Positions 1 to 64,000 of a stretch of 64,000 nucleotides of DNA are shown one piece after another. Both the position numbers and the translations under genes were made by a program. The stretch is taken from contig NZ_JARIEA010000045.1 of NCBI RefSeq assembly GCF_029267015.1, forward strand, positions 1-64,000. Reading direction: 5' to 3'. The stretch comes from Sporosarcina ureae (GTDB lineage: Bacteria; Bacillota; Bacilli; Bacillales_A; Planococcaceae). The first letter of the stretch is position 1, and each line of letters starts with the position of its first letter. Below the pieces are notes generated by a model that saw only the letters and a program-made list of their open reading frames with translations, was not told the DNA's origin and did not search any database.

Positions 1-54
1 TGCTTTACCAGCTGGAATTTGCAATTTCACTACTTTAGTAACTTTTTTAGCCAC
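1..54 (-). CDS. rplK: 50S ribosomal protein L11, N-terminus (partial, runs off left edge)
   Basis: Reverse complement starts GTG and reads VAKKVTKVVKLQIPAGKA, the L11 N-terminus; upstream AAGGAGGTG RBS; adjacent to nusG. Confidence 0.93.
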   Translation of the reverse strand, partial: MAKKVTKVVKLQIPAGKA

Positions 55-224
55 GAGACACACCTCCTTAAGTCCGTGATGTGGTAATTGGGTTGCCCCT
101 CCCACTCAAATATGTGCCTGCCGACGATGTCGGTAGAATTGGTTAATCCGTACAGACTAAGTCTGACCTTTGAAATGATATCACCATTACACAGATTTTG
201 CAAGAGGGAAAACCACATTTCCCA

Positions 225-767
225 TCACTCCATTTTTTCTACTTGTTCGAATGAAAGTTCCATCTTCGTTTCACGACCGAACATGTCGACAGTTACGATG
301 ACTTTACCTTTATCCATTTCGATCTCTTCTACCTTACCTTCAAAGTGAGCAAACGGTCCTTCAAGTACCGTTACACTTTCACCCACACCGAAATCAATAT
401 CTACACGTTGTTCTTTAACACCCATCTGCTTGAGGATGAATTCTACTTCTTCCGGCAACAACGGAGTAGGTTTCGCTCCGCCACCTGAAGAACCGATAAA
501 TCCAGTGACACCTGGTGTATTACGAACAACATACCAAGAATCATCCGTCATGATCAATTCAACCAAGACATATCCAGGGAACGTTTTACGCATAACTGTT
601 TTCTTTTTACCGTCTTTAATATCTGTTTCTTCTTCTTCCGGAATAACGACACGGAATATCTTATCCGACATACCCATCGTCTCGACACGTTTTTCAAGAT
701 TGGCCTTTACTTTGTTCTCATATCCTGAGTACGTATGCACAACATACCAATTTTTATCCATTTCCAT
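225..767 (-). CDS. nusG: Transcription termination/antitermination protein NusG
   Basis: ORF MEMDKNWYVVHTYSGYENKVKANLE...FPGYVLVEL..., NGN + KOW domains. Confidence 0.98.
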   Translation of the reverse strand: MEMDKNWYVVHTYSGYENKVKANLEKRVETMGMSDKIFRVVIPEEEETDIKDGKKKTVMRKTFPGYVLVELIMTDDSWYVVRNTPGVTGFIGSSGGGAKPTPLLPEEVEFILKQMGVKEQRVDIDFGVGESVTVLEGPFAHFEGKVEEIEMDKGKVIVTVDMFGRETKMELSFEQVEKME

Positions 768-868
768 GACATTGAGGACTGCGCGTCCGTCCCTCCCTTA
801 AATTAAAGCTGAAAAAACCCGTTCAATCATCAAAACGGGATATTTTCACGCTATTCATACTTTATTTA

Positions 869-1054
869 TTACAGATTAGTATACCATTTCATAACTCCAG
901 AGATACCTATATCCACTACGAAGAAATAAACGGCCATAAAAATGACTGTAGAAATAACGACTACAGTATACTTCGTTAATTCTTTACGTTTCGGCCAGCT
1001 GACTTTCCGCATTTCCGAAACGACTTTTTTCAAAAAATCGGTAATCTTGCCCAT
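869..1054 (-). CDS. secE: Preprotein translocase subunit SecE
   Basis: 61 aa, FLKKVVSEMRKVSWPKRKELTKYT motif, single TM, position upstream of nusG. Confidence 0.97.
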   Translation of the reverse strand: MGKITDFLKKVVSEMRKVSWPKRKELTKYTVVVISTVIFMAVYFFVVDIGISGVMKWYTNL

Positions 1055-1110
1055 TCTTCTCCAACCCTTCCGAATGACATAGCGCCCTTACTTGAACTCT
1101 ATGTAACTGG

Positions 1111-1260
1111 TCAAATGGTTTGCTTATGCAATGTATGCGCATTGCAATGACTGCAAAACTTTTTTATACTCATTCTTGCCTCTTGGCTGTTGTTGCCAGC
1201 GGGTAAGGAATAGTTTCGCGAACCACATATCTCACAGCTTAAAGTTATTTTTTTTGCCAT
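1111..1260 (-). CDS. rpmG: 50S ribosomal protein L33 (absent from supplied ORF track)
   Basis: Manual translation MAKKITLSCEICGSRNYSLPAGNNSQEARMSIKKFCSHCNAHTLHKQTI*; CxxC...CxxC; between sigH and secE as in Bacillales. Confidence 0.93.
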   Translation of the reverse strand: MAKKITLSCEICGSRNYSLPAGNNSQEARMSIKKFCSHCNAHTLHKQTI

Positions 1261-1341
1261 TTTGCTTCACCTAATTCAAGACAATAGTCTTGATAAAGAG
1301 TACCATCTAACCCATCACATGTCAATTTACTTTCGATATAT

Positions 1342-2001
1342 TTAACGCACCAGATCCATCGCCATCGAGTGTTCTAGCTTACGTTTGATGCGTTGTAAGG
1401 CATTATCTATCGACTTCACTTGTCGATTCAACACCTCAGAAATCTCACGATAGGACTGGCCTTCTAAGTACAGTGTGAGCACCTCTTTTTCCAATCCACT
1501 CAGCACTTTATTCATTTCTTCTTCCATAAACGAGAAGTTCTCTTTGTGAATCATCAAGTCTTCAGGGTCGTCTAATGTAGAGCCTGATATGATATCCAAT
1601 AGCGTTCGCTCCTGGTCCTCGTCATACATAGGCTTGTCCAGTGAAACGGACGTATTGAGCGGAATATGCTTTTGGCGTGTAGCAGTTTTGATTGCCGTAA
1701 TAATTTGCCGCGTTATACACAGCTCAGCAAAAACTTTAAAAGAACTTAATCTATCGGGACGGAAATCACGAATCGCTTTATAGAGACCAATCATTCCCTC
1801 TTGCACGATATCTTCACGATCTCCACCAATAATGAAATATGTTCTAGCTTTCATACGGACTATCGGTTGAAACTTGGTAATCAAAAAATCCAATACATCT
1901 GAATTCCCTAGATGTATCAACTCCACCATTTCTTCATCAGAAAGCTTAGTAAATTCATTTTTACTTTTCATATTTTCCATGTTCCGCACCAACCTCTCCA
2001 C
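1342..2001 (-). CDS. sigH: RNA polymerase sporulation sigma factor SigH
   Basis: Sigma-70 region 2/4 motifs (EDIVQEGMIGLYKAIRDF); location between yacP and rpmG; start may be downstream of the ORF start. Confidence 0.95.
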   Translation of the reverse strand: MERLVRNMENMKSKNEFTKLSDEEMVELIHLGNSDVLDFLITKFQPIVRMKARTYFIIGGDREDIVQEGMIGLYKAIRDFRPDRLSSFKVFAELCITRQIITAIKTATRQKHIPLNTSVSLDKPMYDEDQERTLLDIISGSTLDDPEDLMIHKENFSFMEEEMNKVLSGLEKEVLTLYLEGQSYREISEVLNRQVKSIDNALQRIKRKLEHSMAMDLVR

Positions 2002-2062
2002 CCCAGAGTACTAATTGGTTTTATAAGTCAGTATAGACGCGGTAATTTTTCACGTCAACCAC

Positions 2063-2578
2063 TCATTTTCCGCCACGTCTCATTTTCTCGAACTCTGCTG
2101 CTACTTCATCCGTTAATGGAATCTTTGAGATAGGCCGTCGTTCTAATGAATCCTTTAATCTTAACGCAATCACGCGATCTACTTCTTTCATGGCAATTTC
2201 CAGCTCTCGTGCGGAGATGCGAAGCGCACCCTGAGCAAAGACTACCCATTGCTCCACAAGATCGGAAGTGGCTACATGGATTTGTGTTAATCGATCGGTT
2301 AATTCGGACACCAGTTTTTCAATGCGTTCATCAGCCGTTTCGTTCTCTCTCGTAAAGACCACTTCGACTCGATATTGTTTTTTACGTTTCTCGATACCCG
2401 GTACTAGGTGAGCATCAAATACTACAATAACGCGCCATCCTTTATTCGCCTGGAATTCCGCCATCCGCTCAATGAGCCGATCACGCGCTTGCGCAAAATC
2501 TTCTTGCTTCAATTGCTGTAGTTCGGGCCACGCACCGATGATGTTGTAACCATCAACGAGTAGCACGTCTTTCTTCAT
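2063..2578 (-). CDS. yacP: NYN domain ribonuclease Rae1/YacP
   Basis: DVLLVDGYNIIGAWPEL NYN motif, synteny. Confidence 0.94.
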   Translation of the reverse strand: MKKDVLLVDGYNIIGAWPELQQLKQEDFAQARDRLIERMAEFQANKGWRVIVVFDAHLVPGIEKRKKQYRVEVVFTRENETADERIEKLVSELTDRLTQIHVATSDLVEQWVVFAQGALRISARELEIAMKEVDRVIALRLKDSLERRPISKIPLTDEVAAEFEKMRRGGK

Positions 2579-3333
2579 GACGTAGCCTGGGCGGATTGAC
2601 GCTTTCGTAAAACTTCATACATCAACAATGCCGCCGCTACTGAAGCATTTAAAGACGTAACTTTACCTACCATAGGTAAACTATAGAGAAAATCACATCT
2701 TTCGCGCAATATGCGAGACATTCCTTTTCCTTCGCTACCTATAATGACTGCTAAAGGTAATGTAGCGTCCATATGGCGATAATCTGTAGAGTTGGATGCA
2801 TCTGTTCCTGCAATCCATACGCCTTGTTTCTTTAGCTCGTCCACAGTTTGAGACAAGTTATTCACTCGAACAACCGGTATGTGCTCAATCGCACCTGTTG
2901 ATGCTTTGGCCACTACACCTGTCAAACCAACCGCGCGTCTTTTTGGAATAATGATACCATGAACTCCAGAGGCGTCCGCTGTTCGTAAAATAGAACCTAA
3001 GTTATGTGGATCTTCTAATTCATCCAAGATGATGAAGAACGGATCCTCTTGTCTCTCTTTAGCCACGGCAAATAAATCTTCTAACTCCGCATAATCATAA
3101 GCGGCAACCGATGCAAGAATTCCTTGATGACTCAAATCCGTCATTCCATCAAGCTTCTGCTTCGGTGCCGTCTGTACAACTACCCCTGCATCTTTAGCAA
3201 GCTTCATAATTTCACCGATACTTTTCTTGTTAACGCCTTCTGCCACCCAAATTTTATTCAGTTGTCTGCCGGAACGCAGTGCTTCCACTACAGGATTTCT
3301 TCCACCAATTAGTTCAACTTCTAGCTCTGTCAT
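2575..3333 (-). CDS. rlmB: 23S rRNA 2'-O-methyltransferase RlmB (SpoU family)
   Basis: [13 protein letters not shown]..., [38 protein letters not shown] motifs. Confidence 0.95.
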
Positions 3334-3749
3334 ACTTTTTCCTCCTCAGGATGCTCCACTAATCGAATCGCCGTCTCTAGTAGTTCAGCCAGACGCTCTT
3401 GCCGACCGAGTAAGTGGATATACCCGAGAACCGCTTCGAATGCCGAGCTATAATTATACGTAGTAACATCAGTGTTTTTAGGGACTGATCCCGCTTTGGC
3501 ATTGCGACCGCGGCGCATTACTGCCAACTCTTCCTCTGTCAGAATTTGTTGGTCTCTCATCGTCAAGATAATGCGTGCTTGCGCTTTCGCAGAGACAAAG
3601 CGTGTAGCCTCCTTATGCAAAATCTGTGGTTTCACACGCCCCATACGCAGTAAATGCTCTCTGACCGCTGTTTCGTATACCGCGTCGCCCATATAAGCAA
3701 GCGCGAGTGCATTGAGTTGTTTGACGTCTATATCACGTAAATTCCCCAC
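3330..3749 (-). CDS. mrnC: Mini-ribonuclease III
   Basis: [23 protein letters not shown] RNase III-like motif; follows cysS. Confidence 0.95.
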
Positions 3750-3753
3750 GCCT

Positions 3754-5154
3754 TTACCCTCTTTTCCAGCGAGTACCTTGCGCTGTATCTTCCAATAAAA
3801 TACCTTGTTCTTTTAGTTGATCTCTAATTTCATCCGAACGTGCAAAATCACGATTTTTTCGCGCATCCAGGCGCTCCTGAATCAACGCATCCACTTCGTC
3901 ATCCACTAATTCCCCCGCGTTTTCAAACGGTAAACCAAGTACATCCATTAATTTATCCAATGTATCAATAAATTGTTGAAGGACGCGACGATCTGTATTT
4001 TTCTCTAGCAAGTAGACGTTAGCTTGCTTGGATAGTTCAAAAATTGAGGCTATCGCATTGGCTGTATTGAAATCATCATCCATTGCCGTTTCAAATGCTT
4101 TGATTTGTTCATTGATTTTATTTAACCAAGGCTCAGAGTCTTCAGCCAGATCTGCCGAGATCGATAGTCGGTGTTGTAAGTTGCTATACGCTGTGCGGAT
4201 ACGTTCCAATCCATTCGCTGCACTCTCCACAAGTTCCTGCGCAAAGTTCACTGGATGACGATAATGCACGGACAGCATGAAGAAACGAAGTACTTTCGGA
4301 TCGACTTGCTTACGGATATCATGCACCAAAATAAAGTTACCTAGTGATTTCGACATCTTTTCGTTATCGATATTAATATAACCATTGTGCATCCAATAGT
4401 TGGCGAAGGTTTTTCCTGTAGCCGCTTCGGACTGCGCAATTTCATTTTCATGATGGGGGAACGCTAAGTCTTGCCCTCCTGCATGAATATCAATCGTCTC
4501 ACCAAGAAGTTGCTTGGCCATAACCGAACATTCGATATGCCAACCCGGACGACCTTTCCCCCACGGACTATCCCATGAAATCTCGCCATCTTTAGCTGAT
4601 TTCCAAAGTGCAAAGTCAAGCGGATCTGTTTTGATCGTATTTTCTTCCACCCGTGCACCAACTTTTAATTCATCGATAGACTGGTGAGAAAGCTTTCCGT
4701 ACCCTTCGAATTTTCGTGTATGGAAGTAGACATCGCCACGAGATTCATAAGCGAATTCTTTATCGATTAGGACTTGAATAAATTCCACAATATCATCAAT
4801 ATGCTCCGTTACACGTGGATGCGCTGTCGCTTCCTCACAGCCAAGAGCACTTACATCTTCATGATACGCTGCGATAAAGCGCTCGGTTAAGTCTCCAACT
4901 TCTTCATTTAATTCATTGGCTGCTTTAATGATCTTATCGTCTACATCCGTGAAGTTTGAAACGTAATTTACTTCATAGCCACGATATTCTAGGTAGCGCC
5001 GAACCGTATCAAATGCAATCACCGGACGCGCGTTTCCAATATGAATATAGTTATAGACGGTCGGTCCACAGACATACATTTTGACCTTTCCCTCTTCTAT
5101 CGGAACAAATTTTTCTTTTTTCCTTGTTAATGTATTATAAAGTTGAATGCTCAT
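3754..5154 (-). CDS. cysS: Cysteinyl-tRNA synthetase
   Basis: [32 protein letters not shown]; start chosen at MSIQLYN, overlapping the cysE 3' end. Confidence 0.97.
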
Positions 5155-5809
5155 GTAAATCTCCCTTTTCTTCATTCACAGTTTCCAACTGCTCAGTACG
5201 CAGTTTCAACTCCTGAATTTGCTTTTCTAATCGTTTGATTTCATCCTCAATTGGGTCTTGTGTAGAATGATCCAGCTTGTTTTTCACACGTACACCATTT
5301 GAAATAACGATTTTCCCAGGTATCCCAACTACCGTGGAATTGGGCGGTACTTCTTTCAAGATAACTGAACCCGCTCCTACTTTACTGTTCTCACCAACCG
5401 TTATGGAGCCCAGAACTTTAGCGCCCGACGCGACTAGTACGTTATCATGAAGTGTTGGATGTCGCTTTCCGCCTTCTTTTCCCGTTCCACCCAATGTAAC
5501 CCCTTGATACAGCGTCACGTCATCACCAATCTCACATGTTTCCCCTATGACTACACCCATCCCATGGTCAATGAATAAACGTCTACCGATCACTGCTCCT
5601 GGATGGATCTCGATACCCGTGAAAAATCTACTGACTTGTGAAACTACACGAGCCAAAAACCGAAGATTACGCTTGTAAAATGCGTGCGCAATACGGTGCA
5701 TCCAAATAGCATGCAACCCCGAATATGTTAAAACTACTTCAATTGTACTGCGGGCCGCTGGGTCTTGATCGAAAATACAGCGAATATCCTCTTTCATACG
5801 TTTGAACAC
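5135..5809 (-). CDS. cysE: Serine O-acetyltransferase
   Basis: Hexapeptide repeat acetyltransferase, [33 protein letters not shown]. Confidence 0.97.
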
Positions 5810-5874
5810 TGAACTTCCCCCTTTTCTTCTTATACCTGCTCGCGCTTCCTAGTTCACAGCAATTTCTTGAGATG

Positions 5875-6135
5875 AAAAAAAGCGCCCCCGTCACTCATGA
5901 TGACAGAGACGCATTAATTGCGTGGTTCCACTCCGCTTGAGAACACATTCGTTCCCCGCTTAATGTCTTTAACGCAGACTATACGTATGGCCTACTAACA
6001 GTTTCGGCTCATCGCTCAAAGGTGCATTTCGATAGTGAACGACTCAGGTCATTTCCAGCCTAGATGACCTTCTCTAGAGAGTATTCATTATCTACTTTCC
6101 TTCTCGACGCTTTTCATATGACGATTTCATATTAG
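5875..6135 (-). promoter_or_regulatory. T-box leader (Cys) upstream of cysE-cysS
   Basis: Reverse complement contains T-box GGAGTGGAACCACGC, a terminator stem ending CGGGGGCGCTTTTTTT, and candidate specifier in GAAATGCACC (UGC = Cys). Confidence 0.9.
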
Positions 6136-6173
6136 ATTCATTTTACAGAATATCACCGAAATGTCAATATTGA

Positions 6174-7634
6174 TTATTTTGCGAACTTTCCAACACGCTG
6201 AATGATTTTTTCTTTTCCAATCAACGCAATTGCATCTGGTAATTCAGGCCCTGACGTCTCACCCGTCGCTACTACACGCACAGGCATGAACAAATTTTTG
6301 CCTTTATGTCCTGTTTCCTTTTGGACAGCCTTAATCGCTGCTTTAATCGACGGTGCATCGAAAGATTCTAGTTCTTCAAGTTGTTTCTTAAGTGACGTCA
6401 TCACTTCCGGCACTTGTTCACCTGCCAAAATTTCTGATGCTGTTTCATCATATTCCAATGTGTCATGGAAGAACTGGGCAGATAGCTCAACGATTTCAGC
6501 ACCGAAACTCAATTGACCTTGGTATAGCGCGATTAAATCGTGTACCCAAGCTTGTTCTTCAGTTGACATATTTTCTGAAACCAATCCTGCTGCTTGTAGA
6601 TGAGGCAATGTTAATTCAATTACTTCTTCTAAAGACAGTTTTTTAATATATTGATTGTTCATCCATGTTAGCTTATCCGTATCGAACATCGATGGTGATT
6701 TGGACAAACGCGACTCATCAAATTGCTTAACTAGTTCATCATGTGAGAAGATCTCCTCTTCTCCGACAGGTGACCAACCAAGCAAAGCGAAGAAATTAAA
6801 CATCGCTTCCGGCAAATAACCTAAATCTTTATATTGTGTAATGAATTGAATGATGGATTCATCACGTTTTGAAAGCTTCTTACGTTCTTCGTTGACAATT
6901 AGCGTCATATGACCGAATCGTGGGTGGTCCCAACCGAATACGTCAAATACCATTAGTTGCTTCGGTGTATTCGTCAAGTGCTCTTCTCCACGGAATACAT
7001 GTGAGATTTTCATCAAATGATCGTCTACTACTACCGCAAAGTTATACGTAGGAATACCATTCGTCTTCACCATCACCCAGTCACCGATGTCTTTTGATTC
7101 AAACGTGACTTCACCACGCACAAGGTCATCAATTGTATACGTAACGTCTGCAGGAACACGCATACGGATGTTGTAAGACTTTCCTGCCTCTTCATTTTCT
7201 GCAACTTGTTCCGCTGTCAAATGACGGCAAGTTCCATCATACATAGGCGCTGCGATTCCCGCTTCTTTCTGTGCGTCACGCTTTGCTTCTAGCTCTTCAG
7301 GAGTACAGAAACATTTATAAGCATGGCCGTTTTCAAGCATTTCATCTGCATACTTCTTATATAAATCCAGACGTTCCATTTGACGATACGGTCCGTATTC
7401 TCCGCCAATATCAATTGATTCGTCATGATGGATGCCGAGCCACGTTAGGTTTTCAAGTTGTGATAGTTCACCACTTTCAATATTTCGTGCCGTATCCGTA
7501 TCTTCAATACGAACAATGAATTTCCCGTCATAGTGACGAGCGAATAAATAGTTGAATAACGCGGTCCGCGCTCCACCTATATGTAGTTGGCCTGTTGGAC
7601 TCGGTGCATAACGCACACGTACTTCTTGTGTCAT
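6174..7634 (-). CDS. gltX: Glutamyl-tRNA synthetase
   Basis: [38 protein letters not shown]. Confidence 0.98.
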
Positions 7635-7717
7635 AATATTTACCTCTCCGTTTCGAATTGATTACGTTCTTATATAATTTCCTATCTATTTTAACACTCT
7701 AGAAGATGTTTTGAAAG

Positions 7718-8197
7718 TTACTGGTTTTTCATCAGTAAAATCGTTGCCATCGCTGCGATTCCTTCTTCACGTCCAGGGAAGCCTAGACGTTCCGTAGTTG
7801 TAGCTTTCACATTCACTTGCGATAGATCTGCTTCAAGCAGTTCTGCTACGCGCTCACGAATGTCTCCAATATAAGGTGCCATTTTCGGACGTTGCGCAAT
7901 AATCGTACAATCAATATTACCTAAACGATAACCTTCTTCTTTTACCATCGCCCATACTTTCTCTAATAAAATAGCAGAGTCAGCGTCTTTGAACGCATCA
8001 TCCGTATCCGGGAAATGTGTGCCAATATCCACTTTACCAATTGCACCAAGTGCAGCGTCTGTTACTGTGTGTAATAACACATCCGCATCAGAGTGGCCGA
8101 TTAATCCTTTTGTGTGCGGAATGGTGATACCTCCGATAATGAGTGGTCTACCTTCTTCAAATGCATGTACATCAAAACCTTGTCCAATTCGAAACAT
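7718..8197 (-). CDS. ispF: 2-C-methyl-D-erythritol 2,4-cyclodiphosphate synthase
   Basis: [21 protein letters not shown]...[15 protein letters not shown]. Confidence 0.98.
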
Positions 8198-8210
8198 GGG
8201 GTTATTCCTC

Positions 8211-8900
8211 CTACTTTCTTCTTGCCAGTAAGATTTCGCCTATCGCGAGATCTTCCTGGGTTGTCATCTTTACATTATCATATGAACTCTCTACCACTTG
8301 CACCTCGTGACCCATCCGTTCCACTAGCATGGATTCATCAGTACCAAGAAAGCCATCTCGAATAGCCGAGTCAGATGCTTCCTTCAACAATTGATATCGG
8401 AATGCCTGTGGTGTTTGTACAAGCCATAATTTTTCACGATCTAATGTTTCTTTCACTGCTCCGTTTTCCGCGTACTTAATCGTGTCTTTTGCTTTGACTG
8501 CTGCGATCGCAGCACCTTTTTCATTCGCAGTGTTCACGAGTTCCGTAATGACGGATGATTTAAGGAAAGGTCTTGCCGCGTCATGGACGAGAACAACACC
8601 ATTCCCTTGATACGCTGCAATACAAGCCGCAACACTGTTTTGTCGCTCACCGCCACCTTCTACAAATGTGATAGACTTCGCATGCGCGTGCTGTCCAAGT
8701 ATCTTTTGAATAGCGGCTTGTTCTTCCGGTTTCACGGCCATAATGACCTCTTCACAATTAGGGTCTTCTTGAAACACACTCACTGTGTGATACAAAATTG
8801 GATGCTCGCCTATTTTGAGAAAAAGCTTATTTTGTCCGGCACCCATTCGTTTGCCGCTTCCCGCAGCAGGGATCATCACTGTATATTTCACGTTTGTCAC
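8211..8900 (-). CDS. ispD: 2-C-methyl-D-erythritol 4-phosphate cytidylyltransferase
   Basis: [33 protein letters not shown]. Confidence 0.98.
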
Positions 8901-8920
8901 TCTGCTTTCTATGCTAGTTA

Positions 8921-10006
8921 TCAGCCCTTGGGTTTAGCAAAAATCATTCGACCCGCCGATGTTTGCAATACACTTGTTACTACTACATCGATAGCATCTC
9001 CTATATGGGAACGACCATCCTCAATTACAATCATCGTGCCGTCATCCAAGTACGCGACACCTTGATTATGTTCTTTACCATCTTTTATAACGACCACATG
9101 CATTTCTTCTCCCGGAATTACTACAGGCTTCACTGCATTGGCAAGATCATTGATATTCAAAACTGCAACACCATGCAAATCAGATACTTTGTTTAAGTTG
9201 AAATCATTCGTTACAACCAGTCCATCCATCTTCTTCGCCAGTTTCACCAGCTTTAAGTCTACTTCCGCCACATTCGGAATATCTTCATCCGTAATCAGCA
9301 CTTGAGGTCCATCATCATTTTGTAATCGCTTTAGAATATCTAGGCCACGTCTACCTTTTGTTCGTTTCAATGTATCAGATGAATCCGCTATATGTTGTAA
9401 TTCTGTCAACACAAACTGAGGCACGACTAAAATCCCCTGTAAAAATCCTGTTGCTACGATATCTGCAATACGTCCATCAATAATGACACTAGTATCCAAT
9501 AATTTATATACATCTTTTTGTGGTGGAGTGACAACTGGTTCTGCTGATTCTTTCTTTTTTGCTGTTGTCATGCGTAAATTAGAAAATGCATTAATGAACT
9601 CTTCCCACTTTTTAAAACCTACTTGGAAACCTAAATAACCTAGAAGAATAGATAATAAAACAGGCACAACTGAAGACACTACCGGAAAACCAATTGCACT
9701 TAGTCCGAAACTGAATAAAAATGCAACGATTAGTCCTACGACTAATCCGATTGTACCGAATAATAAATCCATGATCGGTGCTTTCAAGAGTCTTTCTTCA
9801 ATCCATTTGATGAAATTCACAATCGGCTCGGTTAAAAATAAGCTTAATAAAAATAGAATGATAGCTCCTATGATTGCCTCCACATAAGGGTTTTCAATGA
9901 TGGGGCGTGATGTAAACTCAAACATAGCGAATAAGTACGGTAAAAATAAAACACCGAGAGTTCCTCCGATTAATAAGAATGAAACTTGGACTACTCTTTT
10001 CAACAT
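8921..10006 (-). CDS. PIN/TRAM domain membrane protein (YacL-like)
   Basis: N-terminal TMs, PIN DTSVIIDGRIADI, C-terminal TRAM; upstream of ispD. Confidence 0.94.
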   Translation of the reverse strand: MLKRVVQVSFLLIGGTLGVLFLPYLFAMFEFTSRPIIENPYVEAIIGAIILFLLSLFLTEPIVNFIKWIEERLLKAPIMDLLFGTIGLVVGLIVAFLFSFGLSAIGFPVVSSVVPVLLSILLGYLGFQVGFKKWEEFINAFSNLRMTTAKKKESAEPVVTPPQKDVYKLLDTSVIIDGRIADIVATGFLQGILVVPQFVLTELQHIADSSDTLKRTKGRRGLDILKRLQNDDGPQVLITDEDIPNVAEVDLKLVKLAKKMDGLVVTNDFNLNKVSDLHGVAVLNINDLANAVKPVVIPGEEMHVVVIKDGKEHNQGVAYLDDGTMIVIEDGRSHIGDAIDVVVTSVLQTSAGRMIFAKPKG

Positions 10007-10169
10007 ATTCTTCCACCTCCTTTTCCTTCCTAATAGTATACAACGAATTGTAGTTAGCCGCTTAGGTTAAGTGAGGAATTTCTGAAAATTCCTCACCCCT
10101 CCTACTAGGACTATCTAAACAACGGGAATGTTCCTTACATTTTTACGCGTGTCGCTATGTATACGACTC

Positions 10170-11540
10170 TTATCTGAATGCAATTCCTAATGCTTCCATT
10201 ACCGTCTCCACACCGACCACTTCAATTCCTGACGGGACATCCCAGCCACCTAGATTAGAGGATGGAATGATAATACGATCAAAACCAAGTTTTGCCGCTT
10301 CCGTCACACGTTGTTCTATTCTAGATACCCTTCTAACCTCACCTGTTAACCCTACTTCGCCAACAAAACAATCTCGCGCACCGACAGCAGTGTCTTTAAA
10401 GCTCGACACGATACTTAATAAAACCGCCAAATCAATGGCTGGTTCATCTAGTTTAACGCCGCCTGCAACCTTAATATACGCATCTTGTGTCTGCAATAGC
10501 ATTCCCGCACGTTTTTCCAATACTGCCATCAATAGCTGCACGCGGTTTTGATCCAATCCGGTTGCCATGCGCTTCGGATAATTAAAACTGGATGCCGTCA
10601 ACAATGCCTGGATTTCAACAAGTATAGGTCGTGTGCCCTCCATAGACGCAACAATGGTAGAGCCCGCTCCACCTTGCGATCGCTCGCGCAAAAACATTTC
10701 CGAAGGATTTAAGACTTCCTTTAACCCCGCTTGCAACATTTCAAAAATAGCAATTTCATTAGTGGAACCGAAACGATTTTTGACACTTCGTAAAATACGG
10801 TATGTGTGGTGACGTTCTCCTTCAAAATACAGCACCGTATCTACCATATGCTCAAGCAGTCGCGGACCTGCAATTTGTCCTTCTTTTGTCACGTGACCTA
10901 CGAGGAATATGGCAATGTTTTGCGTCTTTGCTATACGCATTAATTCCGCAGTACATTCACGTACTTGCGATACGCTTCCTGGTGCTGATGATACTTCAGG
11001 ATGATGTACAGTCTGAATCGAATCCACAATTACAAATCTCGGCTTCACTTCATCTACAGTTTCATTGATCATCGCTAAATCTGTTTCGGCATAAATATAT
11101 AACTCATCTGACCTCACACCTAAACGTTCTGCACGTAACTTAGTTTGCTTAATCGATTCCTCTCCTGATATATACAGTACGCGCTGTTGTTGATTTGCAA
11201 GCAATGACGAGACTTGAAGCAATAGAGTAGATTTCCCAATACCCGGATCACCACCGATTAATATGAGCGAGCCTGGAACAATCCCACCTCCAAGTACGCG
11301 GTTTAATTCTTCTAATTCCGTTTTGACACGCGGCTCTTCAGCCATTTCCACCTGACTGATTGGCAAAGCTTTCTGCTTCACTCTTTCACCATGCTGAAAT
11401 GCAGCACGCGGGCCTTTTTGTACAATCTCTACTTCTTCGTCCATCGTATTCCATTCTCCACAACCAGGACAGCGCCCCATCCATTTAGCGGACTCATATC
11501 CGCAAGAACGGCACATGAACTTCGATTTACGCTTAGCCAT
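10170..11540 (-). CDS. radA: DNA repair protein RadA
   Basis: Zinc finger [23 protein letters not shown], Walker [20 protein letters not shown]. Confidence 0.98.
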
Positions 11541-11570
11541 ACACTCTCTCCTTATTTAAAAATACGAAAA

Positions 11571-11614
11571 GGACAGCTCGCTGCGCTTTTTAAAAACTAA
11601 GCGAGCGAGCTATC
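11571..11614 (-). terminator. Intrinsic terminator after clpC
   Basis: Near-perfect inverted repeat GGACAGCTCGCT.../AGCGAGCGAGCTATCC followed on the minus strand by TTTTCG. Confidence 0.75.
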
Positions 11615-11629
11615 CGGAATATCATATTA

Positions 11630-14080
11630 TTATTTTTCTGCTGCTACTACTGTTTGTTTCTCCGTGCGTACGATGAACTTGTCATCTTCTACGTCAACGA
11701 TCACTTTTTCACCCATCAGAACTTTACCTTCAAGTAACTCTTCAGATAAACGATCTTCTACATGTTTTTGCAATGCGCGACGTAATGGACGAGCTCCGTA
11801 CTCCGGATCATATCCTTCTTCCGTGATTTTATCTTTAGCGGACTCAGTCAACACCAATTCGATGTCTTGTTCAGTCAAACGCTTAGAAAGTTCATCACTC
11901 ATCAAGCTGACAATTTCACGCAAATGCTCTTTCTCCAATGAATGGAAGACAATCATGTCATCCACACGGTTCAAGAACTCCGGTCGGAATGTTTTCTTCA
12001 ATTCTGCAAGCATTTTTTCTTTCATGTCATCGTAGTCGGATTCTCCGTCTTGAATATTAAAGCCGACGTAGCGGTTTTTCTTCAATTCAGTTGCTCCAAC
12101 GTTCGAAGTCATGATGATTACTGTGTTGCGAAAATCAACTGTACGGCCTTTAGAATCTGTTAAGCGTCCGTCTTCCAATACTTGTAATAATATATTGAAG
12201 ACATCTGGGTGCGCCTTTTCAATTTCATCTAGCAATACAACTGAGTACGGCTTACGGCGAACCTTCTCCGTTAATTGACCGCCTTCATCATACCCTACAT
12301 ATCCTGGAGGTGATCCGACCAAACGAGATGTAGAATGCTTCTCCATGTATTCGGACATATCGATACGAATCATTGCATCTTCATCGCCGAACATCACTTC
12401 TGCCAACGCACGGCCCAGTTCAGTTTTACCTACGCCAGTTGGTCCTAGGAAAATGAATGAACCAATCGGACGCTTCGGATCTTTCAATCCTGCACGTGCT
12501 CGACGGATAGCTTTCGAAATAGATAACACGGCTTCTTTTTGGCCAATGACACGCTGATGCAAAATCTCTTCCATGTTCAGTAATTTAGCTGACTCTGTCT
12601 CTGCAATCTTGTCAACAGGAATTCCTGTCCACATCGCCACAACAGACGCGATATCATTTACTGTCACTTCGGATTCAGTCTGTCCTTGTTTTTCCTTCCA
12701 AGCAGCTTTCGTTGTTTCTAATTCCTCTTTCATCTTCTGCTCTTTATCACGGTAAGAAGCGGCTTTTTCAAATTCTTGGCTTTGAACAGCTGCATTCTTC
12801 TCGGAACGAATTGCTTCAAGTTTTACTTCAAGCTCCTTCAAGTTAGGAGGAGTAGTATACGAGCGCAAGCGCACTTTTGATCCAGCTTCGTCAATCAAGT
12901 CGATCGCTTTGTCTGGTAAGAAACGGTCTGAAATGTAGCGGTCGGACATTTTTGCTGCCGCTTCGACTGCTTCATCTGTAATCTTCACACGGTGATGCGC
13001 TTCATAACGATCGCGCAAGCCTTTGATAATTTGGATCGTTTCATCTACTGAAGGCTCATCAACTTGGATCGGTTGGAAACGACGCTCAAGTGCTGCATCC
13101 TTTTCAATGTATTTACGATATTCATCAAGTGTTGTAGCACCGATACATTGTAGTTCGCCGCGTGCAAGAGATGGTTTCAAGATGTTGGATGCATCAATAG
13201 CACCTTCTGCTCCACCTGCACCGATCAACGTGTGTAATTCATCGATGAATAAGATAATATTGCCCGCTTGACGGATCTCTTCCATTACCTTCTTCATTCT
13301 ATCTTCAAATTCACCGCGGTATTTCGTACCCGCAACGACTGTCCCCATATCAAGCGTCATAACGCGCTTATCACGTAAGATTTCCGGCACTTCGTTACTT
13401 ACTACTTGCTGTGCCAAGCCTTCCGCAATTGCTGTTTTACCAACGCCTGGTTCCCCAATTAATACGGGGTTGTTTTTCGTGCGGCGCGCTAAGACTTCAA
13501 TAACGCGTGTAATTTCTTTGCTACGACCAATTACCGGATCTAATGTACCTTCACGTGCAATTTCAGTTAAATCACGTGCTAAGCTATCCAGTGTCGGTGT
13601 TGCTGCTGATGCAGAATTTGCTGGATTATTAACTGAACTCTCATCATTACCAAGTAACTGCAGTACTTGTTGGCGTGCTTTATTTAAACTAACACCCGCA
13701 TTATTTAGAACGCGTGCAGCAACGCCTTCTCCTTCTCGAATCAAAGCCAATAAAATATGCTCAGTACCGATATAGGAATGTCCCAGTTTGCGTGACTCAT
13801 CTACAGATAACTCAATAACTCGTTTTGCACGAGGAGTATAATGAACGATCGGACCTACGTCTTTAGAGCCCACACCTACCAAAACTTCTACTTCACGTTC
13901 AATAGTATCTGCATTCACATTAATTGCTTCAAGAGCTTTCGCTGCGATGCCGCCACCTTCTCGAATCAAACCAAGTAAAATATGCTCAGTACCAATAGAT
14001 TCATGTTTTAAACGTATTGCCTCTTCTTGGGCCAGTTGTAAAACCTTTTGTGCGCGTTGTGTAAATCGATTAAACATCAT
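11630..14080 (-). CDS. clpC: ATP-dependent Clp protease ATP-binding subunit ClpC
   Basis: [21 protein letters not shown]..., two AAA+ modules, UVR; start moved inside the ORF (ORF extends to 14131). Confidence 0.98.
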
Positions 14081-14211
14081 ATTCATTCCCCTCTTTCCTT
14101 CATTCAGTGGACTATACTCTATGTTATGCAAAATAACGCATCGTTGCTTTGTTTCCTATCACTTATATATATTCAAGTCAGTTCGCGATACAACCAAATC
14201 CGCATATTGAC

Positions 14212-14228
14212 TTTGACTATCTTTGATT
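14212..14228 (-). promoter_or_regulatory. CtsR operator upstream of clpC
   Basis: TTTGACTATCTTTGATT on + strand = AATCAAAGATAGTCAAA, matching the CtsR heptad repeat (A/G)GTCAAANAN(A/G)GTCAAA. Confidence 0.85.
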
Positions 14229-14267
14229 AATTATAAATCTTCTTTATCCTACTTGCAAAAACTTTGC

Positions 14268-15356
14268 TCAAGATGGATCAGTATCTTGCTCTGGTACAGA
14301 AGATTTCCCTACACCCAGCCGATTACGGAATAATTGTGCACGAAGGATATCACGCTCATCTGATGTTAATTCCGTACCCGCATATTGCTGAAGGAAACCC
14401 GGCTGCATGAAAATCATTAATTCATTCAAAATAGACATATCGATATTTTCGAATATACCTAAATCAATACCCAATCGGACGTCAGACAAACATTTTGCCG
14501 CTTCTGCCGACGGTAAAATCCGTGAATGCGTCAGCGTCCCAAGCGCTCTGAATAATCTATTCTCCAAGTGGACTTCCGATTTGGCCAATAATAGTTCGCG
14601 TGATTTCTTTTCATGCGCTATCAGACGTTTCGCAATACTTTCCAAGTCTTTCAGGATTTCTTCTTCTGATTTGCCCAGTGTAATTTGATTGGAAATCTGA
14701 TAAATATTTCCGAGCGCTTCGCTGCCTTCTCCATAGCTTCCTCTTACGACCATTCCAAGCCTTGATATCGCTGGAATAATGCGTTCGATTTGTTTAGTAA
14801 TCGTCAGTGCAGGTAAATGCATCATGACAGATGCGCGCATTCCTGTACCTGTGTTGGATGGACAACTAGTCAAATAGCCAAACGTCTCATCAAATGCGTA
14901 ATCCAAATTCTTTTCTAACTCGCTGTCTACTTGATCAGCATGTTCATACGCCTGATCAATTTGAAAACCTGGATAAATGCATTGAATGCGAATATGATCT
15001 TCTTCATTCACCATAATACTAATTGTTTCATCTTCCGACAGTAGAACAGATCCGTACTTTTTAGGGTCAATCAACTGCGGACTGACTAAGTGCTTCTCGA
15101 CTAAAATTTGTCTTTCAAGTGGTGTCAAATCCTTCATAGTAGTTCCAGTAAAGTGATGATTCTCCATCGTCTCGACCGCATGATTCAATGCTTCACTGAC
15201 ATCATTTGCATCTTCTTGCGACGCGCTTATTGGAAATAGGTGTTTTTGGAGGTTGCGGGCCAGTCTAATTCTTGTGGATAGGACGATGTCGGCGTGTTCA
15301 CCTTCTGCTACCATCCAACCCGTCAGTTCCTGTTTGATGAATTTTTCAAATGACAT
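14268..15356 (-). CDS. mcsB: Protein arginine kinase McsB
   Basis: VLSTRIRLARNLQKHLFP, LTSCPSNTGTGMRASVMMHLP; start at MSFEKF after GGAGGTGA RBS. Confidence 0.97.
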   Translation of the reverse strand: MSFEKFIKQELTGWMVAEGEHADIVLSTRIRLARNLQKHLFPISASQEDANDVSEALNHAVETMENHHFTGTTMKDLTPLERQILVEKHLVSPQLIDPKKYGSVLLSEDETISIMVNEEDHIRIQCIYPGFQIDQAYEHADQVDSELEKNLDYAFDETFGYLTSCPSNTGTGMRASVMMHLPALTITKQIERIIPAISRLGMVVRGSYGEGSEALGNIYQISNQITLGKSEEEILKDLESIAKRLIAHEKKSRELLLAKSEVHLENRLFRALGTLTHSRILPSAEAAKCLSDVRLGIDLGIFENIDMSILNELMIFMQPGFLQQYAGTELTSDERDILRAQLFRNRLGVGKSSVPEQDTDPS

Positions 15357-15897
15357 GTTGATCGTCACCTCCATCTTCCAGTTGCTGTTTCAGCTGATTC
15401 GCCTCATCTCGCAAAGATGCGGCTTCTTCAAACCGTTCATCTTCTACGGCCTCTCGCATTTTCGTACGGATATCTTCAAGTTTTTTCTTTAAAGCAAAAC
15501 GTTCATTAAGTGAAACGGGTATTTTCCCTCGGTGTTGCGCGTGACCGTTGTGTAACTTTGCAAACACCCTTGGCAACTGTCCACGAAATGCATCGTAACA
15601 TGTAGCACAGCCAAACTTTCCACTGTCGAGAAAACGATGGAAGGTTAAACCGCAGTTCGGACATTTTGGACCATCCGGCAGCGTTTCACCGGTTTTCTGT
15701 TCTGGAAATATTTCAGAACCTCCTAACCAGTGTGCCAAGAATTGTTGAATCGACAAAGGTTCTTGATCAGGACTGAAAGAAAATGTTTGCGAATAAAACG
15801 CACATTTATCACATAAATGGCGCTCTGTTATACCATTTGGTGTCTCTTGTTTAAACACGACAGTAGCGGGTCGTTCTTTACAGTTTTCACAAAGCAT
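15346..15897 (-). CDS. mcsA: Activator of McsB kinase, UvrB/UvrC-motif protein McsA
   Basis: CENCKERPATVVFKQ, CPNCGLTFHRFLDSGKFGCATCYDAF, UVR motif. Confidence 0.96.
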   Translation of the reverse strand: MLCENCKERPATVVFKQETPNGITERHLCDKCAFYSQTFSFSPDQEPLSIQQFLAHWLGGSEIFPEQKTGETLPDGPKCPNCGLTFHRFLDSGKFGCATCYDAFRGQLPRVFAKLHNGHAQHRGKIPVSLNERFALKKKLEDIRTKMREAVEDERFEEAASLRDEANQLKQQLEDGGDDQHVI

Positions 15898-15908
15898 CGG
15901 GACTCACC

Positions 15909-16379
15909 TCATTCTATCTCTTCATATATTAATGTAACTAACATGGCGCGAAGGATACGCGATCGCAGTGCATCACGCTCAGGCAACATATAACGCAGTG
16001 TTGTACGTCCCACTGCCGCGAGCATCAGCTTCGCTTCACGCTCTGTAATGACTTGTTCTTCAATTAAACGAATAATTACATCTTCCGCCATAGTGGAGGA
16101 CGCTTCACTTTCTAAAACTCCCAGTGCTTGTTCAAGTAGGTCTTTTCGGGAGTTAGTACGCACGCGATAAATCCGGATGTAGCCCCCACCTCCGCGTTTA
16201 GACTCTACAGCGTAGCCACGCTCAACTGTAAATCGCGTTTTGATCACGTAGTTAATCTGTGATGGAACGCATTGAAATTTCTCAGCAATCTCATTTCGTT
16301 TTATTTCAATAGAAGCACTATCTTCCTCTTCGATAATCGACTTCAAATATCCTTCTATAATGTCAGAAATATTACGCAT
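15909..16379 (-). CDS. ctsR: Class III stress gene repressor CtsR
   Basis: MRNISDIIEGYLKSIIE...IEIKRNEIAEKFQCVPSQINYVIKTRFT. Confidence 0.97.
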   Translation of the reverse strand: MRNISDIIEGYLKSIIEEEDSASIEIKRNEIAEKFQCVPSQINYVIKTRFTVERGYAVESKRGGGGYIRIYRVRTNSRKDLLEQALGVLESEASSTMAEDVIIRLIEEQVITEREAKLMLAAVGRTTLRYMLPERDALRSRILRAMLVTLIYEEIE

Positions 16380-16414
16380 CTCGTCACCTCGTTTCGCTCA
16401 ACGTTCTAGTTGAC

Positions 16415-16431
16415 TTTGACTATCTTTGACT
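16415..16431 (-). promoter_or_regulatory. CtsR operator upstream of ctsR-mcsA-mcsB
   Basis: TTTGACTATCTTTGACT = AGTCAAAGATAGTCAAA. Confidence 0.88.
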
Positions 16432-16736
16432 TGATTGTATCGCAAAAATCGGACATGATGCAATTCATTTGTTTATATGTATACCTGTTTGGATTGAAAG
16501 GAAACCTGTTGCTAGGTTGTCACATTAGGCTATTTATTATTCAATTAGTTACCAGACAAAAACATAGTGAGTTAGTAAATACCGCTGACTACGCTCCAAA
16601 CAGATGCATTCCACTTACGATTACTTATAATCATCTTCCTAAAAGAATACCTATTGAAAAATAAAAGACTGAAGAACAGATCCTCATAACGGATTGTCTT
16701 CAGTCATATACTGTACATTTTTTTACTTTTTTCTCT

Positions 16737-17738
16737 TTATATAGTGATGGGTTCTTTACGCATTGGTTCTAGGTCGACTTCGAAGCCCATATCTTCAAGC
16801 ATCTTTAGATCTTGGTCATTTTCTTGACCGGCTGTTGTGAGGTAATCGCCGATGAAGATAGAGTTTGCTACGTAAAGACCTAGAGGTTGTAGACTTCTTA
16901 GATTGACTTCACGTCCACCCGAAATACGGATTTCTTTGCTAGGGTTAATGTAGCGGAACAAACACAAGACTTTTAAACAGTAGCGCGGGTCCAGTTCTGA
17001 CGTTCCTTCCAACGGTGTTCCATCAACTGCATGCAGGAAGTTTACAGGTATGGAGTCTGCGTCCAGTTCGCGCAGGCTACGTGCCATTGAGATAATGTCT
17101 TGCTTTGTTTCGCGCATGCCGACGATGACGCCTGAACACGGAGAAATGCCTGCTTCTTTGGCCAACCCTACAGTGTTTACACGATCTTCGTATGTGTGCG
17201 ACGTCGTTATACTTTCGTGATGCTCTGCGGATGTGTTCAAGTTGTGGTTGTAGCGATCTACTCCTGCCTCTTTTAAACGAGTCGCTTGTCCTGGCTTCAA
17301 AATTCCTAGGCAAGCACACACCGTCATTCCTTTATGCTTTTCTTTAATTTGCTTAACGGAGTCAATGACTATGTCTAGTTCACTGTCACGTGGTCCCCGT
17401 CCACTGGCAACGATGCAATAAGTGCCTGCTTTATTGGCTGCCGCACGCTCCGCACCTTCAAGTATCTCTTCTGATTTCATCATTGCATACTTTTCGACAG
17501 GTGCTTTTGAAACGATGGACTGGGCGCAATAACCACAGTTCTCCGGACATAATCCTGATTTCGTATTGATGATCATATTCAACTTTACTTTATTTCCGAA
17601 ATAATGTGATCGAATCGAGTACGTTGCGTGCAGCAATAATAGTAAATCTTCATCTGGACTATTTAATATCGCAAGCGATTCTTCGTCGGTTAACACATGT
17701 CCTCCAAGTACTCTAGTAGCGAGTTGTTGGTAATTCAT
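16737..17738 (-). CDS. bioB: Biotin synthase
   Basis: Radical SAM CPENCGYCAQS; start MNYQQLATRVLGG overlaps bioY stop. Confidence 0.97.
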   Translation of the reverse strand: MNYQQLATRVLGGHVLTDEESLAILNSPDEDLLLLLHATYSIRSHYFGNKVKLNMIINTKSGLCPENCGYCAQSIVSKAPVEKYAMMKSEEILEGAERAAANKAGTYCIVASGRGPRDSELDIVIDSVKQIKEKHKGMTVCACLGILKPGQATRLKEAGVDRYNHNLNTSAEHHESITTSHTYEDRVNTVGLAKEAGISPCSGVIVGMRETKQDIISMARSLRELDADSIPVNFLHAVDGTPLEGTSELDPRYCLKVLCLFRYINPSKEIRISGGREVNLRSLQPLGLYVANSIFIGDYLTTAGQENDQDLKMLEDMGFEVDLEPMRKEPITI

Positions 17739-18340
17739 TATAATGTACGCCTCACTTTCAAGTGTTTTGATATTCTGAACGCAAACATGCCTGACAACAC
17801 AGCTAGAATTAGATCTTTTGGCAGTGGAGGCATCATCCATAGCCATGCGATCTTATAAGAAAACACGTCGGGCGCAGCAGCCCATATCTTATACGCAAAA
17901 TACATCCAACTTGTACCTAATATGTAGTTGATTGCGGTAGCGACTAGCGCTGCGGTAATAAAAGCAGGCAAGGTCTGATTTCGCTCGACAATCTTTCCCG
18001 CTACATAAGCAATTAGAATGAAAGTGACAATAAAACCAAACGTCGGACTTAATATCTGACCGAAGCCGCCTGAAAATCTTGCAAAAACCGGTGCACCCGC
18101 TAGCCCTATTAACATATACACGGTCATAGATAATGCACCTAGACGGCTACCGAGTAATAGTCCCGATAAGATTGCGAAAAACGTTTGCAATGTAATAGGC
18201 ACTCCACCAACTACTAAAAACGGCACGAAGGATGTGATATTTGCTCCGATCATCATTAACGATGCGAACATCCCACTGTATACAATGGTTAGTGCATTGA
18301 ATCTACTAACCGGTCGCCTCTCTGTTGCAGTTGCCATCAT
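17738..18340 (-). CDS. bioY: Biotin transporter BioY
   Basis: ECF S-component, MIGANITSFVPFLVVGGVPITLQTFFAILSGLLLGSRLG; RBS AGAGGTGAC before MMATAT. Confidence 0.93.
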   Translation of the reverse strand: MMATATERRPVSRFNALTIVYSGMFASLMMIGANITSFVPFLVVGGVPITLQTFFAILSGLLLGSRLGALSMTVYMLIGLAGAPVFARFSGGFGQILSPTFGFIVTFILIAYVAGKIVERNQTLPAFITAALVATAINYILGTSWMYFAYKIWAAAPDVFSYKIAWLWMMPPLPKDLILAVLSGMFAFRISKHLKVRRTL

Positions 18341-18395
18341 GTCACCTCTTTTTATATTAGTTACCATAAAAATAATAGTGGTTAACTCAATTTAT

Positions 18396-18422
18396 GTCAA
18401 CATTATTTAGTTTTAAGTTAAC
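18396..18422 (-). promoter_or_regulatory. Candidate BirA operator upstream of bioY-bioB
   Basis: GTCAAC-n15-GTTAAC half-sites with BirA-like spacing; further GTTAAC at 18381. Confidence 0.55.
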
Positions 18423-18466
18423 GATAAAAATTAAATAAAAAAAGACTGCAGCATCATGCTGACAGC

Positions 18467-18664
18467 CTACTTCTTCTTATCAATCTGCTCTTCCTTTTCT
18501 TTACGGAACAGAACGCTTGAAATTAAACCACTGAATATTGCAGCTGCAATCGTAATGTACACGCGCATATCGTAAGTAACTTCTTCGTAACTGTTACCTA
18601 TCATGATCCAAGCAAGAGTACCTACAAGAACAGCGATTGGAAATGAGTATTTAAAAAACCGCAT
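18467..18664 (-). CDS. Small membrane protein of unknown function
   Basis: 65 aa ORF with two predicted TM stretches and charged C-terminus. Confidence 0.6.
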   Translation of the reverse strand: MRFFKYSFPIAVLVGTLAWIMIGNSYEEVTYDMRVYITIAAAIFSGLISSVLFRKEKEEQIDKKK

Positions 18665-18830
18665 AATTCCTCACCTTTTCAATTTACTCCTTTAACTTTA
18701 TCATAAATATTGCAATTTCTCTATGTTACCAATCCAGACTATGAACTTCACTGAATGTTCACTTGACGAAGAACAACAAAGCCGCTATGATGTGGTTAGA
18801 ATAATCAAAATAATTGAATAAGAATCGTAT

Positions 18831-18994
18831 CTTATCAAGAGAAGCTGAGGGACTGGCCCGTCGACGCTTCAGCAACCAGCCGTTTAGGCAAGGTGCTACT
18901 TCCAGCAGTCTGTCAAGTTGACACACTGAAAAGATGAGAGGGAACTAGTCATTGAGATTACAAAGCCTTCTAATATACTTGAAGGCTTTTTTTG
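18831..18994 (+). promoter_or_regulatory. SAM-I (S-box) riboswitch with terminator, upstream of yitJ-like/metH operon
   Basis: CTTATCAAGAGAAGCTGAGGGACTGGCCC...CAGCAACC...AAGGTGCTACTTCC...GATGAGAG, then AAAGCCTTC...GAAGGCTTTTTTT. Confidence 0.97.
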
Positions 18995-19022
18995 ATTAGA
19001 AAAGCAAAGGGGAGATGGGAAC

Positions 19023-20882
19023 ATGTCATTGCTAGAGAAGCTACAAACAAATGTCCTAACAGCAGATGGGGCAATGGGGACGATTTTATATTCTTACGGA
19101 ATTGATTATTGTTATGAAGAACTAAACATAGAAAAGCCTGAAATTATAGAGCAAATTCACCAAGACTACATCGCAGCAGGTGCAGATATCATTCAAACGA
19201 ACACATACAGCGCTAACGCGATTAAACTGGCTCGCTATGGTTTGGAAAGTCATGTGACGGAATTCAATAAAGCAGCCATCCAAATCGCTAAGCGCGCGGC
19301 AGCTCCAGGCGGACAATTCGTTCTCGGCACAATCGGTGGTCTACGTGGCATTCGTAAAAGTGATGCTACATTGGATGAAATAGAAAAAGTCGTATTAGAA
19401 CAAGCAAACGCATTATTAACAGGTGATCCCGACGGCCTTTTGTTGGAGACCTATTATGACTTTGAAGAATTAGCATCTGTTGTTAGCACATTAAAGAAAG
19501 TTACGGACGTGCCATTAATTGCACAAGTTTCTATGCATGACCCCGGTGTACTTCAAAACGGACTTTCATTAAACGATGCTCTTCACCAACTCGAGTCTCT
19601 CGGTGCAGACGTTGTAGGCGTCAACTGTCGCTTAGGGCCTTACCATACGATTCAAGCATTCGATAATGTTACGTTACCGAAAAAAGCATTTTTATCAGCT
19701 TATCCAAACGCCAGCCTATTAGACGTAGAAGATGGACGAATAGTCTATGAATCAGAGGCAGAGTATTTCGGTCGCGCTGCCGTACTACTTCGCGATCAAG
19801 GGGTTCGGTTAATCGGTGGATGTTGCGGTACAACACCTAAACATATTAAAGCAGCCAAAACGCAGTTAGCTAGACTTTCGCCTATTACAGAAAAAGTCGT
19901 ACAGCCATCAAAACCTATCGTTATTCAAGAAGCGAGTCCTGTACAACACCAGCCTCTTCACATAAAAGCTAAAACGGAGCGTACGGTGATTGTTGAGTTG
20001 GATACACCGCGCCATTTAGAGACAGAAGATTATGTCAAAGGTGCGAACGCATTATACGATGCAGGTGTTGACGCGATTACAATGGCGGACAACTCACTTG
20101 CCTCCCCTCGTATTAGCAATATGGCGATGGGCTCAATCATTAAAATGCAACACAATATCCGTCCGCTCGTTCATTTGACCTGTCGCGATCACAATCTTAT
20201 TGGCTTGCAGTCACATTTGATGGGTCTGGATGCACTAGGTATCACAGATGTGTTGGCAGTAACAGGTGACCCGACGAAAGTGGGAGATTTCCCTGGGGCT
20301 ACGAGCGTTTATGACGTGAACAGTATGGAGTTAATACAATTAATCAAAAAGTTGAATGAAGGTATTTCCTTCTCCGGAAAGCCATTGCGCAAAAAAGCCA
20401 ACTTCTCTATTTCAGCGGCATTCAATCCGAACGTACGCGTAGTGGAGCGTGCCGTACAACGGCTAGATAAGAAAATCGAAGCGGGCGCAGACTACTTTAT
20501 CACTCAACCTGTTTATACAAAAGAAAAAATCATAGAAGTCTATGAAGCAACGAAACATTTGGATACACCGATTTTCATTGGGATTATGCCGTTGACGAAT
20601 ATTCGAAACGCAGAGTTCTTGCATCACGAAGTACCCGGCATTAAGCTTTCCGATGAGGTATTGGAAAGAATGCGCCAGTGCAGTGATGATCGAGATCAAT
20701 CGACAGAAGTTGGCCTTGAAATTGCAAAAGAACTTCTCGATACAGCAGCGAAATACTTTAAAGGTATCTATCTAATTACACCATTCCTTCGTTACGATAT
20801 GACGTTAGAGTTGTATGAGTATATTAAGGAATTAGACGAGCAGAAGGAGAGGGAATTACTACATGCAGAGACATCCTATTGA
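19023..20882 (+). CDS. Bifunctional homocysteine S-methyltransferase/methylenetetrahydrofolate reductase (YitJ-like)
   Basis: ADGAMGTILYSYG..., [11 protein letters not shown], then MTHFR domain. Confidence 0.95.
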   Translation: MSLLEKLQTNVLTADGAMGTILYSYGIDYCYEELNIEKPEIIEQIHQDYIAAGADIIQTNTYSANAIKLARYGLESHVTEFNKAAIQIAKRAAAPGGQFVLGTIGGLRGIRKSDATLDEIEKVVLEQANALLTGDPDGLLLETYYDFEELASVVSTLKKVTDVPLIAQVSMHDPGVLQNGLSLNDALHQLESLGADVVGVNCRLGPYHTIQAFDNVTLPKKAFLSAYPNASLLDVEDGRIVYESEAEYFGRAAVLLRDQGVRLIGGCCGTTPKHIKAAKTQLARLSPITEKVVQPSKPIVIQEASPVQHQPLHIKAKTERTVIVELDTPRHLETEDYVKGANALYDAGVDAITMADNSLASPRISNMAMGSIIKMQHNIRPLVHLTCRDHNLIGLQSHLMGLDALGITDVLAVTGDPTKVGDFPGATSVYDVNSMELIQLIKKLNEGISFSGKPLRKKANFSISAAFNPNVRVVERAVQRLDKKIEAGADYFITQPVYTKEKIIEVYEATKHLDTPIFIGIMPLTNIRNAEFLHHEVPGIKLSDEVLERMRQCSDDRDQSTEVGLEIAKELLDTAAKYFKGIYLITPFLRYDMTLELYEYIKELDEQKERELLHAETSY

Positions 20883-23800
20883 AGAACAACTAGATAAACG
20901 AATCCTGATCATTGACGGTGCGATGGGGACGATGCTACAAGCGGAAGACTTCTCGACAGAGGACTTCGGCGGAGAAGAATACGATGGATGTAACGAATAC
21001 ATGAGTGTGTTACGCCCCGATGTTTTAGAAAGGATTCACGATGAGTACCTAGAAGCCGGCGCTGATATCATTTGCACGAATACGTTTGGTGGTACGCCAC
21101 TTGTGTTGAATGAATTTTCACTAGGTCACCGCGCAAATGAAATTAATGCAAAATCAGTTGAAATTGCAAAAAAGAGTGCGGCGAAGTTCTCCACTCCGGA
21201 CTGGCCACGTTTTGTCGCAGGTGCAATCGGACCAACGACGAAGACACTTTCCGTTACAGGTGGAATTACGTTTGATGAACTATCTCATGATTTCTACATT
21301 CAAGCAAAGGCACTTGTCGAAGCAGGCAGTGACTTGATTCTGATGGAAACGAGTCAGGATATGCTGAATGTAAAGGCTGGGACGATTGGTATTAAAAAGG
21401 CATTTGAAGAACTCGGACGCGAAATACCCATTATGATTTCAGGTACAATCGAGCCTATGGGTACAACTCTCGCAGGCCAAAGTATCGAATCTTTCTATAT
21501 TTCCATTGAACACGTTCACCCCCTCTCGGTCGGGTTGAACTGCGCAACCGGTCCTGAATTCATGACTGATCACTTGCGTTCATTATCAGAGTTAGCGACA
21601 AGCTATGTTACATGCTATCCAAATGCCGGATTGCCCGACGCAGAAGGACATTACCATGAATCACCTGAGTCCCTATCAAAAAAGCTTGTAGGCTTTGCTG
21701 AAAAAGGTTGGCTAAATATGGTTGGCGGTTGCTGCGGTACGACGCCTGACCACATTCGTGCAATTAGAGAAGCAGTAAAAGACTTAAAGCCTCGTCAAAT
21801 AGCAGAACCTCATGGCCACGCAGTTTCAGGTATTGAACCATTACTATATGACGATACTATGCGTCCTCTATTGATTGGTGAACGTACAAACGTGATCGGT
21901 TCACGTAAATTTAAGCAACTTATCGTAGAAGAGAAATTTGAAGAGGCTTCTGAAATCGCACGCGCACAAGTAAAACGTGGAGCGCACGTATTAGATATTT
22001 GTCTTGCCAATCCCGACCGTGATGAGTTGCATGATATGACTCGCTTCATGCAAGAAGTAGTGAAGAAAGTTAAAGTCCCTCTAGTCATTGACTCGACAGA
22101 TGAAAACGTCATTGCAGAAGCGCTAAAATTCTCTCAAGGTAAAGCGATCATCAACTCCATTAACCTAGAAGATGGTGAAGAACGCTTTGACGCAGTACTT
22201 CCTTTAGTTAAAAAGTATGGAGCAGCTGTTGTAGTTGGAACGATTGATGAAATCGGAATGGCTGTAACGAGAGAGCGCAAACTTGAAGTTGCGTTACGTT
22301 CATATGATTTACTCGTCAATAAATGGCAGATCCCGCCTGAAGATATTATTTTCGATCCTCTCGTCTTCCCCGTCGGCACAGGCGATGAGCAATATATTGG
22401 CTCTGCTGTTGAAACGATTGAAGGAATTCGATTAATCAAAGAAAAACTTCCACGTACTCTAACCACTTTAGGTGTCAGTAACGTATCATTCGGACTACCG
22501 TCTGTTGGTCGTGAAGTTCTAAATGCCGTTTACTTGTATCACTGTACACAAGCAGGTCTTGATTATGCGATTATAAACACAGAAAAACTTGAACGTTATG
22601 CTTCGATTCCAAAAGCCGAAGTAAAGCTGGCAGATGATCTACTGTTTTCCACAACGGATGACACACTGGCAGCATTCGCAGACTTTTATCGTGGTAAGAA
22701 AAAAGAGAAAACAGAAGATGATCTACCGAAAACTGTGGCTGAACGTCTTGCATACTATATAGTTGAAGGAACAAAAGAAGGTTTAATTCCTGACTTGGAT
22801 TCCGCTTTAAAAACATATGATGAACCACTTGATATCATCAATGGTCCGCTTATGACAGGGATGGCTGAAGTTGGCCGTCTATTCAATGATAATCAGCTGA
22901 TCGTAGCAGAAGTTCTACAAAGTGCTGGAGTCATGAAAGCTTCGGTTTCCTATCTTGAGCAGTTCATGGAGAAAAAAGAAGACGATTCGGGGAAAGGTAA
23001 AATTATATTAGCTACAGTTAAAGGCGACGTACATGATATCGGGAAAAACTTAGTAGAAATCATATTAAGTAATAATGGATTTAAAGTAATCGATATCGGC
23101 ATCAAAGTAACCCCTGCCGCATTGATTGAAGTAATCCGTAAAGAAAAGCCAGACATTGTAGGTCTGTCAGGATTACTCGTTAAGTCTGCACAGCAAATGG
23201 TCTTGACTGCCCAAGACTTCAAGGCCGCGGGTATTGATACGCCTATTATGGTTGGCGGAGCAGCGTTGACAAGACGCTTCACCGAAACTAAAATCGCTTC
23301 TGAATACGATGGTCCAGTGATTTTCGCTAAAGATGCGATGCAAGGACTTGATTTGGCAAACCGTCTACAAAGTGAAGGCAAAGAAGAGCTACTTGAAGAA
23401 TTAGTGCAAAGTATCGAAAAACGTGAAGCCAATGATGCCATAAAAGCAAGTCGCGGAGCTGTAGCAGTTGCGGTTAAGCCGCGTCCAGTGAAAACGGTGC
23501 GCACCGACGTTCCGGTATTCGTACCGACAGATTTGCGCAGACGTGTCGTGAAAGATTATTCTGTTGCCCACTTACATCCTTATGTAAATATGCGCACACT
23601 GATCGGTCACCACTTAGGCCTGCGTGGAAACGTCGATAAAATGCTTGAACGAAAAGATGAACGCGCAGTTCAACTTCACGACATGGTCACCGAGTTCTTA
23701 AAGTCCGATAAAATGAAAGCTTCCGGTGTTTATCAATTCTTCCCTGCTCAAGCAGATGGCGATGACGTGATCATTTACGATCCGGAAGATTCAAAAACCG

Positions 23801-24297
23801 AAATCGAACGCTTCACGTTCCCACGTCAAGAAAAGGAACCATTCCTATGCTTGGCCGACTACTTGAAAACAGTAGAAAGCGGTGAAATGGATTACGTCGC
23901 ATTCATGCAAGTAACTGCCGGCAAAGGCGTTCGTGATTATGCAAACAAATTGAAAGCGGAAGGAAAGTTCTTAGAAAGCCACGCATTCCAGTCAACTGCT
24001 CTGGAACTCGCGGAAGGATTCGCTGAACGGATTCACCAAGAAATCCGTGACCAGTGGGGATTCCCTGACCCAACTGACTTCACTATGCTCGAACGTTTCG
24101 CAGCCAAATACCAAGGCCAGAGATTCTCATTCGGCTATCCAGCTTGTCCAAACCTAGAAGACCAAGCCAAACTCTTCCGCCTCATCAGACCTGAAGAGCA
24201 TGGAGTTATTCTTACCGAAGAATTCATGATGGAACCCGAAGCATCCGTATCCGCAATGGTCTTCGCACACCCCGACGCGAGATACTTTAATGCATAA
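20863..24297 (+). CDS. metH: Cobalamin-dependent methionine synthase
   Basis: 1144 aa; Hcy-, folate- ([16 protein letters not shown]), B12-binding ([11 protein letters not shown]) and activation domains. Confidence 0.97.
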
Positions 24298-24468
24298 CAT
24301 TAAATGCTAAAAGCGCCGTACAGACTCGACAGGCGTTGGAGGAACTACCACAAAGGCGCTCTTTGCCTTTTTGGTAGTTTCGAAACGTCCCGAGAGTCTG
24401 GCGCTTGAAGCTGGATAACATTAAATGCTGAAAGCGCCCGATAGACTCGACAGGCATTGGAACAACTA
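24295..24468 (+). repeat. Two tandem imperfect copies of a structured ~120-nt unit after metH
   Basis: taacattaaatgctaaaagcgccgtacagactcgacaggcgttgga (24295) vs taacattaaatgctgaaagcgcccgatagactcgacaggcattgga (24416). Confidence 0.75.
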
Positions 24469-24470
24469 AA

Positions 24471-24513
24471 ACAATCCGCTATCTCTGAATTACTAGAGAT
24501 AGCGGATTGTTTA
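24471..24513. terminator. Strong hairpin between metH and cotD-like gene
   Basis: ACAATCCGCTATCTCT...AGAGATAGCGGATTGTTT. Confidence 0.75.
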
Positions 24514-24526
24514 AATTATAAAACGA

Positions 24527-24901
24527 TTAGCGGCATCTTCTACGGCGATGGCAACCTTCGCCACCCCACATACCTCCAGATCCTGGTCCAAATCCTGGTC
24601 CCATTCCCGGTCCTCTTCCTGGCATAATAGTAGAGCCCATAACGTTTTCAGTAGTTTCTGTATAGTAGTGCTGTGGCACACCGACCACGTGGTGTCGATT
24701 CACATTCACGATCGGATGAATAAATGGCATTTCCTGTTTAGTGAAGCAATCATTAAAGCGATACTGCGGTGGGCAAACTACGGGTTGGAAACCTTGCTGT
24801 CCACCTTGCATACCATGCATACCATGCCCTGGCTGATACTGTTGGTGCCCCCATCCTTGCTGGTGATGTCCACCTGACATTCCACAATGTCCTTGATTCA
24901 T
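24527..24901 (-). CDS. CotD-family spore coat protein
   Basis: His/Gly/Gln-rich N-terminus; VVCPPQYRFNDCFTKQEMPFIHPIVNVNRHHVVGVPQHYYTET core typical of CotD. Confidence 0.8.
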   Translation of the reverse strand: MNQGHCGMSGGHHQQGWGHQQYQPGHGMHGMQGGQQGFQPVVCPPQYRFNDCFTKQEMPFIHPIVNVNRHHVVGVPQHYYTETTENVMGSTIMPGRGPGMGPGFGPGSGGMWGGEGCHRRRRCR

Positions 24902-25210
24902 TTCTCCACCTCCTTATACCCTATTACATGCGAGTTAATAAGTTTGTTACGGGCTACCGCCATAGAATAGTAAAAAATAAAAAGCAATATCCTTGATTAC
25001 TAGGAATAAAGGACACTGCTACATTATTAACAGATTGTTTATCCTTCACAGTTTGTAGTCGTAAAAAATTGGAGTCACGACGCAACTCCAGCTCAGCCAG
25101 ATAGAGTAATGATCTAATAAAACAACCTACTCTGTTTAAAGCGCATGAGTGAAATTTACGTTATGTGGGTATAGTACGATATCATCTATTTTTTGAAGGA
25201 GAGAACTTAT

Positions 25211-25612
25211 ATGAAACGAAATAGAATTATACTATTTGACGGTGAATGTAACTTCTGTGACGCGAGCGTGCAATTTATTATTAAACGTGACCCATACAAA
25301 CATTTTTCATTCGCTTCTTTACAAGACGATGTAGGTAGAAAACTTCGTAAAGACTACCAAATTCCTGATAATGTAGATAGCTTAGTATTGATTGAAAATG
25401 GTAAAGCTTATACGAAATCAGGTGCAGCTTTACGTATCGCGAAAAAATTGGATGGTCTTTGGCACTTAGCATTTCTATTCATCGTCATTCCACCAGCAAT
25501 CCGCGATATCGCCTATGACTATATTGCAACAAACCGATATAAATGGTTCGGCAAAAAGGAATTGTCCTGCATGTTGCCTTCACCTGAAGAACGTCAACGT
25601 TTTATCTCGTAA
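25211..25612 (+). CDS. DUF393/DCC-family thiol-disulfide oxidoreductase-like protein
   Basis: ILFDGECNFCDASVQFIIKRDP motif. Confidence 0.85.
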   Translation: MKRNRIILFDGECNFCDASVQFIIKRDPYKHFSFASLQDDVGRKLRKDYQIPDNVDSLVLIENGKAYTKSGAALRIAKKLDGLWHLAFLFIVIPPAIRDIAYDYIATNRYKWFGKKELSCMLPSPEERQRFIS

Positions 25613-25718
25613 AGGTTTTAACTATCTATCCAAATACGATAAAAAGGACTGAAAACAAGCTCCGATATTCACGGAGTTGCTTTCAGTCCCAGCCTTCCTA
25701 TTTTACGGAAGGCTTTTT

Positions 25719-26093
25719 TCATGAAGTTAGCTTCTTATATTCTTCGTCGGAAAAAGCCCGTGATCTAGTCAGGAAACGTTTCCCTTCCACTCCTTCGAGC
25801 GAAAACATTCCACCACGTCCATCGACTACGTCAATAATTAGCTGTGTATGCTTCCAATACTCAAATTGACTTTTCATCATATAGAATGGCATGCCGCCGA
25901 TGTGCCCTAGCAATACGTCTTGGTCACCGACAATTAAGTCTCCATCTTCGTAACACATCGGGGAAGATCCATCACAGCAACCGCCGGACTGATGAAACAT
26001 CAGAGGACCGTGCTTATCTTTTAACAACTCTATAAGAGCCAACGCTTCTTCTGTTGCGACTACTCGATCTGGCATAGGAATTCCTCCATTCAC
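25719..26093 (-). CDS. DUF779 domain protein
   Basis: LMFHQSGGCCDGSSPMCYEDGDLIVGDQDVLLG; directly downstream of aldehyde dehydrogenase. Confidence 0.88.
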   Translation of the reverse strand: MNGGIPMPDRVVATEEALALIELLKDKHGPLMFHQSGGCCDGSSPMCYEDGDLIVGDQDVLLGHIGGMPFYMMKSQFEYWKHTQLIIDVVDGRGGMFSLEGVEGKRFLTRSRAFSDEEYKKLTS

Positions 26094-26117
26094 TGCGGAT
26101 CCTCCAGACAGATTCGA

Positions 26118-27659
26118 TCAAAAGAATCCTTGTTTGCTTTCATCGTAGCTAACTAGCATATTCTTTGTCTGCTGATAATGAGCTAGCATCTGTAAGTGGT
26201 TTTCACGGCCGATACCCGAAGCTTTGTAGCCACCGAAAGCAGAGTGTGCTGGATATGCATGATAGCAGTTCGTCCATACGCGTCCTGCTTGAATCCCGCG
26301 ACCAAAGCGGTACGCTGTATTCATATCGCGCGTCCACACACCTGAACCTAGTCCATACAATGTATCATTCGCAATTTCTAGCGCTTCTTCTTTATCTTTA
26401 AACGTTGTTACTGCAACTACAGGACCGAAGATTTCTTCTTGGAAGATCCTCATCTTATTATGTCCTTTAAATACAGTCGGCTTCACATAATAACCTTCTG
26501 CAAGATCACCTTCGAGTTTATTTTGCTCTCCACCCGTCAGACATTCTGCACCTTCTTGTTTTCCGATATCTAGGTAAGAAAGAATCTTCTCTAGTTGTTC
26601 AGTCGATGCCTGGGCACCCATCATGACCGTTGGATCCAATGGATTTCCTGTCTTGATCGCTTTAACACGCTCAAGTGCACGTTCCATGAACTTATCGTAA
26701 ATGGACTCCTGAATTAACGCACGAGACGGACATGTACAGACCTCTCCTTGGTTTAATGCGAACATTACGAAACCTTCAACTGCTTTATCAAGGAATGCAT
26801 CATCTTCCGCCATTACATCTTCAAAGAAAATGTTCGGGGATTTTCCGCCCAATTCCAATGTAACCGGAATCAAGTTTTGAGAAGCATACTGCATGATCAG
26901 ACGGCCTGTTGTCGTCTCGCCTGTGAAGGCAATCTTATTGATCCGCGGATTGGATGCTAATGGTTTTCCTGCTTCTAGTCCGAAACCGTTGACTACGTTC
27001 AGAACACCTGCCGGCAGTAAGTCTTCGATTAATTCAACTAATACCAAAATAGACGCAGGTGTTTGCTCAGCAGGCTTTAGCACGACACAATTTCCTGCCG
27101 CTAATGCCGGAGCAAGCTTCCATACTGCCATTAGAATAGGGAAGTTCCAAGGAATGATCTGACCTACGACTCCTAGTGGCTCATGGAAGTGATAAGCTAC
27201 TGTGTCGTTATCGATTTGACTGACTCCGCCTTCTTGCGCGCGAATTGCAGAAGCAAAGTATCTGAAATGGTCAACTGCTAGCGGAAGATCAGCATTCAAT
27301 GTTTCACGAACAGCTTTTCCGTTATCCCATGTTTCAGCTACAGCAAGCATTTCTAAGTTCTCTTCAATACGATCTGCAATTTTCAGCAAAATATTTGAAC
27401 GTTCAGTGACTGATGTTTTTCCCCACGCATCTTTTGCTGCATGAGCTGCATCCAAAGCTAGTTCAATATCTTCTTCAGTAGATCGCGCTACCTGAGTGAA
27501 CACCTTACCTGTAACTGGTGTTGAATTATCGAAATACTGACCTTTTACTGGTGCCGTCCACTTGCCGCCGATGAAATTATCATAGCGTTCTTTGAACTGA
27601 ACCTTTGAACCTTTTGTATTTGGATTTGCGTAAACTAGATTTTCTGAAGCTTGTACCAT
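26118..27659 (-). CDS. NAD-dependent aldehyde dehydrogenase (acetaldehyde dehydrogenase-like)
   Basis: [47 protein letters not shown]. Confidence 0.94.
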
Positions 27660-27801
27660 ACTGCGTCACACTCCCTATTCTCATTAATTTGCTTGTATCT
27701 CAGCGCAACTGTTATGCACGCAAAGCTATTATACGAAACATAGTTTCACTTTATTCCTGATGTGTACGCTTTCATAAGCTATCTTTTATTCTAAACTATT
27801 T

Positions 27802-27815
27802 GGAAAGCGCTTTCA
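27802..27815 (-). promoter_or_regulatory. Candidate CcpA cre site upstream of aldehyde dehydrogenase
   Basis: GGAAAGCGCTTTCA, one mismatch to TGAAAGCGCTTTCA. Confidence 0.55.
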
Positions 27816-27950
27816 ATCAAATAGTTTTATAGATTACACAAATTCTTGAGTGTTATAGAACCGCTCTATTTTAATCCGCTTAGAAAGATTATAAAACTGT
27901 ACATTTTAGGCAATGCTAAAGAAAACTACTTTAGCTAAGAAGGGATTCCT

Positions 27951-29045
27951 ATGAATCAAAAAGGCTCTATCGCTGTTTTGCATGTAGTGTTTTTATCTAT
28001 GACGGTTATTGGACTGAAAAACCATGTGACCATTATTCCTTCATTGCTGGAGGATGCACGTAGAGACGGATGGATATCAGTCATAATTGCGTTTCTTGCT
28101 ATCTTTCCATTTGTCTTTCTTTTTATCTATATCCATAAAAAGTCCGAACGGAAACATTTGATGAAGTGGCTAACTGATAATGTTGGCAAGGTGCCATCAG
28201 CTGTCATCCGATATATGGTTGCAATTTTTCTGCTGATTTTGTCTACTTTTACAATGGTCGAGATGTTGGAGTGGATTACCGCCACCTTTTTACCGAAAAC
28301 TCCCCTATTTTTATTATTGCTAACATTTAGCGTCTTATGCGTTCTACTTGCGATGGCCAATTTACAATCAATAGTCACCGTCAATGCAATCGTGTTGTTT
28401 GGTGTAGTCATTTTTGGATTTTTCGTAGCGTTTACTAACTTGCAAGTGAAAGATTACAACATGTTAAAGCCTTTTTTAGAACACGGCGTACAACCTGTCC
28501 TCAAGTCCGCTATCTATCCTGCGTCGGGATTTATAGAGCTGTCATTGCTTCTCTTCATTCAGCATCGCGTGAAAAATCCGTTTCGCTGGTACCATTTCAC
28601 GGTCATGATGCTCATCTTGCTCGGGCTGACGATAGGTCCACTCGTCGGAGCTATTACGGAGTTCGGACCAGAAGAAGCTACGAAGCAACTGTATCCTGCT
28701 TATGAGGAATGGGGACTTGTCTCGATTGGTCGCTTTTTTGAACACTTAGACTTCCTTTCCATTTATCAGTGGCTAACCGGCGCCTTTATTCGCATTGGTT
28801 TGCTACTCTTCATTGCAATTGACCTGTTAGGGATGACCAATGATAAGAAAAGGATTTCACAGATCATCTTGCCGGCCCTCTTCTTCATGAGCGTATCCTT
28901 ACTTTTAGTGAGTGACCATGTATTTCTTAAAATCAAAGGTGATTATGTTTTAACCGGCACATTTGTATTCTTGTTTCTTCTAACACTCTTTCTCGTCTTC
29001 GCTGCACAACGGTCGGGAAGGAAGTCAAGAAAACAGCCGAACTAA
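27951..29045 (+). CDS. Spore germination receptor B subunit (GerAB/GerKB family)
   Basis: APC-like multi-TM permease of the endospore germination family; operon with A and C subunits. Confidence 0.9.
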   Translation: MNQKGSIAVLHVVFLSMTVIGLKNHVTIIPSLLEDARRDGWISVIIAFLAIFPFVFLFIYIHKKSERKHLMKWLTDNVGKVPSAVIRYMVAIFLLILSTFTMVEMLEWITATFLPKTPLFLLLLTFSVLCVLLAMANLQSIVTVNAIVLFGVVIFGFFVAFTNLQVKDYNMLKPFLEHGVQPVLKSAIYPASGFIELSLLLFIQHRVKNPFRWYHFTVMMLILLGLTIGPLVGAITEFGPEEATKQLYPAYEEWGLVSIGRFFEHLDFLSIYQWLTGAFIRIGLLLFIAIDLLGMTNDKKRISQIILPALFFMSVSLLLVSDHVFLKIKGDYVLTGTFVFLFLLTLFLVFAAQRSGRKSRKQPN

Positions 29046-29069
29046 TCTATTAGGAAATGGTGATATAGT

Positions 29070-30524
29070 ATGAGAGCTCCTTATATGAGCATTGATCTGG
29101 ATTCACTACAGCAACTTTTTCTACATTCTGGTGATATACAGTTCCACCCCTATACTTTTCAATCACATACAGTCTATTTCATTACATGCGATTCAATGTT
29201 CGATGCACAGTTATTGAATGAAGTCGTGATTCCAAATGTACGTGAATTATATGCTGATAATAAAGAAAGCATAAGTGAGCAAGTTCTTTGCTCTTCTTTG
29301 TATATACCAAAACTCCAGATTCCCAAAACAGAAAAGGAACTAATTATGCTGGTGTATACGGGGCATGTACTCGTGTATTTTGAAGAGCTCCAATTAGTTG
29401 TGGCCGGTAATATTGAAAGTAAACCAAATCGGTCACCTGAAGAAACACGTTTAGAAGTTCCGGTTAAAGGACCTCGTGATAACTTCATTGAAGATATTTC
29501 AGTTAATATTGCACTCATTAGAAAACGCCTTCCAACCGATTCTTTATGCGTGGAAAAGTTCGAATTAGGCGCTCGGTCAAAAACTACTGTAGCACTTATG
29601 TACTTCGATGATATTGCCAGTGAAGATACGTTAAACCAATTGCGTACACAGCTGGGCAAAGTGAATACGGATATTGTGTTCAGTGGTGATGAATTGATGG
29701 AGTTAGTGAACAAAAAAGCCTTGCTCTTTCCTCGATCTGACTATACAGGACGACCCGACAATGCAATCCAGTCATTGGCGAGAGGTCGCTTTATTATTCT
29801 AGTGGACGGTGTAGCCTACGCCGTCATTACTCCAATCAGTTTGTTTTTATTAATGAAAACATCCGAGGATTTTGAATTTCCAAGTCTCCAAAGTTCAATC
29901 CAGCGACTGCTTCGTCTCAGTAGTTTATTAATCGGTTTACTGCTGCCCGCTTTCTGGCTTGCACTCACCGTCTTTCATCAAGATCAATTGCCTATTCAAT
30001 TATTAGCTACCGTCGTACAGGCAAACTTAGGTCTACCTTTTCCTTCTATGTTTGAAATGTTATTGATGCTTAGCTTATTTGAGTTATTTCGAGAAGCAGG
30101 TTTACGTCTTCCTTCTGTAATTGGAAGTACGATTGGGGTTGTAGGTGGATTGATTATTGGAGATGCGGCAATACGCGCAGGTTTAACAAGTCCCGCTATG
30201 ATTGTCGTGATCGCCACTTCTACAATTGCGGCCTATACTTTGGTTAATCAATCACTCGTTACAGCAGTCAGTGCGTTACGCGTGTTTTTTATTTTACTTA
30301 CAGGATTGATGGGTTTATTTGGTTTTTATGTATCTTTATTTGCTACCCTTTTATATTTATCAACAATCCATACATTCGGGGTCCCTTATTTGAGTATTGC
30401 AACAGACATCAAGTGGAAAAATATTAAAAAGACATTGTTCCGCCTACCTACTGAACAATACAATGAGCGACCCGACGTATTGCATCCAAAGGATAAAACT
30501 CGCCAGAAAGGAACCGAAGAATGA
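29070..30524 (+). CDS. Spore germination receptor A subunit (GerAA/GerKA family)
   Basis: LFPRSDYTGRPDNAIQSLARGRFIILVDGVAYAVITPISLF GerA motif. Confidence 0.95.
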   Translation: MRAPYMSIDLDSLQQLFLHSGDIQFHPYTFQSHTVYFITCDSMFDAQLLNEVVIPNVRELYADNKESISEQVLCSSLYIPKLQIPKTEKELIMLVYTGHVLVYFEELQLVVAGNIESKPNRSPEETRLEVPVKGPRDNFIEDISVNIALIRKRLPTDSLCVEKFELGARSKTTVALMYFDDIASEDTLNQLRTQLGKVNTDIVFSGDELMELVNKKALLFPRSDYTGRPDNAIQSLARGRFIILVDGVAYAVITPISLFLLMKTSEDFEFPSLQSSIQRLLRLSSLLIGLLLPAFWLALTVFHQDQLPIQLLATVVQANLGLPFPSMFEMLLMLSLFELFREAGLRLPSVIGSTIGVVGGLIIGDAAIRAGLTSPAMIVVIATSTIAAYTLVNQSLVTAVSALRVFFILLTGLMGLFGFYVSLFATLLYLSTIHTFGVPYLSIATDIKWKNIKKTLFRLPTEQYNERPDVLHPKDKTRQKGTEE

Positions 30525-31663
30525 AAAAAACTGTGTTATTTGCGACACTTTGTCTGACGTTATTCTTGGCGGGTTGCTGGGATATGAGAGAACCCGAGCG
30601 AATGCTGTATGTCAACGGCTTGGGTGTTGATTATATAGACAATCAATTTCACATATATGTACAGATTATCGACTTTGCTAACACAGCAAAATCCGAACAA
30701 CCCGTAACTGACATTCCCCAAGCGGAAGTAGGATTCGCAAAGGCCGATACAATTGATGATGCCATTGCCCTGCTCTACCACTCTGTTGATCAGCAAGTGT
30801 TCTGGGGACATTTCTCTTATATCGTTTTATCGGAAAAAGTGCTGGAACACGGCAAATGGAATGCGGTTATTGACAGTTTTATACGGTATCGTGAGACGCG
30901 CTATCAAATTTGGTTATACGCAACACGTGACCCGGTGCAGGATGTACTTCTGGTCAGACCTGTTATCAATAAAGCCCTTACCCTATCAAAATTGGGTGAT
31001 CCAGACAATTCCTACGAACAAGAATCGTTTGTCTATCCTACGAATATACGCGAGCTGATTATCGGTTTGGACGAGCCGGGTCACGAAGCGGCAATCCCTC
31101 TTATCAATGTAAAGGATAACTGGGAGTCTTCAAAAGAGTCCGTTGCAGCACCTGTTTTATCAGGTATAGCGTCCATTTCACGCCACAATTTCAAAGGATT
31201 TATTTCGGGTTCTAGCGCAAGAGGATTGCAGTGGATGACGAAGAAAACTAAACGTGGTCGAATTTCTTTCAAAACAGAAAGAGATGATCATGTATCCATA
31301 ATAGTCGATAAAGTAAAACCGATCATTACACCCGTCAATAAAAACGGTGTGAAATTTAATGTGGAAGTAGATGTCGAAGCATCACTGAGTACAAAGGAAG
31401 GTTCTATTTCGATAAAAGAAATCCAGAAAAGATTAGAGGAAGAGATATCTAAACAAATTTTAGAGACATACAAAGAGGCTGTAGAAAAAAACATTGATGT
31501 CTATCGATTTTCTGAACATTTATACAGAAAGGACTTGAAGACGTGGAAGAAATACGAGCAAGACGGAGGTATTGAACTAACAGAGGAATCAATCGGGAAA
31601 TTGAACGTACGAGTCACAAAGCTTAATTCAGACCGAAAGAGTTTTCAAGAAACGATCAAATAG
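30521..31663 (+). CDS. Spore germination receptor C subunit, lipoprotein (GerAC/GerKC family)
   Basis: Lipobox LFLAGCWDMREPERMLYVNGLGVDY, Ger(x)C family. Confidence 0.94.
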   Translation: MKKTVLFATLCLTLFLAGCWDMREPERMLYVNGLGVDYIDNQFHIYVQIIDFANTAKSEQPVTDIPQAEVGFAKADTIDDAIALLYHSVDQQVFWGHFSYIVLSEKVLEHGKWNAVIDSFIRYRETRYQIWLYATRDPVQDVLLVRPVINKALTLSKLGDPDNSYEQESFVYPTNIRELIIGLDEPGHEAAIPLINVKDNWESSKESVAAPVLSGIASISRHNFKGFISGSSARGLQWMTKKTKRGRISFKTERDDHVSIIVDKVKPIITPVNKNGVKFNVEVDVEASLSTKEGSISIKEIQKRLEEEISKQILETYKEAVEKNIDVYRFSEHLYRKDLKTWKKYEQDGGIELTEESIGKLNVRVTKLNSDRKSFQETIK

Positions 31664-31676
31664 AACGGCATAGTCA

Positions 31677-31717
31677 AATAAACCGCCGCAATCCACTATG
31701 GACTGCAGCGGTTTATT
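31677..31717. terminator. Bidirectional hairpin between convergent gerC-like and DUF3238-like genes
   Basis: AATAAACCGC...GCGGTTTATT. Confidence 0.7.
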
Positions 31718-31718
31718 G

Positions 31719-32915
31719 TTAATTACATGTCACGTAACGCCAATAATTATCTCCCAGCACACCTGTCAAATACGCTAAGCCTTCACTTTCAGTACGATGC
31801 AATGAGCGCCAATCCTCGTCATCAAGCGCCAAATACACTTCATGATGTGGTGCATCGTTATGATAGCCAACTAAGTCTAGGTTCCCTTGCTGATCTAAAT
31901 GTGCTTTTACTTCATAATGAATAGGCGGTGAAGCGGTTAGTGGATTGCCCACGTCATGGTTGATGGCAAAATGAACTTCTGTCGATTTCCCTTCTAATCG
32001 CTCGATTTCTATACCATCTACAGACGCATGGTCGTGGCGCTTATATCGTTTCATATAATTCATACCAATTGAAGGTCCAGTTGCTTTCGTAAATTGAAGT
32101 GTGCTATCGCCTCCGATAAACTCTCCTTCTATGTCCACACGGGTACGGAAGCTTTTTCCTTCTGGGTTAAAATCTCGATCATCACCTGTGAAATATGGAA
32201 TCGGTGAAAAGAGATTGGGGTTTTTTATGATGTCTTCTTTTAAAAACGTCGCATAACGGAACTTCCATTGCTTCAATTCATTTAATTTCTTTCTGTCAGC
32301 AATCGGTATAAGTAATTGATCCCGTTGCTTTACACATACAGAAAAAGTATAGACTTCTTCGGTTGGTTTATTATTCGGATTCGGTGGCATAACCACTTCA
32401 TACACTTTGGATGCAATCGATTTACTGACATTCATTTTCTGATTGCTGTTAATCAACGGACGCGTTGCCGAGACACTGTATACTACTGCCTCCGAAGGAC
32501 TTATCTCACGATCAATAAAACGATTATCTGTTATTGTTTCGAGATATTGACCGTTGCGGTAAATATCGAACTTCTCCACATCTTTGATCCACTCCCATGA
32601 CAGGGCAATTTGTGATGAAGCGGCAATCGTTGTGATGACTAATCGCTGTAAAGGATGTTCATCTTCCTGTACTTCAGTTAGGGCAGATGTCTGGATAACA
32701 ATTACATCTTGAACCCGTCCTTCCTCTACTCGTTCCACTGTGTATTGGAAAGGATGTGACGGATCTAACTCCCCATCCGAAAACTTCGGAGCGGTTCCTT
32801 CATATACTTGCCGGTCATTTTTATAGACACGGTAATAACCACCTATGTCACTCCACGTAAACGATATATCATCCAATGAATGGTCCATTTGTTGAATTTC
32901 AAATAATTTCTCCAT
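31719..32915 (-). CDS. DUF3238-like protein with N-terminal FN3-like repeats
   Basis: Two beta-rich FN3-like segments; C-terminal RYATFLKEDIIKNPNLFSPIPYFTGDDRDFNPEGKSFRTRVD; family call from memory. Confidence 0.6.
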   Translation of the reverse strand: MEKLFEIQQMDHSLDDISFTWSDIGGYYRVYKNDRQVYEGTAPKFSDGELDPSHPFQYTVERVEEGRVQDVIVIQTSALTEVQEDEHPLQRLVITTIAASSQIALSWEWIKDVEKFDIYRNGQYLETITDNRFIDREISPSEAVVYSVSATRPLINSNQKMNVSKSIASKVYEVVMPPNPNNKPTEEVYTFSVCVKQRDQLLIPIADRKKLNELKQWKFRYATFLKEDIIKNPNLFSPIPYFTGDDRDFNPEGKSFRTRVDIEGEFIGGDSTLQFTKATGPSIGMNYMKRYKRHDHASVDGIEIERLEGKSTEVHFAINHDVGNPLTASPPIHYEVKAHLDQQGNLDLVGYHNDAPHHEVYLALDDEDWRSLHRTESEGLAYLTGVLGDNYWRYVTCN

Positions 32916-33110
32916 TTGCGATCTACTCCTTTATATCCATTTCATCTGAAAAAGATAAGACTTCTTCAGATAATTATGTAACGTTTAGCATACGGTTATA
33001 CTTGACCACCTAAGCGCAAACACTCATTTTCATACTTGTCAATCTGTTTATTGCAGGATCATTTTATCCTAACCTATCTATATGATATAATTAGCTTGTC
33101 TGATACATAG

Positions 33111-33241
33111 TCACCACTAGGGGTGCCAACATTTGGCTGAGATGCAATTATGCAAACCCTTTGAACCTGATCTAGTACAACCTAGCGGAGGGAAGTGGGT
33201 AGTTTTTATACCCAACCGCCCATCCTAGTATGGGCTTTTTG
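33111..33241 (+). promoter_or_regulatory. TPP riboswitch with terminator
   Basis: CACTAGGGGTGCC...GGCTGAGATGCA...ACCCTTTGAACCTGATCTAGTACAACCTAGCGGAGGGAAGTGG, then CCCATCCTAGTATGGGCTTTTT. Confidence 0.97.
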
Positions 33242-33272
33242 TATATATACCTTTATAGGGAGGAAAAGAAAC

Positions 33273-34043
33273 ATGCAGCTTATTCAACAACTGCGACAAG
33301 AGCAACCACTTATCCACTGCATCACGAATTTCGTAGTGGCCAACTTCCAAGCTAACGGGTTACTTGCAATAGGTGCATCTCCTGTAATGGCCGATGCGGT
33401 GGAAGAGGCGGAAGATATCGCAAAAATCGCCGCTTGTAGCGTTCTAAATATTGGAACGTTAAAGCAACAAACGGTAGATGCAATGATTTTATCGGGGAAA
33501 AGTGCACGTGCAGCCGGCAAACCTGTTGTCTTGGATCCAGTTGGGGCAGGTGCAACGCCTTTTCGTAAAGCAAGTGTTCTCAAAGTTTTAGACGAAGTAG
33601 ACGTCACATTAGTTCGTTGTAATGCAGGGGAGCTGGCGGCAATTGCAGATATTCCATGGAATGCCAAAGGTGTAGATGCGGGCGAAGGACAAGCAGACAT
33701 TGAAGATGTTGCCAAACAGACAGCACGCAAGCATAACTGTCTAGTAGCAGTTTCAGGCGAAGTGGATATCGTTACTGATGGACACACGACAGTATCTATT
33801 ACAGGCGGACATCCAATGATGACAACGATTACGGGAACAGGTTGTTTACTTAGTTCAGTCGTCGGTGCTTTTCTAGCGGTGGGAATAGAGAGCCCTATGG
33901 AAGCAGCGGCAGATGCACTTTCATTTTATAAGCGTGCTGGAGAACAAACAGCGCAGATTTCTAAAGGTCCTGGAGACTTTGCGATGAACTTCTTAAACAT
34001 CTTATATTCTTTAGATCGCGAAACAAAAACATACTTTGTGTAA
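33273..34043 (+). CDS. thiM: Hydroxyethylthiazole kinase
   Basis: LIHCITNFVVANFQANGLLAIGASPVMADA; GTGCLLSSVVGAF; start moved to ATG after AGGGAGG. Confidence 0.96.
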   Translation: MQLIQQLRQEQPLIHCITNFVVANFQANGLLAIGASPVMADAVEEAEDIAKIAACSVLNIGTLKQQTVDAMILSGKSARAAGKPVVLDPVGAGATPFRKASVLKVLDEVDVTLVRCNAGELAAIADIPWNAKGVDAGEGQADIEDVAKQTARKHNCLVAVSGEVDIVTDGHTTVSITGGHPMMTTITGTGCLLSSVVGAFLAVGIESPMEAAADALSFYKRAGEQTAQISKGPGDFAMNFLNILYSLDRETKTYFV

Positions 34044-34061
34044 AAGATAGGAGGTTTTTTA

Positions 34062-34877
34062 ATGACAATTCAAGTAGCTATGACTATTGCAGGATCAGAC
34101 AGTGGTGGTGGCGCGGGAATCCAAGCTGATTTGAAGACTTTTCAAGAGCTCGGTGTATTTGGTACTTCTGCTATTACGGCAGTAACTGCACAAAACACAT
34201 TAGGTGTACAAGATGTGTATCCGGTACAAGCTGACGGGGTAATCGCACAAATGAAAGCTGTACTTGACGACTTTGACGTGAAAGCCTGTAAAACCGGTAT
34301 GCTATTTTCGGCCGAAATCATTACAGCCGTCGCCTCTTTATTAAAAGAATATCCACCTATTCCATTAGTGATTGATCCTGTGATGATTGCTAAAGGCGGA
34401 CACTCTTTACTACAACAGCAAGCGATTGAGGCGCTGAAGGAACAGTTAATACCTCTAGCAACCGTTATAACACCAAATATTCCTGAAGCAGAAGTACTGA
34501 CAGACATGAAGATCTGTACTGATGAAGAGATTCAACTAGCAGCAGAAAAACTTATCCAGCTCGGCGCAAATGCTGTGGTCATAAAAGGTGGTCATCGCAG
34601 TGACGTGCTCGATGCGAAAGACTATTATGCAGATGTGGACGGACAATCATTCACAGTCACTACCCCTTGGATCCAAACGAAAGACACACATGGAACGGGT
34701 TGCACGTTTGCAGCTGCTTTGACAGCGTTTCTTGCAAGAGGTTATTCTCTACCCGATTCAGTAGCCGAGGCAAAGCAATTCATTCAAGCAGCAATTGAAA
34801 ATGGCTTACAACTCGGCTCAGGTCATGGTCCTACGAATCATTGGGCATATGGCCAGTTAAAAAGGGAGTTGCTCTGA
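34062..34877 (+). CDS. thiD: Hydroxymethylpyrimidine/phosphomethylpyrimidine kinase
   Basis: TIAGSDSGGGAGIQADLKTFQELGVFGTSAITAVTAQNT. Confidence 0.97.
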   Translation: MTIQVAMTIAGSDSGGGAGIQADLKTFQELGVFGTSAITAVTAQNTLGVQDVYPVQADGVIAQMKAVLDDFDVKACKTGMLFSAEIITAVASLLKEYPPIPLVIDPVMIAKGGHSLLQQQAIEALKEQLIPLATVITPNIPEAEVLTDMKICTDEEIQLAAEKLIQLGANAVVIKGGHRSDVLDAKDYYADVDGQSFTVTTPWIQTKDTHGTGCTFAAALTAFLARGYSLPDSVAEAKQFIQAAIENGLQLGSGHGPTNHWAYGQLKRELL

Positions 34878-35536
34878 TGCGACAAGTAGAAGTGAAGAAA
34901 GCATTGGGCTTATACTTTGTCATGGGTACGCCAAACGTAAAAAACCATGAACCCTTAGCTGTATTGGAAGCAGCACTTCGTGGCGGCGTTACGTGTTTTC
35001 AGTTGCGCGAAAAAGGTGATAGTGCATTAACGGGTGACGCTTTACTTGGATTCGCAAGAAAATGTCAGGCATTATGCAGATTATATCGTGTTCCGTTTAT
35101 AATTAATGACGATGTAGATTTAGCATTGGCACTTAATGCGGATGGTGTACACGTTGGGCAAGATGACGAACAGGCAGACAGTGTTCGCAAACGGATTGGT
35201 CCTGATAAATGGCTTGGTGTCTCGACACATAATGCAACTGAAGTTCAACTGGCACAATCGATTGGTGCAGATTACATAGGACTTGGCCCAATTTATCCGA
35301 CGACAACTAAACTGGATGCTTCAGAAGTCGTCGGAACAAACCTAGTGGAAAAAATCCACACTGCATTTCCCGACATGCCAATGGTAGCAATTGGCGGAAT
35401 TACGCTAGCTACTACTGAGTCTATTATACGGGCGGGTGCAGATGGCGTGGCGGTAGTATCTGCCATTGCCTCTGCAGCCGACCCACAAAAAGCCGCAAAA
35501 TCTATTTCAAAAACGATCCATTCTACTCTAAAGTAA
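34877..35536 (+). CDS. thiE: Thiamine phosphate synthase
   Basis: GGVTCFQLREKG, PFIINDDVDLALALNADGVHVGQDD; start MRQVEV overlaps thiD stop. Confidence 0.96.
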   Translation: MRQVEVKKALGLYFVMGTPNVKNHEPLAVLEAALRGGVTCFQLREKGDSALTGDALLGFARKCQALCRLYRVPFIINDDVDLALALNADGVHVGQDDEQADSVRKRIGPDKWLGVSTHNATEVQLAQSIGADYIGLGPIYPTTTKLDASEVVGTNLVEKIHTAFPDMPMVAIGGITLATTESIIRAGADGVAVVSAIASAADPQKAAKSISKTIHSTLK

Positions 35537-35547
35537 ACGAGGTTGCT

Positions 35548-36036
35548 ATGAATACACGTAAAATGATTTTTATGACGATGTTCGTCGCGATTGCAGTCGC
35601 AGGCTCTGCATTTGTTTCATTTCCAGCCGGCATTGCTAGGGCCTATCCTATTCAACATGCGGTGAATGTGATTGTCGCTATTGTGATGGGGCCAGCCGCG
35701 GCTGTTACCGTTGCTTTCGTGACAGGATTGGTCCGCATATTGACAGGAACGGGTTCATTGCTCGCATTTCCAGGCGGTATGATTGGTGCCTTTTTGGCGG
35801 GTGTTCTGTATAAGCGTTTTAAAAAGAATTGGAGTGCAGGCGTTGGTGAAATTATCGGTACTGGTTTGATTGCGCCTTTGTTTGCTGTTCCGTACGCAAA
35901 AATTCTGATGGGCACTACGGTGACCGCATTTTTCTTCTTGCCACCGTTCCTCGTATCAACAGTTAGCGGTACCATTATCGGTCTGTTACTAGCTCCTAGA
36001 CTTTTAAAGTTAAATTTATTTAAAGACTTACAGTGA
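35548..36036 (+). CDS. thiW: ECF transporter S component ThiW
   Basis: Small multi-TM S-component protein at end of TPP operon, FPAGIARAYPIQHAVNVI. Confidence 0.88.
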   Translation: MNTRKMIFMTMFVAIAVAGSAFVSFPAGIARAYPIQHAVNVIVAIVMGPAAAVTVAFVTGLVRILTGTGSLLAFPGGMIGAFLAGVLYKRFKKNWSAGVGEIIGTGLIAPLFAVPYAKILMGTTVTAFFFLPPFLVSTVSGTIIGLLLAPRLLKLNLFKDLQ

Positions 36037-36042
36037 ACTAAA

Positions 36043-36082
36043 ACAAAAGATCCGCAGAGACTCTTCTCTGCGGATCTTTTGT
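36043..36082. terminator. Perfect bidirectional terminator between thiW and dsdA
   Basis: ACAAAAGATCCGCAGAGA-ctct-TCTCTGCGGATCTTTTGT, 18-bp stem. Confidence 0.9.
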
Positions 36083-36106
36083 CGATTTCCCGGGAAATAC
36101 CGTGCA

Positions 36107-37411
36107 TTATGTATTCACTTGATTATAATAGCGCTGCATTTCTTCCTTCGGTACCATGTTTCCACCCGTTCCCCACACTAGATGTGTAGCATTTATAGAA
36201 TTGGCTAAAGGGAGTTTAGATGTTATTACGTGTAGAGGACCTGTCATACCAGCAAGTGCGGAAGGTTCTAACCAAATGTTTTCACTATCCGCGAGCATTC
36301 TCAAAAGTTTGAACAATGTTTGATCCGCTACCGTATAGCACCCCGTCAAGAAAGGTTCCATCGTTTTTCCGACAAAAGCTGATGCTGTACCAACCGCTAA
36401 TCCGTCGGCTGCTGTTTGATTATCCAATCCAAAGTCTGCTACGGATACTTGATCATGCATTCCCGTCATCATACCAATCATCATGCACGGTGAATGGGTA
36501 GGCTCGGCAAACAGGCAATGAACATGATCGCCTAATGCTAGCTTGAGTCCGAATGCCACGCCGCCTGGACCTCCCCCCACTCCGCAAGGTAAGTAGACAA
36601 ATAAGGGATGATCTTTATCCACAACGATATGCTGTGATTTTATTTGTGACGCAACTCGTTCTCCTGCTACTGCATAGCCCAGGAATAAATCCGTAGAATT
36701 TTCATCATCGACAAAGTGACACATTGGATCTGCGTCTGCTTGACGTCGACCTTCTTCCACCGCTTTACTGTAATCATCAGCATATTCCACTACATGGACG
36801 CCTTTTGAACGCAATAACTCTTTCTTCCACTGCTTAGCATCTGCCGACATATGCACAGTGACATCAAAGCCAAGTTTTGCACTCATGATTCCAATACTAA
36901 GTCCTAAATTGCCCGTCGAACCTACAGCAATCTTATATTTCCCGAACAACTCACTGAATGCAGGCTTATTAAATTGACTATAGTCTTTCGTAGAATCGAG
37001 CAACTGATGATCAATAGCCAATGTTTCAGCATGTTTTAGTATTTCATAAATACCTCCACGCGCTTTTATTGAACCTGAAATCGGAAGCGCATTATCTTGT
37101 TTTAACAACAGTCTACCCGGAATATCTATCTTATACATTGATTCAAGCGCATGCTTCATTTGCTTAACTTCTGTCAAAGGAGACTCAATTATGCCATCCT
37201 GAGTATCCGGAAAAACTTTTGCCAAATAAGGGGCGAAACGCTCTAACCTTTGACTAGCATCCTTTATATCGTCTTCCGAAACGCGTGTTTTCGTTAGACC
37301 GCTAGCTACGGATTCTAGTAAAGGATTACACCATAACACCTCTTGCTTTTCCATCACCGTTTGCAACAAAGGTTGTTTCTTAAGCCATTCATTTCGCATA
37401 AGATCATTCAT
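36107..37411 (-). CDS. dsdA: D-serine ammonia-lyase
   Basis: PLP lyase, [38 protein letters not shown]; start chosen at MNDLMRNEW. Confidence 0.94.
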
Positions 37412-37526
37412 GCAGTGTCGCCCCCTTATAATAAATTCAGCCCCAGTATAACATAGCGACTTTGCCATATTTATAGAGATCTTGCAGGATTCATCTGTCA
37501 TTATTCGCCGAACTCATAAATTGATT

Positions 37527-38138
37527 TTAACTAAACCAACCTTTTTCATTGAAGAGCGTAATCGCTTCTATGCGATTGCGTACACCGAGCTTATCCAAGA
37601 TGGTCGATACATAATTTCGAACGGTTCCAGGTGATAAAAATAACTCCGCGGCAATTTGCTTCGTAGTTTTCCCTTCTGACACAAGCTTCAGTACTTGCAC
37701 TTCCCGCTCGGTCAACGGATTTTTCTCTTCTTCCTTCATATCAAACGCCAAATCGATTAACTCCGGTGCATAAATACGACGCCCTTCAATAATAGAATGA
37801 ATAGATTTTACAAGCTCTTCAATCGGATTATCTTTTAGTAAATATCCACGGACTCCGGCATTACGTGCCCGTTCGAAATACCCTGCCCGCGCAAATGTCG
37901 TCAAAATAATAATCTGACAATCTAATTCTTGGAGTTCTTCTGCAGCGTCAAGTCCTGTTTTAATAGGCATCTCTATATCCATAATACAAACATCTGGTTG
38001 AAGGCTTTTAACTAAATCTATAGCTTCCTGACCATTCTTAGCCATACCCACTACTTCCATATCTTCTTCCAGATCCAATAACGACCCCAGCGCACCGAGC
38101 AGCATTCCTTGATCTTCTGCAATTACAATGCGGATCAT
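37527..38138 (-). CDS. desR: NarL/LuxR-family response regulator (DesR-like)
   Basis: REC + LuxR HTH; adjacent to DesK-like kinase and des. Confidence 0.85.
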   Translation of the reverse strand: MIRIVIAEDQGMLLGALGSLLDLEEDMEVVGMAKNGQEAIDLVKSLQPDVCIMDIEMPIKTGLDAAEELQELDCQIIILTTFARAGYFERARNAGVRGYLLKDNPIEELVKSIHSIIEGRRIYAPELIDLAFDMKEEEKNPLTEREVQVLKLVSEGKTTKQIAAELFLSPGTVRNYVSTILDKLGVRNRIEAITLFNEKGWFS

Positions 38139-38141
38139 ATA

Positions 38142-39269
38142 TCATCCCTCCTTTATTTGTTTCAGGACAGCAGGCACGGAAATTTTAAGTTGCGTCCATT
38201 CGTCACTCGTAACTGATAATTTACCGTTAACGAATTCCAATCGTTCTTTCATACCATCCAGTCCGTTACCTGGTAAATTTGCCCCGTCTTTCGCTATACC
38301 AATTCCGTTATCTTTCACTTTAATTACGAATGATTTTTCTGTGTGTTCAAATTGGATGTAGCATCGCTCTGCATAGCTATGTCTCACTACATTATTGATC
38401 GCTTCTTTCAAACACATAACCAATACGTTTTCTACAATAGGAGACATGTCAGGGAAATTTGGATTGCCTTCTAACTCCACTTCAATTTCAGCTGCTTTTA
38501 GCAATTGTTGAACTCGAACCAGTTCATCTTTAATCTTCACTCGCCGCATACCACTGACGAGTACACGTACTTCTTTTAAAGCAGTACTAGATATTTGACG
38601 TATGTCTTGAATCTCCGCTTTTGCGGAATCGATATCTCGATCCATTAATTTAGAAGCTAGGTCACTTTTCAAACCAATCATCGATAGTTTTTGTCCTAAC
38701 GTATCATGGAGATCCCGTGCAATCCGCTCGCGTTCTTGAATAATCATTAGCTCGGATATCCGTTCTCTGGCAATCTCTAACTGATCTTGCAGTAAGTCTC
38801 GCTTTTGTCGATTGTATAGATTGAAAGGCAATAATACTACGCCAATAACTGTAATAATAACAAAGTGGATCTGCGGTAAAAACAACTCAATTTCAAGAAA
38901 GAATCCTGCAACAATTGCTGCAATTAAAATCGCAATATGTAATCCGTAAATAATGAAAAACCCTGCTGGCCTTCTAATATTGCCAATGGAAAACGCAATG
39001 AACAAAGATAAATAGACATAACCAAATAATAATGTCATCGCGACCGTAATCACAATTTCAAAACTGATCCACATATACATAAGACCACTTTTGGATTTGG
39101 CGGAGAAATAGTATGACAGGAAAAATAACACTAATAATATAACGCCAATCGTTAAATTAAATGGAGATGCGCTTCGCAAAATAAAAAAGAAAGGCAATAT
39201 ACAAAATACAACCCAAGCATAAATACTGAGCCATGGACTTTTTGGAAATATACTATACCAACTATACAT
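38142..39269 (-). CDS. desK: Membrane sensor histidine kinase (DesK-like)
   Basis: N-terminal TMs, HisKA_3 RERIARDLHDTLGQKLSMIGLKSDLA. Confidence 0.85.
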   Translation of the reverse strand: MYSWYSIFPKSPWLSIYAWVVFCILPFFFILRSASPFNLTIGVILLVLFFLSYYFSAKSKSGLMYMWISFEIVITVAMTLLFGYVYLSLFIAFSIGNIRRPAGFFIIYGLHIAILIAAIVAGFFLEIELFLPQIHFVIITVIGVVLLPFNLYNRQKRDLLQDQLEIARERISELMIIQERERIARDLHDTLGQKLSMIGLKSDLASKLMDRDIDSAKAEIQDIRQISSTALKEVRVLVSGMRRVKIKDELVRVQQLLKAAEIEVELEGNPNFPDMSPIVENVLVMCLKEAINNVVRHSYAERCYIQFEHTEKSFVIKVKDNGIGIAKDGANLPGNGLDGMKERLEFVNGKLSVTSDEWTQLKISVPAVLKQIKEG

Positions 39270-39348
39270 CAGTTCTGATCGCCGTCCTTTTCATTCCATT
39301 GTAACAAATATTTACTCGTCTAGCTCTCTCAGGATATTTACGCAAAAT

Positions 39349-39385
39349 AAAAAGGCGGAGAAGGATTACTCCTTCTCCCGCCATT
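39349..39385 (-). terminator. Hairpin between des and desK
   Basis: GGCGGagAAGGAttacTCCTTctcCCGCC. Confidence 0.65.
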
Positions 39386-40432
39386 TTATGATAAGCGTGT
39401 ACGTTTCGGTTTTAAATCAATTGATAACTTTTCTTTTGGTACATATTGTTTTGCTTCTTTAAATGTGATGAATTTTTTATTAGCTGGATCATATAAGCGA
39501 TAACGCAATGATTCAAAGCTAGTCTTCAATGTAATCGTTGTTGCTTTGTGTAGTGGCGGCGTTAACTCATGCGCCATTTCCAAGTTATAGTTTGGTACAC
39601 GTGGTGCTAAGTGATGTACGTGGTGGAATCCAATATTACCTGTTGCCCACTGAAGAGCACGTGGCAATTGATAGTATGAACTTCCTTCAACTGCTGCTTT
39701 AACATAATCCCATTCTGATTCCTCTTCGAAATAAGAATCTTCGAAAGTATGTTGGATGTAGAACAACCAAATACCAAGAGCACCAGCCGTGAACATCATC
39801 GTACCTTGAATCAACAAGAATGCTTTCCAGCCGATCGCTACGATTAACACTGTATAGACTGCAACTAAAATGATGTTGATTAGATATGTGTTCATGCGCT
39901 CTTTCTTACGAGCGTCTTTACGGTTAAAACGACCTGCGATTAGTACCAAATATAAAGGTCCAAATCCGAATAACACAATAGGGTTACGGTAAACACGGTA
40001 GCTGAAACGTTCGAACTTAGAAGCATTTTCGTATTCTTCAACGGTCATGACCCAGATATCTCCAACACCGCGTTTGTCTAAGTTTGAACTAGATGCGTGG
40101 TGAATCGAGTGTTCTCTTTTCCATTTTTCATACGGGAATAATGTCAAGACGCCAGTGATTGTTCCTACAATATTATTCGCTTTCTTATTGCGGAAGAATG
40201 AACCGTGCGTGCAGTCATGGAAGATGATGAATGTGCGAACTACAAAGAACGCCGCAACGATTGCTAACACTACTGTTAGTGTTACAGATACGCTCAGGCT
40301 CTGGTAAGCCAAGAACCATAGAATAAATACTGGTGGAATCGTGTTGATTATTTGAACAATGCTCTTTTTCAGATCGGACTTCGCGAAAGGCGCGACGTCT
40401 TTATGCAGTTGCTTTGTTTGCTCTTTACTCAT
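39386..40432 (-). CDS. des: Membrane fatty acid desaturase (Des-like)
   Basis: Histidine boxes HDCTHGSF, HSIHHASSS, HHVHHLAPRVPNY. Confidence 0.93.
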   Translation of the reverse strand: MSKEQTKQLHKDVAPFAKSDLKKSIVQIINTIPPVFILWFLAYQSLSVSVTLTVVLAIVAAFFVVRTFIIFHDCTHGSFFRNKKANNIVGTITGVLTLFPYEKWKREHSIHHASSSNLDKRGVGDIWVMTVEEYENASKFERFSYRVYRNPIVLFGFGPLYLVLIAGRFNRKDARKKERMNTYLINIILVAVYTVLIVAIGWKAFLLIQGTMMFTAGALGIWLFYIQHTFEDSYFEEESEWDYVKAAVEGSSYYQLPRALQWATGNIGFHHVHHLAPRVPNYNLEMAHELTPPLHKATTITLKTSFESLRYRLYDPANKKFITFKEAKQYVPKEKLSIDLKPKRTRLS

Positions 40433-40506
40433 GTTTGAATTTCCCTCCTATTGGGTTTGCTAGTACATTAAGAATACCTTTTATATGGTGGGAGGGGTAG
40501 GCATAG

Positions 40507-40536
40507 ATGTCATGACTTTGAGATGACAAATGTCAT
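40507..40536 (-). promoter_or_regulatory. Candidate DesR operator upstream of des
   Basis: ATGTCATGACTTTGAGATGACAAATGTCAT; inverted ATGACA-AA-TGTCAT plus a third TGTCAT. Confidence 0.5.
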
Positions 40537-40587
40537 GTGTTTTAGGTGGAGGTGGATATGACAATGTTTTGGTTGGGGCGTGACTTC

Positions 40588-40824
40588 AGATAGATCGGGG
40601 CGTGATTAGGTCGTTGCTCGATTAGTTGTTGAGGATTGAAGGTAGTGAGTGCCTGCTTTCTGGACTCGCGCAGGCACGTGGGGGATTGCCTCCAGCCATG
40701 AGCCAACTAGCGGTGGAGCTGCTAGCTGTCTCACGGCCACGGCCGACCCCGCAGTTGTGCCTGCGCTACTGAGTACTTACCAAGTTTGGTTGTGGTTTAT
40801 AGTAGATAAAACCAGTGACTGGGT
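40588..40824. repeat. Structured repeat family 1, copy A
   Basis: Core ACTCGCGCAGGCAC...GTGCCTGCGCTACTGA with nested stem; shared flanks. Confidence 0.9.
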
Positions 40825-40858
40825 GGGACAATTCTAATGTCTTAGCAAAGTCATTAGG

Positions 40859-41080
40859 AGATAGATCAGATCGTTGCTCGACGTTGACTTGTGCAGGGAA
40901 ATTAGTAAAGGTTCTGCTTTTTGAACTCGCGCAGGCACGTGGGGGATTGCCTCCAGCCATGAGCCAGCTGGCGGTGTAGCTGCCAGTTGTCTCATGGCCA
41001 CGGCCTACCCCGCAGTTGTGCCTGCGCTACTGAGTACTTACCAAGTTAGATTGTGGTTTAGAAAAGATGAAGATCAGTGA
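40859..41080. repeat. Structured repeat family 1, copy B
   Basis: Same core, variant inner stem GAGCCAGCTGGC/GCCAGTTGTCTC. Confidence 0.9.
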
Positions 41081-41119
41081 ATCGTGATACCTTTCTTCGG
41101 TGTTGTAAAAGTACGTAAC

Positions 41120-41345
41120 AGATAGATTGGGGCGTTGCTCGAACTTGGCTTGGTTATTGAATGTAGTGAGGGTCATGCTTTGGACTCGCGCAGGCACGTG
41201 GGGGATTGCCTCCAGCCATGAGCCAACTAGCGGTGGAGCTGCTAGCTGGCTCACGGCCACGGCCGACCCCGCAGTTGTGCCTGCGCTACTGAACACTTAC
41301 CAAGTTTGGTTGTGGTTTATAGTAGATAAAACCAGTGACTGGGTT
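41120..41345. repeat. Structured repeat family 1, copy C
   Basis: Core near-identical to copy A. Confidence 0.9.
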
Positions 41346-41369
41346 GTACTAGTTCCTATCCTTGCAAAA

Positions 41370-41530
41370 GAAGAATCCGAACTGCCCTACACATAATCTA
41401 ACGTAGGCGGCTGCCAGTGGTAGGCGGAGTAATGAGACAGCCAGGTGCTCTTCCTGTCTGGCTCATTGCGGAAGCCATCCACCACCGCCGAAGTGGGGCC
41501 AATGACCGCCCCACTTACACTGCCAGTCAA
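41370..41530. repeat. Structured repeat family 2, copy D1
   Basis: agaatccgaactgccctacacataatctaacgtaggcggctg...AATGAGACAGCCAGGTGCTCTTCCTGTCTGGCTCATT...AAGTGGGG...CCCCACTT. Confidence 0.88.
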
Positions 41531-41639
41531 ACTACTACCCTTGCACACAACAAGGAAGAGTAAGGGGTTCGCAAAAACAGCTACCCAACATCGTATCCTA
41601 CTTACTTATGCGAATATATTATCACTACACTCGAAAAAC

Positions 41640-41797
41640 AAGAATCCGAACTGCCCTACACATAATCTAACGTAGGCGGCTGCACGTGGTAGGCGGAGTA
41701 ATGAGACAGCCAGGTGCTCTTCCTGTCTGGCTCATTGCGGAAGCCAGCCACCGCCGCCGAAGTGGGGCCAATGTCCACTCCACTTACATTGCCAGCC
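41640..41797. repeat. Structured repeat family 2, copy D2
   Basis: Near-identical to D1, offset by about 270 bp. Confidence 0.88.
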
Positions 41798-41883
41798 AAA
41801 ACTCCATCATCCAACCCATTTCCCCCTACATTTCGCTGTACTTTCTTTTTATAATCATTCAGAATATAAAACTATAGAAAGGA

Positions 41884-42546
41884 ATGTATGCAGTGCGTGA
41901 ACTATCACTTCGTTTAATATCCGTTTGGCTTATTTGTATTTTATTCACCGGCTTTTTCGCCTATATCGCCCGATCCATTCATCTACATACGATCTCGAGC
42001 TTTGATGAACCTATTATAGATATCATACAAGGCACACAAACTTCGGGTTTGACGTCTGTTATGAAGACATTTACTACAATCGGCTCTACTACTGCAGTCG
42101 CATTGCTCGCTCTACTTACACTTGCCGTTCTTCTATGGAAGAAACATAAAGCACAAGCCGTATTATTCGTTGCGGCAATCGGCGGGACAGGCATTCTCAA
42201 TCAAGTCCTTAAATTCATCTTCAAACGTGAACGTCCTGACTTCGATCGCTTAATAGATATTGGTGGATACAGCTTCCCAAGTGGGCACACGATGATGGCA
42301 TTCAGTCTCTACACAATTCTAGCTTATATCATTTGGCGGAACTTGCGTAATGTGTGGGCACGTACAGGTATTACTATTCTTGCTATTTTTATGATCGTAA
42401 TGATCGCGGTTAGTAGGATTTACCTGGGTGTCCATTTCCCAAGTGATATAGTCGGTGGCATATTAGCTAGTTCAGTCTGGTTGTTCGCATCCATTGCATT
42501 ATATCAGCGTTTACAACACTCACAATTGGGTAAATTACAGACGTAG
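41884..42546 (+). CDS. PAP2-family phosphatase
   Basis: KRERPDFDRL...YSFPSGHTMMAF...SRIYLGVHFPSDIVGG motifs. Confidence 0.93.
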   Translation: MYAVRELSLRLISVWLICILFTGFFAYIARSIHLHTISSFDEPIIDIIQGTQTSGLTSVMKTFTTIGSTTAVALLALLTLAVLLWKKHKAQAVLFVAAIGGTGILNQVLKFIFKRERPDFDRLIDIGGYSFPSGHTMMAFSLYTILAYIIWRNLRNVWARTGITILAIFMIVMIAVSRIYLGVHFPSDIVGGILASSVWLFASIALYQRLQHSQLGKLQT

Positions 42547-42577
42547 TAAAATATTACAAAAACTATAAAAGGAGGTT

Positions 42578-42970
42578 ATGTGTATGTGGAAGGATTTTAA
42601 GGAGTTTGCGTTTAAAGGGAATATTTTTGATTTGGCAATCGGTGTCGTAATTGGTGCCGCTTTCGGAACAATTGTTTCTTCTTTAGTTGAAAATATTATG
42701 ACACCACTTATCGGAATTTTATTAGGCGGTCTAGACTTCTCTTCATTAAGTTATACAATCGGTGATGCTGCAATCAAATACGGCCTATTCATTCAATCTA
42801 TCATTGATTTCTTGATTGTTGCAGGTTCGATCTTCGTCTTTTTACGAGTACTTATGAAGTTGAAAATGAAGCCAGCTGAAATAGTTGAAGAAGAAGAGGA
42901 AGAAAAACCACTAGATATAAAAGAAGAACTGCTTACTGAAATTCGTGATTTATTAAAAAGCGAACGTTAA
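42578..42970 (+). CDS. mscL: Large-conductance mechanosensitive channel MscL
   Basis: WKDFKEFAFKGNIFDLAIGVVIGAAFGTIVSSLVENIMTPLIG. Confidence 0.97.
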   Translation: MCMWKDFKEFAFKGNIFDLAIGVVIGAAFGTIVSSLVENIMTPLIGILLGGLDFSSLSYTIGDAAIKYGLFIQSIIDFLIVAGSIFVFLRVLMKLKMKPAEIVEEEEEEKPLDIKEELLTEIRDLLKSER

Positions 42971-43092
42971 AATAACGATCACTCACTCATTTGAATATAC
43001 GACTGCCACAGTTGTCTCACAAAGTCCATTGCAACGCGCCTGTCGAGGTGTTACAATGATAGGCAGGATACTGATCAAAGGAGAGGATATTC

Positions 43093-43185
43093 ATGTGGTT
43101 CGTCTATATCATGTATGCATTGTTCGCATTTATTCTTGGTGGAACAGTACTTGGACTAGTCCGTACGTTCAGCAGCAATAACTAA
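43093..43185 (+). CDS. 30-aa single-TM small protein (not in supplied ORF track)
   Basis: MWFVYIMYALFAFILGGTVLGLVRTFSSNN*; RBS AAAGGAGAGG at proper spacing; followed by hairpin. Confidence 0.65.
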   Translation: MWFVYIMYALFAFILGGTVLGLVRTFSSNN

Positions 43186-43253
43186 TACAAACAAACAGCA
43201 GTGAATGAGCGGGTTTAAAGCCTTTTCATCCACTGCTTTTTATATGTCTAAAA

Positions 43254-43955
43254 CTACTGCCGAAACAATGAAATAAGCCATGTAGTAGCATCCATTCCGT
43301 ATATTTCACGGATTTCATCTACTTCTTTATGGGCAAGTACTTGCCCTTCTTTCATCACGATCATCTCATCCAATAATGGTTCTACTTCTTTGATTTCATG
43401 TGTAGAGAGGAGAACAGTTTGCCACTCAGTATCGGTAAAGCGGATGAGCCCCCTTGCTATATCTTCCCGTACCATTGGATCTAATCCCGAAAATGGCTCA
43501 TCAAGCAAATAATAGGAAGCATTTCTTCCAAGTGTTGCAGCAATTTTCACTCGGCCCCGGTTACCTTTTGACAGCGTGCTGATCTTGGCATCCAGTGGGA
43601 TACTAAGAAACTCTGCGATTTCTTTTGCTTTCTTCCTGTTGAAATCCTTAAACTGCGAACTATAGAAATCAAATAATTGTTTTACATTAAATTCTGAAAA
43701 AAACACATCGCCATCAGGCATATAAGCAACTGAAGAAGCGACTCTCCTCGTGATTTTATTGTTATCAGACACTGCAAGCCCAGTAGTAGGTGTCAATAAC
43801 CCAGCTACTATTTTAAGCAATGTCGTTTTCCCACTGCCGTTTTCACCTACCAGTCCAATGATTCTTCCTTCGGGCAACGTAAGTGACACTCCATTCAATG
43901 CTCGCTTAGTGCCATAACGTTTCGTAACAATCTGTAATTCAATCATCACTTCCAC
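43254..43955 (-). CDS. ABC transporter ATP-binding protein
   Basis: GENGSGKTTLLKIVAG, LSKGNRGRVKIAATLG, YYLLDEPFSGLDP. Confidence 0.93.
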   Translation of the reverse strand: MEVMIELQIVTKRYGTKRALNGVSLTLPEGRIIGLVGENGSGKTTLLKIVAGLLTPTTGLAVSDNNKITRRVASSVAYMPDGDVFFSEFNVKQLFDFYSSQFKDFNRKKAKEIAEFLSIPLDAKISTLSKGNRGRVKIAATLGRNASYYLLDEPFSGLDPMVREDIARGLIRFTDTEWQTVLLSTHEIKEVEPLLDEMIVMKEGQVLAHKEVDEIREIYGMDATTWLISLFRQ

Positions 43956-44307
43956 CCCGTTTCTGTAAGTAGTGGACCATTTCGTTCGTTGTGAAGCCTA
44001 GCGCTTGAACATTTTGAATGAATGACTCGACAAGTTGTTCTTTCATCTCTTCACGGAGTTCTTGAATCCTTGCATGATTTTCTGTCACAAATGATCCCTG
44101 CCCCCTTCTTGTTTCCGTAATCCTTAGATTCTCAAGTTCCCTATAGACCCTTTGCATGGTGTTAGCATTTACGCCGACCAAAACAGCATAATCCCTTACG
44201 GATGGTAACTTCTCTCCTACTGTAAGCGTGCCTCGAATGATTTCCCCCATAATGTGATCGACGAGTTGTTGGTAAATTGGTTTATCTGGTAGGAATTCCA
44301 TACTCAT
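43939..44307 (-). CDS. GntR-family (YtrA-type) regulator
   Basis: PIYQQLVDHIMGEIIRGTLTVGEKLPSVRDYAVLVGVNANTMQRVYRELE. Confidence 0.93.
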   Translation of the reverse strand: MSMEFLPDKPIYQQLVDHIMGEIIRGTLTVGEKLPSVRDYAVLVGVNANTMQRVYRELENLRITETRRGQGSFVTENHARIQELREEMKEQLVESFIQNVQALGFTTNEMVHYLQKRGGSDD

Positions 44308-44309
44308 CG

Positions 44310-45104
44310 TTACACCCTCACTTTCTTCTCAAAGAACATAGATCCTATCATTAGTAATACAAAGCTGATGATTAGGTAAAAAGCTAAATTGCCTACCGAA
44401 AAGGCAATGCCATCCGGTACAAACCCCATGAAAAAGTAACTCGTCTGTTCATTGTAGAATGACTCATCCGTCAGCCGTACTGCCACAATCGTACGAAGCC
44501 AATCAAAGAACCCATTAATTCGTAGTTGTTCCCAAACGATTAATGCACTCACAATGAACAGCAAGATGAAGGGCATCGAAAAGAAGCGCAGTCTTGACTT
44601 AACCACTTTATATACACTCCAGAAGAACCAGCCAGTAGCTGTCATAAAGATCAATTTTATGGATAGCGCCAGTACTACACTGACTAACGCCAACACTTCT
44701 TTTCCTTCCACTCCCATCATCCCGTCTTTTATTACATAGAGGACGATCCCACCGAGAAAACCGCTAAAGAATAAGCTGCCTAATGCCATTAAAACGGCAA
44801 ATGTTAATTTAGCACCGACGAGTTGAACCATGGATGTTGGAGAATGTAACCACATATCCAATGTCCTCAACTCTCTTTTCAAACTTTCGAATAAGATAAA
44901 AACACCAGCAAATATATGAAAAACGAGCAAAACACCAACAATGATATGCGTATTATCATACAGTGTATCTAGTCTTCCAGCGAAGCTCGTTACTAAAGGT
45001 GGCGCTACCGTAATGACTACTATATCAAGCAGAAAAATCCAAAATATCAACCTCTTTAACATAATCCATTCTTTCTGTATTAGACCGCCAAATACTGTCT
45101 TCAT
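44310..45104 (-). CDS. ABC transporter permease-like membrane protein
   Basis: Multi-TM; first gene of the GntR/ATPase operon. Confidence 0.78.
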   Translation of the reverse strand: MKTVFGGLIQKEWIMLKRLIFWIFLLDIVVITVAPPLVTSFAGRLDTLYDNTHIIVGVLLVFHIFAGVFILFESLKRELRTLDMWLHSPTSMVQLVGAKLTFAVLMALGSLFFSGFLGGIVLYVIKDGMMGVEGKEVLALVSVVLALSIKLIFMTATGWFFWSVYKVVKSRLRFFSMPFILLFIVSALIVWEQLRINGFFDWLRTIVAVRLTDESFYNEQTSYFFMGFVPDGIAFSVGNLAFYLIISFVLLMIGSMFFEKKVRV

Positions 45105-45123
45105 CTTTAAAACACTCCTTCCA

Positions 45124-45155
45124 TTCTAGTGTATTAGTTATATAATACACTAGAA
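45124..45155 (-). promoter_or_regulatory. Candidate operator for the GntR/YtrA-type regulator
   Basis: Perfect 13-bp inverted repeat TTCTAGTGTATTA-n6-TAATACACTAGAA directly upstream of the operon. Confidence 0.75.
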
Positions 45156-45185
45156 CTCAAATGTTGACTAGGCATTTCTAAAATA

Positions 45186-45229
45186 AAAACACAAGGCCGA
45201 AACGGATGCCCGTTTCGGCCTTGTGTTTT
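45186..45229. terminator. Perfect terminator downstream of the thioesterase
   Basis: AAAACACAAGGCCGAAACG-gatgcc-CGTTTCGGCCTTGTGTTTT. Confidence 0.9.
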
Positions 45230-45231
45230 GA

Positions 45232-45711
45232 TCAATGCTTCATCAATCTTCGTTGCTTACGAAGTTCACGTCGTGCAGGTGCAGTTTCGAAAAGACGTTT
45301 TTCCAATTCCGTTTCGGGATACACTTCCGCCACGGGTATCGGACAGTTCGCGTCATCTACCGCAACCATCGTACAGAAGGATTCCGTCGTCAACCTCACT
45401 TCACCTGTCACCAGATTTTTGGAATGTACAGAAATGAATACTTCCATCGAAGTACGGCCAACAGAAGTAACTATCGCTTCGAGTTCAATAACATCTCCTA
45501 GCAAAGCAGGAGAAACGAAATCGACAGAATCGATCGAAGCGGTGACCGCAGCTCGTGTGCCCGCATGTTTCATAGCAGAAATCGCTGCAATTTCATCGAT
45601 ATAGGAAAGTACTTTACCACCGAAAATGGATTGTATATGATTTGTATCCGGTGGTAAGACTAGCTTACTCTGGATCGTTCTTGATTCACTCATTGGTTTT
45701 TGTTCAGACAT
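45232..45711 (-). CDS. Acyl-CoA thioesterase (hotdog fold, YkhA-like)
   Basis: IFGGKVLSYIDEIAAISAMKHAGTRAAVTASIDSVDF. Confidence 0.92.
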   Translation of the reverse strand: MSEQKPMSESRTIQSKLVLPPDTNHIQSIFGGKVLSYIDEIAAISAMKHAGTRAAVTASIDSVDFVSPALLGDVIELEAIVTSVGRTSMEVFISVHSKNLVTGEVRLTTESFCTMVAVDDANCPIPVAEVYPETELEKRLFETAPARRELRKQRRLMKH

Positions 45712-45799
45712 GAAGACAGCTCCCTTTTATATACTCTTTTCAGTATACATAAAAGAAGGCAGTCTTCGCTAATACTTGCTGTTTATAGTGTTCGTACAA

Positions 45800-46690
45800 T
45801 TAGATAATTCTGCGCACTCTACAGACATTTTCGGCATATACAGACTTACTCAGCTCTATCTGTTCAATTAATTTCCCGGTTGAAGGTGCGTGAAGAATTT
45901 TTCCGTTGCCCACGTACATCGCTACATGATGAATACACTGTTCTTCATTCTCGAAAAATATTAAATCACCTTTTTGCCAATCTGCAGAGTCAAGCGAGAT
46001 CGGTCTGCCGGCTTCTGCCTGATCCACGGCATCACGCGGTAGACCAATTCCACATGCTTCCCAAATAGCACAAATAAACCCCGAGCAATCAAAGCCCCAT
46101 GCAGACATCCCCCCCCACAAATAGGGCAAGCCGAGGAAACGTCTTCCCATTGTAAGCGTGCGATGAATCGATTCTTCTCCCACCGTCTCCACATCTGATA
46201 CATTCAATAACTTCCAGCCGTGCGGTGTCCACACACGTAGTTTCTTCCCCCTCCGTTCACCGGAAGGAAAAATGGTGTTGAACGATACACGTAAAAAGAA
46301 TGTACCTGATTCATTAAACAGTGCGGCTTTTGGATTCGCAACCCGAACAAACTCTTCTGCCCTTATTCGTTCCCGCATAGAAAGTTGAACGAGTGGCACC
46401 CAGCCAGGATAGCCGCGTGGATCTTTGCGTGTCTGCTGGGAAATGGCAACTATACGTGCCCAATCCCCAACAACATCCTCAACAATCACAGGCTCGCCGT
46501 ATAATAGCTGTGTTTGAATTTGATTCTTCTCACTTAATGCTAGACGTTCCTCATAAGATAGATGGGATAGCCATCTATCCATTTGCACAGGATGATCTAA
46601 GGCAGGTAAATCCGCCACACGTGGAGAATCAGGATCCGTCCACACCGTCGCAACGCTTACTGCGCACATCCATTTTTCATTCATATGCAT
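45800..46690 (-). CDS. NlpC/P60 endopeptidase with SH3-like domains (YkfC-like)
   Basis: YLWGGMSAWGFDCSGFICAIWEACGIGLPRDAVDQ; HHVAMYVGNGKILHAPSTGK. Confidence 0.92.
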   Translation of the reverse strand: MHMNEKWMCAVSVATVWTDPDSPRVADLPALDHPVQMDRWLSHLSYEERLALSEKNQIQTQLLYGEPVIVEDVVGDWARIVAISQQTRKDPRGYPGWVPLVQLSMRERIRAEEFVRVANPKAALFNESGTFFLRVSFNTIFPSGERRGKKLRVWTPHGWKLLNVSDVETVGEESIHRTLTMGRRFLGLPYLWGGMSAWGFDCSGFICAIWEACGIGLPRDAVDQAEAGRPISLDSADWQKGDLIFFENEEQCIHHVAMYVGNGKILHAPSTGKLIEQIELSKSVYAENVCRVRRII

Positions 46691-47040
46691 GTGGTTTCAC
46701 CTACTATATCAATAGTTTCAACGCCAGACCGCTTACTGAATTCCTTTTGTGAACGGGTATACATTACACCACTAGCAGTAGACTCTATACCATTTACTTT
46801 AGCCAATCTATGGATTTTCAAGGCTTCAAGGATTCCCCCAAACTTCATCAATTTGATATTCAGTACATACACCGCGCGCATCTCAAGAGTTCTTGGCATT
46901 ATTAGATAGAAATACCGTTTCATCTGTCATAATCAACGTGCTTGTCTGTCTTATAATCACTCTCAACTCTTCTATATACTATGCGGCAAGTAGCTGTTCT
47001 ATTAATTTCAAATTCACTCCATCATCTTTCCAGTAGTAAA
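46690..47040 (-). pseudogene. Decayed L-Ala-D/L-Glu epimerase (YkfB-like)
   Basis: Minus-strand frames read NLKLIEQLLAA*YIEELRVIIRQTSTLIMTDETVFLSNNAKNS* then, in another frame, VYVLNIKLMKFGGILEALKIHRLAKVNGIE; matches the epimerase ELVEQP...TPIMADESVF...LINIKLMKAGGI blocks. Confidence 0.82.
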
Positions 47041-47103
47041 TGAAGCATACCGAAGTGCACGGCAATATGTTCTGCAGTCTCCTAAGCATAGTGTATGACA
47101 TAA

Positions 47104-47143
47104 TGAAAACCCTCAACGCTTGTTTAACAAGCGTTGAGGGTTT
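47104..47143 (-). terminator. Terminator after ykfA-like gene
   Basis: AAACCCTCAACGCTTGTTTAACAAGCGTTGAGGGTTT. Confidence 0.88.
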
Positions 47144-47189
47144 GTTTGACGATCACCAATTACACAGTATAAACCGTGTGAATTTGAAT

Positions 47190-48122
47190 TTATTCCACTC
47201 CCGGTAGGATCGTCAATGTCTTATTATGTGCATCCAAACGCCCTTTCACGCCAAATGGAATGGCAATATTCGGCTCACAATGACCGATACGGAATCCTTT
47301 CACGACAGGTTGATTCAGATTGCCGAAATAATGGTCGAACACTTCATTCATTGCGAGTGAAGCATCTGGCTTCGTTGGTGCCGATTTCGCGAAATCACCA
47401 ATCACGATGCCTGCCGCCTCGCGAAGCTTGCCCGCGAGACGTAATTGGTTGAGCAAACGATCTACTTTATAAGGCTCTTCCCCTACATCCTCAAGTACGA
47501 GCAAACGATTGTTCGTCTTGATCTCAAATTCACTGCCTAAACTATTGACTAGTTGCGTTAAATTACCGCCGATCACTTCACCTTCTACTACCCCGCCAAC
47601 AAGCGTTTCTAGTGGTGAGATTGCTTCCGAGTAATGAACTTCTACAGGAGAAAACAATTGCCCGAACATTTTACCGGACATCTCATGGAACTCATCCTGT
47701 GCAACACAGGATGCAAGCATCGGTCCATGGAATGTCACGAGGCCTGCACCTTGACGAATCACGGTATGTAGATAGGTAATATCACTGAACCCCCAAAACA
47801 CTTTTGGGTTATCGTGAATCAAATCGAGATCCAGTTGCTCGGCATAGCGCGCAGAACCGTATCCTCCACCCGCGCAGAAAATACCCTTCACTTCAGGATC
47901 TTTGAACATGTCATGCAAATCAGCAAGTCTCTCTTCATCAGTCCCCGCCAAATAACCATTTTTCTTATACACGGACTGTCCTACTTTATAGCGAAGACCT
48001 AATTGCTCCAAAAATTGAAATGAACGCTCTACTACCTCACGTTCTACAGGACTGGCAGGCGCCACAATCCCAATCACATCACCTTGTACTAAATGTGCTG
48101 GACGAATCATTCTACTCATCAC
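47190..48122 (-). CDS. LD-carboxypeptidase (S66 family, YkfA-like)
   Basis: GDVIGIVAPASPVEREVVERS, GFSDITYLHTVIRQGAGLVTFHGPM. Confidence 0.93.
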   Translation of the reverse strand: MMSRMIRPAHLVQGDVIGIVAPASPVEREVVERSFQFLEQLGLRYKVGQSVYKKNGYLAGTDEERLADLHDMFKDPEVKGIFCAGGGYGSARYAEQLDLDLIHDNPKVFWGFSDITYLHTVIRQGAGLVTFHGPMLASCVAQDEFHEMSGKMFGQLFSPVEVHYSEAISPLETLVGGVVEGEVIGGNLTQLVNSLGSEFEIKTNNRLLVLEDVGEEPYKVDRLLNQLRLAGKLREAAGIVIGDFAKSAPTKPDASLAMNEVFDHYFGNLNQPVVKGFRIGHCEPNIAIPFGVKGRLDAHNKTLTILPGVE

Positions 48123-48332
48123 CCTTTCTACGTCCTACTTTATCATATTCATGAAACTCCATCGTCATCACGAGCTTTCTACTACATATGAAATGGATTG
48201 TGGGTAATCGTCAAGTTATCCCCCCTTATGAACAGTTAATCCCCTGTTATTGTGCATACTTTATATAAACTTACTTAAATAACAGAAAAAGTTATTCACA
48301 ATTCTTCTTTTGTGGATAGTTTTATGGAGAAT

Positions 48333-48366
48333 AAAAAAAACGAACAACTGATATATGTCAGTTGTC
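48333..48366 (-). terminator. trp operon terminator
   Basis: GACAACTGAcatataTCAGTTGTTCGTTTTTTTT on minus strand. Confidence 0.88.
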
Positions 48367-48376
48367 CGGTAAACGG

Positions 48377-49168
48377 TTAGCTATTTGTTAATTGATTTTT
48401 AGATGCGTTGATTAACGTACGAACCGTTTCGTGATCTCCTTTATGAAGGGCCGTGACGATCGCACTTCCTACAATTACCCCGTCAGCCAAGGATCCAAGT
48501 GACCTCACTTGCTCAGGAGTTGATATCCCAAATCCAGCCAGTACTGGAACAGAACTAGCCGCTTTAAGTCGCTCCAAGTGACCTTCAAGTCCTTCTGTAA
48601 ATGATGAACGGACACCCGTGATACCATTTACTGTCACGGCATAAATGAAACCTTCTGCTGCTTTCGCGATGGCTTCGATTCGCTCAGTGGGACTTGTGAG
48701 CGAAACCAGTTGGATCAGCGCCACATCGCTATTCTTTAATGCATCTTTCAACATTCCGCTTTCTTCAAGCGGAAGATCCGGAATGATCAAACCATAGACT
48801 CCACTCGCTTCGCAATCTGCTGCAATGGCTGTCAGACCGTAGCTAAGCACAGGATTCAAATACGTCATGATGACTAGCGGAACCGTTACTTCTTCCTTGA
48901 ACGACGCCAGTTCTTTCATTACTTTACGAAGTGTAATCCCTTCAGCAAGAGCACGTTCACCCGCTTGTTGAATCACTTCACCATCCGCCACTGGATCGGA
49001 AAATGGAATGCCTACTTCAATTGCTGTCGCACCTGCTTCTTGCAGGAAGAGGATGGTCTTTTTCAACGTCTGCAATCCGCCGTCCCCTGCCATAATATAC
49101 GGAACAAATGCTTTATTACCTTTCTCATTACATTGTAAAATCGCTTGCATTACTTGTTGTTTTGTCAT
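48377..49168 (-). CDS. trpA: Tryptophan synthase alpha
   Basis: [30 protein letters not shown]. Confidence 0.97.
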
Positions 49169-50355
49169 TTCGTTTGCCCTCCTAGCGCATCACGGACTGT
49201 TTGCATATCTTTGTCACCGCGGCCCGACAGACAGATGACGAGTGTCTCTTCTGATTTCATTTCTTTCGCTAGTTGAACTGCATAATAGACAGCATGCGCA
49301 CTTTCTAAAGCAGGAATAATTCCCTCTACGCGAGATAGTAGTTGCACTCCTTCTAGTGCTTGCTGGTCCGTGACAGAGTCATATTTCACACGCTTTATAT
49401 CAGAAAGATGGCAATGTTCCGGTCCTACTGCAGGGTAATCAAGACCTGCTGAAATCGAATGTGCTTCTTGGATGAAGCCATCGTCATCTTGTAGTACGTA
49501 CATATACGCGCCGTGCAAAACCCCTTCTTGTTTACCTGCAATGGCTGCCGCGTGTTTGCCTGTTGAAATACCGCTACCTGCTGCTTCTACACCGTACAAC
49601 TTCACGTCTTGATCATCGATGAAAGGATGGAACATACCAATCGCATTACTACCGCCACCAATACAAGCTACAACTGCATCAGGCAAACGACCTTCATGTT
49701 CCACGATTTGCTTACGTGTTTCATCTCCAATGACACGCTGGAAATCACGAACAATTTGTGGGAATGGATGTGGGCCTAGCGCCGATCCAAGAATATAGTG
49801 TGTGTCTTCTACATTTGAAACCCAGTAGCGCAATGCTTCATTCACTGCGTCCTTCAACGTTCCTGAACCTTTATCAACAGAAACTACCTTCGTACCGAGA
49901 AGTTCCATACGGAAAACGTTTAATTCTTGACGACGGATATCTTCTTTTCCCATGAATACCACGCATTCTAGGCCAAGTAATGCACAAGCAGTAGCTGTTG
50001 CTACACCATGTTGGCCGGCGCCTGTCTCTGCCACGATTTTCTTTTTGCCCATACGAATCGCAAGCAATGCCTGGCCAAGAGAGTTGTTGATTTTATGAGC
50101 GCCTGTATGGTTCAAATCTTCACGTTTTAAATAGATTTTTGCGCCACCTGCATGCTTCGTCAAACGCTCTGCAAAAAACAAAGGGGTTTCACGACCAACA
50201 AATTCTTTTAAATAGTAATCCAGTTCCTTTGAAAACGCAGGATCTTGCTGCGCTTCTTCGTAAGCCAATTCTAATTCCTGTAGTGCAGTCATCAATGTCT
50301 CCGGAACGAATTGTCCCCCAAATTTCCCGTAGCGTCCTTTAGTTTCTGTTGTCAT
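49165..50355 (-). CDS. trpB: Tryptophan synthase beta
   Basis: [25 protein letters not shown]. Confidence 0.98.
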
Positions 50356-50971
50356 GACAATCTCTCCTACCCTTCGCTGTATGAATAAACGTCTGAATGC
50401 GTCCCGTGTCTTTTTGCTTCTCTATTTCCACTCCACTAGAGACATCTACCATGTATGGATTCACTTGTCCTAGCGCTTCTTGGACATTTCCTGCATGCAA
50501 TCCACCGGCTAAAATAATCTGCTCTTTTGACACGCCTGCATTTTCAAGTAATGACCAGTCGAACGTCTTACCGCTACCACCATTGTATTCGACACCTGGT
50601 GTATCAAATAAATAATAATCCACGTCATAGGTAGTAGCGAGCTTCACGTCGTCTTCAGTTTCTATAGCAAGTGCTTTAATGGAAGGTAATCCTACTTGTT
50701 GAATAAAAGCTGGCGTCTCTTCTCCGTGGTACTGAATATAATCAAGCGGCACTTCTTTAAAAGTCTTTTGCAGTTGCTCTATCGTTTCATCAACGAAGAC
50801 ACCAATTTTCAACACGGTCGGCGGGATAAGCATTGCCAATTCACGCGCCTGCTCTATCGTCACTTCCCTGCGACTAGGTGCGAAGACAAAACCTATTGCA
50901 TCCGCACCTGCATCTACAGCCGCTTTCACATGTTCAGGTTTCATCAATCCGCAAATCTTTACTTTTGTCAT
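50339..50971 (-). CDS. trpF: Phosphoribosylanthranilate isomerase
   Basis: [32 protein letters not shown]. Confidence 0.97.
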
Positions 50972-51759
50972 GGTCGAATCACGTGTTTTTCTACTTGTAA
51001 TGCTTGTAAGGCTTCCTTCACTGAATCACTGCGCATCAACGATTCTCCGACAAGCACTGCACTTGCTCCCGCTTTCGATGCACGTTCTGCATCCTCACGT
51101 CCCCAGATTCCACTTTCGCTGACAAACACACGCTCTTCATCAAACGGGAAGTGTGACGCGATCAGTTCCGTATGTGCTAAATCTACTTCGAATGTATGCA
51201 GATCACGATTATTGACACCGATGATTCTTGCATCAATCGCCAATGCTCGCTGTAGTTCTTCGATATTATGGACCTCGACAAGTACATCCAGACCTTCTTC
51301 ATTGGCATACGTATACAGACTTCCGAGCGTTTCATCATCAAGCGCAGCCACAATCAATAAAATAACGGAGGCACCTGCACTTTTTGCTTGGTCGATCTGA
51401 ATTTTATGGATGATAAAGTCTTTGCATAATAATGCGATCGGTACCGCGTCCGCTACTGCAGATAAATCTTCAAATGACCCTTTGAAAAATTCCTGATCCG
51501 TCAGTACGGATATGCACGCAGCGCCTGCTTCATAATAGGCTATTGCTTGCTTTACTGGATTTGCACCTTCTGCGATGATTCCTTTGGAAGGTGAGGCACG
51601 CTTCATTTCAGAAATGACTTGGACGTGTTTAGCTTTTCTTAATGTCTGATAAAGTGATGGACGTATGATCTCTCGCTCCGGAAATATCGTGTTACTTTTT
51701 AACAGACGTTCTACCTCTATCTTCTTCTGTGCAATAATTTTATCTAAAATCGTCGTCAT
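50968..51759 (-). CDS. trpC: Indole-3-glycerol phosphate synthase
   Basis: VISEMKRASPSKGIIAEGANPVKQA, GVNNRDLHTFEVD. Confidence 0.97.
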   Translation of the reverse strand: MTTILDKIIAQKKIEVERLLKSNTIFPEREIIRPSLYQTLRKAKHVQVISEMKRASPSKGIIAEGANPVKQAIAYYEAGAACISVLTDQEFFKGSFEDLSAVADAVPIALLCKDFIIHKIQIDQAKSAGASVILLIVAALDDETLGSLYTYANEEGLDVLVEVHNIEELQRALAIDARIIGVNNRDLHTFEVDLAHTELIASHFPFDEERVFVSESGIWGREDAERASKAGASAVLVGESLMRSDSVKEALQALQVEKHVIRP

Positions 51760-52787
51760 TGGATAACCGCCTTTTGCCGGATCAATTCGCTGAATGCGAC
51801 AACGGCCTCTAATTTTTCTAACGCTTTGCCCGAAAGTATACTTTCTGTGGCAACTTTTACACCTTCTTGAATAGTAGACACTTTGCCATTTGCAAACAAA
51901 CCGATTCCTGCATTCAATACGACTGTATCGAACTTCGGTCCACGTTCACCACTTAAGATCGATCGCGTTGTTGCAGCATTTTCTACTGCATTTCCACCTT
52001 TAATCGCTGACAATGGTGCATATTCAAGTCCCACGTCATCTGCAGTCAACGAAAACGGAATTAAATCGCCATGATCGAGTAAGACAAATTCATTCTGACC
52101 TGCTAAAGACGCTTCATCCATCCCACCTGCTCCACTTACGACAATTGCTCGCTCCCGTCCTAGCATTCTCAGTACGGAAGCATACTCCATAATGAAATCA
52201 GGACGGTTAATACCCGTGAATTGTGTCTCCAGTGATACAGGATTCGTTAAGGGTCCTACTAAATTGAAGATCGTTGTCTTACCGATTTTATTTCGTATAG
52301 CACCAATTCGTTTCATTTTCGGATGAATAGCTGGCGCGAATAAAAATGCGATTCCTTGTTGTTCTAATAAATTCTGCATATCTGTTATCTGGAAGTCTGG
52401 ATGAATGCCAAGTGCATCCAAGACGTCTTGGCTCCCTGACGCGCTCGATATTTTACGGTTACCATGTTTCGCAACCTGTACACCCGCACCTGCCAAAACA
52501 AAGGCAGCTGTCGTACTAATATTAAATGTATTGACGCCATCTCCGCCCGTTCCACAGTTATCCAAATAACGTGCATCTGTTGGTGTTAGTTCGTTTGCAT
52601 AGGATTTCATCACAGCGGCTAGTGCGGCTACTTCATGTGAGGTTTCGCCTTTCTTTGATAACGCGATCAAGAATTGTGCAATTTGTTCTTCATCTGTCTC
52701 ATCGCGAAACATTAGCTCGGCTGCTTCTCTCATTTCTTCATACATTAAGTGACGTTGCTTCTCTACTATGGTTAAAAATTTCTCCAT
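51756..52787 (-). CDS. trpD: Anthranilate phosphoribosyltransferase
   Basis: LDNCGTGGDGVNTFNISTTAAFVLAGAGVQVAKHGNR. Confidence 0.97.
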   Translation of the reverse strand: MEKFLTIVEKQRHLMYEEMREAAELMFRDETDEEQIAQFLIALSKKGETSHEVAALAAVMKSYANELTPTDARYLDNCGTGGDGVNTFNISTTAAFVLAGAGVQVAKHGNRKISSASGSQDVLDALGIHPDFQITDMQNLLEQQGIAFLFAPAIHPKMKRIGAIRNKIGKTTIFNLVGPLTNPVSLETQFTGINRPDFIMEYASVLRMLGRERAIVVSGAGGMDEASLAGQNEFVLLDHGDLIPFSLTADDVGLEYAPLSAIKGGNAVENAATTRSILSGERGPKFDTVVLNAGIGLFANGKVSTIQEGVKVATESILSGKALEKLEAVVAFSELIRQKAVIQ

Positions 52788-52852
52788 ACTCGTCTCTCCC
52801 CTTCTCGTCTCAGCGTTGTCGCTATCCTTCGGTAAGGCTTGAGCCTTAGTAA

Positions 52853-54241
52853 TTACTTTGCCGTTTCCGTTGCTTCAAGCAAGGAACGGGCTTTATTGGA
52901 TGTTTCTTTATACTCTAGTGATGGAACAGAAGCTTCCACTATTCCAGCGCCTGCTTGAACATAAGCTTTACCGTCTTTGACAAGCATCGTGCGAATTGTG
53001 AGTGCGAAGTCGATATTACCATTCAAACCGATATAACCAATCGCCCCACCGTAAATTCCGCGATGCTGGTCTTCTAATTCATCAATCATATCCATAGCAG
53101 CCGTTTTTGGAGAGCCTGTTACAGTACCAGCAGGCATCGTGGCTTTTAATGCATCCAGTGCATGTAAGCCTGGAGCAAGGTCACCTATTACTTCAGAAAC
53201 TAAGTGCATGACGTGTTCATAGCGAACTGTCTCCAAATAATTCGCCACTTCAATTGTTTCTGGACGACAGATTTGCTGTAGTTCTTTCTTGCTCACTTCA
53301 ACTAACATATCGTGTTCGGATAGCTCTTTCGGATCATTGCGCAACTCCACTTCAAGTGCTTGATCTTCCGTTTGATCTCGACCTCTTCTGCGAGTTCCTG
53401 CAATAGGATTCGTTAATACTTGCTCTCCCGTAACACGCACTAGACTTTCAGGGGATGTTCCGATGACGGTATGATCTTCAAACTCCATGTAATACATATA
53501 CGGAGATGGATTACGTCGGCGTAGTTTACGATACAATGCGAATGGATCACCCGTAATATCCGCTTCCAAACGTCGTGACAAAACTACTTGTTCCGCCTGC
53601 CCTTCTTTAATTGCATCAATCACAGTCTGGACACGTCGTTCAAACTCTTCTTTTGATATGGCACAACGATAATCGGAAAGTGAAACACTATCTTCTTTAT
53701 CGACTGATCCATTAACGATCATATCTTCAATAGCGTCCAGGTCAGGGGATTCATACACGGGATTTATTTCTGTATGCAGTAATGTAACCTCATGTAATTC
53801 ATGATCATAGATGACAACTGTATCGTAAATATTGAAATAGACATCCGGAATCTGGAGATCATCTACTCCACGCTGTTCACCATTTCTTGCGGCTCCGTAT
53901 CCTACATAACCGACCGCACCACCCGTGAACGGGAATCCTGCATCTTCGGTAATACGCGGCATCAGTCGCTTCAGTAATGTATATAAATCTCCTTCATGCG
54001 TATACGTTTTATTCGTCGAGTAGACGATTTCTTCTACTACACCATCCCGACCCCGATAGGCTTTTTGAGGATTCAGTCCAATGAATGAATAACGCCCTGA
54101 TCCACCTGCTTGCGAAGAACTTTCCAGCAAGAACTTATGATTCCCTTTTAATCTTCTAAAAATCAATATCGGTGTTAAAGAATCTCCTTCAATCTTTCGT
54201 GTCGTTACTCGCAAGTTCTTCTGTTCTGTCATCATGTTCAT
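52853..54241 (-). CDS. trpE: Anthranilate synthase component I
   Basis: SPYMYYMEFEDHTVIGTSPESLV, PAGTVTGSPKTAAMDMIDELE. Confidence 0.97.
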   Translation of the reverse strand: MNMMTEQKNLRVTTRKIEGDSLTPILIFRRLKGNHKFLLESSSQAGGSGRYSFIGLNPQKAYRGRDGVVEEIVYSTNKTYTHEGDLYTLLKRLMPRITEDAGFPFTGGAVGYVGYGAARNGEQRGVDDLQIPDVYFNIYDTVVIYDHELHEVTLLHTEINPVYESPDLDAIEDMIVNGSVDKEDSVSLSDYRCAISKEEFERRVQTVIDAIKEGQAEQVVLSRRLEADITGDPFALYRKLRRRNPSPYMYYMEFEDHTVIGTSPESLVRVTGEQVLTNPIAGTRRRGRDQTEDQALEVELRNDPKELSEHDMLVEVSKKELQQICRPETIEVANYLETVRYEHVMHLVSEVIGDLAPGLHALDALKATMPAGTVTGSPKTAAMDMIDELEDQHRGIYGGAIGYIGLNGNIDFALTIRTMLVKDGKAYVQAGAGIVEASVPSLEYKETSNKARSLLEATETAK

Positions 54242-54269
54242 TCTCCTCTTCTCTATGGACTGCTGTGTA

Positions 54270-54615
54270 ATTTGTGTAATTAAATAGAAAAAGCCCTCTG
54301 CAAACAGAGCCAGTTAGCCTGTTGCAGAGGACGATTACGTAACCGCGTTGCCACCTCAAATTGAAGCACCGAAGCACTCCCACTTTATGTGTTTTCACAC
54401 TGCTCTTAACGCGAGCAAACGTCTGTTTTTTGTCAAAACAGCTGCCATAAGTCCATTCACGAACGCTGTGTATCAGTTTCCACCAGCCACTGACTCTCTA
54501 GGAAGCACATGCACTCGCTACTCTTCTTATTCATATCTTTTCACTATTCTCTTCTCTACTAACTGATCTCATCTGCCGAGGACGATTCCGCTACCGAAAC
54601 CTTCTGTCCCTTAGT
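54270..54615 (-). promoter_or_regulatory. T-box leader (Trp) upstream of trpE
   Basis: Reverse complement has AGGTGGCAACGCGG T-box, terminator CCTCTGCAA...TTTGCAGAGGGCTTTTTC, candidate UGG specifier in GTGAATGGACTT. Confidence 0.92.
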
Positions 54616-54718
54616 TATTACATTTATCTTAATATGCTGAATCTTTAATGTCAACAATTTCTTATAGGAAAAATGCTATAATTAGCTTATTGTGACAAGT
54701 GTGGGGAGGAGAGTCTTT

Positions 54719-55423
54719 ATGCGAATCAATAAATTTCTTAGCGGTGCAGGTATTGTATCTAGACGCGGGGCAGATCAATGGATTGCTGACGGTCGCGTTA
54801 AAATCAATGGTCAGCTCGCAGAACTCGGAAGTAAAGTTGAAGCAAGTGACCAAGTGGTTGTAGATGGCAAACTGGTTCAACAAGAAGAACAACTAGTGTA
54901 TATTGCACTCAATAAACCAGTAGGTATTACTAGTACGACAGAGCGCCATATTAAAGGAAATGTTGTAGACTTCATTAACCATCCACTGCGAATTTTTCAT
55001 ATCGGTCGATTGGATAAAGATTCAGATGGCTTACTGCTATTAACGAATGACGGTGATATCGTCAATGAAATCCTGCGTGAAGAACATGGACACGACAAAG
55101 AATATATCGTTACAGTCGATAGTCCAATTACCGCTTCTTTTATCTCACAAATGGAAAGCGGTGTGAAGATTCTCGACACCGTAACGAAACCTTGTACGGT
55201 GAAGAAACTAGGACCCAAAACTTTTTCCATTATCTTAACGCAAGGTCTAAATCGTCAAATCCGCAGAATGTGTGCAGCGCTTGGTTATCATATTCATCGC
55301 TTGCAACGGGTACGAATATTAAATATTGAACTGGGTGATCTACCTATTGGTGAATGGCGAGAACTGACTGATACAGAACGCAAGGAATTATTTAAGACCC
55401 TTCAGTATGAACCAAAAAGATAG
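54719..55423 (+). CDS. 16S rRNA pseudouridine synthase RsuA/RluB family
   Basis: S4 MRINKFLSGAGIVSRRGADQWI; GRLDKDSDGLLLLTNDG; GLNRQIRRMCAALGY. Confidence 0.95.
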   Translation: MRINKFLSGAGIVSRRGADQWIADGRVKINGQLAELGSKVEASDQVVVDGKLVQQEEQLVYIALNKPVGITSTTERHIKGNVVDFINHPLRIFHIGRLDKDSDGLLLLTNDGDIVNEILREEHGHDKEYIVTVDSPITASFISQMESGVKILDTVTKPCTVKKLGPKTFSIILTQGLNRQIRRMCAALGYHIHRLQRVRILNIELGDLPIGEWRELTDTERKELFKTLQYEPKR

Positions 55424-55665
55424 AAAGACTATGGAGGCTTCACGAAGCTTCCGTAGTCTTTTTTGCTACGTTAAATATCACACAACTTATGACACTTCCA
55501 ATAACCTATATATATTTCTCTTAATAACTAGTTCAAAACTCTCTCATTCATGTTATAATCGGACAGATAAAGTGTATACTTCCGCCTATTAGGTATTTCT
55601 ATATAACTTCACGACTCTCACACTAACAAGACACAGGACTATTCTATTTCCTATAACTACATTAA

Positions 55666-58101
55666 ATGAAAGGATGTGCCTTTATGCCGTTACATACTCC
55701 TAGTATTTCTCCATATCTGTCTACACTGCTTGATGAGAAATTCTGTATATCCCTTATCGACTTAAGTGGTCGTCTAACCTATGTAAACCAAAACTTTTGT
55801 GAGTTGACGGGTTATGACGAAGACGAATTAATCGGCAGAACATGGGGAAAGTTGAATAGGGGAATCTCTACTGAAGATACGCTTTATATGCTTGCAGAAC
55901 ACTTTATGCATGATACCGTCTATCAAGAAGCGATTCAGATTTTTTCCAAGTCCGGTACAGTGCACTGGTTGGATATCACCATTGTTCCTATTTATGATAC
56001 CGCTGGAAACTTAACAAATTATCTTTCACTTGATATTGACGTGACTGGATCCAAGCTCGTATCTAACGAGTACGCTAAAACACGTACCGACTTGCAAAAT
56101 TTCAAATACGCACTGGACGAATCGGCAGTAGTCGTCATCACCAATCCACAAGGCGTTATTACTTACGTCAATAACCGCTTCTGCACACTTTCGGAGTATT
56201 CACGTAAGGAATTGATCGGCAAGACACATCGGGTAGTTAATTCAGGTACACATCCTAAATGTTTCTTTGCGAATATGTGGGAAACGATTCAGTCCGGTCA
56301 AGTATGGAGGGGGATCATCCGCAATAAATCAAAGTCCGGAAATTTGTATTGGGTTCACACGACGATCGTTCCGTTCATCGGCTCAGATGGCAAGCCTTTT
56401 CAATACATTTCCATACGCCAAGATGTAACATTACAGATGGAAGCGGAAAAATCACTAGAATTGGCATTAAAAAATGATTTTAGTTTGACTGTGAAAAATC
56501 TTCAAAATGCTATTTTTAAATACTGTTTTAATGAAAATAATCAAATTACTATAACTTTACTAGAAGGAAAAGTAATTGAACAGTTAGGAATTACTGCGGA
56601 TACTCTAAACCAATTCGTATTGGATAAGAAATTTAATTTTTCTACATTTAAGCGACAACTTTTAGGCGCTCTACTCGGCCGCGTTGCACAGTTTGAAATT
56701 GACTATCAATCTAGAACCTTCCTCGTTTACCTGTCCCCTATTTTCGAAGGGGAAAATGTAATCGAAGTTGTAGGTACCGCTAGCGATATTACAGACCGCA
56801 AAGAAGCTGAACGTTTAGTAGAACATATGGCATTTCACGATCATCTAACCGGCTTGCCAAATAGACGATTATTAAAACAAACTGTCGAAGACCTCATCGA
56901 GACCCGATTACACAACCGAGAATCGTTCGCTTTGCTTTATATGGATTTAGATCGATTTAAGAATATCAATGATTCTATGGGACATTATATTGGAGATCAA
57001 TTGCTTAAAGCAGTTGGAACAAGATTGCAAACGCTCGTCAGACAAAATGATTTAGTCGGACGACTTAGTGGTGATGAGTTTCTTATACTATGTTCTTCCA
57101 CGACAAAACAAGGAGCACAAATGGTTGCCCAGCGAATTGTCAATGAAGTATCGAAGTCTTTCCTCATCGAAAACTTGGAGATATTTATCGCACCAAGTAT
57201 CGGGATCAGTATGTTTCCTGAGGACGGCGCACAATATGATACGCTGCTCCGAAATGCAGACTCCGCTATGTATTTAGCAAAGCAATCAGGTAAGAGTACC
57301 TATCAGTTTTTCACAGAAGAATTATATAAAGATCTAATGGAACGAACATTGATTGAGATGGAATTACGTCAAGTTCTTCACAAAAAGGAATTGTCGCTAC
57401 ATTATCAACCACAATTTGAATTTGATACTGGAAATATGATTGGCGTAGAGGCTTTGGTCCGTTGGCAGCATCCTTCGCGCGGAACAATATCACCAGGACA
57501 ATTCATTCCGATAGCAGAAGAAACTGGAATGATTCTTCCTATTGGTTTATGGGTGCTTGAAACGGCTTGTAAACAAGCTAAAGAATGGCAAGACCTCGGT
57601 TACACTTCTCTTTTAATGAGTGTCAACGTTTCATTACGTCAGTTTAAGAGTATTAGTTTTGTGGCGGATGTCAAAGATACTCTTCATAAAACCGGTCTGC
57701 AAGCCCGTTATTTAAATATCGAAATAACGGAAAGTATGACTTCTGACGTGGATTATTGCCAAAACATATTACAAGAGCTGCGAGATATCGGTATTAAGAT
57801 TAGTATCGATGATTTCGGCACAGGCTATTCTTCATTAAGTTATTTGTCCAGGTTCCCTTTAACGCATCTGAAGATTGACCAATCGTTTGTACGGGAGCTG
57901 AGTACCAATTCGTTGATCGTAAAAGCTATTATCGACTTAGCTAAGAACTTACACTTACGGGTGATTGCTGAAGGGGTAGAAACTTACGAACAAGCTGAAT
58001 TTCTCAAGACACTCAACTGTGATGAAGCGCAAGGTTTCTTATATTCTAGACCTGTGCCTCCTGACGAACTATTACTGTTATTACAAGATATACAAACCTA
58101 G
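55666..58101 (+). CDS. PAS-PAS-GGDEF-EAL c-di-GMP signalling protein
   Basis: PAS motifs, LVGRLSGDEFLIL, GVEALVRWQHPSRG, DDFGTGYSSLSYL. Confidence 0.95.
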   Translation: MKGCAFMPLHTPSISPYLSTLLDEKFCISLIDLSGRLTYVNQNFCELTGYDEDELIGRTWGKLNRGISTEDTLYMLAEHFMHDTVYQEAIQIFSKSGTVHWLDITIVPIYDTAGNLTNYLSLDIDVTGSKLVSNEYAKTRTDLQNFKYALDESAVVVITNPQGVITYVNNRFCTLSEYSRKELIGKTHRVVNSGTHPKCFFANMWETIQSGQVWRGIIRNKSKSGNLYWVHTTIVPFIGSDGKPFQYISIRQDVTLQMEAEKSLELALKNDFSLTVKNLQNAIFKYCFNENNQITITLLEGKVIEQLGITADTLNQFVLDKKFNFSTFKRQLLGALLGRVAQFEIDYQSRTFLVYLSPIFEGENVIEVVGTASDITDRKEAERLVEHMAFHDHLTGLPNRRLLKQTVEDLIETRLHNRESFALLYMDLDRFKNINDSMGHYIGDQLLKAVGTRLQTLVRQNDLVGRLSGDEFLILCSSTTKQGAQMVAQRIVNEVSKSFLIENLEIFIAPSIGISMFPEDGAQYDTLLRNADSAMYLAKQSGKSTYQFFTEELYKDLMERTLIEMELRQVLHKKELSLHYQPQFEFDTGNMIGVEALVRWQHPSRGTISPGQFIPIAEETGMILPIGLWVLETACKQAKEWQDLGYTSLLMSVNVSLRQFKSISFVADVKDTLHKTGLQARYLNIEITESMTSDVDYCQNILQELRDIGIKISIDDFGTGYSSLSYLSRFPLTHLKIDQSFVRELSTNSLIVKAIIDLAKNLHLRVIAEGVETYEQAEFLKTLNCDEAQGFLYSRPVPPDELLLLLQDIQT

Positions 58102-58102
58102 C

Positions 58103-58137
58103 ATGAGCCGGCTGACTTTCATCTGCCGGCTCTTTTT
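58103..58137 (+). terminator. Terminator after GGDEF-EAL gene
   Basis: GAGCCGGC...GCCGGCTCTTTTT. Confidence 0.88.
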
Positions 58138-58278
58138 ATTATGAAAAATGATATCTGAACTCTTTTTCTTCAGGTAATTGCAAGAATTATTATTCTTTAT
58201 ATTCGTTTCATGCTATAGTTTTCTTTATATTTTAATTTTTCATCATACATAGACAAGTCTTTACAGGGAGAGATGTGA

Positions 58279-59580
58279 ATGAGCACTAATCAAATGCGGC
58301 ACTCCATTACCGCATTGGCAGGATTTCAATGGTTGTTCTTTATGTTCGCTAATACAGTTGTAATTCCGATCTCAGTTGGTACTGCTTTTGAGCTTGAGCA
58401 GATTGAAATCGTTTCGGCAATACAACGTTCCTTTATTTTTACAGGATTTGCTTGTTTACTGCAAGGAGCATTTGGACACCGCTTGGCGTTGTTAGAAGGT
58501 CAATCAGGCTTATGGTGGGGTGTCGTGCTCAGCTTGGCAGGGACTGCGAGCGCTATGGGTTTAAGTTTAACGACTGTTGGAGGTAGTATTGCAGTCGGCG
58601 CCATGATTTCTGGTGTATTGGTAGCTATTCTTGGGACGCTCGGCATGGGAGAAATTCTCAAAAAGTGGTTCACGCCCACTGTGATGTTCGTATTTCTATT
58701 GCTGCTTGCCAATCAATTGATCACGATCTTCCTAAAAGGAATGATTGGTCTAAATGATGGAAATTTCATCAGCCTGTCAACGACTCTATTTTCATTTGCT
58801 CTAGCAGGTCTGACGATTCTAGTTCATGTGAAAGGAAAAGGAATCATCAGCAGCTTGAATTTACTTATTGGTATGACAGTCGGATGGATCGGTGCCACAC
58901 TGTTTTTCCCACAAGAAGCCACTGAAACGATCAAAGCCACTCCATTTATTCAATGGTTTCCTTGGGGTGAGCCTACACTGGAAATCGGCATCGTTATCAC
59001 GGTGGTCATTACGGGCTTGTTGAACACGACCAATACCATTGCCACACTAAAAGGTGCGGAAGATATATATGAAAAAGAAACTACTAAGAGACAGTATAAA
59101 ACTTCCTTCTTCATCACGGGAGTATTGAATATTGGAGCCGGAGCATTAGGTCTCGTACCATATGCGCCTTACGCTTCATCAATCGGCTTTCTACAATCTA
59201 CTGGAATAAAAGACAGAGCTCCATTTTTCATCGGCTCTATACTGTTCATTGTCCTTGGACTGGTACCGCCACTCAGTGCATTTTTCTCTACTATCCCACA
59301 AAGTGTAGGAAACACCGTGTTATTTGTGGCATATTTGCAGCTATTCCGTTCGGCTTTGCGTAATGTGGAAGGTTTGACGTTTGAACCTAAAAACATTTAT
59401 CGCGTCGCATTGCCTGCGCTTCTCGGGTTGTCGATCATGACATTACCAGCCGCAGTGTTCTCTTCTCTTCCAGAACTCTTACAACCACTTCTTTCTAGTG
59501 GCTTACTAGTAGGTATCTTGGCAGCACTCGTGATGGAGTTAATCTTCTGGACTGGTCAACGATTCAGCCATGTTATATGA
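58279..59580 (+). CDS. NCS2-family xanthine/uracil permease-like transporter
   Basis: 12-TM NCS2 pattern; GFQWLFFMFANTVVIPISVG, GLNDGNFISLSTT. Confidence 0.82.
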   Translation: MSTNQMRHSITALAGFQWLFFMFANTVVIPISVGTAFELEQIEIVSAIQRSFIFTGFACLLQGAFGHRLALLEGQSGLWWGVVLSLAGTASAMGLSLTTVGGSIAVGAMISGVLVAILGTLGMGEILKKWFTPTVMFVFLLLLANQLITIFLKGMIGLNDGNFISLSTTLFSFALAGLTILVHVKGKGIISSLNLLIGMTVGWIGATLFFPQEATETIKATPFIQWFPWGEPTLEIGIVITVVITGLLNTTNTIATLKGAEDIYEKETTKRQYKTSFFITGVLNIGAGALGLVPYAPYASSIGFLQSTGIKDRAPFFIGSILFIVLGLVPPLSAFFSTIPQSVGNTVLFVAYLQLFRSALRNVEGLTFEPKNIYRVALPALLGLSIMTLPAAVFSSLPELLQPLLSSGLLVGILAALVMELIFWTGQRFSHVI

Positions 59581-59585
59581 ATATG

Positions 59586-59620
59586 CAAACAGCCCTCATC
59601 TCATAGATTAGGGCTGTTTG
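59586..59620. terminator. Bidirectional terminator
   Basis: CAAACAGCCCT...AGGGCTGTTTG. Confidence 0.85.
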
Positions 59621-60252
59621 TATGTATACACTAAGAAGCGCTCTGCTTTATCATGGAGTTGCAAATGTGTAATAGGTATCTCTGCTATTTTCTCGAATGA
59701 CTGATGGCGATGAAGGAAATAGACATACTCATCAGTCGGATAATATAAAATGATTTCTATGGCACGTGGTGAGTATTCTGCTGATTTTAGAATTCGCTGA
59801 ACTACAGACCGAAATATATCAAGAGAGAATGGATTAAAGAAGTAGAACGTTACAGCTTCTGCCGGAATGATATAGTTCTCCGCTATACAGCATTCAAATG
59901 TAATGGAACCAGGTCTCTTAGGAAACGCTTGTCGGTACTCCATTAAGTTGGTCATGGCATCTCGGTGTAACACACTATTCATTTCAATACCTATCGTGTC
60001 TAAGCAAAAAAGATGATTCACGTAAAATGGGACTCTTCCTTTTCCGCATCCAAAGTCGATCAAGCTCCCGTCTTTCAGCAAATCATGGTGGGTAAATAAA
60101 TAATCTAGCATCTCGTAAGGCGTCGCTTCATAACGATTATAATGTGATGATTGATGAATCCACTCACGAACGCCAAGTGTTTTGATGTGCAAGCGTTTAT
60201 CCATAGACTGCTCTAGCATTTCTCTATCCCCTTTCCTTAGGTACACATTCAA
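59608..60252 (-). CDS. SAM-dependent methyltransferase
   Basis: LLKDGSLIDFGCGKGRVPFYVNHLF motif I; start may be internal (MLEQSMDKR). Confidence 0.82.
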   Translation of the reverse strand: MNVYLRKGDREMLEQSMDKRLHIKTLGVREWIHQSSHYNRYEATPYEMLDYLFTHHDLLKDGSLIDFGCGKGRVPFYVNHLFCLDTIGIEMNSVLHRDAMTNLMEYRQAFPKRPGSITFECCIAENYIIPAEAVTFYFFNPFSLDIFRSVVQRILKSAEYSPRAIEIILYYPTDEYVYFLHRHQSFEKIAEIPITHLQLHDKAERFLVYTYKQP

Positions 60253-60267
60253 GAAAACCTCGGCATA

Positions 60268-61839
60268 TTACTCATGCCGAGGTTCATCGGGAACGACGAT
60301 GGTCTTATTGCGTCCTGTACGTTTGGCATCATACAGACTTTGATCCGCCAACTCGATTAGACGCGCTGGATGATTTGCATGCAGTGGATAAGCAGCGACA
60401 CCAGCTGATATCGTGATCACTTCACCACAAGGACTGATAGTGTCCTCCAGTTTTTCACGAAGCCGTTCCGCTGTCAAATAGGCCGTGACCTTGTCTGCTT
60501 TCGGTAAAAGAATGACGAATTCTTCTCCACCGAAACGACAACAAATATCTCGATCGCGAACCGTTCGTTGCATGAAGTCAGCTAAATAGATCAATACTTC
60601 GTCACCAACTGAATGACCATAACGATCATTGACACGCTTAAACTTGTCTATATCGAAAATAATGAAAGCGAATGGTATGTCATCAGCAACCCATTGTGAC
60701 ATGAGGTTATTCATGGTTCGACGATTGGTTAACTTCGTCAGTGGATCTGTTGTTGATTCATGTATAAAATAGTTTATCTCTTTTTTAAAGTAATCTAAAC
60801 TATTCAACACGGCTCCTTTTAACTGCCTTGCTTCATAGTACCAATCTGAGACACTTTCCATTTTTTCTTTTTGATCTGATTCTATACTGCTTTCCGTATA
60901 ATATGCTAACCTTTGAAGCGGTAAGGCAATCTTTCTTGAAAAATACCTAACAAGAATTAATGACAGGAGTAGTAACGGCAATGATTTCCATACCATCTCT
61001 ATCACCATGTCCTTGGCTGGTGCAACGGAAGTATCTAGTCGTCTCTGAGATACGATTCCCCAATCAGCAATTGGTAGATATGCGTATCCTGCCAACATCG
61101 GTATTCCTTTCGTGTTAACCAGTTCCAAAGAACCACTATTTCCACTACTTACCTTTTGAACAACGACATTACTAGACACATTATCTTTTAAACGTTCTTC
61201 AAGCTGATGGTAAATCAATTTGCCTTCCGTATCCACCACATATACATAGGAGCCATCATCATAAAAATGATCTCCCAGAATTCGTTCCAACACGTTCGGC
61301 TTATGGAGATAGATAGCACCACCTAAAAATCCTTTATACTCCTGATCCACTATTAATGGGACACTGATAAAAACGATTAGTTCACCAGTGATTCCTACGT
61401 AAGGTGGCGATATAGTAGGCTTTTTCTCTTTAATAGCTTGTTGCGCACCGAATGATGTTAACTTTTTCCCAAGTAGGTCTAGACTTGGTGGAGATACACC
61501 TAGTACAACACCTTCTTCAGAAGAAACAGCAACCGAATTGAATGTACTTGTCTGCTGCCTGACACGCTCTGCTATTTGATTTAACTGCGGTTGTGCTTTT
61601 GAATCGTCTAGAAGAGGCAGTACTTCTATCGCATTAGTTTCAAGTGTTTTTAACGTATCACGCAAAAAGGCATCAGTAGTAGATGACAACTTCTTGGCAT
61701 ATGCGTAGTTCGTTTCCAAGGTCGAGTCTATCAAGGTTTGCTTGTTTACACGATAGCCAACAGTAGTACTAGTTAGAAACGTTACAACGATAGCCAAGGT
61801 TGCTACGACTTGAATTAAACTTTTCAAGGACCATCTCAT
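60268..61839 (-). CDS. Cache-domain GGDEF diguanylate cyclase
   Basis: N-terminal TM, extracellular Cache-like domain, TM, RDRDICCRFGGEEFVILLP (RxxD I-site + GGEEF). Confidence 0.94.
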   Translation of the reverse strand: MRWSLKSLIQVVATLAIVVTFLTSTTVGYRVNKQTLIDSTLETNYAYAKKLSSTTDAFLRDTLKTLETNAIEVLPLLDDSKAQPQLNQIAERVRQQTSTFNSVAVSSEEGVVLGVSPPSLDLLGKKLTSFGAQQAIKEKKPTISPPYVGITGELIVFISVPLIVDQEYKGFLGGAIYLHKPNVLERILGDHFYDDGSYVYVVDTEGKLIYHQLEERLKDNVSSNVVVQKVSSGNSGSLELVNTKGIPMLAGYAYLPIADWGIVSQRRLDTSVAPAKDMVIEMVWKSLPLLLLSLILVRYFSRKIALPLQRLAYYTESSIESDQKEKMESVSDWYYEARQLKGAVLNSLDYFKKEINYFIHESTTDPLTKLTNRRTMNNLMSQWVADDIPFAFIIFDIDKFKRVNDRYGHSVGDEVLIYLADFMQRTVRDRDICCRFGGEEFVILLPKADKVTAYLTAERLREKLEDTISPCGEVITISAGVAAYPLHANHPARLIELADQSLYDAKRTGRNKTIVVPDEPRHE

Positions 61840-61966
61840 CTATCTTCTAATCCCCTTTCCTCTATGCTACTATTATATCATAAAGGAAGGAAAAGGTAAT
61901 GAGGTGTTTTAATTCAAAACGTCCAAAGCGTTAAGTAATTTGAACATAATATACTATATGAAAACG

Positions 61967-62584
61967 TTAATATGAGATACCGACTCTATATCCTATATCT
62001 TCTCCCTTACATAATTCATCATAAGCAAATGCAGCCGTATCTCCAGTAGAGATCTTCGCTCCATCTATCGGCAAGTAATTTCTTTCTGTTCGGTAATCCC
62101 CAACCGCCTCTCCATCAGGTAAATAAGTAGGACAAACTATTGTCCAATCCAAGCCCGAATTTTGCAACATAGTAAATACTTTATGGTGTTCTTCTGCTGC
62201 AAATGTCAATTTGCGATGAGATTCATTCGATTGATAGCGTAACTTCGACGGTTCTGTTCTACTTTCTAATATACCCGCCGTACCGATCGTGACAATTCTT
62301 AGGATTTGATGTTCTTGCATTCCTTCTATAATAGCTGGTATCGCTTCTGTAAGTGTTGTGGTTTTATCAGTGCCAAGAGCACTCACGACTGCTTCAGCAC
62401 CTACCAACGCATTTTTCACTGCAGTCGAATCACGTACGTCACCTTTAATAATGGTTAGGTTTTCTTGCGCTTCACACTTCTCTGGTGACCGAACAAATAC
62501 CGTTACCAAATGACCGTCAGCTAATGCGTGACGGACTATTTCGCTACCCGTACGTCCTGTTGCTCCAAAAACGACTATTTTCAT
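61967..62584 (-). CDS. NAD(P)-binding NmrA/SDR-like protein
   Basis: MKIVVFGATGRTGSEIVRHALADGHLVTVFVRSPEK. Confidence 0.9.
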   Translation of the reverse strand: MKIVVFGATGRTGSEIVRHALADGHLVTVFVRSPEKCEAQENLTIIKGDVRDSTAVKNALVGAEAVVSALGTDKTTTLTEAIPAIIEGMQEHQILRIVTIGTAGILESRTEPSKLRYQSNESHRKLTFAAEEHHKVFTMLQNSGLDWTIVCPTYLPDGEAVGDYRTERNYLPIDGAKISTGDTAAFAYDELCKGEDIGYRVGISY

Positions 62585-62656
62585 TTGTTATTCCTCCCGT
62601 TACTTTCAAGAACTCGTTTTATTTACGCTATTATATGATTTGCTATCACATACTAC

Positions 62657-64000
62657 TTAATACGTTGTCAGCTTAACCCAACGCTGCAATGCATAAATTC
62701 CGCGTTGGAAAAACGTCAGGCTGTTTTGATATTCTTCTACATCAAGAGTATATAATGCATCTTCGTTATTCCATATCCGATCGAAATATTCATTAATTTC
62801 TTCGGTCAACTCGCTATCAGTAGGCGCTATAATGCGGAGATTTGCTTCTAAGTTATAATCTCTTAGCGTGCGCTCTGTTATATTGGAAGATCCGTTTGTA
62901 ATGTATGTCTTGTCCGCGGTCTGTACAGTTACCAACTTCGTATGGTATTGACCAATTACGGTATTGTACCAACGCACTTTAATTTTATCATCTGTATTTT
63001 CCCTGATTTCCTGTACTACTGGGCGATTAGGTAATCCTGACTTTTTACTGCCAAATGAATTTTCATTCGGATCCAGGACGATTTCTACATGTACACCGCG
63101 ATTGGCTGCTTCTTCTAACGGTCTAATCACTTCTTGCTCGGAAAGATAAAACATACCCATCCGAATCAAATCTCCTTTTTCCGCCTTTTCGATATCATTA
63201 ACTAAAGCATCCAGTACTTTACTTTCCGTTACATACTGGACTTGATAAGGTCCTTTTTGTTCTTCCACTTCGATTCGCGGTAATTTTCCGCCTGACGAAT
63301 ACTGAAGCACGGCTTCCTCAGATTCCAATATATCATTCTGCACTGGACCCTTTACTTTAAATGCCACATTGCCATGGCGACCGCTTGCTGCGTGTGGATT
63401 AGATGAAGTCACCAATGCAGCTTGTTCAGTCACTAGTGTTTTACGATGATTCGCTTTTACGTTTAGCAATTTCAGGTAAGAAGAAAACTTTACATCTGGT
63501 GCATCACTGGCTAAGAAATTAGGGAAATGATTGCCTCCCTTAAAATCAAACCATTGAAAGAAGATACGATATACACCCGAGTATAAAGGCATAGAATCAC
63601 GTAACGGTTCCAAATCTGTGTACACTACTTGAACCCCTGCTTCTTCAAGCGCTTTAAACCACTCGGATTCATACGATTCATAGCCGGTATTTACCGGATC
63701 CGTTATGTAAACAATGGGCATGTCGGGGAACTCTTCCTTCTTCTTCACGAGAACATCTGTTAGTTGATCAGCTATTTGAGGAAAGTCTTCTTTCTCATCA
63801 TAGTAGTCATCCATTAAAAAGAAATCGAGGACAACAAACTCTTGCGCATCTTTAATCATTTGAAATACTTCATTGAAAATACGGAGTTCTGATTTATAAT
63901 GATCTTTCTCTTTCGTTTTTGAATATGTCAAATCATAAATGAACTCTACCTCTTCTACTTCATGCAAATCCCCTTTGTAGGAGATACCAGGTGGTAATGG
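62657..64000 (-). CDS. Phospholipase D-family protein (partial, 5' end beyond window)
   Basis: PLD-type HxK regions NHRKTLVTEQAALVTSSNPHAASGRHGN and YHTKLVTVQTADKTYITNGSSNITERTLRDYNLEAN; reading frame stays open upstream of the ORF start to the edge (PLPPGISYKGDLHEVEEVEF). Confidence 0.87.
   Translation of the reverse strand, partial: PLPPGISYKGDLHEVEEVEFIYDLTYSKTKEKDHYKSELRIFNEVFQMIKDAQEFVVLDFFLMDDYYDEKEDFPQIADQLTDVLVKKKEEFPDMPIVYITDPVNTGYESYESEWFKALEEAGVQVVYTDLEPLRDSMPLYSGVYRIFFQWFDFKGGNHFPNFLASDAPDVKFSSYLKLLNVKANHRKTLVTEQAALVTSSNPHAASGRHGNVAFKVKGPVQNDILESEEAVLQYSSGGKLPRIEVEEQKGPYQVQYVTESKVLDALVNDIEKAEKGDLIRMGMFYLSEQEVIRPLEEAANRGVHVEIVLDPNENSFGSKKSGLPNRPVVQEIRENTDDKIKVRWYNTVIGQYHTKLVTVQTADKTYITNGSSNITERTLRDYNLEANLRIIAPTDSELTEEINEYFDRIWNNEDALYTLDVEEYQNSLTFFQRGIYALQRWVKLTTY

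What the first reader, a model, noticed from the sequence alone, without database searches (positions are those of the whole stretch)
40588..41800. Apparently non-coding array of five large stem-loop repeats in two families between des and a PAP2 gene
Family 1 has three copies (starting ~40588, ~40859, ~41120) and family 2 has two (~41370, ~41640), all at roughly 210-270 bp intervals. The cores are visibly more GC-rich than the surrounding sequence, highly conserved, and capped by long inverted repeats (GCGCAGGCAC/GTGCCTGCGC in family 1; AAGTGGGG/CCCCACTT in family 2). I recognise no transposase, RT, Cas or tRNA-like gene in the array, and I could not match it to a known riboswitch, retron, CRISPR or IS end. 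Candidates are a mobile palindromic element comparable in style to REP/BIME or Bacillus bcr repeats, or a multi-copy structured ncRNA. This is the best candidate in the window for something undescribed.
Basis: partly seen in the sequence, partly recalled or inferred. Interest (0 to 1): 0.75.

Follow-up and report, generated by a model that had tools for sequence, protein, structure and literature searches.

The report
Head-to-head arrays of intergenic palindromic repeats
The stretch is a non-coding array of five copies of one large hairpin-forming DNA repeat, three facing one way and two the other, of a family that recurs dozens of times per genome in Sporosarcina and Planococcus bacteria, is in no library searched here, and appears to be a mobile-type repeat rather than a gene.

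Summary
The array is real: three family-1 and two family-2 units at 40602-41809. The two families are one element in opposite orientations: the reverse complement of family 1 aligns with family 2 over a ~105-nt imperfect hairpin core (29 pairs, 94.9% paired, 17 with two-sided changes). It is non-coding and matches no Rfam family. The host, a Sporosarcina near S. ureae, holds ~35 family-1 and ~46 family-2 matches in ~25 intergenic arrays, in the order F1...F2 wherever both occur (one exception found, in a relative). The family is confined to Planococcaceae (105 of 261 genomes; 20-98 copies in most genomes counted). Array sites are conserved between species, but copies resemble others in the same genome (86%) more than those at the orthologous site (74%): concerted evolution. 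In S. cascadiensis the core lies inside an ISL3-like miniature transposon with 25-bp inverted ends, 8-bp target duplications and a clean empty site. Those ends are absent at the window, and the host has no REP transposase (RAYT). Best reading: REP/BIME-like palindromic intergenic DNA, seeded by transposition, expanded in tandem, homogenised by recombination. Function is unproven. New family of a known kind, with an unusual head-to-head architecture.

The parts
40602..40836 (-). Family-1 unit, copy 1; hairpin core 40665-40771 read on the - strand
   Evidence: profile match; covariance model R1, 95.6 bits; folds z -5.66 on the - strand
40859..41098 (-). Family-1 unit, copy 2; core 40926-41032
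   Evidence: R1 96.0 bits
41115..41355 (-). Family-1 unit, copy 3; core 41185-41291
   Evidence: R1 93.2 bits
41366..41547 (+). Family-2 unit, copy 1; core 41396-41497, followed by a short second hairpin AAGTGGGG/CCCCACTT
   Evidence: R1 95.7 bits; folds z -4.69
41635..41809 (+). Family-2 unit, copy 2, slightly truncated at its 3' end; core 41665-41766
   Evidence: profile positions 2-179; R1 91.6 bits
39386..40432 (-). Fatty-acid desaturase gene, divergent from the array (flank)
   Evidence: ORF; orthologues next to PAP2 in Sporosarcina
41884..42546 (+). PAP2-type phosphatase gene, pointing away from the array (flank)
   Evidence: ORF; orthologues

Best explanation
The array is a local cluster of a Planococcaceae-specific, non-coding, non-autonomous palindromic repeat, working like REP/BIME or MITE-type intergenic repeats. 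The module is a ~105-nt imperfect hairpin with three conserved internal loops. Shown: the modules sit at intergenic sites that are vertically inherited; copy number differs between orthologous arrays; copies of one genome are homogenised across loci; and in S. cascadiensis the module is part of an ISL3-like miniature transposon with target duplications. Inferred: new sites are seeded by a transposase acting in trans, once or rarely; RecA-type recombination between arrays then expands, deletes and converts them; the hairpin is kept because it is the substrate of that movement, or because it is harmless or useful at gene 3' ends as a transcription or recombination boundary.
For: About 35 + 46 matches in ~25 intergenic arrays of the own genome. 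F1 precedes F2 in all 28 arrays of three genomes that hold both, also in S. ureae and others. rc(F1) is homologous to F2: joint alignment and covariation 0.424 against 0.156 +/- 0.012 in shuffles, 0/500; the S. cascadiensis copy L135 matches both profiles in opposite orientations, E 1e-24 and 1.5e-9. Orthologous array sites with both flanks conserved. Concerted evolution for F1: same array 0.906, same genome 0.858, orthologous site in another species 0.744, other site in another species 0.736. Array present in S. ureae but absent in sister strains P2 and P34, with a short scar resembling the F1 left end. Insertion with empty site in S. cascadiensis and perfect 8-bp target duplications at 4 of 8 copies with paired ends, 6-7 of 8 bases in two more. 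Absent from the plasmid and phage collections.
Against: The ISL3-like ends found in S. cascadiensis are not within 7 of 26 mismatches at the window or at any S. ureae-clade or Planococcus locus tested, and no target duplication was detectable at 8 array ends, so the vehicle in this genome is unknown. A modest excess of G-T over A-C pair states on the core strand (37 against 18 columns, p 0.014, counted) would also fit selection on a transcribed strand. Structure conserved across a whole family suggests more than junk.
Confidence: 0.6

Rival explanations
1. A multi-copy structured RNA (sRNA or 3'-UTR element) transcribed from the core strand; the conserved internal loops bind a ligand or protein.
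For: Strong covariation; conserved internal loops; small G-T over A-C excess on one strand.
Against: F1 and F2 lie on opposite strands of the same array; orientation to neighbouring genes is not fixed in solo copies; G-U only 2.3% of standard pairs against 9.9% in six riboswitch or T-box copies from held loci (a small and uneven control); no Rfam match; no promoter or terminator scan was run.
Confidence: 0.17
2. A DNA-level architectural or recombination site (cruciform or ssDNA hairpin bound by a nucleoid, gyrase or repair protein), with the F1-F2 polarity as a functional boundary mark.
For: Vertically conserved sites; in my hand tally of site groups, arrays between co-directional genes face one way about 9 to 1 (p 0.02), with the F2 side at a gene 3' end; G-U-poor pairs.
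Against: Copy number varies from 1 to 98 and some congeners have none; no obvious replichore bias among the copies listed for the complete genomes; arrays can be lost.
Confidence: 0.15
3. Classical REP elements mobilised by a RAYT (Y1) transposase of the host.
For: RAYT-like 200-aa proteins are common in the family (130/261 genomes), with a crude genome-level association (odds ratio 3.2, p 9e-6, not corrected for relatedness).
Against: No Y1 transposase in the own genome; 10 of 25 high-copy Sporosarcina genomes lack it; no core copy at 24 RAYT loci; the core is 105 nt, not 20-40.
Confidence: 0.08

Closest known systems
REP / BIME elements (GTAG-tagged palindromic repeats; Di Nocera et al. 2013, PMC3733652)
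   Same: Palindromic, intergenic, mostly between co-directional or convergent genes, many copies, inverted pairing of units
   Different: Core ~105 nt with internal loops rather than 20-40 bp; tandem 150-290-bp periods in F1(n)-F2(m) order; no RAYT in the host; Firmicutes are not mentioned in that survey
ISL3-family MITEs
   Same: In S. cascadiensis the core lies inside elements with ~25-bp ends and AT-rich 8-bp duplications; 8 bp is the classical ISL3 length (PMC7643977)
   Different: Those ends are not found at the window or in the other species tested; no ISL3 transposase was searched for; the match of the end sequence to ISL3 rests on memory
bcr1 of the Bacillus cereus group, and stem-loop families such as Bhal-1 (Cozzuto et al. 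2008, PMC2267715)
   Same: Firmicute intergenic repeats with a stable stem-loop, tens of copies
MIRU-type tandem intergenic repeats (own knowledge)
   Same: Dispersed intergenic loci with variable numbers of tandem units
   Different: Here the units form long covarying hairpins and switch orientation within the array

Membership tests
REP/BIME (RAYT-associated) | Intergenic palindromic units in many copies, often inverted pairs | tested here: met
REP/BIME (RAYT-associated) | Short (20-40 bp) palindrome | tested here: not met
   Core ~105 nt
REP/BIME (RAYT-associated) | GTAG or CGTC foot | tested here: inconclusive
   GGTAG occurs inside the helix of family 2 and of several relatives, not at an end; not tested for function
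REP/BIME (RAYT-associated) | Cognate RAYT gene in the host, flanked by the repeats | tested here: not met
   No Y1 match in the own genome; 24 RAYT loci without core copies
ISL3-type MITE | Terminal inverted repeats and 8-bp target duplication at the window | tested here: not met
   No end within 7 mismatches in the window or own-genome loci; no duplication
ISL3-type MITE | Same features in the S. cascadiensis copies | tested here: met
   Ends found at 9 of 20 G028 loci, perfect 8-bp duplications at 4 of 8 paired copies, empty site
ISL3-type MITE | ISL3 transposase in the same genome | not tested
Known Rfam RNA | Match to a curated covariance model | tested here: not met
   matches to T-box, TPP and a few weak or low-scoring families only, none at the repeats
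Protein-coding repeat | One frame open across copies with third-position bias | tested here: not met
   One F1 frame is open in 60/63 copies over ~35 codons, but variable columns by codon position are 6, 4 and 7 of 32; F2 core lengths 93-101 nt not kept in frame
bcr repeats | Sequence match to bcr families | not testable with these tools
   No bcr sequences on hand

The most novel reading that the evidence does not exclude
The core is a functional structured element, recognised as single-stranded nucleic acid by a dedicated but unknown host protein. The divergent F1-F2 arrays are conserved chromosomal boundary loci kept by selection and homogenised by gene conversion. The family would belong, with the related-looking 'GACTCC' hairpin repeats found across Bacilli, to one superfamily never described as such.
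Probability: 0.2. Interest if true: 0.75.

Novelty: new variant of a known kind. Interest (0 to 1): 0.5.

Why it matters
An undescribed repeat family present in at least 105 species' genomes, with tens of copies in many of them, a strongly covarying structure, fixed sites and rapid homogenisation would be a clean bacterial system for studying concerted evolution and how palindromic repeats spread without a resident RAYT. It also appears to break draft assemblies of these genomes (about 20 contig ends of the own assembly fall inside the arrays) and is likely to confuse annotation by spurious short ORFs.

Tried and rejected
RAYT as mobiliser: absent in the host, no core copies at RAYT loci. Rfam RNA: none. 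Protein: no codon signal. Plasmid or phage origin: no match. Target duplications and ISL3-like ends at own-genome arrays: none. Homology of the core with the Bacilli-wide 'GACTCC' hairpin (model R2): only a weak partial match of the inner helix (E 0.03-0.7), so suggestive, not shown. Three sequence strings from the GACTCC family gave no paper; searches for Sporosarcina or Planococcus repeats gave none describing these.

Full report
The window carries three family-1 units (40602-40836, 40859-41098, 41115-41355) and two family-2 units (41366-41547, 41635-41809) between a divergent desaturase and a PAP2 gene. Each core folds better than all of its shuffles. Nothing in Rfam matches.

The two families are one. 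The reverse complement of the family-1 core aligns with the family-2 core along its whole length. An intermediate copy in S. cascadiensis (L135:9349-9493) is hit by the family-1 profile in one orientation (E 1e-24) and by the family-2 profile in the other (E 1.5e-9). On 27 sequences from the two families, 29 pairs are 94.9% standard; 17 pairs have changes on both sides; covariation is 0.424 against 0.156 +/- 0.012 in shuffles and at most 0.103 in slid controls. The shuffle control does not remove relatedness; the slid control does. The array is thus a divergent, head-to-head cluster: left units point left, right units point right.

Extent. In the own genome (3.1 Mb, 86 contigs) there are 35 family-1 and 46 family-2 matches in about 25 arrays, and about 20 contig ends fall in them, so the count is a minimum. 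In 28 arrays of three genomes that hold both families, F1 always precedes F2. S. ureae and two more relatives agree; one relative (L246) has the order F1 F1 F2 F1 F2 F2, the only exception seen. A covariance model of the core (R1) finds copies in 105 of 261 genomes of the order, 7 of 19 genera, all in the same family, and outside that family in none of the genomes of a class-wide sample of 350. The named records show that the genus of the window is Sporosarcina, nearest to S. ureae.

History. In my reading, most arrays of G018 and G030 examined lie at sites that also carry an array in the own genome, with conserved flanks. Yet orthologous copies in different species are no more alike (0.744) than non-orthologous ones (0.736), while copies at different sites of one genome are 0.858 and within one array 0.906 alike (family 1; family 2 shows the same). 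This is concerted evolution. At the window's own site S. ureae DSM 2281 and G018 carry arrays of different composition, while strains P2 and P34 have none, only a short stretch that resembles the family-1 left end joined to the sequence right of the array, which I read as a deletion scar.

Movement. At one site the close relative L134 is empty. The element has ~25-bp imperfect inverted ends (GGCTCTTCACCAAAACATGTGCTTGA) and an 8-bp duplication, AATAAAAT. Of eight copies with paired ends, four have perfect 8-bp duplications and two more match at 6-7 of 8 bases. AT-rich 8-bp duplications are classical for ISL3 (PMC7643977); that the end sequence looks ISL3-like is from memory. These ends are absent from the window, the own-genome arrays and Planococcus, so the vehicle there is unknown. 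RAYT is not it in this host: no Y1 transposase, none of 24 RAYT loci carries a core, and 10 of 25 high-copy Sporosarcina genomes lack one.

RNA or DNA? Covariation shows that a folded strand was selected or maintained. G-T pairs make up 2.3% of standard pairs in the copies, against 9.9% in six riboswitch or T-box copies from held loci (control small and uneven). G-T states exceed A-C states on the core strand in 37 against 18 pair columns (p 0.014; counted by hand, copies not independent). The first points to DNA, the second weakly to one selected strand. Gene context: in solo and tandem copies the downstream gene points at the core 33 to 19; in a hand tally of array site groups the co-directional ones face one way about 9 to 1. 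The window's own divergent site is one of the few between two promoters.

Protein coding is excluded as far as these data go: variable columns fall evenly on codon positions (6, 4, 7 of 32) in the one mostly open frame of family 1, and family-2 core lengths do not keep a frame.

Verdict: a new, Planococcaceae-specific family of large palindromic intergenic repeats, REP/BIME- and MITE-like in behaviour, with an unusual head-to-head array layout. Its function is open.

Noticed in passing
L265:2862-2982, L081:6774-6896, L087:7300-7421 and others; not in the window: A second hairpin repeat family (GGCGACTCC...GGTGAGAC...GGCTCACC...) with its own covariation: 77 of 350 genomes of the class, 27 of 134 genera, also in tandem arrays of ~226 bp; it shares the inner TGAGAC/GGCTCA helix with this element.
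   Followed up: partly
L270:2078-2669, L273:2374-3235, L135:9077-9553: Miniature transposons of S. cascadiensis, 477-862 bp, with 25-bp ends and 8-bp target duplications; they carry the core, and the larger ones also the GACTCC hairpin.
   Followed up: partly
window 5902-6116 (-), 54324-54543 (-), 18829-18940 (+), 33109-33210 (+): Two T-box leaders, a SAM and a TPP riboswitch.
   Followed up: no
L210:6190-6795 and orthologues: Mostly single-copy RAYT-like Y1 protein of ~200 aa in many Sporosarcina and relatives, missing from the host genome, not flanked by these repeats.
   Followed up: partly
L114:6461-6587, L113:9824-9926: Copies of the core in G014 with a nested hairpin GGAGGGATGCA...ATCCCTCC inserted in the terminal stem.
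   Followed up: no
L134, L135, L140 between des and PAP2: In outgroup species a ~700-bp spacer that seems to hold an extra short gene stands where the S. ureae clade has the array.
   Followed up: no
L287:2471-3455 and 3614-3834: A seven-copy tandem array of the core directly upstream of a T-box leader in a g37 genome.
   Followed up: no
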